From an uncultured archaeon (GTDB taxonomy: Archaea > Halobacteriota > Methanosarcinia > Methanosarcinales > Methanoperedenaceae): a stretch of DNA of 37,205 nt. Positions 1-37,205 of this stretch are shown one piece after another. The stretch covers positions 1-37,205 of the forward strand of contig CABMIB010000073.1 of assembly GCA_902386135.1 (NCBI GenBank). Direction: 5' to 3'. Under the pieces are notes generated by a model that worked only from the letters and a program-made list of their open reading frames with translations, did no database searches and had not been told where the DNA came from. Both the position numbers and the translations under genes were made by a program. Each line of letters begins with the position of its first letter. The first letter of the stretch is position 1.

Positions 1-2
1 AG

Positions 3-359
3 ATACTGACCTCAAAACATATCAGCCAGAGTTACACGGGCTATACCCAGGCTTTCTGGAGTTTCGCAATTGCCGTACTTATCCTGCTTCCGGTCGGTAT
101 CGTTCCTCCCGGGGTAGTCTTGGGAAATATTGTCTATCTTATACTTTTAGCGATATTCCCGACCATTCTTGCTGTATCGCTGTATTTTAACGGGCTGAAG
201 AAGGTAAAGGCATCAAGCGCCAGCATCCTTGGTCTGATAGAACCTGTGAGCGCGGTTATTTTAGCTGTCCTCATCCTTGGTGAAAGGATCACAATACCTG
301 TACTGCTCGGCGGTGCCCTTATATTGGCAGGAGCAGCAATAGTTATGCGAGAAAGATGA
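3..359 (+). CDS. EamA/DMT-family membrane transporter, C-terminal part
   Basis: The reading frame is open from the first base of the window, so the true start lies upstream. About 118 residues remain: several hydrophobic segments and a typical EamA tail, in which a short loop containing NGLKKVKAS is followed by the motif LGLIEPVSAVILAVLILGE, a helix and a basic end. The EamA family belongs to the drug/metabolite transporter superfamily of 10-TM carriers; the substrate cannot be told from this half. The stop codon lies only 5 bases from the stop of the convergent tnpB gene, yet the C-terminus looks complete, so the transposon has not visibly cut the gene. Confidence 0.85.
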   Translation: MLTSKHISQSYTGYTQAFWSFAIAVLILLPVGIVPPGVVLGNIVYLILLAIFPTILAVSLYFNGLKKVKASSASILGLIEPVSAVILAVLILGERITIPVLLGGALILAGAAIVMRER

Positions 360-364
360 GTAAA

Positions 365-1537
365 CTACTCCGCACTTAAGTGCGAAGCATTATAACTATG
401 TTCAGTCTCAATTTCCATACGGGCTTCAACTTCATCACATGTCATGTACGGCTGGTTTACAGTCAGCCTACCGATACCAGATTTACCGATATCGGCAATA
501 TTCCGGGCAGCATTGAGGTCAGCATGTATTTGAAAACCGCATTTAACGCAGTGGAAAGAATTGCCTTTCCTGTTACCCTTGTATATATGTCCACAGTTAG
601 AACATTTCTGACTGGTATAGCGGGGGTCAATGGTTATAACAGATTTGCCAGCAGCCTCAGCCTTGTATCTCAAAAATTGCTCAAGCTGGTAAAAGCTCCA
701 GTTGTTAAGCTTTCTGGTGAACTCCATTCCTCTGACCCTGCTCTGAACTCTTATGCTGTTCAAATCTTCAATAGCGAATACATCAAAGGGCATAGCCGCA
801 ATTTCCTTGGAGATGTTGTGGTTAACCCAGGTTACAAACCGTTCTTCCTTTCCGCTAACCTTCCGAAGAAGTTTTTTAGCGGAACGTGTGCCTTTGCCCT
901 GAAGTTTTGCTCTAAGGTATGTATACTTTGCCCTCACGTTTTTGATGGGTTTGCTGTTAAAAAATTTGTTGTTGGAAGTAACCGCGATATTGATAATCCC
1001 CCTATCAATCCCAAGAATCTTGTTTCCATCAACAGGTTCAGGAGATTGATTTCTGATAGTTACATGCAGGTAAAAAGTATTTTGCTGTTTATTGTAGCTG
1101 AGTGTAGAGGTTCTGAGTTCCCAATCAAGATACTGCCTGTAATATTCAGGGATCGGGAAAGCGGCTTTTACCCTGCCTTTAGTGGATGCAAGGGTAACAA
1201 CCTTCTTGGAAAGGTTGATATTGCAAACTCTTTTATTGTACCTGATAGCGGAATATTGCTTGCTCTTCGGGAGTTTCTTAAATTCGACTCCTTTAAGGGC
1301 TTCACAGGCAACATCTCTAATCCCCTGAAGGATCGAGCACGGAAGTTCAGGATACTTTCCGCGGATATCGTAGTAAGTAGCATGGTGGATAGATACCTTA
1401 CTGCAAGTATGGTTCTCAAAACCGTATTTAGCAATCTTATTAAACACTTGATTGCTGAGCGTCATGGTCTGTCTGAGAGTTTCTTTGTCTTGCTCAGACA
1501 ATTCCAGTTTAAACTTAATTGTCCTATCCACATTCAT
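365..1537 (-). CDS. tnpB: TnpB, IS200/IS605-family RNA-guided nuclease (solitary)
   Basis: This 390-aa protein has the full TnpB layout: an N-terminal helical/wedge region, the split RuvC nuclease and a zinc ribbon. All three RuvC acidic positions are present: Asp in GIDRGI, Glu in FAIEDL and Asp in HADLNAARN. The ribbon has CSNC and CVKC pairs. No tnpA (Y1 transposase) lies beside it, so this is an IS1341-type solitary copy or a retained nuclease. TnpB proteins are guided by an omega-RNA made from the 3' end of the gene and the element's right end. Here the stop is 5 bases from the stop of the convergent transporter gene, so any guide RNA would have to extend into that gene. The length is normal for the family and there is no frameshift. 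Confidence 0.93.
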   Translation of the reverse strand: MNVDRTIKFKLELSEQDKETLRQTMTLSNQVFNKIAKYGFENHTCSKVSIHHATYYDIRGKYPELPCSILQGIRDVACEALKGVEFKKLPKSKQYSAIRYNKRVCNINLSKKVVTLASTKGRVKAAFPIPEYYRQYLDWELRTSTLSYNKQQNTFYLHVTIRNQSPEPVDGNKILGIDRGIINIAVTSNNKFFNSKPIKNVRAKYTYLRAKLQGKGTRSAKKLLRKVSGKEERFVTWVNHNISKEIAAMPFDVFAIEDLNSIRVQSRVRGMEFTRKLNNWSFYQLEQFLRYKAEAAGKSVITIDPRYTSQKCSNCGHIYKGNRKGNSFHCVKCGFQIHADLNAARNIADIGKSGIGRLTVNQPYMTCDEVEARMEIETEHSYNASHLSAE

Positions 1538-1598
1538 ATATTACCATTCATAAAAGTAAATAGTTTATGGTATTGGGAAGGCGGGGTACGCTCCTTCC

Positions 1599-1614
1599 TC
1601 GGAATAAATTCCGA
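1599..1614. repeat. 16-bp palindrome between tnpB and map
   Basis: TCGGAAT and ATTCCGA are separated by two bases, giving a perfect 7-bp stem. It lies 62 bases upstream of the tnpB start and 34 bases upstream of the map ATG. It could be part of the left end of the tnpB element or an operator. No function can be assigned from the sequence alone. Confidence 0.4.
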
Positions 1615-1647
1615 AGTTTCCGCTACTCCTGCATCCCGGAGAGCACA

Positions 1648-2487
1648 ATGAATGAAGAAATCCACAGCTACTACATAGAAGCGGGGAAAATAGCAGCCCG
1701 GGTCAAAAATGAGGCTGTGTGCAAAATAAAAGAGAATGTTTCGCTGCTTGAGGTCGCGGAATACGCTGAAAACAGGATAAAGGAACTGGGGGGAAATATT
1801 GCCTTCCCCTGCAACATTTCCATCAATGAGATCGCTTCCCATTACACGCCTGAGGATGATTCGCGGTGCTTCCGTAAAGGAGATGTCGTAAAAATAGATA
1901 CAGGGGTGCACATTGAAGGTTATATTGCGGATACTGCAAGTACGGTGGAGATCGGGACAGGAAATCACAGGAGGTTAATAAACGCCTGCGAGGAGGCGCT
2001 TGAGAATGCCATCGCCGCCATCAAAGACAACACCGAAACAAGAGCGATCGGGAAAATAATCGGAAATACCATTAAAAAACACGGCTTCAATCCGGTCAGG
2101 GACCTGACGGGGCACAGCCTTGAGCAGTACAGGCTCCATGCAGGCGCTACTATCCCGAACTACGGGAGCTTTCTCAGCCAGAAGATAAAAAAAGATATGG
2201 TCTTTGCAATAGAACCTTTTGCCACATACGGGAAGGGTAACATAAAATATGGGGAACCGCACATCTTTGCAGTGAACGGAAGGATCAGGACAAGGGAAGA
2301 CCAGCAGATAATGGACAGGTTCGGTACCCTGCCCTTTGCAAAAAGATGGGTTCCTGGAATAAAGGTTGAAGACATGAATGGATTAAGGAAATATTTCGAG
2401 CTGAGCGAAGCCGGCGGGGAGATCGTTGCACAGGCGGAGCATACCGTGATTATCAATGAGAACGGATGTGAAGTAACAACAAGGTAA
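1648..2487 (+). CDS. map: Methionine aminopeptidase, type II (archaeal)
   Basis: This 279-aa enzyme removes the N-terminal Met from nascent proteins in the cytoplasm. Metal ligands of the pita-bread fold are visible: VVKIDTGVHIEG, then DTASTVEIG, GHSLEQYRLHAG, IEPFATYG and AEHTVII near the C-terminus. The spacing between the second and third groups fits the type II archaeal enzyme. An in-frame extension runs upstream to 1567, but ATG 1648 is preferred: GGAG lies 6 bases before it and MNEEIHSYYIEAGKIA aligns with normal archaeal N-termini, while the extension would be unusual sequence next to the transposon. A radical SAM gene follows 36 bases downstream on the same strand. Confidence 0.93.
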   Translation: MNEEIHSYYIEAGKIAARVKNEAVCKIKENVSLLEVAEYAENRIKELGGNIAFPCNISINEIASHYTPEDDSRCFRKGDVVKIDTGVHIEGYIADTASTVEIGTGNHRRLINACEEALENAIAAIKDNTETRAIGKIIGNTIKKHGFNPVRDLTGHSLEQYRLHAGATIPNYGSFLSQKIKKDMVFAIEPFATYGKGNIKYGEPHIFAVNGRIRTREDQQIMDRFGTLPFAKRWVPGIKVEDMNGLRKYFELSEAGGEIVAQAEHTVIINENGCEVTTR

Positions 2488-2523
2488 TGAAAAGTAATAA
2501 TAAGTATTAAATAAGTAATAATA

Positions 2524-3144
2524 ATGAAGAAAATGAACAGAAAAGATACGATCACCTACGAAGCACACGGGAACCTTTATCTCAACATCACAAACAGATG
2601 CACAGCCGAATGTGTTTTTTGTATCAAGCGTTATTCAGACGGTGTGTACGGTTATAACCTCCGGCTTTCGAAGGAACCGTCGCTTTCTGAAATTATAAAT
2701 GAGCTTTCGCAAGCCGACCTTTCAAAATATAAAGAAGCGGTCTTCACAGGTATGGGTGAACCGCTGCTGCGCCTGGATGACGTGCTCAAGATAACAAGAT
2801 GGCTTACTGATCGTGGTGTTCCGACCCGGCTCGATACCATAGGTCATGCCAGGCTCCTGTATCCCGGCAGGAACGTGGCAAAAGAACTCGCAGAAGCAGG
2901 CATGAAAGTTGTTTCAGTCAGCCTGAACGCACAGGATGAGGATACGTATAATAAATTATGCGGACCGAAATTAAGAGATGCATACAAAAAAATGCTTGAT
3001 TTTGCCCGCGATATCTCAAAAGCCGGGATTGAGCTGCGGTTCACAGTGGTTGAGCTGCCGGTTGTGGATATCGAAGAATGCAAGGCGCTTGCTAAAGCAT
3101 ATTGTGCAGGCTTTAAGGTAAGAGGTTATAGCGGTCCGGTTTAA
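2524..3144 (+). CDS. Radical SAM protein, TatD-linked type
   Basis: This 206-aa protein carries a CX3CX2C cluster motif (CTAECVFC) at about residues 26-33, which binds the 4Fe-4S cluster that cleaves S-adenosylmethionine. The flanking NLYLNITNRC and the later GMGEPLLRL (SAM-binding GGE-type strand) fit the short radical SAM family usually encoded next to TatD nucleases; no tatD gene is in this window. The protein is compact, with no auxiliary cluster domain. It lies 36 bases after map, possibly in one transcript. Two start codons are close together (2524 and 2536); the first is used here. The substrate is unknown. Confidence 0.85.
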   Translation: MKKMNRKDTITYEAHGNLYLNITNRCTAECVFCIKRYSDGVYGYNLRLSKEPSLSEIINELSQADLSKYKEAVFTGMGEPLLRLDDVLKITRWLTDRGVPTRLDTIGHARLLYPGRNVAKELAEAGMKVVSVSLNAQDEDTYNKLCGPKLRDAYKKMLDFARDISKAGIELRFTVVELPVVDIEECKALAKAYCAGFKVRGYSGPV

Positions 3145-3197
3145 AATTCTTACCATAAGTTATAATAATCACCATGTCCATTTAGCCTGAACAGGGT

Positions 3198-3205
3198 AAG
3201 GAGGA
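3198..3205 (+). promoter_or_regulatory. Strong Shine-Dalgarno placing the start at a CTG codon
   Basis: AAGGAGGA is a near-perfect ribosome binding site. Its last base is 6 bases before CTG 3212 and 15 before the first TTG (3221). The in-frame stop at 3206-3208 excludes any start further upstream, so the spacing points to CTG. Confidence 0.7.
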
Positions 3206-3211
3206 TAATCT

Positions 3212-3499
3212 CTGAAAAAATTGTTGTGGTATCTGATTGCAGGAACACGCGGAGGGCAAACCCGGGCGTTAGTCCTGAAGCTCCTTATTGATAGGCCGTA
3301 CAATGCGAACCAATTAGCTGAGGTGCTGAATATGGATTATAAGACCATAAGGCATCACCTCGATGTCCTTGTCAAAAACGGAGTAATAACGATGGAGGGG
3401 GATAAATACGGTGCAATGTATTTTATTTCTAAGGCCATGGAGGCGAACATAGATGAATTCAACCAGATTTGGGAAAAAATTGATAAACAGGGTAAATAA
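3212..3499 (+). CDS. Winged-helix (ArsR-like) regulator, probable CTG start
   Basis: This is a protein of about 95 aa. It contains a winged helix: NANQLAEVLNMDYKTIRHHLDVLVKNGVI is a classic helix-turn-helix plus wing. Read from CTG 3212 it begins (M)KKLLWYLIAGTRGGQTRA, the form I would expect for this archaeal regulator family; starting at the TTG codons loses the conserved lysines and leaves a poor ribosome spacing. It sits 20 bases upstream of a small three-TM protein that has the same style of ribosome site and another unusual start. In archaea, winged-helix genes of this type are often paired with such a small membrane protein, which suggests a membrane-associated sensing pair. That role is inference. 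Confidence 0.8.
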   Translation: MKKLLWYLIAGTRGGQTRALVLKLLIDRPYNANQLAEVLNMDYKTIRHHLDVLVKNGVITMEGDKYGAMYFISKAMEANIDEFNQIWEKIDKQGK

Positions 3500-3506
3500 C
3501 ATAAGC

Positions 3507-3513
3507 AGGAGGT
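3507..3513 (+). promoter_or_regulatory. Shine-Dalgarno placing the start at an ATT codon
   Basis: AGGAGGT lies 6 bases before ATT 3520. No ATG, GTG or TTG occurs in frame until GTG 3586, which would be 72 bases away and would remove most of the first membrane helix. Confidence 0.65.
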
Positions 3514-3519
3514 AATCCT

Positions 3520-3834
3520 ATTCAGATAACAGAGATTTCTTATTATGTCACCGCAGGGAATATAGTTCTGCTGCTTGTACTTTTAGTGTCGTATATCGAG
3601 ATATACAGAAAAATTAAATCTAACTTCACATTAGGATTGATAATATTCACCCTCGCACTCCTGCTCCAGAGCTTTTCACGCGCTGTTCTGCTGCTTTTGA
3701 TCATTATAAACCCGCCTCCGGTGCAATATCCGCTGATAGTCAATCTATTGGGATACAATCCGGCATACGTGGTAATACCCGATGCGCTTGAATTCGTTGC
3801 TTTGAGCATATTGTTATATTTCACAAGAGAATAA
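3520..3834 (+). CDS. Small three-TM membrane protein, probable ATT start
   Basis: This protein of about 104 aa has three hydrophobic helices: one beginning near residue 14 (IVLLLVLLVSYIEIY), one in the middle (LIIFTLALLLQ) and one near the end (ALEFVALSILLYF). It resembles the small membrane proteins found beside winged-helix regulators in archaea (DUF7521-like); this is recognised by layout, not by a search. The frame is open from 3505. ATT 3520 follows an AGGAGGT site at good spacing and keeps the first helix whole, whereas GTG 3586 would cut it. The next gene starts 13 bases downstream. Function is unknown. Confidence 0.7.
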   Translation: MQITEISYYVTAGNIVLLLVLLVSYIEIYRKIKSNFTLGLIIFTLALLLQSFSRAVLLLLIIINPPPVQYPLIVNLLGYNPAYVVIPDALEFVALSILLYFTRE

Positions 3835-3847
3835 ATTAAACAGCTAT

Positions 3848-4657
3848 ATGTCAAAAGAATGCGAGTACTGCGGTTTCAGGGACCCGATGCCGTTCACATG
3901 CAAATTTTGCGGCAACTCATACTGTTATAACCACCGCCTGCCTGAATCGCATGGTTGCACGGGGCTTGTATTGTTCAAGAAAAAGGTCCATGAGAGCGGA
4001 AAATATTACTATGCGCCGGATTCATCAGCGCCAACCAGGCGCAGGAGCCCTGCATTCAGGTCGTTGAACAATGCAATCTCGGTAATAAAAAGCAATTATT
4101 CGCTGATGATTCTTGTGATAGCGATCATATCGTTCTTTCTGGAATACATCATCCCCGGGTACTCTGCTGCGCTGGAACTTGACCCCTTGGGGATTACTTC
4201 CAGACCGTGGACCCTTGTGACGCATATATTCCTGCATGCAAATGGGATACATCTCTTATTCAATATGATGTTTTTATTCTTCTTTGGACCTGAACTTGAG
4301 CGCAGGATCGGCGGAAAGAGATTCCTTGTTGTATTTTTCCTTTCAGGCATCATCGCAGCGATAGGTTATTCGCTGTGGTCTGTTTTTGTCCTCCAGTACC
4401 CCGCGCCTGCCGTAGGAGCCAGCGGCGCACTGTTCGGCATATTTGCGTGCCTGACCATCCTAGCTCCGGATATCCAGGTATACATATATTTCATCCCTAT
4501 GAAAATAACCTATGCATTGATATTTTTCGCTCTGCTTGATATCTTTGTCGTCAGCCCGGGAGACGCGATAGCGCACAGTGCCCATCTGACCGGGGTCGTG
4601 GCAGGGCTGGTCATGGGACGGCACATAAAGGGAAGCGGGCGATATGCCGGGTATTAG
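3848..4657 (+). CDS. Rhomboid intramembrane serine protease with N-terminal AN1 zinc finger
   Basis: This 269-aa protein joins two domains. Residues 5-37 form an AN1-type zinc finger with ligands C5, C8, C18, C21, C26, H29, H35 and C37. A basic linker leads to a six-TM rhomboid domain (about residues 85-265) with the HANGIHLLFNM motif, the catalytic serine S192 in GASGALFG and the catalytic histidine H246 in HSAHLTG. Rhomboids cut membrane proteins within or next to their helices. AN1 fingers are linked to ubiquitin-like and stress pathways in eukaryotes; in archaea this fusion recurs but its partner is unknown. Both catalytic residues are present, so activity is likely. Confidence 0.93.
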   Translation: MSKECEYCGFRDPMPFTCKFCGNSYCYNHRLPESHGCTGLVLFKKKVHESGKYYYAPDSSAPTRRRSPAFRSLNNAISVIKSNYSLMILVIAIISFFLEYIIPGYSAALELDPLGITSRPWTLVTHIFLHANGIHLLFNMMFLFFFGPELERRIGGKRFLVVFFLSGIIAAIGYSLWSVFVLQYPAPAVGASGALFGIFACLTILAPDIQVYIYFIPMKITYALIFFALLDIFVVSPGDAIAHSAHLTGVVAGLVMGRHIKGSGRYAGY

Positions 4658-4666
4658 GGCTGTTTA

Positions 4667-5155
4667 TTAGGACTTTAAAGCGTTTAAAAAGGATATAAAG
4701 GATTTACACTTCTTTTTCCTAAGAATATCAAAGTCCAATTCGCTTGCGTATTTTGGAAGGCTGCTTTTTGTATATTTGAATTTAATTTTAAGTTCTTCGG
4801 ATGGCTTTGAATGCCATTTTAAGCTTTTGCTGATACATATCCATTCTTCAATTTCGTATTCTGCCAGGATAATTTCCACCGGAGTTTTCATGTCTTTTGG
4901 CACATGACGTTTGATATTTGCATATCGATATTCACGTTTCTGAGGCTCATCAGAATCCAGTATAATTATTATCTTGTCGCAGGTGTCATCAAAGACCTTC
5001 AAAATCCTGTCGAGCTTTGTATTACATAAAGGACGCATGGGCTTTGAGCCTGTGACGGTTATTTTTCTAACCAGCTTTTTATCGTTAAGCTGCACGATTA
5101 CGTTTTTTAAAAATTCGCCTCCGTAATCGTCTTCGGAGATTATTTTTATGTTCAT
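4667..5155 (-). CDS. TOPRIM-like (DUF4276/OLD-type) nuclease subunit
   Basis: This 162-aa protein looks like a minimal TOPRIM domain. An acidic strand end (IISEDDYGGEF) sits near residue 7, followed by the second acidic motif DSDEP at about residue 67, and then EYEIEEWICIS, which resembles the conserved E-x-W segment of DUF4276 proteins. TOPRIM domains bind Mg2+ and cut or rejoin nucleic acids. Its ATG overlaps the stop of the upstream ATPase gene as ATGA, so the two are translationally coupled and probably form one complex. Such pairs are known in anti-phage systems (OLD, Gabija, PARIS and AbiL-type logic). The family call rests on motif reading. Confidence 0.7.
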   Translation of the reverse strand: MNIKIISEDDYGGEFLKNVIVQLNDKKLVRKITVTGSKPMRPLCNTKLDRILKVFDDTCDKIIIILDSDEPQKREYRYANIKRHVPKDMKTPVEIILAEYEIEEWICISKSLKWHSKPSEELKIKFKYTKSSLPKYASELDFDILRKKKCKSFISFLNALKS

Positions 5156-6483
5156 GCCTGTTGTTCTGTTTTAAATAGATCTCCGTAAATCCAGCCCTCG
5201 CTAAAAGTTATACCCTTTTTTATTAAGAATTCTTTTATTTTTTCTGGGTCTTTTATACGTTTAAATTTAGATTCTCCCTGTTCTTTTTCGACCAAGATAA
5301 TATTACTTAGTTCGGTCATATCAACTACAATTGGCGAATGCGTTGTGATTATTGTCTGCGTATCGCCTATTTTGATTGTGTCCAAAATAAGCTCCAATGT
5401 CGATGGATGAAGGGAATTCTCAATCTCATCGATTATGAGCAGGGGCGGCTTTAAATAAATCGCTACAAGTACAGTTAAAATTTTATAGAAGCCGTCCGAG
5501 GTATTAGGTGGTGAAAGTTCAAGACCATCTTCAAAGAATTTTATCATAACTCTGCCATCATCGGTAATATGTGGTCGCACGTCAATTTTTGGGAAAACCA
5601 TTGTAAAGGGATTGTAAATTTCTTCCGGAATTTTACCTTCTTTGAGATAAATGGTGTGATATACGCTTGCGATATTGCTACCGTCTTCTTTGATAGTTTC
5701 TTCTCTTCTAAGAGGTTGAGGGTTTTTCATCGAGCGAATATTGAGGGGGTACAAAATCAATAGTTTATTTAGTGAAGAAAGTATAATTTCTGAAGCAATA
5801 TCATAAATGGGTATATGCTGAGAATAATCGTCTTTTTTGCCAAAAATAACTGGAGCCAGAATTTCCCAATCATCAATTTTTCCATAAGATATTTTATCTT
5901 CATGAATAATAATTTCTCTTAACTCTGCAAACTCTTGAATTACTTCTAAAAGTCTTGTATCCGATCTCACACTAATTTTTATCTGTTTTGCAAGATTATT
6001 TTTTTGCTTATCAATTATCTTTTTTTCTTCAGAGCTTATATTGTACTCTTGAGGTTTTTCAATAACAACATCTATAAATTTCACATCATGTTTTGCCGCT
6101 ATCCATTCCCCTTTTTTCTCAAATTTCAAATAACCTTTAATATCTAATAATTCTCGCAAAATCTGAAACTTTCCTCCAGTTCCAGTGAAGTTTGTCTCGA
6201 AATAGACATCGTAACCTTCGATATCAAAAAGCAGCCCAATAATTATGGGTAGCTCTTCTTTTCTCTGCCACACCACATTGTTATAACCCCACCACTCCAA
6301 AAATGGGAAACTATCTTCATCCACGTAAATCTTCTTCAAAAGCCTGAAAGCCTCAACCAGGTTCGACTTGCCGGATGCGTTCGCCCCCACCATAACATTC
6401 AATTTCCCGATATCGATTTCGCAATCATGAAGGCTCTTGAAATTCTTTATAACCACCTTTTTAAGACTTGCGTTTACCATCAT
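5152..6483 (-). CDS. RecF/OLD-like AAA ATPase of a two-gene defence-type module
   Basis: This 443-aa ABC-type AAA protein has Walker A GANASGKSN at residues 33-41, the N-terminal strand KNFKSLHDCEID typical of AAA_15/AAA_21 proteins, Walker B LLIIDEIENSLHPS near residue 350 and the H-loop TTHSPIVVD. The middle is a variable, lysine- and glutamate-rich insertion. It overlaps the downstream TOPRIM gene by four bases. An AT-rich TATA-like stretch about 30 bases upstream, with no clear Shine-Dalgarno, suggests leaderless transcription. The most likely role is an anti-phage or abortive-infection sensor; a DNA repair role is the alternative. Two ATGs are adjacent (6483 and 6480). The A+T content is visibly higher than in the housekeeping genes, which fits transfer. 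Confidence 0.85.
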   Translation of the reverse strand: MMVNASLKKVVIKNFKSLHDCEIDIGKLNVMVGANASGKSNLVEAFRLLKKIYVDEDSFPFLEWWGYNNVVWQRKEELPIIIGLLFDIEGYDVYFETNFTGTGGKFQILRELLDIKGYLKFEKKGEWIAAKHDVKFIDVVIEKPQEYNISSEEKKIIDKQKNNLAKQIKISVRSDTRLLEVIQEFAELREIIIHEDKISYGKIDDWEILAPVIFGKKDDYSQHIPIYDIASEIILSSLNKLLILYPLNIRSMKNPQPLRREETIKEDGSNIASVYHTIYLKEGKIPEEIYNPFTMVFPKIDVRPHITDDGRVMIKFFEDGLELSPPNTSDGFYKILTVLVAIYLKPPLLIIDEIENSLHPSTLELILDTIKIGDTQTIITTHSPIVVDMTELSNIILVEKEQGESKFKRIKDPEKIKEFLIKKGITFSEGWIYGDLFKTEQQA

Positions 6484-6548
6484 AGCTTATTTTAAAGAAC
6501 ATATTATTTAAATTTTTGTAATAGAATGCCCCTAACTTTCCAGAGACA

Positions 6549-6905
6549 TCATTTCCGTATCTCTTTCGGTCCCGCCACCCTCTTATAATCGCTGTGGTAC
6601 TCGTACTGCCTGCCGCCCGCTTCCAGTACAATCACAAAACCGGGGGTTACGACCTGCGCGTACATCTTGCCTGCCTCGGGGAAGCCGAGGCTTGTATCCG
6701 GCCAGTCCTTTTTCTCCTGTTTGACGAAATGAATCTGCTCTTCAGATATGTTCAACCTTTTAGCAAGGTCTGATTTAGCCATATCCACGACGGGTGGATA
6801 TTCAGGGGTTACTGAACTGTTAACTGTGGTATTGCCGGGTTTAGTTTCCAGGCAGCCGGGGATAAAAGAAACCATTAACAACAAAGCTACAAGTATTATT
6901 TTCAT
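6549..6905 (-). CDS. Small exported lipoprotein
   Basis: This 118-aa protein has an N-terminal signal with a lipobox-like end (SFIPGC), giving a mature protein from Cys18 or so, then a Thr/Ser/Pro-rich linker. A compact domain follows with the pattern DWPDTSLGFPEAGKMY, a VTPGFVIVLEAGG strand and QYEYHSDYKRVAG. I recognise this Trp-Pro-Asp-x-Ser-Leu-Gly plus Tyr-x-Tyr-His pattern from small secreted proteins in methanogens and cyanobacteria, where its function is unknown. It is transcribed alone; upstream lies a 208-base intergenic region shared divergently with thpR. Confidence 0.75.
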   Translation of the reverse strand: MKIILVALLLMVSFIPGCLETKPGNTTVNSSVTPEYPPVVDMAKSDLAKRLNISEEQIHFVKQEKKDWPDTSLGFPEAGKMYAQVVTPGFVIVLEAGGRQYEYHSDYKRVAGPKEIRK

Positions 6906-7113
6906 ACATTCTATTTACATATCGTCGTATTAAAGGATACGGGATAGAGGAGCCCAAAAAAGTCACACTTATGGATAGGATAGGAAACAGTCATGGCTCC
7001 TCAATTATCAGTTGGTATTTTCCGGTTTAAATGATTTTTCCAGTATTACACCAAAATTCACCCTGACGGAGCCCCAAATTTTTAAGCAGACAGAGCGCTT
7101 AGATAATTAAAAT

Positions 7114-7647
7114 ATGATACGAACATTCATCGCAGTCGAATTACCGGAGAAATTCAGACCGGAGATAGAAAGAATAGGCTCCATACTGAAATCTCCAGGC
7201 ATAAAACTTGTAGAGCCCGAAATTGTACATATAACCATGAAATTCCTCGGGGACATACCCGAAGACAAGGTTGAATCCGTTGCCTCGGCTTTGTCGCAGG
7301 TCAATTGCAAGCCGTTCGAAGCAAGAATAAAAGGGGTAGGCGTATTTCCGAAGCCTGCCTATATCAAGGTTATCTGGCTCGGGGCAGAGGGAGATTTCGA
7401 TAACTTACATAAGGAGATCGAGCGGGTACTTGCGCAGTTCAGGTTTGAAAGAGACCGCCAGTTCACTCCCCACGCTACCCTTGCCCGCGTAAAACAAATG
7501 GGTGAGAAAGCGGCTCTCCTTGAGAAAATCAACAAGCTGGCAGATGTTGATCTTGGCACTATGAGCGTCAGTTCCATAAGTTTCAAAAAAAGCACACTCA
7601 CGCCGGATGGTCCGGTATACCAGACATTAAAAGAAATAAAGCTCTGA
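7114..7647 (+). CDS. thpR: RNA 2',3'-cyclic phosphodiesterase (LigT/ThpR)
   Basis: This 177-aa protein belongs to the 2H phosphoesterase family. The two catalytic HxT motifs are H39-I-T41 (HITMKFLGDI) and H120-A-T122 (HATLARVK), at the usual distance. The start MIRTFIAVELP is typical. The family opens 2',3'-cyclic phosphates and was first described as a 2'-5' RNA ligase acting on tRNA half-molecules. In this window it lies 47 bases before an intron-containing tRNA gene on the other strand, which is suggestive because archaeal tRNA splicing yields 2',3'-cyclic phosphate ends, but there is no evidence of co-regulation. Length is normal. Confidence 0.94.
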   Translation: MIRTFIAVELPEKFRPEIERIGSILKSPGIKLVEPEIVHITMKFLGDIPEDKVESVASALSQVNCKPFEARIKGVGVFPKPAYIKVIWLGAEGDFDNLHKEIERVLAQFRFERDRQFTPHATLARVKQMGEKAALLEKINKLADVDLGTMSVSSISFKKSTLTPDGPVYQTLKEIKL

Positions 7648-7694
7648 ATCACTCACATGCATCATTCCGGCTTTTATTAAACATTTGTTGAGCA

Positions 7695-7802
7695 TGCCCA
7701 GGACGGGATTCGAGCCCGTGACCTCCAGATTTCTCAGGAGACAAGCGCCTCTTCAAATTTACCCTATGAGTCTGGCGCCCTAACCAGCTAGGCCACCTGG
7801 GC
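7695..7802 (-). tRNA. Elongator tRNA-Met (CAT) with a 34-nt intron
   Basis: Read on the minus strand, GCCCAGG pairs with CCTGGGC. The D arm is GCCT..GGGC, the anticodon stem CCAGA/TCTGG and the T arm ACGGG-CTCGAAT-CCCGT. The anticodon CAT is at 7768-7766. The intron is after position 37. The discriminator is A and no CCA is encoded. It differs from the initiator at 11615 in having G1-C72. A CAT anticodon could also mean tRNA-Ile2, but the body fits elongator Met better. Confidence 0.9.
7731..7764 (-). other. 34-nt bulge-helix-bulge intron of tRNA-Met
   Basis: CTCA of the anticodon loop pairs with TGAG near the intron's 3' end, giving the 4-bp central helix. It is flanked by the 3-nt bulges TAG (cut after TA) and AAA (cut after AA). 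This is the canonical archaeal splicing-endonuclease target, and it fixes both boundaries. Confidence 0.88.
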
Positions 7803-8186
7803 ATAACCCTACCCTACATGCCAAAGATGTATTAAAATATATCGCCTTTCAATCAAATTTGTGGGATTGCACAAAGTTTGCAACTGGGGCTGAAATTCAT
7901 ATTTAAGCTTTTCTTGGAATAATCACAAAGTTTGCAACTGATGTGCATAAAGTTTGCAACTATCCGCTTTTAAACATTTTGAATATACTGCAAAATATAC
8001 TGTAAAAATCTATGCTACAAAATTTGGTAATGTTATGGCCGAATATGAGCTGTACTGAGAAAAACAATATGGAATGCATATGATGGTTTTCCGACAGCAC
8101 CTGTGGTTAATCTTACCTAAAGAATTAAGAGACGATTTAGAGCAAATCTCATTAGTGTTTGAGGTAATAAGGACATGGAAAAGTCA
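7803..8186. other. Gene-free stretch upstream of tRNA-Met
   Basis: No convincing gene. It holds a TATA-like box for the tRNA (around 7835-7843 on the opposite strand), three copies of a 15-bp repeat (7870-7960) and AT-rich sequence toward the 2-TM gene. A short open stretch around 8040-8160 has no recognisable similarity. Confidence 0.5.
7870..7960 (+). repeat. Iteron-like repeat cluster A (three copies)
   Basis: Copies start at 7870 and 7924 (CACAAAGTTTGCAAC) and at 7946 (CATAAAGTTTGCAAC). The last two are exactly 22 bp apart, about two helix turns. A fourth, CATAAAGTTTGCGAC, is at 9761. The same motif occurs in reverse orientation in six copies at 11467-11598. Confidence 0.8.
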
Positions 8187-8726
8187 TTATCGCAATTTTA
8201 CCTCAACATCGCCTATAGTTTTTTCACCTTGCTCATAAGCATCATTCAATTCTTTATATGTAAAACCATCCTCGTTTTCAAATCTCAAAACGGCTGTATA
8301 TAATAATCTCCAAGCTTGTCTATAATGATTTGATTTTGTTTCAATCATCATAGACGTTAGAAGCGTTGATGAGACTGCTGCTAACCAAGCAACCCATGAC
8401 ATAAAATTACTGTTAACATCAACTAATCTTGCTGCAACTGTTACAGACGAGACAATGACAATTAAACCCAAAAGAATATGGAAACGCCTAAGCCAATTCG
8501 AATTCGAGTGCCATTTATCAAGCTGCTGCTGAATTTTTTCTGGAACTTTTTTTTGATGGTTTTTAATTTCATCTGGAACTGGTAAGGGTTCTTCTCTCTT
8601 AGATTGGTCTAAAAGTTTTTTGGCATAATTCCTTTGTCTTTCTCTTTCGGCTTCTGCAGCCTCTCGTTTTTTGTTATTTTTTTCAGCCTCCTCAGCTAGA
8701 TCTTTCGTGTTTTCCAGTTCGACCAT
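8187..8726 (-). CDS. Two-TM membrane protein with coiled coil, SLATT-like
   Basis: This protein of about 179 aa starts with a charged, Glu/Lys/Arg-rich coiled coil (residues 1-80). Two membrane helices follow at about 83-105 and 110-130 (FHILLGLIVIVSSV and WVAWLAAVSSTLL), then an amphipathic tail with HYRQAWRLL. This layout, two helices followed by a helix with a Tyr/Arg-x-Ala-Trp-Arg motif, resembles SLATT/DUF4231 effector proteins, which are predicted membrane-pore effectors of nucleotide-signalling defence systems. No nucleotide cyclase is nearby, so that role is speculative. ATG 8726 is preferred over GTG 8735 because GAGGG lies 8 bases before it. Confidence 0.7.
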   Translation of the reverse strand: MVELENTKDLAEEAEKNNKKREAAEAERERQRNYAKKLLDQSKREEPLPVPDEIKNHQKKVPEKIQQQLDKWHSNSNWLRRFHILLGLIVIVSSVTVAARLVDVNSNFMSWVAWLAAVSSTLLTSMMIETKSNHYRQAWRLLYTAVLRFENEDGFTYKELNDAYEQGEKTIGDVEVKLR

Positions 8727-8901
8727 TTTTTTCACCCTCTATTTATACTATCCCGTTATTACATAATTAAGTTTTCTCTAACAATTATATATAAATTATG
8801 TTTTTGGCCCTGGTGAATTCATGGATAAATTTAATATTATTAAAGTGATATTTACACTTTGTTTATGTCATAGGCACTGAGCAATTTATGAGGTATTAAG
8901 C

Positions 8902-9369
8902 ATGAAGGTCGACGAACTTGTAAATGAGTGTGAAGTGATGCTGAGAGTTGGCTGGAATCCGTACAAATATATCAAACTAGCGTGGTGCAGTTTCAGTGGC
9001 GATTTTGATTATTTTAAGGAAGTTATAGCAAACAATATTGGAGATATAGATATAAAGAAATTCATAGAAATCTGCGATAATAGAATAGAACGTGCAGAAG
9101 CATTCCTGCAGGACGTCGGTACAGTGCTTGGTTTTTTCATCACTAGTTTCACTATTGTTTTAGTTGTTACAACGATGGAGAGAAACAAGCCAATTGTGGA
9201 TCCAATTCTAAATTCAATTACAAGTAAATATGAATATTTCTTCCCAGTTCTGGTAGCATCTCTGCTAACAGGCGTTATACTCCTCTCTCTTCTACTTGGC
9301 CACTATAGGATTCATATTCACGCTTGGAGGGCATTCAAAGAGGGAGCGATTTTAAACAAGTCGCCTTGA
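8902..9369 (+). CDS. Two-TM membrane protein of unknown function
   Basis: This 155-aa protein has a soluble N-terminal half (residues 1-70) containing three Cys and four Trp/Tyr-rich turns. Two membrane helices follow (about 73-92, FFITSFTIVLVV; and 113-133, VLVASLLTGVILLSLLLG), then a short tail with HYRIHIHAWRAFKEGA. The tail motif resembles that of the divergent neighbour (HYRQAWRLL), so the two may belong to one membrane-effector group. Their starts lie 175 bases apart with an AT-rich divergent promoter region between. I do not recognise a named family. Confidence 0.65.
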   Translation: MKVDELVNECEVMLRVGWNPYKYIKLAWCSFSGDFDYFKEVIANNIGDIDIKKFIEICDNRIERAEAFLQDVGTVLGFFITSFTIVLVVTTMERNKPIVDPILNSITSKYEYFFPVLVASLLTGVILLSLLLGHYRIHIHAWRAFKEGAILNKSP

Positions 9370-9532
9370 TGCATGCTTGGGTTTCATCTGAAATACTATC
9401 AGGCTTTGTTAAATAAGTCCTAATTCAGACTGACTTTTTAACATTACCATGACTTTTTAAACAGATGGCACAAATCCCATAAATTATAATATCCGATACA
9501 ACCTACCTATTCAATAGAGTGGATAAAATGGT

Positions 9533-9679
9533 CAATTATCAGTAGTTGTAAAGTCGAATTCAATAAATCGCTATGCGTAGCTTAATTCACTTTGTAAATT
9601 ACAATAATGCTGTTTTACAAAGTAAATCAACCTCTACATAGCGATTTTATCATTTTTGATCTACAACTACTGATTATTG
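9533..9679. mobile_element. 147-bp palindromic MITE
   Basis: Terminal inverted repeats of 18 bp match at 17 positions: left CAATTATCAGTAGTTGTA at 9533-9550, right its complement at 9662-9679. Inside, a second pair of arms (AATCGCTATG and TTTGTAAA blocks around 9566-9599, mirrored at 9613-9647) makes almost the whole element one long imperfect hairpin. It has no coding capacity. I see no clear target duplication. Confidence 0.75.
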
Positions 9680-9760
9680 GATATTTATTGCGAGAAGAGA
9701 AGAAGGAGATTTACAAGAAATGATAAGAGTCATTGAGGGCAAAGTATAGGATTTTGTTTG

Positions 9761-9775
9761 CATAAAGTTTGCGAC
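9761..9775 (+). repeat. Single copy of cluster-A repeat
   Basis: CATAAAGTTTGCGAC, one base different from copy 3 at 7946. It sits 10 bases outside the left end of the IS6-like element. Confidence 0.7.
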
Positions 9776-9784
9776 TATCAACTT

Positions 9785-10525
9785 TGAGACCTTCAACTTA
9801 AGACTCTTTCAGGATCTTTGATACAATTTCTGAACCCGGCAAGTGCCTCTATCCATAGCTGCATACTTTTTATGTTATAGTTTCCAACGAAGCCATTCCA
9901 AAACCTCCTTATCCTGCATTCGAAATCGCCAAAAAACCGCTCAATAGCACTTCTACGTCCAAAACATACAACAGTATATCTTTTGAATCCAGTCTTGTTA
10001 AGAGCCCATGGATACCAGGTACCACCATCTATGAAGACTCTTGGCAATCTTCCATCGCAGGTGTCTCTTGTTTTCTTGAGAAAAGCAGCAGCTTCAAGGC
10101 CACTTCTCCCGAAAGAAACCCAGGTAGCTATGACTTCTCATCATCCAGGTCAACAGCACCCCAAATAAATATAGTAGTGCCATTTATTGTAATCTCTTTT
10201 TCGTCAACAGCTATCCACTTTCTTATTTTTATTTCAGTTGACTGTTCGAATAATTCTTTTCCTTTTTGATACCATTCCCTGACTGCTTCATGACTTGCAT
10301 TTACAAACATTCCAGCTTTTTCATAACTTAAACCTGCATTGTAAAGAAGCATTCCTTGTGCTTTCTGCCCATTGCTTTTTCTCTCACGGGAAAAGATATT
10401 TCTATCTTGTAACCATTTTACTACTTGTTTTACTAAATTCATACTCTATGAAATACCTATTACTTTTTCTTTAAGTTCATAGAGTATGAATTTTCATAAG
10501 ATAAACCCTTAAGTTGAAGGTCTCA
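9785..10525 (-). mobile_element. IS6-like insertion sequence, about 741 bp
   Basis: Perfect 18-bp inverted repeats bound it: TGAGACCTTCAACTTAAG at 9785-9802 and the complement at 10508-10525. One transposase gene fills the element and its stop codon lies inside the left repeat. The length and DDE transposase fit the IS6 group. No 8-bp target duplication is visible, which would fit a replicative event or later rearrangement. Confidence 0.85.
9793..10442 (-). pseudogene. IS6-like DDE transposase, single-base frameshift
   Basis: The intact protein would be about 216 aa. The N-terminal frame (10442 to 10128) gives an HTH region and the first catalytic Asp in WIAVDEKEI. It then runs into a stop after DLDDEK. 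The next frame continues seamlessly with VIATWVSFGRSGLEAAAF, then the second Asp in VFIDGGTWYP and the Glu in RRSAIERFFGDFE. Joining them needs one extra base at GATGATGAGAA near 10129-10133, so one A was probably lost. No long slippery run is present, so this looks like a dead copy rather than a programmed shift. Confidence 0.88.
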
Positions 10526-10672
10526 TACCAGATATTCCATAACTACATAAGACCACACCAGAGCCTAAAAGGCAAAACACCTACGGAAGCTTGCGGAATT
10601 AAAGTAGAAGGGGATAACAAATGGATGACGCTAATACAGAATGCCAAGAATCAAGCACGTATTAAATTATGA
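10526..10672 (+). pseudogene. C-terminal relic of another DDE transposase
   Basis: A 48-codon frame starts exactly at the outer end of the IS6-like element and ends at TGA 10670. It contains YIRPHQSLKGKTPTEACGI and then EGDNKWMTLIQNA, the typical C-terminus of rve-type DDE transposases (RPHxxLxGxTPxE). The catalytic domain is missing. The IS6-like element appears to have inserted into, or recombined with, an older insertion sequence. A second, more decayed relic with the same ending is at 11340-11450. Confidence 0.75.
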
Positions 10673-10675
10673 CTC

Positions 10676-11119
10676 TCATTCTTTTTCCTTTTTTTCTCGA
10701 AACATCTCCACGTCCCTTTCATTCCAGATACATATATAACCAAAATTTTGGATACTTTCAATACCGCCCTGAAAAACAGCAATGCGTTCCTCATTCAGAG
10801 TTTCATGAATTTTGGATTCTTCTCTTACATGCGAACCCCCAAGTATCGCAGCGATAGGTCTTGTACATACTTTTGAACACTCAATTATAATCTTGCCTTG
10901 TTTTTCCTCATCGCAACCGATAAAACCAAAAAAACAAGAGTTTTCACTTATATTTGTGTTCGTTTTCGATATTTGTTGTTTTATGTCTTGCGCACTCCGC
11001 TCACTTACAACATATCCCGGTTCAATCCATCCGATAATGGTGTTCTGAAGTTCCCTATCTTCAGTCATATCATAAATTTTTTCGTCGATTTTGACTTTAT
11101 GATGCTTTTCGCCTATCAA
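10676..11119 (-). CDS. Hypothetical protein, start uncertain
   Basis: From TTG 11119 it is 147 aa. The frame stays open upstream to 11203, and that extension (including KEDNGWRCKSYGEEKNP) looks protein-like, but it has no ATG, GTG or TTG and no Shine-Dalgarno. The true N-terminus may therefore have been lost when transposon debris accumulated next to it. The protein is charged, with a hydrophobic core near residues 60-95 (CFFGFIGCDEE, PIAAILGGS) and a Cys-containing IIIECSKVC segment. There are no membrane helices and no family I recognise. It could be a truncated gene. Confidence 0.5.
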   Translation of the reverse strand: MIGEKHHKVKIDEKIYDMTEDRELQNTIIGWIEPGYVVSERSAQDIKQQISKTNTNISENSCFFGFIGCDEEKQGKIIIECSKVCTRPIAAILGGSHVREESKIHETLNEERIAVFQGGIESIQNFGYICIWNERDVEMFREKKEKE

Positions 11120-11339
11120 GACTGCAAGTGGATTTTTCTCTTCTCCATAAGACTTACATCGCCAGCCATTGTCTTCTTTACTTGTTACAAGATTTCTTAT
11201 ATTTTATACCGTTTCTGGGTCTATCATAATTCCTTTAACCTATAATAATACTTTGTAGTTAAAAGACCCTTTCAGTCAAAATAAGTTCGAACATTAATGA
11301 TGTAACACTACCAGAAGCTTGTATCAGACGATTTTTGAC

Positions 11340-11450
11340 AGCCTGTACCATCAGCCGCAGACTTGACAGAACCGATTTTTATGGTTTTGCGAAAGCATGT
11401 GATATCAAAGTCGAAGGGGGTAATAAATACAATGAAATGGCAGCTGCAAA
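11340..11450 (+). pseudogene. Decayed transposase C-terminus
   Basis: The frame reads KACDIKVEGGNKYNEM, matching the relic at 10526 (EACGIKVEGDNKWMTL). Upstream, traces of the RPHQ motif (YHQPQT) appear in another frame with stops. It is a second, older remnant of the same transposase type. Confidence 0.5.
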
Positions 11451-11466
11451 CATAGGAATATTCTAT

Positions 11467-11598
11467 TTGCAGACTTTTTGCGTCTCATTTGCAGACTTTT
11501 TGCGTCTCATTTGCAGACTTTTTGCGTCTCATTTGCAGACTCTTTGTGCTTACAATTGCAAACTTTATGCGTCTAATTGCAAACTTTACGCTGATGCA
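11467..11598 (-). repeat. Iteron-like repeat array B (six copies)
   Basis: Copies begin at 11467, 11489, 11511, 11533, 11556 and 11577, a period of 22-22-22-23-21. The first three are identical over 22 bp (core TTGCAGACTTTTTGCG). The last two (TTGCAAACTTTATGCG, TTGCAAACTTTACGC) match the complement of cluster A at 7870-7960. No spacers exist, so it is not CRISPR. The regular two-turn phasing suggests a protein-binding array. Confidence 0.85.
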
Positions 11599-11614
11599 CA
11601 ACAAAATTCGCGGA

Positions 11615-11689
11615 TAGCGGGGCATGGATTCGAACCATGGATCTACGGGTTATGAGCCCGTCGGGATTTCCTGACTACCCTACCCCGCT
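11615..11689 (-). tRNA. Initiator tRNA-Met (CAT)
   Basis: Acceptor stem AGCGGGG/CCCCGCT with the archaeal initiator A1-U72 pair. The anticodon stem ACGGG/CCCGT around CTCATAA carries the three consecutive G-C pairs of initiators; the anticodon is at 11654-11652. T arm CATGG-TTCGAAT-CCATG, discriminator A, no encoded CCA and no intron. Confidence 0.93.
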
Positions 11690-11775
11690 CTGGAGTAAAA
11701 ATAGTAACCTCTCAATGTGAATGATGACTGATAAAGACTTCGGTTATTGGAAGTGCTTACCATCGTGACACATTT

Positions 11776-12342
11776 TTAGAGAGTTATCGTTCCCGGTAAG
11801 CTCAAGCTCCTTTCTATTGAACTTATCTTTATAGGAAGTTTATCTTTTAAAAGGTATAACGATATAGACGCGATGAATGAGCCGAAAGATATGCTTTTGA
11901 TCTTATTGCCCTGGATTTTTAACTTTATATCTTTAACTTCTACCTCCGGTTCTGCCTCGAAATCATACCTGATCTTCGCTATTTCCATTAACCCAGATCT
12001 TATAATGAACTCCACGTAAGCATTAAAAGTCGGCAGCTTCTTATCCAGATGCGCAACCACTGCATGGTTCTTTTTACCCTGGACCGCATCTTTATACTCT
12101 TTCTCGTTCATTACTTCCTCTATAGTCAGTTGCAGCAAGCCGTCTGAAAGATACTGGGATAAAATCTCAACTAATTTTTTTACCAGTTTCTTCTCCGCTT
12201 CTTCCGCTCTCAGACCGGTTTTGGTCCACCAGTCCTTAGCTTCGGAAAAATCATCTGTTCCGTGATTGTTAATCGCTTTGGTTATTTCCTCTGCAAGCTC
12301 CTTGCTATATACAGGCTTATCTTGCTCTGTATCCTCATTCAT
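11776..12342 (-). CDS. Hypothetical protein coupled to a surface-repeat protein
   Basis: This 188-aa acidic protein is probably cytoplasmic: no signal peptide and no clear membrane helix, though residues 154-172 (SFGSFIASISLYLL) are moderately hydrophobic. The N-terminal half is helical and charged (LRAEEAEKKLVKKLVEIL). The C-terminal half has alternating strands. I do not recognise the family. Its start overlaps the stop of the upstream surface protein by four bases, so the two are translationally coupled and probably work together, perhaps with this protein binding the cytoplasmic tail of the membrane protein. The role is inference. Confidence 0.75.
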   Translation of the reverse strand: MNEDTEQDKPVYSKELAEEITKAINNHGTDDFSEAKDWWTKTGLRAEEAEKKLVKKLVEILSQYLSDGLLQLTIEEVMNEKEYKDAVQGKKNHAVVAHLDKKLPTFNAYVEFIIRSGLMEIAKIRYDFEAEPEVEVKDIKLKIQGNKIKSISFGSFIASISLYLLKDKLPIKISSIERSLSLPGTITL

Positions 12343-13958
12343 AACTTCTCTATACCTCCTTTTACATCCACATTAACTTTGTATTGCCGCAATTCAGGTT
12401 TATCCAGGATTTCACCTCCGCTTGTTTCGATGTTTATTTGTAGCAATTTTTTGACATCTACTTTTAGTTTCGGAGTCCTCACAACCAGATATTTCAAAAT
12501 ACCTGCCGCAGCAATAATGACAAACATTTCTATAATAAGTCCTAAGACAGGGGGTTTTGCATTTACTTCGGACTTAGCCGGAACTGAAGGGTTTTTTGTC
12601 TCCCCGGCAGTTATCTCAGTCCCTTTAACGCCCGGGCTTTGTCCTACGGTTATTGACGGTCCCGCTGCTTTCGAATATTCTGCCACCAAGTTTCGGTTTC
12701 CAGTAGATTTAAAAGAATATCTAAGGTTGGTAGAGACCTGATTTCCATTTTCAGTCCATCTGTGGAATGTATAACCAATAACAGATTGTGCTGTTATTGT
12801 TGCCGTATCATTATAGGAATAAGTTCCTCCACCTGTGGGCTGAGGATTCAGACCGGATGGTGTTGTTGAAACCGATATGTTATACTGATTTTTTGAATAT
12901 TCTGCCGCCAGGCTTCTATTTCCATTAACAGTAAATGTATAGGAAGCACTGGTATTAACGATATTCCCGTTTTCAGTCCACTTCTGGAACATGTAACCTG
13001 TAACTGGCTGCGCTGTTACTGTTGCTGTTGTCCCATTGTCATATGTTCCTTCACCTGTGGGTTGAGGATTAAGACCGGATGGCGATGTTGAAACTGATAT
13101 GTTATACTGGTTTTGTGAATATTCTGCCGTCAACGTTCGATTCCCAGTAACTGTAAACGAATAGGACGCATCGGTAGAAAGCTGTTTTCCGTTATCAGTC
13201 CATCTCTGGAATGTATAGCCTGTAACAGGTTGTGCTATTACAGTTGCAATATCCCCATAGTAATATATCCCTCCACCTGTAGGTTGGGGGTTCAGACCGG
13301 ATGGCGATATTGAAAACGATATGTTATACTGATTTTTTGAATATTCTGCCACCAGGCTTGTATTTCCAGTAACATTAAATTGATATGAAGCGCTGGTAGA
13401 AACGGGATCTCCAATCTCAGTCCATCCTTGGAATGTATATCCTGTAACAGGTTGCGCTATCACTGTTGCTGTCTGCCCTTCAGGATAAGTACCCGCGCCT
13501 GCAGGTTGAGGATTCAAACCGGATGGCAACGTTGAAACTGATACAGTGTAAGCAGGTAAATATTCTGCTATCAAATCTCGATTTTCAGTAACACTAAATG
13601 AATAGGAAGGGCTGGTTGAAACAATTGACTTAACAGGAAATTCGATATCTCCAACATATTCAATCCATCTTTGGAACATATATCCTGCAATAAGTTGCGC
13701 TGTTACTGTTGCTGTTGTTCCGTTGTTATAGGTTCCTCCTCCCGTAGGCTGAGGATTCAGACCTGACGGTGATGTTGAAACTGATACATTATACTGAGGA
13801 ACTGTTATGATGATAGGAGGAGTAATATTGTAAACTGCTATATCGGAAGCTGGAATAATCGCAGCGCTGCCACCTATAAGCAGTAACACGATTACCAGCG
13901 TCGTTATTCCAACTACTGTTCCAAAGGCACGCCCTCCCTGTACCTCACTCTTAACCAT
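12339..13958 (-). CDS. Membrane-anchored surface protein with five InlB-type beta repeats
   Basis: About 539 aa. An N-terminal membrane helix (TTLVIVLLLIGG) leads to five tandem repeats of about 67-80 residues. Each starts PSGLNPQPTG and contains GYTFQRWTE and a closing N-x-x-L-x-AEYS. These are divergent InlB/Listeria-type B repeats, beta-rich modules of exported proteins. A Pro/Lys-rich linker, a second membrane helix (VLGLIIEMFVIIAAAGILKYL) and a cytoplasmic tail of about 55 residues follow. ATG 13958 is preferred to GTG 13973 because GGGGAGG lies 6 bases before it. The repeats could expand or contract by recombination. Likely an adhesion or cell-surface role; the ligand is unknown. Confidence 0.85.
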   Translation of the reverse strand: MVKSEVQGGRAFGTVVGITTLVIVLLLIGGSAAIIPASDIAVYNITPPIIITVPQYNVSVSTSPSGLNPQPTGGGTYNNGTTATVTAQLIAGYMFQRWIEYVGDIEFPVKSIVSTSPSYSFSVTENRDLIAEYLPAYTVSVSTLPSGLNPQPAGAGTYPEGQTATVIAQPVTGYTFQGWTEIGDPVSTSASYQFNVTGNTSLVAEYSKNQYNISFSISPSGLNPQPTGGGIYYYGDIATVIAQPVTGYTFQRWTDNGKQLSTDASYSFTVTGNRTLTAEYSQNQYNISVSTSPSGLNPQPTGEGTYDNGTTATVTAQPVTGYMFQKWTENGNIVNTSASYTFTVNGNRSLAAEYSKNQYNISVSTTPSGLNPQPTGGGTYSYNDTATITAQSVIGYTFHRWTENGNQVSTNLRYSFKSTGNRNLVAEYSKAAGPSITVGQSPGVKGTEITAGETKNPSVPAKSEVNAKPPVLGLIIEMFVIIAAAGILKYLVVRTPKLKVDVKKLLQINIETSGGEILDKPELRQYKVNVDVKGGIEKL

Positions 13959-14226
13959 TTTCATCCTCCCCACACCAATGTTATAGCCAGTAAAACGCGA
14001 TTATCGAGCAAGACCACCACTATTTACATGCTCTTATGGTTGGTATAAATATGAAACTATAAAAGACTTGCGAAGCGCTAATTCAGGATACTATTGGTAA
14101 CCTGCGCCTACCGGAACACCTGGTGGCTTTTTCTGTACTATTGTAACATAAATCTAATTTCCAGGTAAACCATTGCACATTGAGAAGCTTAATAATCCTT
14201 GAACATTCATATGACTATAAAATAAC

Positions 14227-15225
14227 ATGGATTTTGCGATAGAGACTGACAGGATAACCAAGAAATTCGGGGACATTACTGCTGTAAATAATATCAGCAT
14301 CGAAGTCGGAACAGGAGAGCTTTTCGGGCTTCTCGGTCCCAACGGCGCCGGGAAGACGACCCTGATAAGCATGCTGTCCACCATGATCGAACCCACGGCA
14401 GGAAGCGCAAAGGTATGGGGTTTTGATGTCGGGAGGGAATCTTCGAAGGTCAGGCAGAATATCGGCATGGTATTCCAGGATACCACTCTTGATGACCGCC
14501 TCACTGGCAGGGAAAACCTCGACCTGCACGGAAGGCTTTACGGCCTGGACAGCAAAACCAGGAAAAAAAGGATAGCAGAGGTGCTGTCTCTTGTCGAACT
14601 GGCAGACAGGGCGGATGCAATAGTAAAGACCTATTCAGGCGGCATGATGAGGCGCCTTGAGATAGCTCGGGGGCTCATGCACCATCCTCATGTCCTGTTC
14701 CTTGACGAACCCACACTTGGTCTTGACCCACAGACGAGAACCCATATCTGGGAATACATAAGGACGCTGAACAAGGAGGAGGGCGTGACCATCGTGCTTA
14801 CAACACATTATATGGAAGAGGCCGATCACCTGTGCGGCAGGATTGCTATAATCGATAATGGCGAGATCGTCGCGCTTGATACGCCTGAAGCCCTGAAAGA
14901 AATGCTCGGCGGGGACGTGATAACCCTTGAGGCGGAAAGACGTGAGGATACAACGAGGTTAAGCGAGGTCTATAAGAATAACGGATGCGTCTGTATAGTT
15001 TCCCTGAAAGGGAACGAGGTTTTTATAACTGTAAGGGAAGGCGAGCGCCAGATACCGCATGTGCTTGCCCTTGCTTCGGATGCAGGTATCCCCATCCGCT
15101 CGGTCAGTCTGCGCAAACCCACGCTGGATGATGTATTTCTCCATCACACAGGCAAAGCTATAAGAGATAAAGAAGTAAGTGAAGTTGAACAGGTCAGGTA
15201 CAAGATCCAGACGCGGAGGAAATAA
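14227..15225 (+). CDS. ABC transporter ATPase, DrrA-like
   Basis: This 332-aa ATPase has Walker A GPNGAGKTT at about residues 38-46, a Q-loop (VFQDTTLDDRLTGREN), the signature YSGGMMRRLEIARGL, Walker B VLFLDEPTLGLD and H-loop TTHYMEEAD. The C-terminal extension ending with LDDVFLHHTG is typical of DrrA/CcmA-type exporters of drugs or lipids. The permease ATG overlaps its TAA by one base. Upstream the mRNA is short: the AT-rich box TATAAAATAA is only about 10-15 bases before the ATG. The substrate cannot be predicted. Confidence 0.94.
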   Translation: MDFAIETDRITKKFGDITAVNNISIEVGTGELFGLLGPNGAGKTTLISMLSTMIEPTAGSAKVWGFDVGRESSKVRQNIGMVFQDTTLDDRLTGRENLDLHGRLYGLDSKTRKKRIAEVLSLVELADRADAIVKTYSGGMMRRLEIARGLMHHPHVLFLDEPTLGLDPQTRTHIWEYIRTLNKEEGVTIVLTTHYMEEADHLCGRIAIIDNGEIVALDTPEALKEMLGGDVITLEAERREDTTRLSEVYKNNGCVCIVSLKGNEVFITVREGERQIPHVLALASDAGIPIRSVSLRKPTLDDVFLHHTGKAIRDKEVSEVEQVRYKIQTRRK

Positions 15226-15989
15226 TGGTGAAAAAGGCGATGAACACGGTCTATACCATGTGGCTGCGTGAGATGCTCAGGTTCTGGCGCTCAAAGTCCC
15301 GGATAATCGGGGCTCTTGCAACCCCTCTCTTTTTCCTTGTCATTTTAGGCACCGGCTTCAGCTCTGTTTTCCAGTTCCGCGGAGGCGGCACTGTCAATAT
15401 CGGTTTTTTCGCCCCCGGCTTTATAGGCATGACCATCTTATTTTCCTCGCTCCTCGGAGGCGTATCTATCATATGGGATAGGGAGTTCGGTTTCCTTAAA
15501 GAGATTTTGATCGCACCTGTCAGCCGTTTCTTTGTCGCGCTCGGAAAAGCGGTAGGTGGAGTCACGACATCCCTGATACAGGGAGTTTTGATAATGGTCA
15601 TTGCATGGTTTATCGGCGTGAAGTACGTATCTTTCCTAGGCGTACTGGCGGCTATTGTTGTCATGTTCCTCTCCGGGATAGGGTTCATAGGCCTTGGTAT
15701 TGCGCTTGCTTCCAAGATCGACAGCCATGAAGGATTCCAGATGGTCATGAGCTTCCTGACCATGCCTCTTGTTCTTCTGAGCGGGGCGTTTTTCCCGATC
15801 TCAAAACTGCCTCCATGGTTAAGCATCCTCGTATATGCCAATCCCCTTACATACGGCGTTGAAGCACTCCGCTGGTATCTGCTTGGCAACTCCACTATCC
15901 AGGTCGAACTGTGCGTTGCAGTACTTGTATTATTCGCTCTTGCGATGACAGGGCTGGGCGGGAAAATGTTCGAAAAAACGAGTGTTTGA
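15225..15989 (+). CDS. ABC-2 type permease, DrrB-like
   Basis: This 254-aa protein has six predicted membrane helices and the ABC-2 pattern: an N-terminal WLREMLRFWRSKSR cytoplasmic segment, a central loop IWDREFGFLKEILIAPVSR and the conserved GAFFPISKLPPWL..YANPLTYGVEALR near the C-terminus. It forms the membrane part of the exporter with the upstream ATPase, whose stop codon overlaps its start. cofD follows after one base, so all three genes are probably one operon. Confidence 0.93.
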   Translation: MVKKAMNTVYTMWLREMLRFWRSKSRIIGALATPLFFLVILGTGFSSVFQFRGGGTVNIGFFAPGFIGMTILFSSLLGGVSIIWDREFGFLKEILIAPVSRFFVALGKAVGGVTTSLIQGVLIMVIAWFIGVKYVSFLGVLAAIVVMFLSGIGFIGLGIALASKIDSHEGFQMVMSFLTMPLVLLSGAFFPISKLPPWLSILVYANPLTYGVEALRWYLLGNSTIQVELCVAVLVLFALAMTGLGGKMFEKTSV

Positions 15990-15990
15990 T

Positions 15991-16905
15991 ATGATAGTCC
16001 TATCAGGCGGGACCGGCACCCCGAAATTGCTGCGGGGTCTTCGTTTGCTGATGCCTGATGAGGAGATCACTGTAATAGTGAACACTGCCGAAGACATTAT
16101 GATATCTGGAAACCTTGTCTCCCCTGACGTGGATACCGTATTATACCTTTTTTCCGGGCAACTGGACGATACGAAATGGTGGGGAGTTAAGAACGATACA
16201 TTCCATACTTTTCAGGCTTTAAAGAAAATGGGTCTTGATGAAAAGCTAATGATAGGTGACATGGACCGTGCTGCCCATATATTCCGCACGGCATTAATGC
16301 GAAATGGGATGCTACTGACAGAAGCCACAGAGCAGCTTTCTTTGGCGCTGGGAATAAAAGCCCGGATTCTTCCCATGTGCGATGAGAAAGTGGATACAAT
16401 GATAAATACGCCGCAGGGACTTATGCACTTCCAGGATTTCTGGGTGGGCGCGCACGGTGAGCCCGATGTACTGGATGTTCGCATTAAAAGTATTGGAAGA
16501 GCAAAACCCACAGAAGAAGTGCTTGAGGCTCTTGATGCTGAAGAAAACGTGATAATCGGGCCGAGCAATCCGATAACAAGCATCGGGCCGATACTTGCGT
16601 TAAAAGGTATGCGCAAAATATTATCCCGGAAAAAAGTGATCGCGGTCAGTCCTATTATCGGGGATTCGCCTGTCAGCGGCCCGGCGGGGAAATTGATGTT
16701 AGCGAGCGGATTCCCCATCTCATCAAGGGGCGTGGCTGAATGTTATGGAGATATACTTGATACACTGGTAATTGATGAAAGTGATACTGCGAATGAAAAA
16801 GAGTTCCCTGTAGAAGCCATTAGGTTCGATACCATGATGACATCTGTCAAAAAAAGCGAGGCGCTTGCAGAAAATATACTTAAATTATTTCGGGATATTG
16901 GATAA
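15991..16905 (+). CDS. cofD: 2-phospho-L-lactate transferase (F420 biosynthesis)
   Basis: This 304-aa enzyme joins a phospholactyl (or related) group to the deazaflavin Fo to make F420-0. Visible motifs are the N-terminal MIVLSGGTGTPKLLRGL, VNTAEDIMISGNLVSPDVDTVLY, GDMDRAAHIFRTALM, and IIGPSNPITSIGPIL with the later AVSPIIGDSPVSGPAGKLM, all typical of CofD. A longer reading from GTG 15982 is possible, but ATG 15991 gives the normal family N-terminus and follows the permease stop directly. The 3' end overlaps the convergent winged-helix gene by 21 bases. No other cof genes are in this window. Confidence 0.96.
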   Translation: MIVLSGGTGTPKLLRGLRLLMPDEEITVIVNTAEDIMISGNLVSPDVDTVLYLFSGQLDDTKWWGVKNDTFHTFQALKKMGLDEKLMIGDMDRAAHIFRTALMRNGMLLTEATEQLSLALGIKARILPMCDEKVDTMINTPQGLMHFQDFWVGAHGEPDVLDVRIKSIGRAKPTEEVLEALDAEENVIIGPSNPITSIGPILALKGMRKILSRKKVIAVSPIIGDSPVSGPAGKLMLASGFPISSRGVAECYGDILDTLVIDESDTANEKEFPVEAIRFDTMMTSVKKSEALAENILKLFRDIG

Positions 16906-17211
16906 CAGCACAAGCCCCCTGTCCGTAAGCCTGTAAGTGTCCTCCTCGATCTTGATATAATTCCCTTTCATCAGGAAATCGGTCTGGAAATTGAATATAT
17001 CATCGTTCGTACCCACTTCTTTTTGCAGGTCGCTCTTTTTTTTGCCGAACACCCCTATGGCTTTTATCATTTTCCTTCGCACAGGATGCTCAAGCGCCTT
17101 GACCATGAGTTCATGGTCTGCGACCTTCGCTTCCCGCACAGAAGGGCGCCGCTCAAGCATAGCCTCAAGTTCGTCGTCGCTTATTTCAGGCATATATTTT
17201 TCAACCTTCAC
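16885..17211 (-). CDS. Winged-helix-like archaeal protein
   Basis: This 108-aa protein has a helical N-terminus (ISDDELEAMLERRPSV) and a winged-helix fold: LEHPVRRKMIKAIGVFGKKKSDLQKEV, then NFQTDFLMKGNYIKIEEDTYRLTDRGL. The end reads like the ArsR/MarR-type wing. It starts with GTG that overlaps the stop of the dodecin gene (GTGA), so both are made from one transcript. Such proteins are common in Methanosarcinales genomes, but their targets are unknown. Its last 21 bases overlap the end of cofD on the opposite strand. Confidence 0.75.
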   Translation of the reverse strand: MKVEKYMPEISDDELEAMLERRPSVREAKVADHELMVKALEHPVRRKMIKAIGVFGKKKSDLQKEVGTNDDIFNFQTDFLMKGNYIKIEEDTYRLTDRGLVLLSNIPK

Positions 17212-17417
17212 TCAAGGAACATCTCTACCCTGCAAAGGTAAGCTGCTATCTTATTATCCTCGATCTTTACATCAAAATCCTTGATAGTAGCCTTTGTGAT
17301 CTTGCCTTTCTGCTTGAATATCGGAAGTTTTGACGCATCCTCTATTGCGTTTTTTGCCGCCTGTTCCCAGCTCTCAGGGGATGAGCCGACTGTGTCGATT
17401 ATTTTGACGAATGGCAT
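17208..17417 (-). CDS. Dodecin-like flavin-binding protein
   Basis: This 69-aa protein fits the dodecin family: VKIIDTVGSSPESWEQAAKNAIEDA is the canonical first strand and helix, followed by two strands ending YLCRVEMFLE. Dodecins form hollow 12-mers that store or buffer riboflavin, FMN or lumichrome in archaea. The usual flavin-stacking Trp is present (SW at residue 17). A GGTGA ribosome site lies 5 bases before the ATG. The gene is first in a two-gene unit with a winged-helix protein, and is close to cofD, whose product is also a flavin-type cofactor; a link is possible but unproven. Confidence 0.9.
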   Translation of the reverse strand: MPFVKIIDTVGSSPESWEQAAKNAIEDASKLPIFKQKGKITKATIKDFDVKIEDNKIAAYLCRVEMFLE

Positions 17418-17531
17418 TTTGTCACCAGAGATATGTTGGGTTTTGTGAGTAATAAAGGTCTCTATGGTGAAATTAAATAATTTTGTAATTGACCGTAACC
17501 TTTATTATTCAAAACGTAAATTATAAGTATA

Positions 17532-17550
17532 TTGTACGTAAAAAGTACAA
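17532..17550. promoter_or_regulatory. Palindromic operator candidate for the toxin-antitoxin unit
   Basis: TTGTAC and GTACAA are separated by seven bases, a perfect 6-bp inverted repeat. It lies just downstream of an AT-rich TATA-like box (around 17518-17530) and 54 bases before the first gene. The position suits autorepression by the downstream MqsA-like protein. Confidence 0.5.
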
Positions 17551-17603
17551 CGACATGGAGTGATATATAATGTTCGGAGCTGCAAAAATAAAAGAGGAAA
17601 TAA

Positions 17604-17924
17604 ATGAAACGAATTTCAAATACCTCAAAAAAGTCGTACCGAGATTTGAACGAATTGAAATTGCATGTACAGGAGCTGGTTTATAAAGAAAAATGTGTTA
17701 TACCATGGAACCACATAAAACAGTATCATCCAAACATTACGGAGCATGAAATCCTAAACGGTCTTATATACGGTTTATACAAACCAGATAAAAGCATTGA
17801 GGGGCGCTATGTATCGTGGTCAAAATTTACAAGTCCCATCAGGCTTATACGCATTGTGTTCGAAATCCATGAAACTCCCGATAATGAATTTGTGCTTGTG
17901 ATAACAGCCTTCGATGAAGAATAG
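17604..17924 (+). CDS. DUF4258/MqsR-like small protein, putative toxin
   Basis: This 106-aa protein has the compact alpha-beta pattern of DUF4258/MqsR-fold toxins: a basic N-terminus, an HIKQYHPNITEHEILNGLIYG helix, then GRYVSWSKFTSPIRLIRIVFEIHE and a final strand FVLVITAFDEE. The ending, strand-x-x-T-A-F/Y, matches this class of RNA-cleaving toxins. It is followed 29 bases later by a zinc-finger/AbrB-type protein, the expected antitoxin order for MqsRA-like pairs. GAGGA lies 6 bases before the ATG. Toxicity is inferred from family and context only. A tiny overlapping frame at 17570-17686 (38 codons) precedes it with its own GGAG site. Confidence 0.7.
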   Translation: MKRISNTSKKSYRDLNELKLHVQELVYKEKCVIPWNHIKQYHPNITEHEILNGLIYGLYKPDKSIEGRYVSWSKFTSPIRLIRIVFEIHETPDNEFVLVITAFDEE

Positions 17925-17953
17925 GCAAAATACAGATTAAAGGAATAAAATAA

Positions 17954-18445
17954 ATGAAAACCAAGAAAGAAAGAATGGAAATACCAGAAAATATACCCGT
18001 CATAACCCCGGAAATGATGGACAAAACAGCCATCGAGATAGCTAAGAGGAGCGCTGGCAGAAAAGAATCGCCAGTGAAAGGTGTTAAAGAAATCGAGTGT
18101 CCTTCATGTGGAAATAGTACAATGAACTATGCTGATGATTTAACTTTTGAAGTCGTCTTAGCTGGCGAAAGAATCGTAATCCCAAATCTTACAGGTTTGA
18201 AATGTTCGAAATGCGGTGAAGTAGCTTTTGATGCAAATTCTACTAAAATTATAGAAAAATACACGACAGGTAAACCTACCGGAGGATATGAATTAAAGAT
18301 TTCCACTGTGGGGGGAGGAAAGATTGGAATGTATTTTCCAAAAGATGTCCTCCGTGTTATGAAGATTAGCAAAAGTGAAAAAGCTATTTTAACTCCGCTA
18401 TCCAATCGAAAGATGGTTATAGAACTGCTGAACTCAACAGCATGA
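17954..18445 (+). CDS. MqsA/YgiT-like zinc finger plus AbrB-like domain, putative antitoxin
   Basis: This 163-aa protein has a zinc ribbon (CPSCG..LKCSKCGE, about residues 48-95), the YgiT/MqsA N-terminal type that binds toxins. The C-terminal part contains GGKIGMYFPKDVLRVMKISKSEKAILTPLSNRKMVIEL, which reads as a swapped-hairpin SpoVT/AbrB-type DNA-binding domain rather than the HTH of MqsA. This is an uncommon domain combination. It would bind both the DUF4258 protein and DNA and could repress through the palindrome at 17532-17550. The unit is isolated between a dodecin gene and a histidine kinase. Confidence 0.72.
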   Translation: MKTKKERMEIPENIPVITPEMMDKTAIEIAKRSAGRKESPVKGVKEIECPSCGNSTMNYADDLTFEVVLAGERIVIPNLTGLKCSKCGEVAFDANSTKIIEKYTTGKPTGGYELKISTVGGGKIGMYFPKDVLRVMKISKSEKAILTPLSNRKMVIELLNSTA

Positions 18446-18666
18446 AGCTTGAATTTTTCAATGTTTACTGTTTGTTTAATTCTATCTTTCGGCATTATAG
18501 GTTATTAATCCTGTATGTGATAAAAAGATTATATTTTTGTTAAAAAAATGATAAAAGTCCTCAGCAGCGACAGGTTATAATCTCCTTAATTCAACAAATA
18601 TTATTACCATTAAAGAGGAATGTTAGGACAGGAAAATCGCAATTATGCTAAGGAGGGACTGATTAG

Positions 18667-20214
18667 ATGGGTATCGAGCAAGGACCGTTAAGTCATAGAG
18701 ACGATATTTATCGAACAATCATTGAGACCGCGCATGATATCATCTGGACATTAGATACCGAGGGTAACTTCACTTTTTTTAACAGGCGGTGTGAAGAGAC
18801 AAGCGGATACGGACTTTCAGATTTGATAGACCATAATTTTGCCCCGCTCATTCATCCTGAAGATTTACCTAAAGTACAGGAGGTATTCCTCAAAACCCTG
18901 CAGGGTAATCCCCAGAGTTATGAAGTGAGGGCATATGACAGAAACGGGAAGATGTTCGTCCTTTCGGTTAATACCGCTCCTCTGTACAAAAAAAATAAGA
19001 TAATCGGGACTGTCAGCTTCGGAAGGGATATCACCGAAAATAAAAAGATGGAAGAAACGCTTCGAGAGAATGAAGTACGTTATCGCCGTCTTGTGGATTA
19101 TTCACCGTATGGTATCGGCATTCATAGCGAAGGTAAAATTGTTTATATTAATCTGGCAGGAATGAATATTCTGGGCGCTACTAAACCCGAAGAGCTCATC
19201 GGAGAATCAATATTTCGGATCATACACCCGGATTTTCATGAGACTGTTAAAGAGCGGATCCGTATGGAAGAGGAAGGAAAAATTGCGCCGCAGGAGCATG
19301 AAACGTTCGTCAGGATCGATGGCACTCCTGTGGATGTTGAAATAGTATCGATCCCTTTTACTTACAACGGTAAACCTGCTATGTACGGTGTTTTTCGAGA
19401 CATCACCGAACGCAAAAAACTAGAAGAAGTAAGCCGTGAAAATGAACGTCTTTTGCTTGCAAGCAAAGCAAAAGCAGATTTATTTGCCATCTTAAGTCAT
19501 GAGATTCGAACCCCTTTAACCTCAATTATCGGCTTTACAGAGGTTCTAAAAGATGCAAAGATAGCAGGGGAATTGAATGAGAAACAGGTATATTTTGTGG
19601 AGAAGATTCTTGCAAGCAGCAATCACCTGCTTTTGCTCATTGATGATATTCTCGATTTAAGTAAAGCAGAATCGGGAAAACTGGAACTTGTTACTGAAAA
19701 ATTCTCAGCGCCTGAAACAATCAACGAGGCTATAGCCCTCATAGGTGAAACAGCAACAAAGCGTGGTATAATTATTAAAAAAGAATTTGAGTCGTTTTAT
19801 ATGAAGGCAGATAAACGCAGATTCAAACAGATAATGTTAAACTTACTCAGCAACGCAGTGAAATTTAGTAAACCGGAAGGCGGGACAGTAACCATAACTG
19901 CAAAAAAAATAGAGGATGTGGCTCATATCTCTGTATCGGATACAGGTATAGGGATCAAGAAGGAAGATATTGGGAGATTATTCTGGGCATTTGAGCAACT
20001 TGAGTCAGGTATCTCAAGAAAATATGGAGGGACGGGACTTGGGCTTGCTATCTCAAAGAAGTTGGTGGAATTACACGGAGGCACAATCAAAGTAGAAAGC
20101 ATTTTTGGTAAGGGAAGTACATTTACTATTTTACTTCCTTTAAAATCAAAAAAAAATCTTCTCAATACCCGCCCGACTTCAGGGAATCATCAGCAAGATT
20201 CTTCCGTATGTTGA
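18667..20214 (+). CDS. PAS-PAS sensor histidine kinase
   Basis: This 515-aa soluble kinase has two PAS domains (about residues 12-125 and 138-250), each ending in a PAC-like segment (GTVSFGRDITENKK, YGVFRDITERKK). HisKA follows with phospho-accepting H278 (LSHEIRTPL), then HATPase_c with N396 (NLLSNAVKFSK), DTGIGIK and GGTGLGLAISKKLVELHGG. No membrane helix is seen, so it should sense a cytoplasmic signal. AGGAGGG lies upstream of the ATG. No response regulator is next to it. The last 53 bases overlap a decayed gene on the other strand, so the final 17 residues may not be original. Confidence 0.94.
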   Translation: MGIEQGPLSHRDDIYRTIIETAHDIIWTLDTEGNFTFFNRRCEETSGYGLSDLIDHNFAPLIHPEDLPKVQEVFLKTLQGNPQSYEVRAYDRNGKMFVLSVNTAPLYKKNKIIGTVSFGRDITENKKMEETLRENEVRYRRLVDYSPYGIGIHSEGKIVYINLAGMNILGATKPEELIGESIFRIIHPDFHETVKERIRMEEEGKIAPQEHETFVRIDGTPVDVEIVSIPFTYNGKPAMYGVFRDITERKKLEEVSRENERLLLASKAKADLFAILSHEIRTPLTSIIGFTEVLKDAKIAGELNEKQVYFVEKILASSNHLLLLIDDILDLSKAESGKLELVTEKFSAPETINEAIALIGETATKRGIIIKKEFESFYMKADKRRFKQIMLNLLSNAVKFSKPEGGTVTITAKKIEDVAHISVSDTGIGIKKEDIGRLFWAFEQLESGISRKYGGTGLGLAISKKLVELHGGTIKVESIFGKGSTFTILLPLKSKKNLLNTRPTSGNHQQDSSVC

Positions 20215-20472
20215 GCCTGCTCTCATCAACGATATCGGTGAACTTGATGGCCTTCCTGGCTTTCCGCTCTTCTTCGGGACAGCCGCTGCATTCATAAATA
20301 CCTTGCATTCGTGTGCCCAAACCTCAACGATGTTGTTATGCCTGTCTACAGCCGTGAGTTTGAATTTCAAAAAATCTATTGGAACAAATTGAAATTCATT
20401 GGCTTGTCCAATGCGAATGAAGATGGGTTCACAGATGCGACTTGTGAAAATAACGTTCGAGCAACGAAGTTT
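20162..20472 (-). pseudogene. Decayed gene of unknown family, frameshifted
   Basis: On the minus strand a protein-like frame runs from 20472 (containing EPIFIRIGQANEFQFVPIDF and FKLTAVDRHNNIVEVWAH) to about 20312. It then continues in another frame as MQGIYECSGCPEEERKARKA and ends KNLADDSLKSGGY at 20162. The two halves read as one protein of about 103 aa with a frameshift near 20308-20314. No start codon remains at the 5' end. I do not recognise the family; a CSGC pair suggests a metal site. It overlaps the end of the histidine kinase by 53 bases. Confidence 0.55.
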
Positions 20473-20708
20473 TCAGAAGGTCTTAACCTTGACCGATAAT
20501 GCCGAAGGTCTCAGTATCCTCACCATAAGGTTTATTAATCCCGAAAACAAAACATATTCTTAGTTAGTGGGGACATTCGATTCGTGGTGGTACAACAGAA
20601 AACTTAGAGCTTTTTCAGAGATCAGTTCTTTATCTGGAATACAGCTTTAAGTCTTCTCCAGTGCGTAATATGAGGGTCTCAAATACAATTAAGAGGGGGG
20701 TTAAATAA

Positions 20709-23000
20709 ATGAGGAAAATAGTACTTTTGCTACTGGCATTATCAGTAGTAGCTTTAGTTGGAGTGCCAGGGGCTTTGGCAATCCCTGACTACTATGGAGT
20801 TCTGCAATCAATATACGGGGGGCCTACCGCATGCCAACTTGATTGTCATACATCAACAGATGGACCGCCGCCATTTACCACATATGGAACTGCGTTTGAT
20901 GCTCAATCAAACCATGCCGATGTTACCGGAGGTGGCACCAAGGCGGCATTGATGGCCATTGGGCCCCCGCTGGCTACAATAACTGTCACACCTGCAAATG
21001 TATCGCTGCCCGTAGGTGGAAACCAGACCTTTATGGCATCTACGCTTGACTCATTCGGCAACCAGATCACCGCAAATGTAACCTGGACGAGTAGCGACAC
21101 AGCAGTAGGCACGATTGGCTCAACTACTGGCGTGTTCACAGCGGTTGGAACAGGAACTACCACTATAACCGCAACAGGTGGCGGTACTGGTAGCGGAAAT
21201 GTAACCGGAAATGCAACTGTAAATGTGACTGCAAATGTGACAGCAGTACCAACATTCAATATCTCGGGGTTCAAGATCAACAACGCCACAGGCAGTGGAA
21301 TTCAGGGCTGGAATATCACTCTTATGAATTCCACCATGCAAAAGAGCATGATGACCGATGCGGGCGGTTCATACAATTTCATGAGCCTCGCAAACGGCAC
21401 ATACAATGTAACTGAGGGAATGCAGGCAGGGTGGACAAATGTCAGCCCGATGTCCCAGCAGGTTACTATTGCTGGTAGTGACATGATGAACGTAAACTTT
21501 ACGAACCAGCCACCTTCGAACGTGACACCTCCGAATGTGACAGTGCCAGCATTCAATATCTCAGGTTTTAAAATCAACAATGCCACTGGCAGCGGAGTTC
21601 CGGGCTGGAATATCACTCTTATGAATTCCACCATGCAAAAGAGCATGCTGACCGGTGCGGACGGTTCATACAATTTCATGAGCCTCGCAAACGGCACATA
21701 CAATGTAACTGAGGAAATGAAGACAGGATGGATGAACGTCAGTCCGATGTCCCAGCAGGTTACCATAAGCGGTACGGATATGATGAACGTAAACTTTACG
21801 AACCAGCCACCTTCGAATGTGACACCTCCGAATGTGACGGTGCCAACATTCAATATCTCAGGCTTCAAGATAAACGATACCAACGGAAATGGAGTATGGG
21901 ATTCCGGAGAGATGGGCATAGAGAACTGGAATATCAATCTATTGAATGCCACGACCGGCACACAGATGGCTAATACATCAACCGATGCGCAAGGCTTCTA
22001 TCAGTTCATGAACCTTACCCCGGGCAGTTATAATGTGACTGAGGAAATAAAGCCAGGATTTACTCCTACCAATGCCACATCCAGAATGATAACAGTCGAA
22101 AACATGGACGCAATGAATGTGAATTTCACTAACCAGCCTGTTGCGCCGCCTACACAGGGAATAACGTCGTTTGTCTTAACGCCGGAACTAAATACAACAC
22201 TCAAAGGAATGCCGATAAGCATAACCATCACAGCCCTCAGCGGCAACGTATCACAGACGCTCTTTAACGGAATGGCTGATATAAACATTACTGCGAACAA
22301 CGTAAGTGCGGTAAGTTCTCCAGCGAATGTGAGCTTCACTAACGGAAATGCCACCATACAGGTTAGTTCAAGCGTCGCTCAGTTCGTAACGGTTATGGCA
22401 ACAAGTGCTACAGCGGCAAATACCAGTATAACCGGCAGCACGCAGGTTATGTTTGCCGACAAGATCTTCAGTCTCAGCAAGGGCTGGAATTTGATATCCA
22501 TACCCAACTTTGCTGAACCGAGCAGTGTTAGTCAGCTATTAAAGAATGTGCAGAACAACGGAGTGGTAGGGTTTGATTCTGCAACAGGCAACTTCACGAC
22601 ACCAACTGACCTTGAGCCCTTATTCGGATACTGGATCAATGTCACTGCTGATAACCAGAGCATCGGATTCATTGCAAGTACGAACATTCCTTCAATGCCG
22701 CCGACAAGGAAGCTCTCTGAAGGCTGGAACCTGATAGGAGTGAGCGCAAGCAGGAGCGATCCGGACACATTGAGCGCCGGCGAGCTCTTCGTGGATCTCA
22801 AGCACGGGTTAGACTTCACCCAGTGGCTGTACACAAGACTGGTATCCTTTGAGCAGCCCGCAGCCCCAGTCACCTTTGTAGCTGGCACAGATCTATCAGA
22901 TGCAACAGCTCTGAAGCAAGGACACGGGTACTGGCTGTTCATCAAGAACATACCAGATAATGGCACGAATAACGTACCATGGGCAGGTAAGCAATGGTAA
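20709..23000 (+). CDS. Large exported surface protein with CX3CH motif, Ig-like and SdrD/SpaA-like repeats
   Basis: 763 aa. A signal peptide (LLLLALSVVALVG..GALA) precedes a short domain with CQLDCHTS and YGTAF, which resembles single-haem c-type modules but has three residues between the cysteines. A Big_2-type Ig domain follows (about residues 95-175), then three repeats of about 90 residues beginning FNISGFKIN and containing YNFMSLANGTYNVTE (SdrD/SpaA-like beta-sandwiches with Asn-Thr-rich linkers), another Ig-like domain, and two GWNLI modules near the end (KGWNLISIP, EGWNLIGVS). There is no C-terminal anchor. Many N-x-T/S sites suggest glycosylation. It is probably part of the cell envelope, perhaps together with the next gene. 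GAGGGGGG precedes the ATG. Confidence 0.88.
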   Translation: MRKIVLLLLALSVVALVGVPGALAIPDYYGVLQSIYGGPTACQLDCHTSTDGPPPFTTYGTAFDAQSNHADVTGGGTKAALMAIGPPLATITVTPANVSLPVGGNQTFMASTLDSFGNQITANVTWTSSDTAVGTIGSTTGVFTAVGTGTTTITATGGGTGSGNVTGNATVNVTANVTAVPTFNISGFKINNATGSGIQGWNITLMNSTMQKSMMTDAGGSYNFMSLANGTYNVTEGMQAGWTNVSPMSQQVTIAGSDMMNVNFTNQPPSNVTPPNVTVPAFNISGFKINNATGSGVPGWNITLMNSTMQKSMLTGADGSYNFMSLANGTYNVTEEMKTGWMNVSPMSQQVTISGTDMMNVNFTNQPPSNVTPPNVTVPTFNISGFKINDTNGNGVWDSGEMGIENWNINLLNATTGTQMANTSTDAQGFYQFMNLTPGSYNVTEEIKPGFTPTNATSRMITVENMDAMNVNFTNQPVAPPTQGITSFVLTPELNTTLKGMPISITITALSGNVSQTLFNGMADINITANNVSAVSSPANVSFTNGNATIQVSSSVAQFVTVMATSATAANTSITGSTQVMFADKIFSLSKGWNLISIPNFAEPSSVSQLLKNVQNNGVVGFDSATGNFTTPTDLEPLFGYWINVTADNQSIGFIASTNIPSMPPTRKLSEGWNLIGVSASRSDPDTLSAGELFVDLKHGLDFTQWLYTRLVSFEQPAAPVTFVAGTDLSDATALKQGHGYWLFIKNIPDNGTNNVPWAGKQW

Positions 23001-23002
23001 AA

Positions 23003-23025
23003 GGAAAAGGGCACATCCCTTTTCC
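23003..23025 (+). terminator. Hairpin between two surface-protein genes
   Basis: GGAAAAGGG and CCCTTTTCC form a perfect 9-bp stem with a 5-base loop two bases after the stop, followed by ATAAATTTTT. It could end or attenuate transcription, or stabilise the upstream mRNA. Confidence 0.55.
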
Positions 23026-23045
23026 ATAAATTTTTGGGAGTTACC

Positions 23046-23738
23046 ATGAACAAAAGAACTATAACAATACTGGCTTTTACCATCCTGTTGATCTCAGGAT
23101 TTGCTTCGGCTCAGAATGAACAATTACCCATGAATCCTCCACCGGGCTACTACGGCAGCATAACAGTGAATGGACAGCCTGCTGCTGCCGGAACTACAAT
23201 AACTGCCATGATCGGGGGAGAAGAGCGAGGTTCGATAACGACAGCAGAACCAGGCATTTACGGTGATGACCCGGGTCCAACAAAACTGTGGATCAGAAGT
23301 TACCAGAACGAGCCCGGCTCAACAGTAACGTTCTATGCAAGCGGCGTAGCAGCCCAGCAAACAGCGAAACTCCCCGATGCCGGGACAGCTTACAAAGCAG
23401 ACCTTACCTTTGTAGGCGTGCCTGTATCATCACAGGCGGGAACGTCCGGTGGTAGCTCGGGCGGCAGCAGTTCCAGTGGTGGCGGCAGTAGTTCGAATGG
23501 CGGCGGTGTTGTTAATACAACCTCGACACCTAAAACAACCTCAACATCTAACACAATTATGACGCCCGGATCGAATCAGTCTGTGATTACTTCAGAAGTT
23601 ACCGGGGCTCCTACCACGCAAGCTCTTAGCGAGACACCGCCTGCGGCATCATCTGCTATCAACCCGGCTGTCATAGTTGGCGTGGTGATACTTTTAGTTT
23701 CCATAATCATTGCAGCGCCGCGCTTCAAGAAGAAGTAG
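23046..23738 (+). CDS. Exported surface protein with C-terminal membrane anchor
   Basis: 230 aa from ATG 23046 (GGGAG lies 5 bases before it; the longer TTG start at 23034 overlaps that site). A signal peptide (ITILAFTILLISGFASA) is followed by a beta-rich domain of about 100 residues (YYGSITVNGQPAAAGTTITA), seen in methanogen surface proteins. Then come a Gly/Ser low-complexity linker, a Thr/Ser-rich stalk likely to be glycosylated, and a C-terminal helix (AVIVGVVILLVSIIIAA) with a basic tail. It is placed 45 bases after the large surface protein and could serve as its anchor. Confidence 0.85.
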   Translation: MNKRTITILAFTILLISGFASAQNEQLPMNPPPGYYGSITVNGQPAAAGTTITAMIGGEERGSITTAEPGIYGDDPGPTKLWIRSYQNEPGSTVTFYASGVAAQQTAKLPDAGTAYKADLTFVGVPVSSQAGTSGGSSGGSSSSGGGSSSNGGGVVNTTSTPKTTSTSNTIMTPGSNQSVITSEVTGAPTTQALSETPPAASSAINPAVIVGVVILLVSIIIAAPRFKKK

Positions 23739-23762
23739 GTTTAAAAATCGGCCGGGTATTTC

Positions 23763-23770
23763 TTTTTTTT
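23763..23770 (+). terminator. T8 run after surface-protein gene
   Basis: Eight T residues follow a GC-rich stretch 25 bases after the stop, between convergent genes. Archaeal RNA polymerase terminates on such T tracts. Confidence 0.5.
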
Positions 23771-24107
23771 ACTGTGTGCCACCCATATTATTTAGTCCTT
23801 CGTTCTCAACTTGAGCTGCTCCCACAGTTACAGTTACGAACCGAAGGGGTACTTCCGCCGCCGTATTGAGCAATGTATGCGGCGCGTTTGCAGGGATATA
23901 CACTACATCGCCGCGGGAAATCTCCTGCTTTTCTTCCCCAATTGTCATAATGCCGTATCCTGAAAGGATATAGTAGATCTCCTCAAAATCTGTATGGTAA
24001 TGGGACCGGATGCTCTCGCCGGGCGCAAGTGTTGTATCGTAAACGGCGGCGAAGTTCTGTGCTGTGTTCTGGAGGTCCAGACCATTCTCTATCTGTTTTA
24101 CGAACAT
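23769..24107 (-). CDS. Cupin-domain protein
   Basis: This 112-aa single-domain cupin has motif 1 HYHTDFEEIYYILSGYG (two His and a Glu as metal ligands) and motif 2 GDVVYIPANAPHTL (final His), so a divalent metal site is intact. Small cupins act as isomerases, dioxygenases or binding proteins; the substrate cannot be told. It lies 30 bases downstream of a conserved hypothetical gene on the same strand, probably in one transcript. Confidence 0.88.
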   Translation of the reverse strand: MFVKQIENGLDLQNTAQNFAAVYDTTLAPGESIRSHYHTDFEEIYYILSGYGIMTIGEEKQEISRGDVVYIPANAPHTLLNTAAEVPLRFVTVTVGAAQVENEGLNNMGGTQ

Positions 24108-24137
24108 GGGATGCGTTTGAACAAAAAAGATAAACTA

Positions 24138-24869
24138 TTAAAGCTCTCCCTTTTTCTCTTTAACCTTCTGAACAAGTTCAAAGATATCATCCGCTTTATC
24201 CCCGGCGATGCAGAGAGTTATGGAACCTTCGCCGCCGTTTATGCCGCCGGCACCTATCGGGAATACATCCTCAGCCCCCAGCAGGGTAAGCGCCCCGATC
24301 TCGGTAATGACCTCACCGAACAGCGGTATCATACCCACCGGAAGCCCTGTTGCTTTGCTGATGCGCTGTATTCCTATTCTCTTTGAAATATCAACTACGG
24401 AGTAGGGTATGGATTTTTCAAGACCTATCGGGATGACCAGGTTCACTCCTCTTGCCATGACAATACCCATAAAACTCCCCGTTGTTCCGCCTACCGGGTT
24501 TGCTATTATGACTCCAGCCACGCCCTGCGGGTCAAGGGCATTCGCCCCTTTTATGAGCACATCCTGCGCACCCATCTGGTCTATAATGCCTTCCGCGCTC
24601 ACCTGCTTTCCGTCTCGCAGTGCGATCGCCGGTAGCCGCTTATCCGCCGGGACAACCGTTGTCGTCCCGTCAATATAACCTGCTCCATACCTTGAGGGGT
24701 CTACTTTCTTTCCCGTAAGTTCCTCTGCCACGCATGCATTTGTAGAACCAAGGGCTATCAGGATTATTCCCTTTTTCATTGCCTGCTGGACGGCCGGAAG
24801 TCTCTTTACTCCCATGGCTATGATCCGCTTCGATTCACGCGGTGTTAGTGTAATCTGTACCTGTTTCAT
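24138..24869 (-). CDS. Conserved archaeal protein of unknown function
   Basis: 243 aa from ATG 24869 (MKQVQITLTPRESKRIIA). The upstream in-frame ATG 24935 would overlap the cytochrome gene, and a GGTGAG site favours the inner start. The protein is soluble and rich in Gly/Ala/Ile. It has GSTNACVAEELTG and GAGYIDGTTTVVP near the N-terminus, LIKGANALDPQG in the middle, and a glycine-rich end (PIGAGGINGGEGSITLCIAG) that reads like a nucleotide- or phosphate-binding loop. I recognise it as a family conserved in methanogens and relatives, but not its function. It forms a unit with the downstream cupin gene. Confidence 0.75.
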   Translation of the reverse strand: MKQVQITLTPRESKRIIAMGVKRLPAVQQAMKKGIILIALGSTNACVAEELTGKKVDPSRYGAGYIDGTTTVVPADKRLPAIALRDGKQVSAEGIIDQMGAQDVLIKGANALDPQGVAGVIIANPVGGTTGSFMGIVMARGVNLVIPIGLEKSIPYSVVDISKRIGIQRISKATGLPVGMIPLFGEVITEIGALTLLGAEDVFPIGAGGINGGEGSITLCIAGDKADDIFELVQKVKEKKGEL

Positions 24870-24931
24870 ATTCTCACCATAAATTCCTGGTAAAAAAGAA
24901 GTATGTACCTGTTGGAGAATAAATATTTGGT

Positions 24932-25876
24932 TCACTTCCTCCTTCGCATCATAAGATACACTGTTGCCAGTATCGCCACTGCCAGCACACCTGCGAATCC
25001 AGGGGTTTTCATACTTTCTGCCTGCTGCTGCCGGGTGGTCTCTATTTTAGCCGTTCCTGTTATCTGTGGCTGGCTTTTTGTTTCCTGGATTTTAGGCGCT
25101 GCCTGCGCTCCTGCCGGGTTTGATTCTCCTGGATGGCAGGCAGGACACTGCAGCCCGCTCTGGGAGGTCAGCTTACCTATCTTGGTGAACGCATGGAGTT
25201 TATCGATATCATGGCATCTTGTGCACTTGGGTACTACCACCTTGCCGTTCTCCTCATGGCATCCTTTGCATTCTACCTTTGTAGCATGGATAACATGAGG
25301 CACCTCACTTCCTTGCGCTTTTGATGTTCCTTTGTGGCAGTTATAGCACCCCGTCTTATCATCGACTGCCCCATGTATCGTCGCAACACTGGACTGCGGA
25401 TGGCAGTTCTGGCATATCAGTACTGAGCCTTCCAGTTTCAGGGGTTTAACTATCTCAGGCGGTGATTTGTGACACTTTGTACATGCAGATTCGTTCCCGT
25501 GAACTTCCACCAGGTCCTTGTGGCAGTGGGAGCATACGGCGTCGCTTGTCAGGGCGTTATGGACGCCGGTTATGTTCTTGTGGCAATAAGAGCATGACTG
25601 GGTGCTCACTTTCCCGGCATGCACCTGATGAATAGGACCGTCATGGCATTTTGTGCACCGGGGTACCGATACCGACAGTTTATCCCCGTGGCAATTAACG
25701 CAATCCACAGGTTTCTTGGCATGTATCACATGCGGGCTATCCGTATGGCATTTCTTACAATCCACATCCTGGGCTGTAAGAGAGGAGGCTGTAAAATTAG
25801 TTTCTGCTGCATACGCGGCTGCCGTGAATATGGCAGCCATAATAAATAATAGACAAATGATTCTTACTATCTTCAT
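24932..25876 (-). CDS. Exported 11-haem c-type cytochrome with PGF-CTERM anchor
   Basis: 314 aa. A signal peptide (IICLLFIMAAIFTAAAYA) is followed by eleven CXXCH haem sites (CKKCH, CVNCH, CTKCH, CSYCH, CSHCH, CTKCH, CQNCH, CYNCH, CKGCH, CTRCH, CPACH). Many distal His residues (PHVIHA, IHQVHAG) would give bis-His ligation. A Gln/Lys/Thr-rich stalk leads to the C-terminal TPGFAGVLAVAILATVYLMMRRRK, a PGF-CTERM signal processed by archaeosortase A and lipid-linked to the membrane. It should face outside and carry electrons, for example toward an external acceptor. It is divergent from the tetrapyrrole operon that supplies haem precursors, with 153 bases between them. Confidence 0.94.
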   Translation of the reverse strand: MKIVRIICLLFIMAAIFTAAAYAAETNFTASSLTAQDVDCKKCHTDSPHVIHAKKPVDCVNCHGDKLSVSVPRCTKCHDGPIHQVHAGKVSTQSCSYCHKNITGVHNALTSDAVCSHCHKDLVEVHGNESACTKCHKSPPEIVKPLKLEGSVLICQNCHPQSSVATIHGAVDDKTGCYNCHKGTSKAQGSEVPHVIHATKVECKGCHEENGKVVVPKCTRCHDIDKLHAFTKIGKLTSQSGLQCPACHPGESNPAGAQAAPKIQETKSQPQITGTAKIETTRQQQAESMKTPGFAGVLAVAILATVYLMMRRRK

Positions 25877-26029
25877 AATATCCTACCCTATCCTGAACGA
25901 CCCGTTTTTCCCTGTTTTTAATTGGCTATTACTCTTGCGGGATATTATACTTTCGATTTGATTTTATGCAGAGGAATATAGTGCTTAAATCACAAATTAT
26001 ATTAATACATCCTCTAATTTCAGTGAATT

Positions 26030-27295
26030 ATGGGCACAGAGAAATCAAAAAAATTATTCGAGGAAGCAAAAAAAGTGCTCCCTGGAGGCGTGAGCAGCCC
26101 TGTTCGCGCCATAAAACCGTATCCATTTTATACAAAACGGGCGAACGGCTCAAAGATAACGGACATAGACGGCAACGAATACATAGATTATGTGATGGGC
26201 TACGGCCCCCTGCTTCTGGGTCATAACCATCCCGCTATAAAGGAAGCGGTGATAAGGCAGCTCCCGGACGGCTGGCTGTACGGCACGCCTACCGAACTTG
26301 AGGTAGCTCTTGCAAAGAAGATCATCAGGCTTTATCCCAGCATAAACATGGTGCGCTTTGTTTCCACGGGAACCGAAGCCACGATGGGAGCCCTGCGGGT
26401 GGCAAGGGGTTTTACAAAAAAGAACAAGTTCATAAAAATAGAAGGGGGATTCCACGGCGCCCATGAGGCTGTGCTTGTGAAAGCCGGCTCAGGAGCGACC
26501 ACGCTTGGAACGCCGAATTCAGCGGGCGTACCTCCAGATTTTACTAAAAATACGCTGCAAGTGCCATATAATGATATAGAAGCGATGACCGCCGCGATCG
26601 AGGCTTATAAGGATGACGTGGCAGCGGTCATAATCGAACCAGTTCTTGGCAATATCGGGCCCATCTTGCCGAAAAAAGGATATCTGGAAGATGTCCGTGC
26701 CGTGACCAGGGAGAATGACGTGGTGCTCATATTCGATGAGGTCATCACAGGTTTCCGCCTCGCTATGGGCGGGGCGCAGGAATACTACGGCATTACTCCA
26801 GACATGACCACGCTGGGTAAAATCCTTGGAGGAGGCTTCCATATAGGTGTGATAGGAGGAAAGCGCGAAATAATGGAAAACATCTCACCTGCAGGCGCGG
26901 TGTACCAGGCGGGAACCTTCAACGGAAGCCCTGTATCGATGAGCGCTGGGCTTGCTGTTATCAGCACCCTGAAAAAAGAAAGGGTACACGAAAAAGTGAA
27001 TAAAGCCGGGGATGCGATGCGTAGCGCGCTTGCAGATGTTGCTGGCGACCTCGGGCTTGATTATAGCGTGAGCGGGGTAGGCAGCATGTTCAAGTTATTC
27101 TTCGGCGATATGCCGTACAATTACCAGGATGCGTTAAAATGCAATACCGAGAAGTTCAACGTATTCTTTAAGAAGATGCTTGCAGATGGCATCTTCCTTC
27201 CCCCTTCGCAGTTTGAGACGAACTTTTTATCACTGGCGCATTCGCAGGACGATATAAATAAGACCATTGAGGCATATCAAAGGAATTTAAAATGA
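26030..27295 (+). CDS. hemL: Glutamate-1-semialdehyde 2,1-aminomutase
   Basis: This 421-aa PLP enzyme converts glutamate-1-semialdehyde to 5-aminolevulinate, the first tetrapyrrole precursor in the C5 pathway. The N-terminus ([16 protein letters not shown]), [30 protein letters not shown] and the PLP-binding lysine K264 in [14 protein letters not shown] all match. First gene of the hemL-hemC-cobA-hemD cluster; its stop overlaps the hemC start as ATGA. hemA and hemB are not in the window. Confidence 0.97.
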
Positions 27296-28278
27296 AAAAT
27301 TCGGAAGATACCTTGTTTCGGATCGGGACAAGAGGCAGCAAACTTGCACTCGCCCAGGCGAACCTTGTAAAAGGCCTGCTTGCAAAAAACGGCGTAGGGA
27401 CAGAGATAAAGATAATCAAGACATGCGGTGATACCTTCACGGACAGGCCGCTTCATGAAGTACAGGGTTTTGGTGTTTTCGTGCGCGAGATAGATGATGC
27501 CATGTTAGCCGGTGAGATCGATATAGCCGTGCACAGTATGAAGGACGTTCCCACGGAACGCCCGCCGGAACTCACTATCGCCGCCGTGATGAAGCGCGAT
27601 TCCCCGTATGATTTCCTGCTCACGCGCGACAGGACGGATCTAAAGGACTTACCTGAAGGCGCGATCATTGGGACAACGAGCCTGCGGCGGCGGGCACAGC
27701 TTTTGAGGTTCAGGCAGGATATGGTCATAAAAGACCTGCGGGGAAATATCGACACCCGCCTGCGAAAGCTCAGGGAAGGGCAGTACGACGGCATATTCAT
27801 GGCAGAGGCAGGGCTTGAGAGGATGAAATGGGACATCCCCGGAGAGCGACTGAATGCAGATGATTTTGTCCCCTCGGCAAACCAGGGAACAATAGTGATA
27901 GCTGCAAAAAAGGATTCAGCGGCTGAGAAAGCTGCAAGGGAACTTGATGATGAGAAGACGCGCATCGAGACCAGGATCGAGAGGATCATAATCGGGATAC
28001 TCGGGGGCGGATGCCTTGTGCCGATCGGTGCTTTTGCCATAAGCGAGGGCAATGATATCCATGTACGCACCGAAGTCCTGTCGGTGGACGGCAAACGCCA
28101 CGTAAAAATAGATGAATTTATAAACCCTGCCGAATATGTGCAAGAAGCAGAGCGCATCGGAAACGAGCTTAAACAAAAAGGCGGAGGCAAGCTCGTTGAT
28201 GAGGCTGTAAAAATGTTCGCCGAGAAAAGAGGAAATAATGACTGGAAAAGTTTATCTTGTGGGCTCAGGTCCTGGTGA
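27292..28278 (+). CDS. hemC: Porphobilinogen deaminase (hydroxymethylbilane synthase)
   Basis: This 328-aa enzyme polymerises four porphobilinogens into hydroxymethylbilane. Motifs: [13 protein letters not shown] near residue 11, [35 protein letters not shown], and the cofactor-binding C241 in [10 protein letters not shown], which carries the dipyrromethane. It overlaps hemL by four bases and the next gene, cobA, by 41 bases. The last dozen residues of HemC thus come from sequence that also encodes the start of CobA. Confidence 0.97.
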
Positions 28279-28978
28279 CCCCGAATTATTGACGATTAAG
28301 GCAAAACGGCTTATTGAGAGTGCGGAGGTCATCCTGTACGACCAGCTTCCCGGGAAGGCGATACTTGATATGCTTCCTGCATCTGCCGAGAGGATAGACG
28401 TAGGAAAGTATGCAGGAGACCACAAGCTCTCCCAGTGGCAGATAAACGAATTGCTTGTAAAAAGAGCAAGGGAAGGAAAACTCGTTGTGCGGCTAAAAGG
28501 CGGAGACCCGTATCTTTTCGGGCGCGGGGGCGAGGAGGCGCAGGTGCTTGTAAGGGAAGGTATCGAAGTCGAGGTCGTGCCGGGAATCACCTCAGCCATC
28601 GCAGTTCCTGCCTATGCCGGAATCCCAATCACCCATCGCGATTACGCTTCTATGGTGACCTTTATCACAGGTCATGAGGACCCGACAAAGGAAGAAACAG
28701 GTCTTGACTGGGAACTCCTTGCACGGTTTGAAGGCACGCTTGTCATACTGATGGGCGTCGGCATGCTCGAGAGCAATGTGAAGGAACTGATAAAGCATGG
28801 AAAATCCATTGATACGCCAGTGGCCGTCATCGAGAAAGGCACGCGACCAGACCAGCGCGTAACTGTAGGTACGCTGGCGGATATCGTGGGCTTGTGCAAA
28901 CAGCGTAAAGTCAGGGCTCCTGCGATAACGGTTATAGGCGATGTGGTAAAGCTGCATCGCGAGTTAGTCAAACATTAA
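28238..28978 (+). CDS. cobA: Uroporphyrinogen-III C-methyltransferase
   Basis: This 246-aa SAM-dependent enzyme methylates uroporphyrinogen III at C-2 and C-7 to precorrin-2. Signature segments: [61 protein letters not shown] and VILMGV. It is the branch point to sirohaem, archaeal haem (via Ahb), F430 and cobamides. AGAGGA lies 4 bases before the ATG, inside the end of hemC. hemD follows after two bases. Confidence 0.96.
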   Translation: MTGKVYLVGSGPGDPELLTIKAKRLIESAEVILYDQLPGKAILDMLPASAERIDVGKYAGDHKLSQWQINELLVKRAREGKLVVRLKGGDPYLFGRGGEEAQVLVREGIEVEVVPGITSAIAVPAYAGIPITHRDYASMVTFITGHEDPTKEETGLDWELLARFEGTLVILMGVGMLESNVKELIKHGKSIDTPVAVIEKGTRPDQRVTVGTLADIVGLCKQRKVRAPAITVIGDVVKLHRELVKH

Positions 28979-28980
28979 AA

Positions 28981-29751
28981 ATGAAAGTAATAGCCATAAT
29001 GAGGCCTGCCAGCTATCTCACAGAATCAGCCAGGCTTGCAAGCTCCATGGGATTTAAAGTCATCACTGCCCCGATGATCGATGTAGTGGACAAGACCGAT
29101 GCTAATTTTAAAGGATTCGTTTCACGAGTCATGGAAGGGGAATCAGATTATGTTATCTTCACAAGCGCGAACGGGGTCGAGTTCACGCTCCTGAAACTTG
29201 ACTCGCCTGAAGAGTTCATCGGGCAGCTTAACAAAATGCATGTGGTCGCCATCGGACCGAAAACCGAAAGTGCCCTGCTGAAGAACGGTATAAGGGTAAG
29301 CATAGTCCCGGAATCCTACAGCTCTGAAGGGCTGGTAGAGCATCTGCGCGGGATCGAAGGCATGGTCATCGAGATAGCGCGAAGCAGCCACGGAGCGCCG
29401 GAGCTTGTAAGCGGGCTCATTGAAAAAGGTGCAGTGGTGCATGAGACGCAGGTGTACCAGATAATAATGCCAAGGGATGAGAGGCATACAAGACTCATGG
29501 AAAAGGCTCTCGCAGGGGAGATCGATATATTTGCGTTCACAAGCTCGATGATGGTAAGGAACTTCATGGCGCTTGCCGATGAGATGGGAGTGAAGGATGA
29601 AGTTATCAGGATAATGAATGAAAACACTGTTGCGGCTATCGGTAAGCCTACTTCTGATACGCTGTCAGGGTTCGGTGTGAGAGTCAAGGTGATGCCGGAG
29701 AACTATACGTTTGAGGAGCTGCTGAGGGAGTGCAGGGAGCACGACTGCTAA
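28981..29751 (+). CDS. hemD: Uroporphyrinogen-III synthase
   Basis: This 256-aa protein closes hydroxymethylbilane with inversion of ring D. The family is weakly conserved; here the two-lobed alpha/beta pattern, the segments YVIFTSANGVEF, VVAIGPKTESAL and FAFTSSMMVRNFM, and TVAAIGKPTSDTL identify it, with the gene order as support. Start two bases after the cobA stop, last gene of the operon. Downstream is a gene-free region with a hairpin and then an IS630 element. Confidence 0.94.
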   Translation: MKVIAIMRPASYLTESARLASSMGFKVITAPMIDVVDKTDANFKGFVSRVMEGESDYVIFTSANGVEFTLLKLDSPEEFIGQLNKMHVVAIGPKTESALLKNGIRVSIVPESYSSEGLVEHLRGIEGMVIEIARSSHGAPELVSGLIEKGAVVHETQVYQIIMPRDERHTRLMEKALAGEIDIFAFTSSMMVRNFMALADEMGVKDEVIRIMNENTVAAIGKPTSDTLSGFGVRVKVMPENYTFEELLRECREHDC

Positions 29752-30119
29752 GGATATAATAGATTAAGTTATACTTAGCCCCGAAACTTAGAAAACGAGG
29801 TTAGAGGGATTTACAATTGAACGCGAGCAAGAGTCACAGTATATATACCCCGTACGATGTACGAGGCCTGTATATAGCGTTTTTAGGAACATACAGGACT
29901 ATTTCCTGTTACATTAGTATGAGCTGAAATATATTTCCCTACAACATATCAAACATTACCAAAAGACCTATACATGAACAAAAAAAGAAAATAGAATCTT
30001 AAAACTGCATATAAGCAGAATTATCTGACATTTTGATTATTTTAGGAGAAACGCGATAATATTGAGTGACACTTCTAACCCGGAGTTACTTTTTCATCTT
30101 TTGCCTCGCTTATTTCAGC
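29752..30119. other. Gene-free stretch after the hem operon
   Basis: No gene found. It contains a two-part hairpin (29842-29876) followed by a short T run that may end hem transcription, then AT-rich sequence up to the IS630 end at 30120. Confidence 0.55.
29842..29876. repeat. Two-part hairpin downstream of hemD
   Basis: Outer arms TATATAC/GTATATA (7 bp) and inner arms CGTAC/GTACG (5 bp) around a 3-base loop, separated by an asymmetric internal loop. TTTTT follows at about 29880. It may be a transcription terminator or an mRNA 3'-end structure. Confidence 0.45.
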
Positions 30120-30124
30120 TATAG

Positions 30125-31158
30125 TCACGTTCTCAAATAATAGTAAATTGGAACCATAGTGATACCCTCCTCAAATGCCGTAATCAGTTGTTTCTTTAAT
30201 TCACTCTTATTCTCCCAGTACCTTATTGCCAGCCATTTCTCAGCCGCCCTCCATGACTGCTCTATTGGATCAAGCTCAGGGCTATAACTTGGAAAATAAA
30301 CAACATGCAGGTGTTCTTTATTTTCTTCATAAAATTTTTGCATATCACCTGAGACATGATAAGGTCCCTGATCTATAACGGCAACCAGCTTACCGAGTTG
30401 GTAAATAAGTCGTTGTAAGAACGTCTTGAAAACATCACCGTTAAGCCAATCTGCAAATTCATAAATGAAATATTCCGAGTTTAGTGCCCCAAGAACACAG
30501 ATTTTCTCCTTCCTTTTGTATTCGTACTTTACATGTGGGTGACTGCCAACAGGGAACCAACCGTATGTGAGATATGGTGCTATCGGGAAGATGCTTTCGT
30601 CCAGAAATAAGACTGCGTATCCATTATCAACAAATGGCTTAATTTGTTGTTTGAATTTTTTTTAAACTCTTCTTGAAGTTGTTTGTTAGACTTTCTATGA
30701 GATGGCCGTGGTTTTTGGCAGGATAAGCCAAGACGATGAAGTATACGCCTTACTTGAAGTGGTTTATAGGATACGTTATAGAGTTTTTCTATCAGATGGA
30801 TAACAAGTTTTGTTGTCCAGATAATGAACGGAAAGCCCTGCTCCTGGGGAGATTTGAAAAGAATTGGCTTTAGATTTTCTATCTGTTTATCTGTTAATCT
30901 TTTTGGTCTACCAGATCGCTTTTTATTATTCTTTCTTGAAATCCCCTCTGTGTGCAGGCGGCGTAGCCAGTCGCCAACAGTTGTTAGTGGATGTTTTACT
31001 GTCAAGCTTATTTCTTCAAGGGTCTTACCTTCCTTGCGTAAAATCGCTGCAAGAAGCCTTATTTTTACTATTGGATCATTCTCTTTTTGATAAAGACCAT
31101 TCAATTCATCTATAGAAAAGTTTGCAAGAAATGATTCACCTCTCGGTGTTATTGTCAT
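30125..31158 (-). CDS. IS630 transposase in two frames joined at an A8 run
   Basis: Frame 1 (31158 to 30580) gives the N-terminal HTH domains (TLEEISLTVKHPLTTVGDWLRRL and SGRPKRLTDKQIENL) and ends early. Frame 2 carries the DDE domain: Asp in VLFLDESIF, Asp in AVIDQGPYHVS and Glu in SPELDPIEQSW. The frames meet at eight A residues (complement of T 30656-30663). A single -1 slip there gives an uninterrupted protein of about 344 aa, normal for IS630, with no residue lost. Programmed frameshifting or polymerase slippage at A runs is known in this IS group. Loss of one A is the alternative. Confidence 0.88.
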
Positions 31159-31188
31159 TTAAACACCCCCCATTAAATAATCTGCTTA

Positions 31189-31223
31189 ATGATTCTTAAA
31201 AATTACGGAGGCTTTAGAATCAT
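31189..31223. repeat. Hairpin upstream of the IS630 transposase
   Basis: ATGATTCTTAAA and TTTAGAATCAT form an 11-bp stem with one bulged base and a 12-base loop. It lies 30-65 bases before the transposase start and may be part of the right end of the element or a control site. Confidence 0.45.
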
Positions 31224-31380
31224 GCTATAACTTGTTAAAATTACTCTCTGTTTGAGAGGTTGGGGTGAAAAGGCTGGAGAGCATGTAGATGAATTTTCAA
31301 TTGAACTAATGGATTATCACTAGTTTTTTATATTTTCATAACAAATTTTATTATCTTAGTTCTCAATCTTCTGTTGATAA

Positions 31381-33519
31381 TTATGGAGAACTCTTTAGAA
31401 GACGCTCATGTTTTTCAAGTCCAGAATTAAGTGATTCCGTATAATTCTTTAAGAAATCTCCTAATCCCCATGAATAACTTTTTTCTGGTAGATAAACAAA
31501 TTTTAGGGTTATTGTAGCTTTTTCATTCCCTTTAATCCATAAGAAATCACCGCCAGTATCTGTACATGTGATTTTCAGTAGTATCTTTTCGGGCTGTGCT
31601 TCTGTTGAACCTGTCCAACTTATTGCGTCTGTGTATCCGTTCCAGAAATCTTGTTTCCAATTACTCATACTTTTAATAGATTGAGTCCACCATAAATTAT
31701 CTGGATTATTCAGTATAGTAACTTTATAACTAGGGTCGCTACCGATTAGTTCAAGTGCCTTATAATTTTCTTTTTGAACAATTTTGTAATTTATCTGACG
31801 GGCATCACTTGGCATTTCAAGTTCAATTTGAAAAGATTCTCCTTCTGAAATAGGTCTATCTTCTATAATTACTGGTTTTGCATCGATACCTTTTTTTATG
31901 TATTTTTCCGAATTAATCTTATCTAAATCCGATTTTATATCTGTTATTAATTGTCTCTGTTTAGCGATATTATCTGGATTCTCTCCACTGGTTTGCGAAA
32001 GTTCTTTTAATTTGGGAGCAATATCCTGTAGAATCTTGTTATTTTCCGTGTCGTCAGCAAGTTGGAAAATAAAATCGGCTTGCTGGAGAAATCTCATACT
32101 TCTCTGGAATGCCAGTATAAGGTTTATAAAATCATCAAAATCAGTGTATGGATTTACAATGTCGCTTACAACATCCTTAGGCATATCTTTAATTTTAGGT
32201 TTTAACTCATTGCTTAAATCATTGGCATCAGTTTCAAAATCTTTAAGTATTTTAAAAGGCGCATCGTTTTCTGCGTTTTCTGAGATATCAGCATAGTATG
32301 AATACATTTTCGAATAATCTTTCAATAAATCATCTCGTTCCTTTTCGCTTAGCTGTTTAGTAGCTATAGCCTCCTCTGCTACAGGAGTCGGTTCAGAGCC
32401 TCCCGCAAGAGGATTTATAGGATTAGACGCTGAAGCCACTGTTTTAGATTCAGTACAAGGGCTGTCTGAAGTACATACTACTCGTATCATCCAATCGGTG
32501 CTTTCTTGGCGTAAATTCCATTCAGTTGGCCAATCTGTAATTCTATTTGGATTTTTATCAACTACGAATGAGTGCCCGGATTTTGTGTCCGAATCCACAC
32601 CTACATAAATTCCCCCTTTCGGTGCTTCGGGAATATTCTCCCATGAAGGAGGACCTGAGTAAGTGAATAGGGTTACGTAAAAATTACCATTTACCTCAAT
32701 ATTGGGCATATCGAACTTTACCCATTTAAAACCACTATCTTTTAAATCTCTCCCCTTTATTGAAACGCCGCTGTCCGGAAACTGATTTTTATAATCGTAT
32801 GTTGCTGAATATAGCTTTTTAAAATTGCTATCCCATATCTCAATATCAAATTGCCTTGAAAAATCATCGTATCTGGAGCCGTATATTTTTATTCCACTGA
32901 TTTTTATTGGCGTCTCAGTAGAAAATAACACTGCATGACCTTTTGGACCTAAACTTCCCTCTCTATTTCTTATCCCATCATCGTATCCCAACTCTCTTTC
33001 TGCAAGCGTTGTTGGCGTAGATTCTGGAGCCGATATGTATTCTAAAGCAATATACGCATCTGAAAGTGTTACCTTATCACTAATGTCCCCTGGACGAATA
33101 TCAGACACATTTACTCTAAAAATATTATTGTAATTATATGTTTCACCTATGTAAATTACTTTATCATCTAATTTCTTTCCATTTCTATAAAGAACTAGCC
33201 ATAATGCTTTTGGAGTCGACTTCGCATCGATTGAATCGGCTTCTATTCTAAATCCATAACCTACATCCCAAGACTCTCCAATGTACAATGTTTTTTTATC
33301 ACCTACTAAAGTAAAGCCAGACGTGGAAATTTCTGTTGGAGATGGAGTAACAGGTGTGATATAATTAAGACTTCCGACCTCAAAGCTATCTGTTGTTTCA
33401 CTTGCCGCTCCGATACCACCCACAAACAATAGAAGTGCCATTATCATTATTCCAATCGTAATTTTTTGGGCACGCTTTTTGCAGTGATACATTGTGAACA
33501 AAATTTGTTTAATATTCAT
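31381..33519 (-). CDS. Exported protein with half S-layer domain, beta-sandwich and coiled coil
   Basis: 712 aa. A signal helix (IGIMIMALLLFVGGIGAAS) is followed by a Thr/Pro linker and one module (FTLVGDKKTLYIGESWDVGYGF to about residue 160) resembling the S-layer-related duplication of Methanosarcina envelope proteins. A second module of about 170 residues follows (GPKGHAVLFSTETPIKISGI, FDIEIWDSN, WVKFDMPNIEVNGNFYVTLFTY), common in methanogen secreted proteins, then a long helical region (about residues 400-540) and a last beta-domain. There is no C-terminal anchor. It is the third gene of a minus-strand unit with two membrane-linked proteins, separated by 19 bases from the second. Probably an envelope component. 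Confidence 0.8.
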   Translation of the reverse strand: MNIKQILFTMYHCKKRAQKITIGIMIMALLLFVGGIGAASETTDSFEVGSLNYITPVTPSPTEISTSGFTLVGDKKTLYIGESWDVGYGFRIEADSIDAKSTPKALWLVLYRNGKKLDDKVIYIGETYNYNNIFRVNVSDIRPGDISDKVTLSDAYIALEYISAPESTPTTLAERELGYDDGIRNREGSLGPKGHAVLFSTETPIKISGIKIYGSRYDDFSRQFDIEIWDSNFKKLYSATYDYKNQFPDSGVSIKGRDLKDSGFKWVKFDMPNIEVNGNFYVTLFTYSGPPSWENIPEAPKGGIYVGVDSDTKSGHSFVVDKNPNRITDWPTEWNLRQESTDWMIRVVCTSDSPCTESKTVASASNPINPLAGGSEPTPVAEEAIATKQLSEKERDDLLKDYSKMYSYYADISENAENDAPFKILKDFETDANDLSNELKPKIKDMPKDVVSDIVNPYTDFDDFINLILAFQRSMRFLQQADFIFQLADDTENNKILQDIAPKLKELSQTSGENPDNIAKQRQLITDIKSDLDKINSEKYIKKGIDAKPVIIEDRPISEGESFQIELEMPSDARQINYKIVQKENYKALELIGSDPSYKVTILNNPDNLWWTQSIKSMSNWKQDFWNGYTDAISWTGSTEAQPEKILLKITCTDTGGDFLWIKGNEKATITLKFVYLPEKSYSWGLGDFLKNYTESLNSGLEKHERLLKSSP

Positions 33520-33538
33520 ATTTTTATCAATTTATATT

Positions 33539-34489
33539 TTATTTTTTCTTCAATTTCAGGCTTATTAATTCTATTAACATAATTAAAAATGCAACTATTG
33601 GTGCAATTATTCCTATATAGAAACCAATGTCTACAGATACATTCATCACTAAGCTCAATAATGGTATACTACTAATTCCTAAACTAAGCATATATAAAAT
33701 AAATAAAAAAAGTAGAATCTGAGATAGCATAAAAATAAATGTTAATCCGGTACGCGTTTTTACACGGCTTGGTGCTTTAAGTGTATAGTATACTATAACT
33801 AAAAAAAGAATAAAATTTAAAATTAAAACTATAGAAATAATGAAACTTTGACTTACAAGATAGATCAGACTTGCACTCTCCGTTTTCAGTCTACTTATGG
33901 ATGTGAAATTTGGTAAAAACCAAGAGATTACTGCAAATACCATCATCATCAAAAAGAGTTTTTGAATTTTGCTAAGCGATGTTTTATCTTCTCCAATGCT
34001 CGCTTTTTCAAGATTTATTATCTTTGGTGGTTGTACTACGCTCTCAACACCGGCTGCACTTTTAATCATGCTCTCAAGGTCTTTTGTAAGGATATTCCAT
34101 CTTTCTTTTATTTTGCCTGAAAAAAGTTGACCCCCGAAAACACTATAGTTAATGCTGATCTTATCGGTATTGTTTACCGTGACTATGGTTGGGTAACTAT
34201 TTTTAATAACACCAGTTTTGAATTTAATAAAATCTGGTGTATCTTCTAAAATCTTTACCGGCGTTGGTTTTTTAATAAAATCCCATATTATCCATACTAT
34301 TGGTATTATCAAGGCTATCAGAAAGCCAAATACAAATAAAGTAATCCAAAATAGAACTATCGCAGCAATTGATGATTCATTTGATCGAATTTTCATCGGT
34401 TCTATTTTACCTATCCACTCTTTAATGATATTATAACGTGCGTCTTTATCTAAACCGTGTGTTTCAATATCGAATGTTTTTTCCACCAT
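33539..34489 (-). CDS. Multi-TM membrane protein of unknown function
   Basis: This 316-aa protein has two N-terminal helices (about residues 42-70, IVLFWITLFVFGFLIALIIPIVWIIW), a soluble loop of about 100 residues (70-175) with a beta-rich pattern, and four or five more helices up to the end (FLMMMVFAVISWFL, IISIVLILNFILFLVIVYY, FIFMLSQILLFLFILYM, IGIIAPIVAFLIMLIELI). The extreme C-terminus is basic. AAGGAGT precedes the start and lies in the end of the upstream gene, 6 bases away. I do not recognise a family; as the middle gene of a surface operon it may hold or export the other two products. Confidence 0.75.
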   Translation of the reverse strand: MVEKTFDIETHGLDKDARYNIIKEWIGKIEPMKIRSNESSIAAIVLFWITLFVFGFLIALIIPIVWIIWDFIKKPTPVKILEDTPDFIKFKTGVIKNSYPTIVTVNNTDKISINYSVFGGQLFSGKIKERWNILTKDLESMIKSAAGVESVVQPPKIINLEKASIGEDKTSLSKIQKLFLMMMVFAVISWFLPNFTSISRLKTESASLIYLVSQSFIISIVLILNFILFLVIVYYTLKAPSRVKTRTGLTFIFMLSQILLFLFILYMLSLGISSIPLLSLVMNVSVDIGFYIGIIAPIVAFLIMLIELISLKLKKK

Positions 34490-34495
34490 TTTTAA

Positions 34496-36310
34496 CTACT
34501 CCTTGGGCTTATCCTCTTGAGAACTCCTTTCAGCAGATCGTTTCTTACGAATTAATAAAATTACAATAATCAATACCGCTACTACACCTCCAATAGTCCC
34601 ATATACCATTGTAGATGCACTTTGCCTTGCATTCCACTGGCTCTTTAGCTCAGAGTCTCTTTTGTTTGCAGTATCTGTGACGGCGGAAAGCTTGGCTCTT
34701 TGTTCTCCCATGTTACTTGAGAATGAATCTGCTTTTCCTTTTAGAGAATCAACCTGACTGTGCATACTTCCTATGGCATTTGCAACAGGACTTATGAGGC
34801 TTCCCACAACCGGAGTTTCTGCGGCATTTCTAACACCGCTTTCAGCATCCGAAAGAGTCGAACTAACAGAAGCAAGCTTCTCACTCATCTGGTTTGTCTT
34901 GGATTGTAAAGTTCCAAAGGCTGAAAGGCTTTGTGATATCTCACTTTGAAGCTGAGGATTGATATCGCCGCCGCTCTTTGCCTGCTCGATTCCGCTGATT
35001 GCATTGGGAAGGTGTTGTTGTGCAGATGCTGCTGCACTCTTCCACTGGTCCAGCTCACTGTTTAGGCTTTCAAGTTGACTGGCAAGAGTGCTTATGCCAG
35101 GGAAAGCTGATGAAACTGCATCCCAAGCGCACTTTTTTCCTACGAACGGCACGGAAATACATGCGTTTTTTAATGAGTTAATTGAACTGATTGTAGTGCC
35201 CGTTACGCTTATAACCGGAGATACTGCACTGTCTATATCTTTTGAGGTCTGAAGAATATCTTTCATGGTCTGTATATCAGATGGTTTTACCTGCCCTGAT
35301 GCTTCTTTCCATGCAATCGAGGTAAACACAGGCTCTGCTTCAGACTCGCTTGTGATTTTCTTTCCTTCTGAAGAGAATATCTCTATACCGCTTGCATAAG
35401 GAAGCAGATTGCTGTAACTTACAACATAGTATGCGCCATGGCTTAAGCTCGCAGAATCCTGCAAACTGATTTCACTGTCAAGAAGGACTTTATAGTTGTT
35501 TGCGTTTTCAAGGATTAAACTAGTTGAAACAGGCGAAGCATTGGAAGTTATAGTGGATGATAATGTAGTTGACGCAGATGTAAGTTGGGATGAGGAAGGA
35601 GTTGTATATGAATCATATTCGGCTTTTATTTCCTCTGCGCTTAAAGCGCGGTTATAGATACGGACTTCATCAATGAGACCGTTAAAGTAGTTTTTCGGCG
35701 CCGGGTTCTCAACACCTATATACAGGTTACCATTCGTTCCGGAACGTGAATATAATAATGTGCTACTTCCAGAAGAAGAGCCGTCTATATAAAAAGTCAA
35801 CGTAGTTCCACTAATTGTGTAAGCTACTTGATGCCAGCTACTAGGAGAAACAGTTCCTAAGGAGTCGTGTCCTTCTGATTGTGAACCTGAGTTTCTGTGG
35901 AAGAAATGAATCTTATTGCTACTTCTGATAACAAACTGGTACGCATATTTTGGCCTAGACTCCTTTGATATAATTCCTTCATCTCCTGAAGAAGTTTCAG
36001 CATGATTAATCCAAGCGATAACTGACATATCTCCGGTAATGTCAAGATTATCATCGTCTGCTCTATAGAGATAATCATCCACTCCATTAAAACTCAACGC
36101 TTTTCCAACTTTTCCATCTACAAAAGTAGCGCCATAAATCTCCATATCATGCCCGTTCCCGCTCGAATCCTTCGCATCGCTATCAAAATGATATTCTGCA
36201 ACAAGCCCATCTCTCGAAACTTCACCCATTGCTGTTCCTATAAGCACAAGCGCCACAACCATCCCCATCGAAAGGATGCGAGCAGCCAGAGAAAATTTTG
36301 CGTTATTCAT
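34496..36310 (-). CDS. Exported LamG-domain protein with coiled coil and C-terminal anchor
   Basis: 604 aa. A signal peptide (ILSMGMVVALVLIGTAMG) precedes a LamG/concanavalin-A-like domain (about residues 35-235: LVAEYHFDSDAKDSSGNGHD, GKALSFNGVDDYL, NYFNGLIDEVRIYNRALSAEEI). A Ser/Thr-rich linker follows, then a long Ser/Ala/Gln helical region likely to form coiled coils (about 390-565) and a C-terminal helix (YGTIGGVVAVLIIVILLI) with the basic tail RKKRSAE. The domain binds carbohydrates or proteins on the cell surface. First gene of a three-gene unit; GGTGGT precedes the ATG. Confidence 0.88.
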   Translation of the reverse strand: MNNAKFSLAARILSMGMVVALVLIGTAMGEVSRDGLVAEYHFDSDAKDSSGNGHDMEIYGATFVDGKVGKALSFNGVDDYLYRADDDNLDITGDMSVIAWINHAETSSGDEGIISKESRPKYAYQFVIRSSNKIHFFHRNSGSQSEGHDSLGTVSPSSWHQVAYTISGTTLTFYIDGSSSGSSTLLYSRSGTNGNLYIGVENPAPKNYFNGLIDEVRIYNRALSAEEIKAEYDSYTTPSSSQLTSASTTLSSTITSNASPVSTSLILENANNYKVLLDSEISLQDSASLSHGAYYVVSYSNLLPYASGIEIFSSEGKKITSESEAEPVFTSIAWKEASGQVKPSDIQTMKDILQTSKDIDSAVSPVISVTGTTISSINSLKNACISVPFVGKKCAWDAVSSAFPGISTLASQLESLNSELDQWKSAAASAQQHLPNAISGIEQAKSGGDINPQLQSEISQSLSAFGTLQSKTNQMSEKLASVSSTLSDAESGVRNAAETPVVGSLISPVANAIGSMHSQVDSLKGKADSFSSNMGEQRAKLSAVTDTANKRDSELKSQWNARQSASTMVYGTIGGVVAVLIIVILLIRKKRSAERSSQEDKPKE

Positions 36311-36618
36311 ATACCACCATTATTCGTGATGTTTTGGATTACCTTCTTATAGATAAAAGTTTCTAAAAGTAGTGACAGTTTCAATTCGTGTTGGTAATTA
36401 TGTCTATGTGCACTTCAAAAGGGAAAAAGACTAAAAACCCCATAATTTCTTTTGTGTTTTTCTCCATCTAATTCCTTTTTGTTAGTGGGAATAACGCAAC
36501 AATAAACTTATTTGCGTAAAAACCCTTAAATAGAAAAAAAGGGATTAAAGTAAATCGTAGTCGCATCATGATTCGGTAGTGGTGCAACTTTACTCGATTA
36601 AAAAAGGTGGTCTAAACT
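36311..36618. other. Divergent promoter region
   Basis: No gene seen. It separates the surface operon (minus) from the small plus-strand unit. AT-rich TATA-like boxes are visible near 36345-36350 for the minus strand and near 36520-36535 (CTTAAATAG) for the plus strand. GGTGGT ribosome sites precede both ATGs. Confidence 0.5.
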
Positions 36619-36813
36619 ATGGGCACTACAAAAGAAAAAACTTTAGCGTGGGTTTTGTTAATTTTTGGTTTGATTTTTGTATTTGGATTGCTTAGCTGGT
36701 CTGGAGGAGAATTAGGTATTACTGGATGGATATCAATGGCGGTTATTATATTAATGATGATTATTTATCCTTTGGGTCTCTTAAAAGGTGCTTACAATGG
36801 CAGTAAAAAATGA
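36619..36813 (+). CDS. Small two-TM membrane protein
   Basis: 64 aa with two membrane helices (WVLLIFGLIFVFGLL and ISMAVIILMMIIYPLGLL) joined by a Gly-rich turn, and a short basic end. GGTGGT lies 11 bases before the ATG. The next gene overlaps its end by 17 bases, so the two are coupled. Function is unknown. Confidence 0.7.
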   Translation: MGTTKEKTLAWVLLIFGLIFVFGLLSWSGGELGITGWISMAVIILMMIIYPLGLLKGAYNGSKK

Positions 36814-36954
36814 ACCGTTGTTTTTAGAAACTAGAATGTTTAAAGGTGAAGAGCCAGGTTTATCAGCCATTGGCACAGAACTAGGAGTGCTTGGATTTGA
36901 CGGTGATAAATTCTCTTTTTTGGGTGTTGTCAAAGGTACTGGCGTAAGTTCACC
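36797..36954 (+). pseudogene. Gene cut by IS630 insertion, N-terminal 52 codons left
   Basis: The frame starts at ATG 36797 inside the end of the small membrane-protein gene, and reads MAVKNEPLFLETRMFKGEEP, then LSAIGTELGVLGFDGDKF and GVVKGTGVSSP, before running into the IS630 end at 36955. The frame then stops 14 codons later in transposon sequence. It was probably a soluble partner of the membrane protein. The rest of the gene should lie beyond the element, outside the window. Confidence 0.7.
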
Positions 36955-37205
36955 TATAGTCAAGTTCTCAAATAATCATAAATTGGAACCATAGTGATAC
37001 CCTCCTCAAATGCCGTAATCAGTTGTTTCTTTAATCCACTCTTATTTTCCCAGTACCTTATTGCCAGCCATTTCTTAACCGCCCTCCATGACTGCTCTAT
37101 TGGATCAAGCTCAGGACTATAACTTGGAAAATAAACTACATGCAGATGCTCTTTATATTCCTCATAAAATTTTTGCATATCACCAGAGGTATGATAAGGA
37201 CCCTG
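36955..37205 (-). mobile_element. IS630-family insertion sequence, copy 2 (partial)
   Basis: It matches copy 1 (30120-30370) along all 251 visible bases with about 17 differences counted by eye (about 93 % identity), without gaps. Same orientation as copy 1. It has inserted at a TA in a small gene and continues past the window. Confidence 0.88.
36960..37205 (-). CDS. IS630 transposase, C-terminal part
   Basis: The last 81 residues are visible, with the catalytic Glu in SPELDPIEQSW and the same ending as copy 1 (VPIYDYLRT against VPIYYYLRT). The frame is open to the window edge. Whether this copy also has the A8 frameshift site cannot be seen. Confidence 0.88.
   Translation of the reverse strand, partial: QGPYHTSGDMQKFYEEYKEHLHVVYFPSYSPELDPIEQSWRAVKKWLAIRYWENKSGLKKQLITAFEEGITMVPIYDYLRT

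Follow-up and report, generated by a model that had tools for sequence, protein, structure and literature searches.

Conserved near-cognate start codons in a regulator and membrane protein gene pair of the Methanoperedenaceae

The gene pair and its products

The window analyzed here, 37,205 nucleotides long, is contig C73 of a genome of Ca. Methanoperedens, a methane-eating archaeon with named relatives that include Ca. M. nitroreducens. Between positions 3160 and 3834, it holds two adjacent genes (Table 1) that are separated by a gap of 20 bases and flanked by a TatD-linked radical SAM gene upstream and by a gene encoding a rhomboid protease with an AN1 zinc finger downstream. The original prediction proposed that the two genes start with the nonstandard codons CTG 3212 and ATT 3520, each placed by a Shine-Dalgarno (SD) element, and on rereading the sequence, it proved correct in every coordinate, SD element, six-base spacing, and in-frame stop. 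Gene 2 is preceded by an in-frame TAA at 3502, and the TATA-like stretch in front of the pair is a possible candidate for its promoter. Near the start of the window, an IS605/TnpB-like open reading frame with a zinc-ribbon C terminus lies on the minus strand (365 to 1537), as judged from its translation alone.

Table 1. Features of the gene pair in the window and of further genes with near-cognate starts
Feature	Location	Strand	Basis or remark
TATA-like stretch TTATAATAAT	3160..3169	+	About 45 bases before CTG 3212; read in sequence
Gene 1 Shine-Dalgarno AAGGAGGA	3198..3205	+	Six bases before CTG 3212
In-frame TAA, rules out upstream gene 1 start	3206..3208	+	
Gene 1 start codon CTG	3212..3214	+	Ortholog alignment
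Gene 1, 95-aa winged helix-turn-helix regulator	3212..3499	+	PF01022 HTH_5
Gene 2 Shine-Dalgarno AGGAGGT	3507..3513	+	Six bases before ATT 3520
Gene 2 start codon ATT	3520..3522	+	Ortholog conservation
Gene 2, 104-aa predicted membrane protein	3520..3834	+	AlphaFold2 helices; no Pfam family
aIF1A gene	L341:13815-14126	-	PF01176, TIGR00523; orthologs L376-L405, L432-L450
CbiM cobalt transporter gene	L263:11952-12860	+	Orthologs L272-L295
Dolichyl-phosphate-type glycosyltransferase gene	L269:18917-19621	-	Orthologs L302-L331
Patatin-like phospholipase gene	L238:1209-2462	-	Further SD-led ATT/ATC candidate
Methyltransferase gene	L219:14991-15806	-	Further SD-led ATT/ATC candidate
Gene for a protein without Pfam family	L342:7294-7905	+	Further SD-led ATT/ATC candidate

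In the profile search, the gene 1 product matched the ArsR-type winged helix (PF01022) with 39.1 bits against a cutoff of 22, while its score of 30.6 bits against the ArsR/SmtB metalloregulator profile (NF033788) fell below the cutoff of 55. It resembles the ArsR-type regulators of PF01022 in being a small winged-helix DNA-binding protein but, unlike them, comes with a dedicated three-helix membrane protein, the product of gene 2. EarA, the archaeal archaellum activator, whose binding site in the arl promoter lies upstream of the BRE, is also a small winged-helix DNA-binding protein, and gene 1 is a candidate relative of it, as a lead only. The winged-helix domain of gene 1 recurs in the same genomes inside open frames of about 400 to 830 codons (L059, L060, L061, and L065), where it is apparently part of larger proteins.

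The search for gene 2 in Pfam returned no family. Its AlphaFold2 model (mean pLDDT of 81) consists of three long predicted helices, spanning residues 3 to 32, 35 to 63, and 81 to 103, and one short helix, and comparison of the model with PDB folds gave no match with an E value below 0.4. Of 53 archaeal loci outside the Methanoperedenaceae, 51 have a relative of gene 2 beside gene 1, usually with an ATG start. As far as sequence comparison goes, the regulator and its membrane partner constitute a widespread, conserved archaeal two-gene module, and it is a reasonable guess that the gene 2 product tethers the winged-helix regulator or senses for it.

Position and conservation of the start codons

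The in-frame TAA at 3206 to 3208 was verified and excludes an upstream start of gene 1, as originally argued; the first standard codon downstream of CTG 3212 is TTG 3221. At the codon aligned with CTG 3212, ATG, or in some cases GTG, is found in ANME-2, Argoarchaeum, Hydrothermarchaeum, Methanophagales, Woesearchaeota, and other archaea, and an M-K/R-x-x-L-W motif that follows the aligned start is common to these archaea and gene 1. Because distant orthologs carry ATG exactly there, the start position of gene 1 is confirmed and its non-AUG codon represents a trait of the lineage. Furthermore, upstream in-frame stops shut the reading frames of most orthologs within a few codons. As for gene 2, no standard start codon occurs within 20 codons downstream of ATT 3520. 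The next usable codon, GTG 3586, is codon 23 and falls within predicted helix 1, in agreement with the prediction that a start there would cut the first helix. The orthologs carry their ATGs not at the positions of TTG 3221 or GTG 3586 but at that of CTG 3212 and, in a genome outside the family (G034), at that of ATT 3520. This genome harbors two copies of gene 2, one with the ATG and one with an ATA behind an SD element, and its gene 1 retains CTG behind an SD element that is no more than a weak GAGG.

The pair is present in 30 of 31 genomes of the genus, the missing one being 77% complete, and with one genome of a sister genus the sample comprised 31 Methanoperedenaceae. Most of these genomes are metagenome assemblies, and agreement among 31 of them excludes errors. 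Gene 1 starts with CTG in 24 and with TTG in 7 genomes, and gene 2 starts with ATT in 30 and with ATC in 1; neither gene starts with ATG or GTG in any of them. An SD-like GGAG/AGGAG element is kept upstream of gene 1 in the Methanoperedenaceae orthologs, and the GGAGG of gene 2 is invariant (31/31). At eight conserved leucine positions of gene 1, where up to six leucine codons are used, CTG and TTG account for just 34% of codons, compared with 31/31 at the start; likewise, ATT accounts for just 18% of codons at seven conserved isoleucine positions of gene 2, compared with 30/31 at the start. Both start codons are far more tightly kept than synonymous codons and are therefore conserved as initiation codons and not for the residue. 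Beyond the family, a Methanosarcinaceae-like genome (G508) uses CTG and ATT, both SD led, with a gene 2 product that is 43% identical, and its sister genome G504 also has the CTG start. Collectively, the start positions, the conservation of the codons, and the absence of AUG can be read from the aligned sequences themselves, and the predicted use of non-AUG starts is confirmed and stronger than had been claimed, with CTG/TTG and ATT/ATC each conserved in all 31 orthologous pairs.

Near-cognate starts elsewhere in the lineage

To place the pair against its background, we scanned 927 kb of this genome (1,106 predicted genes) for genes with an SD match of at least 7 bases followed by CTG, ATT, ATC, or ATA and with no standard start in reach. 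SD-led genes mostly start with ATG, and clear near-cognate cases are few; the scan is noisy, since 37 SD-led open reading frames in G000 showed unrelated codons, and, given its simple gene model, the counts should not be taken as a census. In a second Methanoperedens genome (G014), a 400-kb sample revealed the same genes with the same near-cognate codons, and a 400-kb control from another family of the order (G060) yielded no clean case, its three candidates all having an ATG close by. Further SD-led genes of the lineage start with ATA, ATT, TTG, CTG, or ACG, and orthologs of the clear cases served as controls. In the case of the CbiM cobalt transporter, the orthologs start with ATG (11), TTG (5), ATA (4), ACG (2), CTG (1), or ATT (1), and GGAGG precedes 11 of the 13 non-ATG starts versus none of the 11 ATG starts (hypergeometric p about 3e-5). 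This contrast is direct evidence for these codons acting as starts and for compensation between SD strength and start codon; the switching of the CbiM start between species constitutes a natural experiment in such compensation. Among the genus genomes, the glycosyltransferase starts with ATA in 22 of 30, with ATG in 2, and with other codons in 6. The patatin-like protein starts with ATT in four of four genomes, and the methyltransferase starts with ATC, ATT, or ATA in four genomes, although less certainly, as one of them has an in-frame upstream start. The view that near-cognate starts are peculiar to the pair is thereby weakened: the pair does have them, but other SD-led genes, including the one described next, share them.

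The scan of G014 also brought up the gene for aIF1A, which belongs to the trio of factors responsible for start codon selection in archaea (PMC7531240), as a CTG-started gene with the start region GAGGTG-TTATA-CTG. The CTG was found in all 29 readable Methanoperedens genomes and in 19 of 19 additional genomes drawn from the remainder of family f1 and from families f2 to f5 of the order, i.e., in 48 of 48 readable genomes. Whereas the preceding codon and the following tail vary, the CTG is invariant. The gene was matched in 40 genomes outside the order as well. We considered aIF1 (SUI1) as a second factor gene of this kind and rejected it, as it starts with ATG in 26 of 26 genomes and showed no near-cognate start. 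The invariant ATG of aIF1 (L406-L431) follows GGAGG at an unusual spacing of about 14 bases, and an in-frame TAA immediately precedes it in many of the genomes (ATC CAA TAA ATG).

Could the weak codons have drifted in neutrally? In this lineage, a strong SD element might make the start codon nearly irrelevant, so that near-cognate codons accumulate and the pair is simply one example. The spread of CbiM starts over six codons, the distribution of GGAGG among them, and the prevalent ATA of the glycosyltransferase all fit such relaxation. However, drift should also reach ATG. On a tree of 32 genomes built from five genes (4.7 substitutions per site), parsimony counts six changes between ATG and non-ATG in CbiM, of 11 codon changes in total, and two in the glycosyltransferase, but none in gene 1, gene 2, or aIF1A. 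Because no ATG occurs in the 31 genomes while CbiM changed six times on the same tree, the weak starts of the pair appear to be upheld by selection, and we consider purely neutral drift unlikely. By these comparisons, the lineage generally tolerates near-cognate starts, but the pair actively retains them. Part of the pattern may come down to tolerance alone, given that several SD-led genes with near-cognate starts have no obvious regulatory roles. The downstream rhomboid neighbor starts with ATG in all orthologs read.

Alternatively, something other than weak initiation could preserve the start bases, for example an operator or an RNA element that overlaps the ribosome-binding site, and weak initiation would then be a by-product. 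The bases next to the gene 2 start are indeed well kept, with T at -1 and A at -6 in 31 of 31 genomes each. Nevertheless, the leader between the SD element and the codon varies, and the shared layout GGAGG-n-TAATC-n-CT seen by the original prediction did not hold, as TAATC is present in only 2 of 31 genomes for gene 1 and 9 of 31 for gene 2. A hidden RNA structure at the starts was rejected, since mRNA folding around either start gave nothing special (z scores of -0.14 and 0.65), and gene 1 tolerates the exchange of CTG for TTG. Taken together, we regard this explanation as distinctly improbable. The weakest alternative, that the true starts are TTG 3221 and GTG 3586, which in this genome are the standard codons lying closest, or that CTG and ATT are sequencing errors, has hardly any probability left and these starts were rejected, as 31 independent genomes are concordant, the SD spacing suits CTG 3212 and ATT 3520 alone, other archaea have ATG at the CTG position, and initiation at GTG 3586 would delete most of predicted helix 1.

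Initiation stringency as a possible means of control

Belinky et al. reported reversion to AUG between close genomes in 4.0% of cases for GUG starts and 1.7% for UUG starts and found CUG and AUU starts to be very rare (PMC5622118), and the long retention of CTG and ATT in the pair therefore needs an explanation. We favor, with a probability of roughly 0.6, the reading that the pair is a conserved two-gene module with SD-placed near-cognate starts, the output of which is limited by initiation stringency and from which AUG is kept out by purifying selection. In the Methanoperedenaceae and the Methanosarcinaceae-like genus, the pair would be translated from CUG or UUG and then from AUU or AUC, each placed by its SD element. 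The SD element would recruit the 30S subunit to each gene, and the imperfect pairing of CUG or AUU with the initiator tRNA would limit initiation, resulting in a low output that depends on the stringency set by aIF1, aIF1A, and aIF2. In Sulfolobus, aIF1 discriminates against noncanonical start codons, as stated in PMC6237735. The levels of regulator and partner would then be low and parallel, rising and falling together, and AUG would be selected against either for raising the output or for uncoupling it from stringency.

Two known systems bear a likeness to this arrangement. In bacteria, the AUU start of infC mediates the autoregulation of IF3 (Butler et al. 1987, as cited in PMC9845219), and eIF1 is autoregulated through its own poor start context (Ivanov et al. 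2010, as cited in PMC9845219). Like infC, the pair is SD led and its near-cognate starts are conserved throughout a broad group, and its output would be expected to depend on stringency; unlike infC, which encodes a factor, the pair encodes a regulator and a membrane protein, works with archaeal machinery (aIF1, aIF1A, and aIF2), and is known from sequence. The start of aIF1A is conserved across a wide group too and its product is an initiation factor, so that aIF1A of the order repeats the logic of infC with CUG in place of AUU. It also resembles eIF1 as a start-selection factor with a suboptimal start of its own, but eIF1 has an AUG in poor context with scanning, whereas aIF1A has a non-AUG codon placed by an SD element. 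As a start-selection factor, aIF1A may itself be controlled in the way proposed for the pair, in the manner of IF3 and the infC AUU. A wider idea, which we put forward tentatively and hold to be possible rather than probable, is that Methanosarcinales-type archaea run a start-codon-stringency regulon in which aIF1A limits itself through its invariant CUG, with effector genes, the pair among them, following the same signal; if true, archaea would thereby have an equivalent of the autoregulation known for infC and eIF1.

Bacteria, with the AUU of infC, and eukaryotes are known to use conserved non-AUG starts as a control device. Our literature search found no report of such starts in archaea, and we know of no archaeal report of such start-codon control. 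Standard gene callers accept only ATG, GTG, and TTG, and therefore gene 1, gene 2, aIF1A, and others are likely to be N-terminally misannotated or missed. A 2020 review of archaeal initiation names only AUG, GUG, and UUG (PMC7531240). The occurrence of weak starts throughout the family, and never of ATG, suggests that a feeble or adjustable translation of the pair is preserved by selection. If the codons act as we infer, archaea would regulate genes by start-codon stringency, and aIF1A would provide the direct test.
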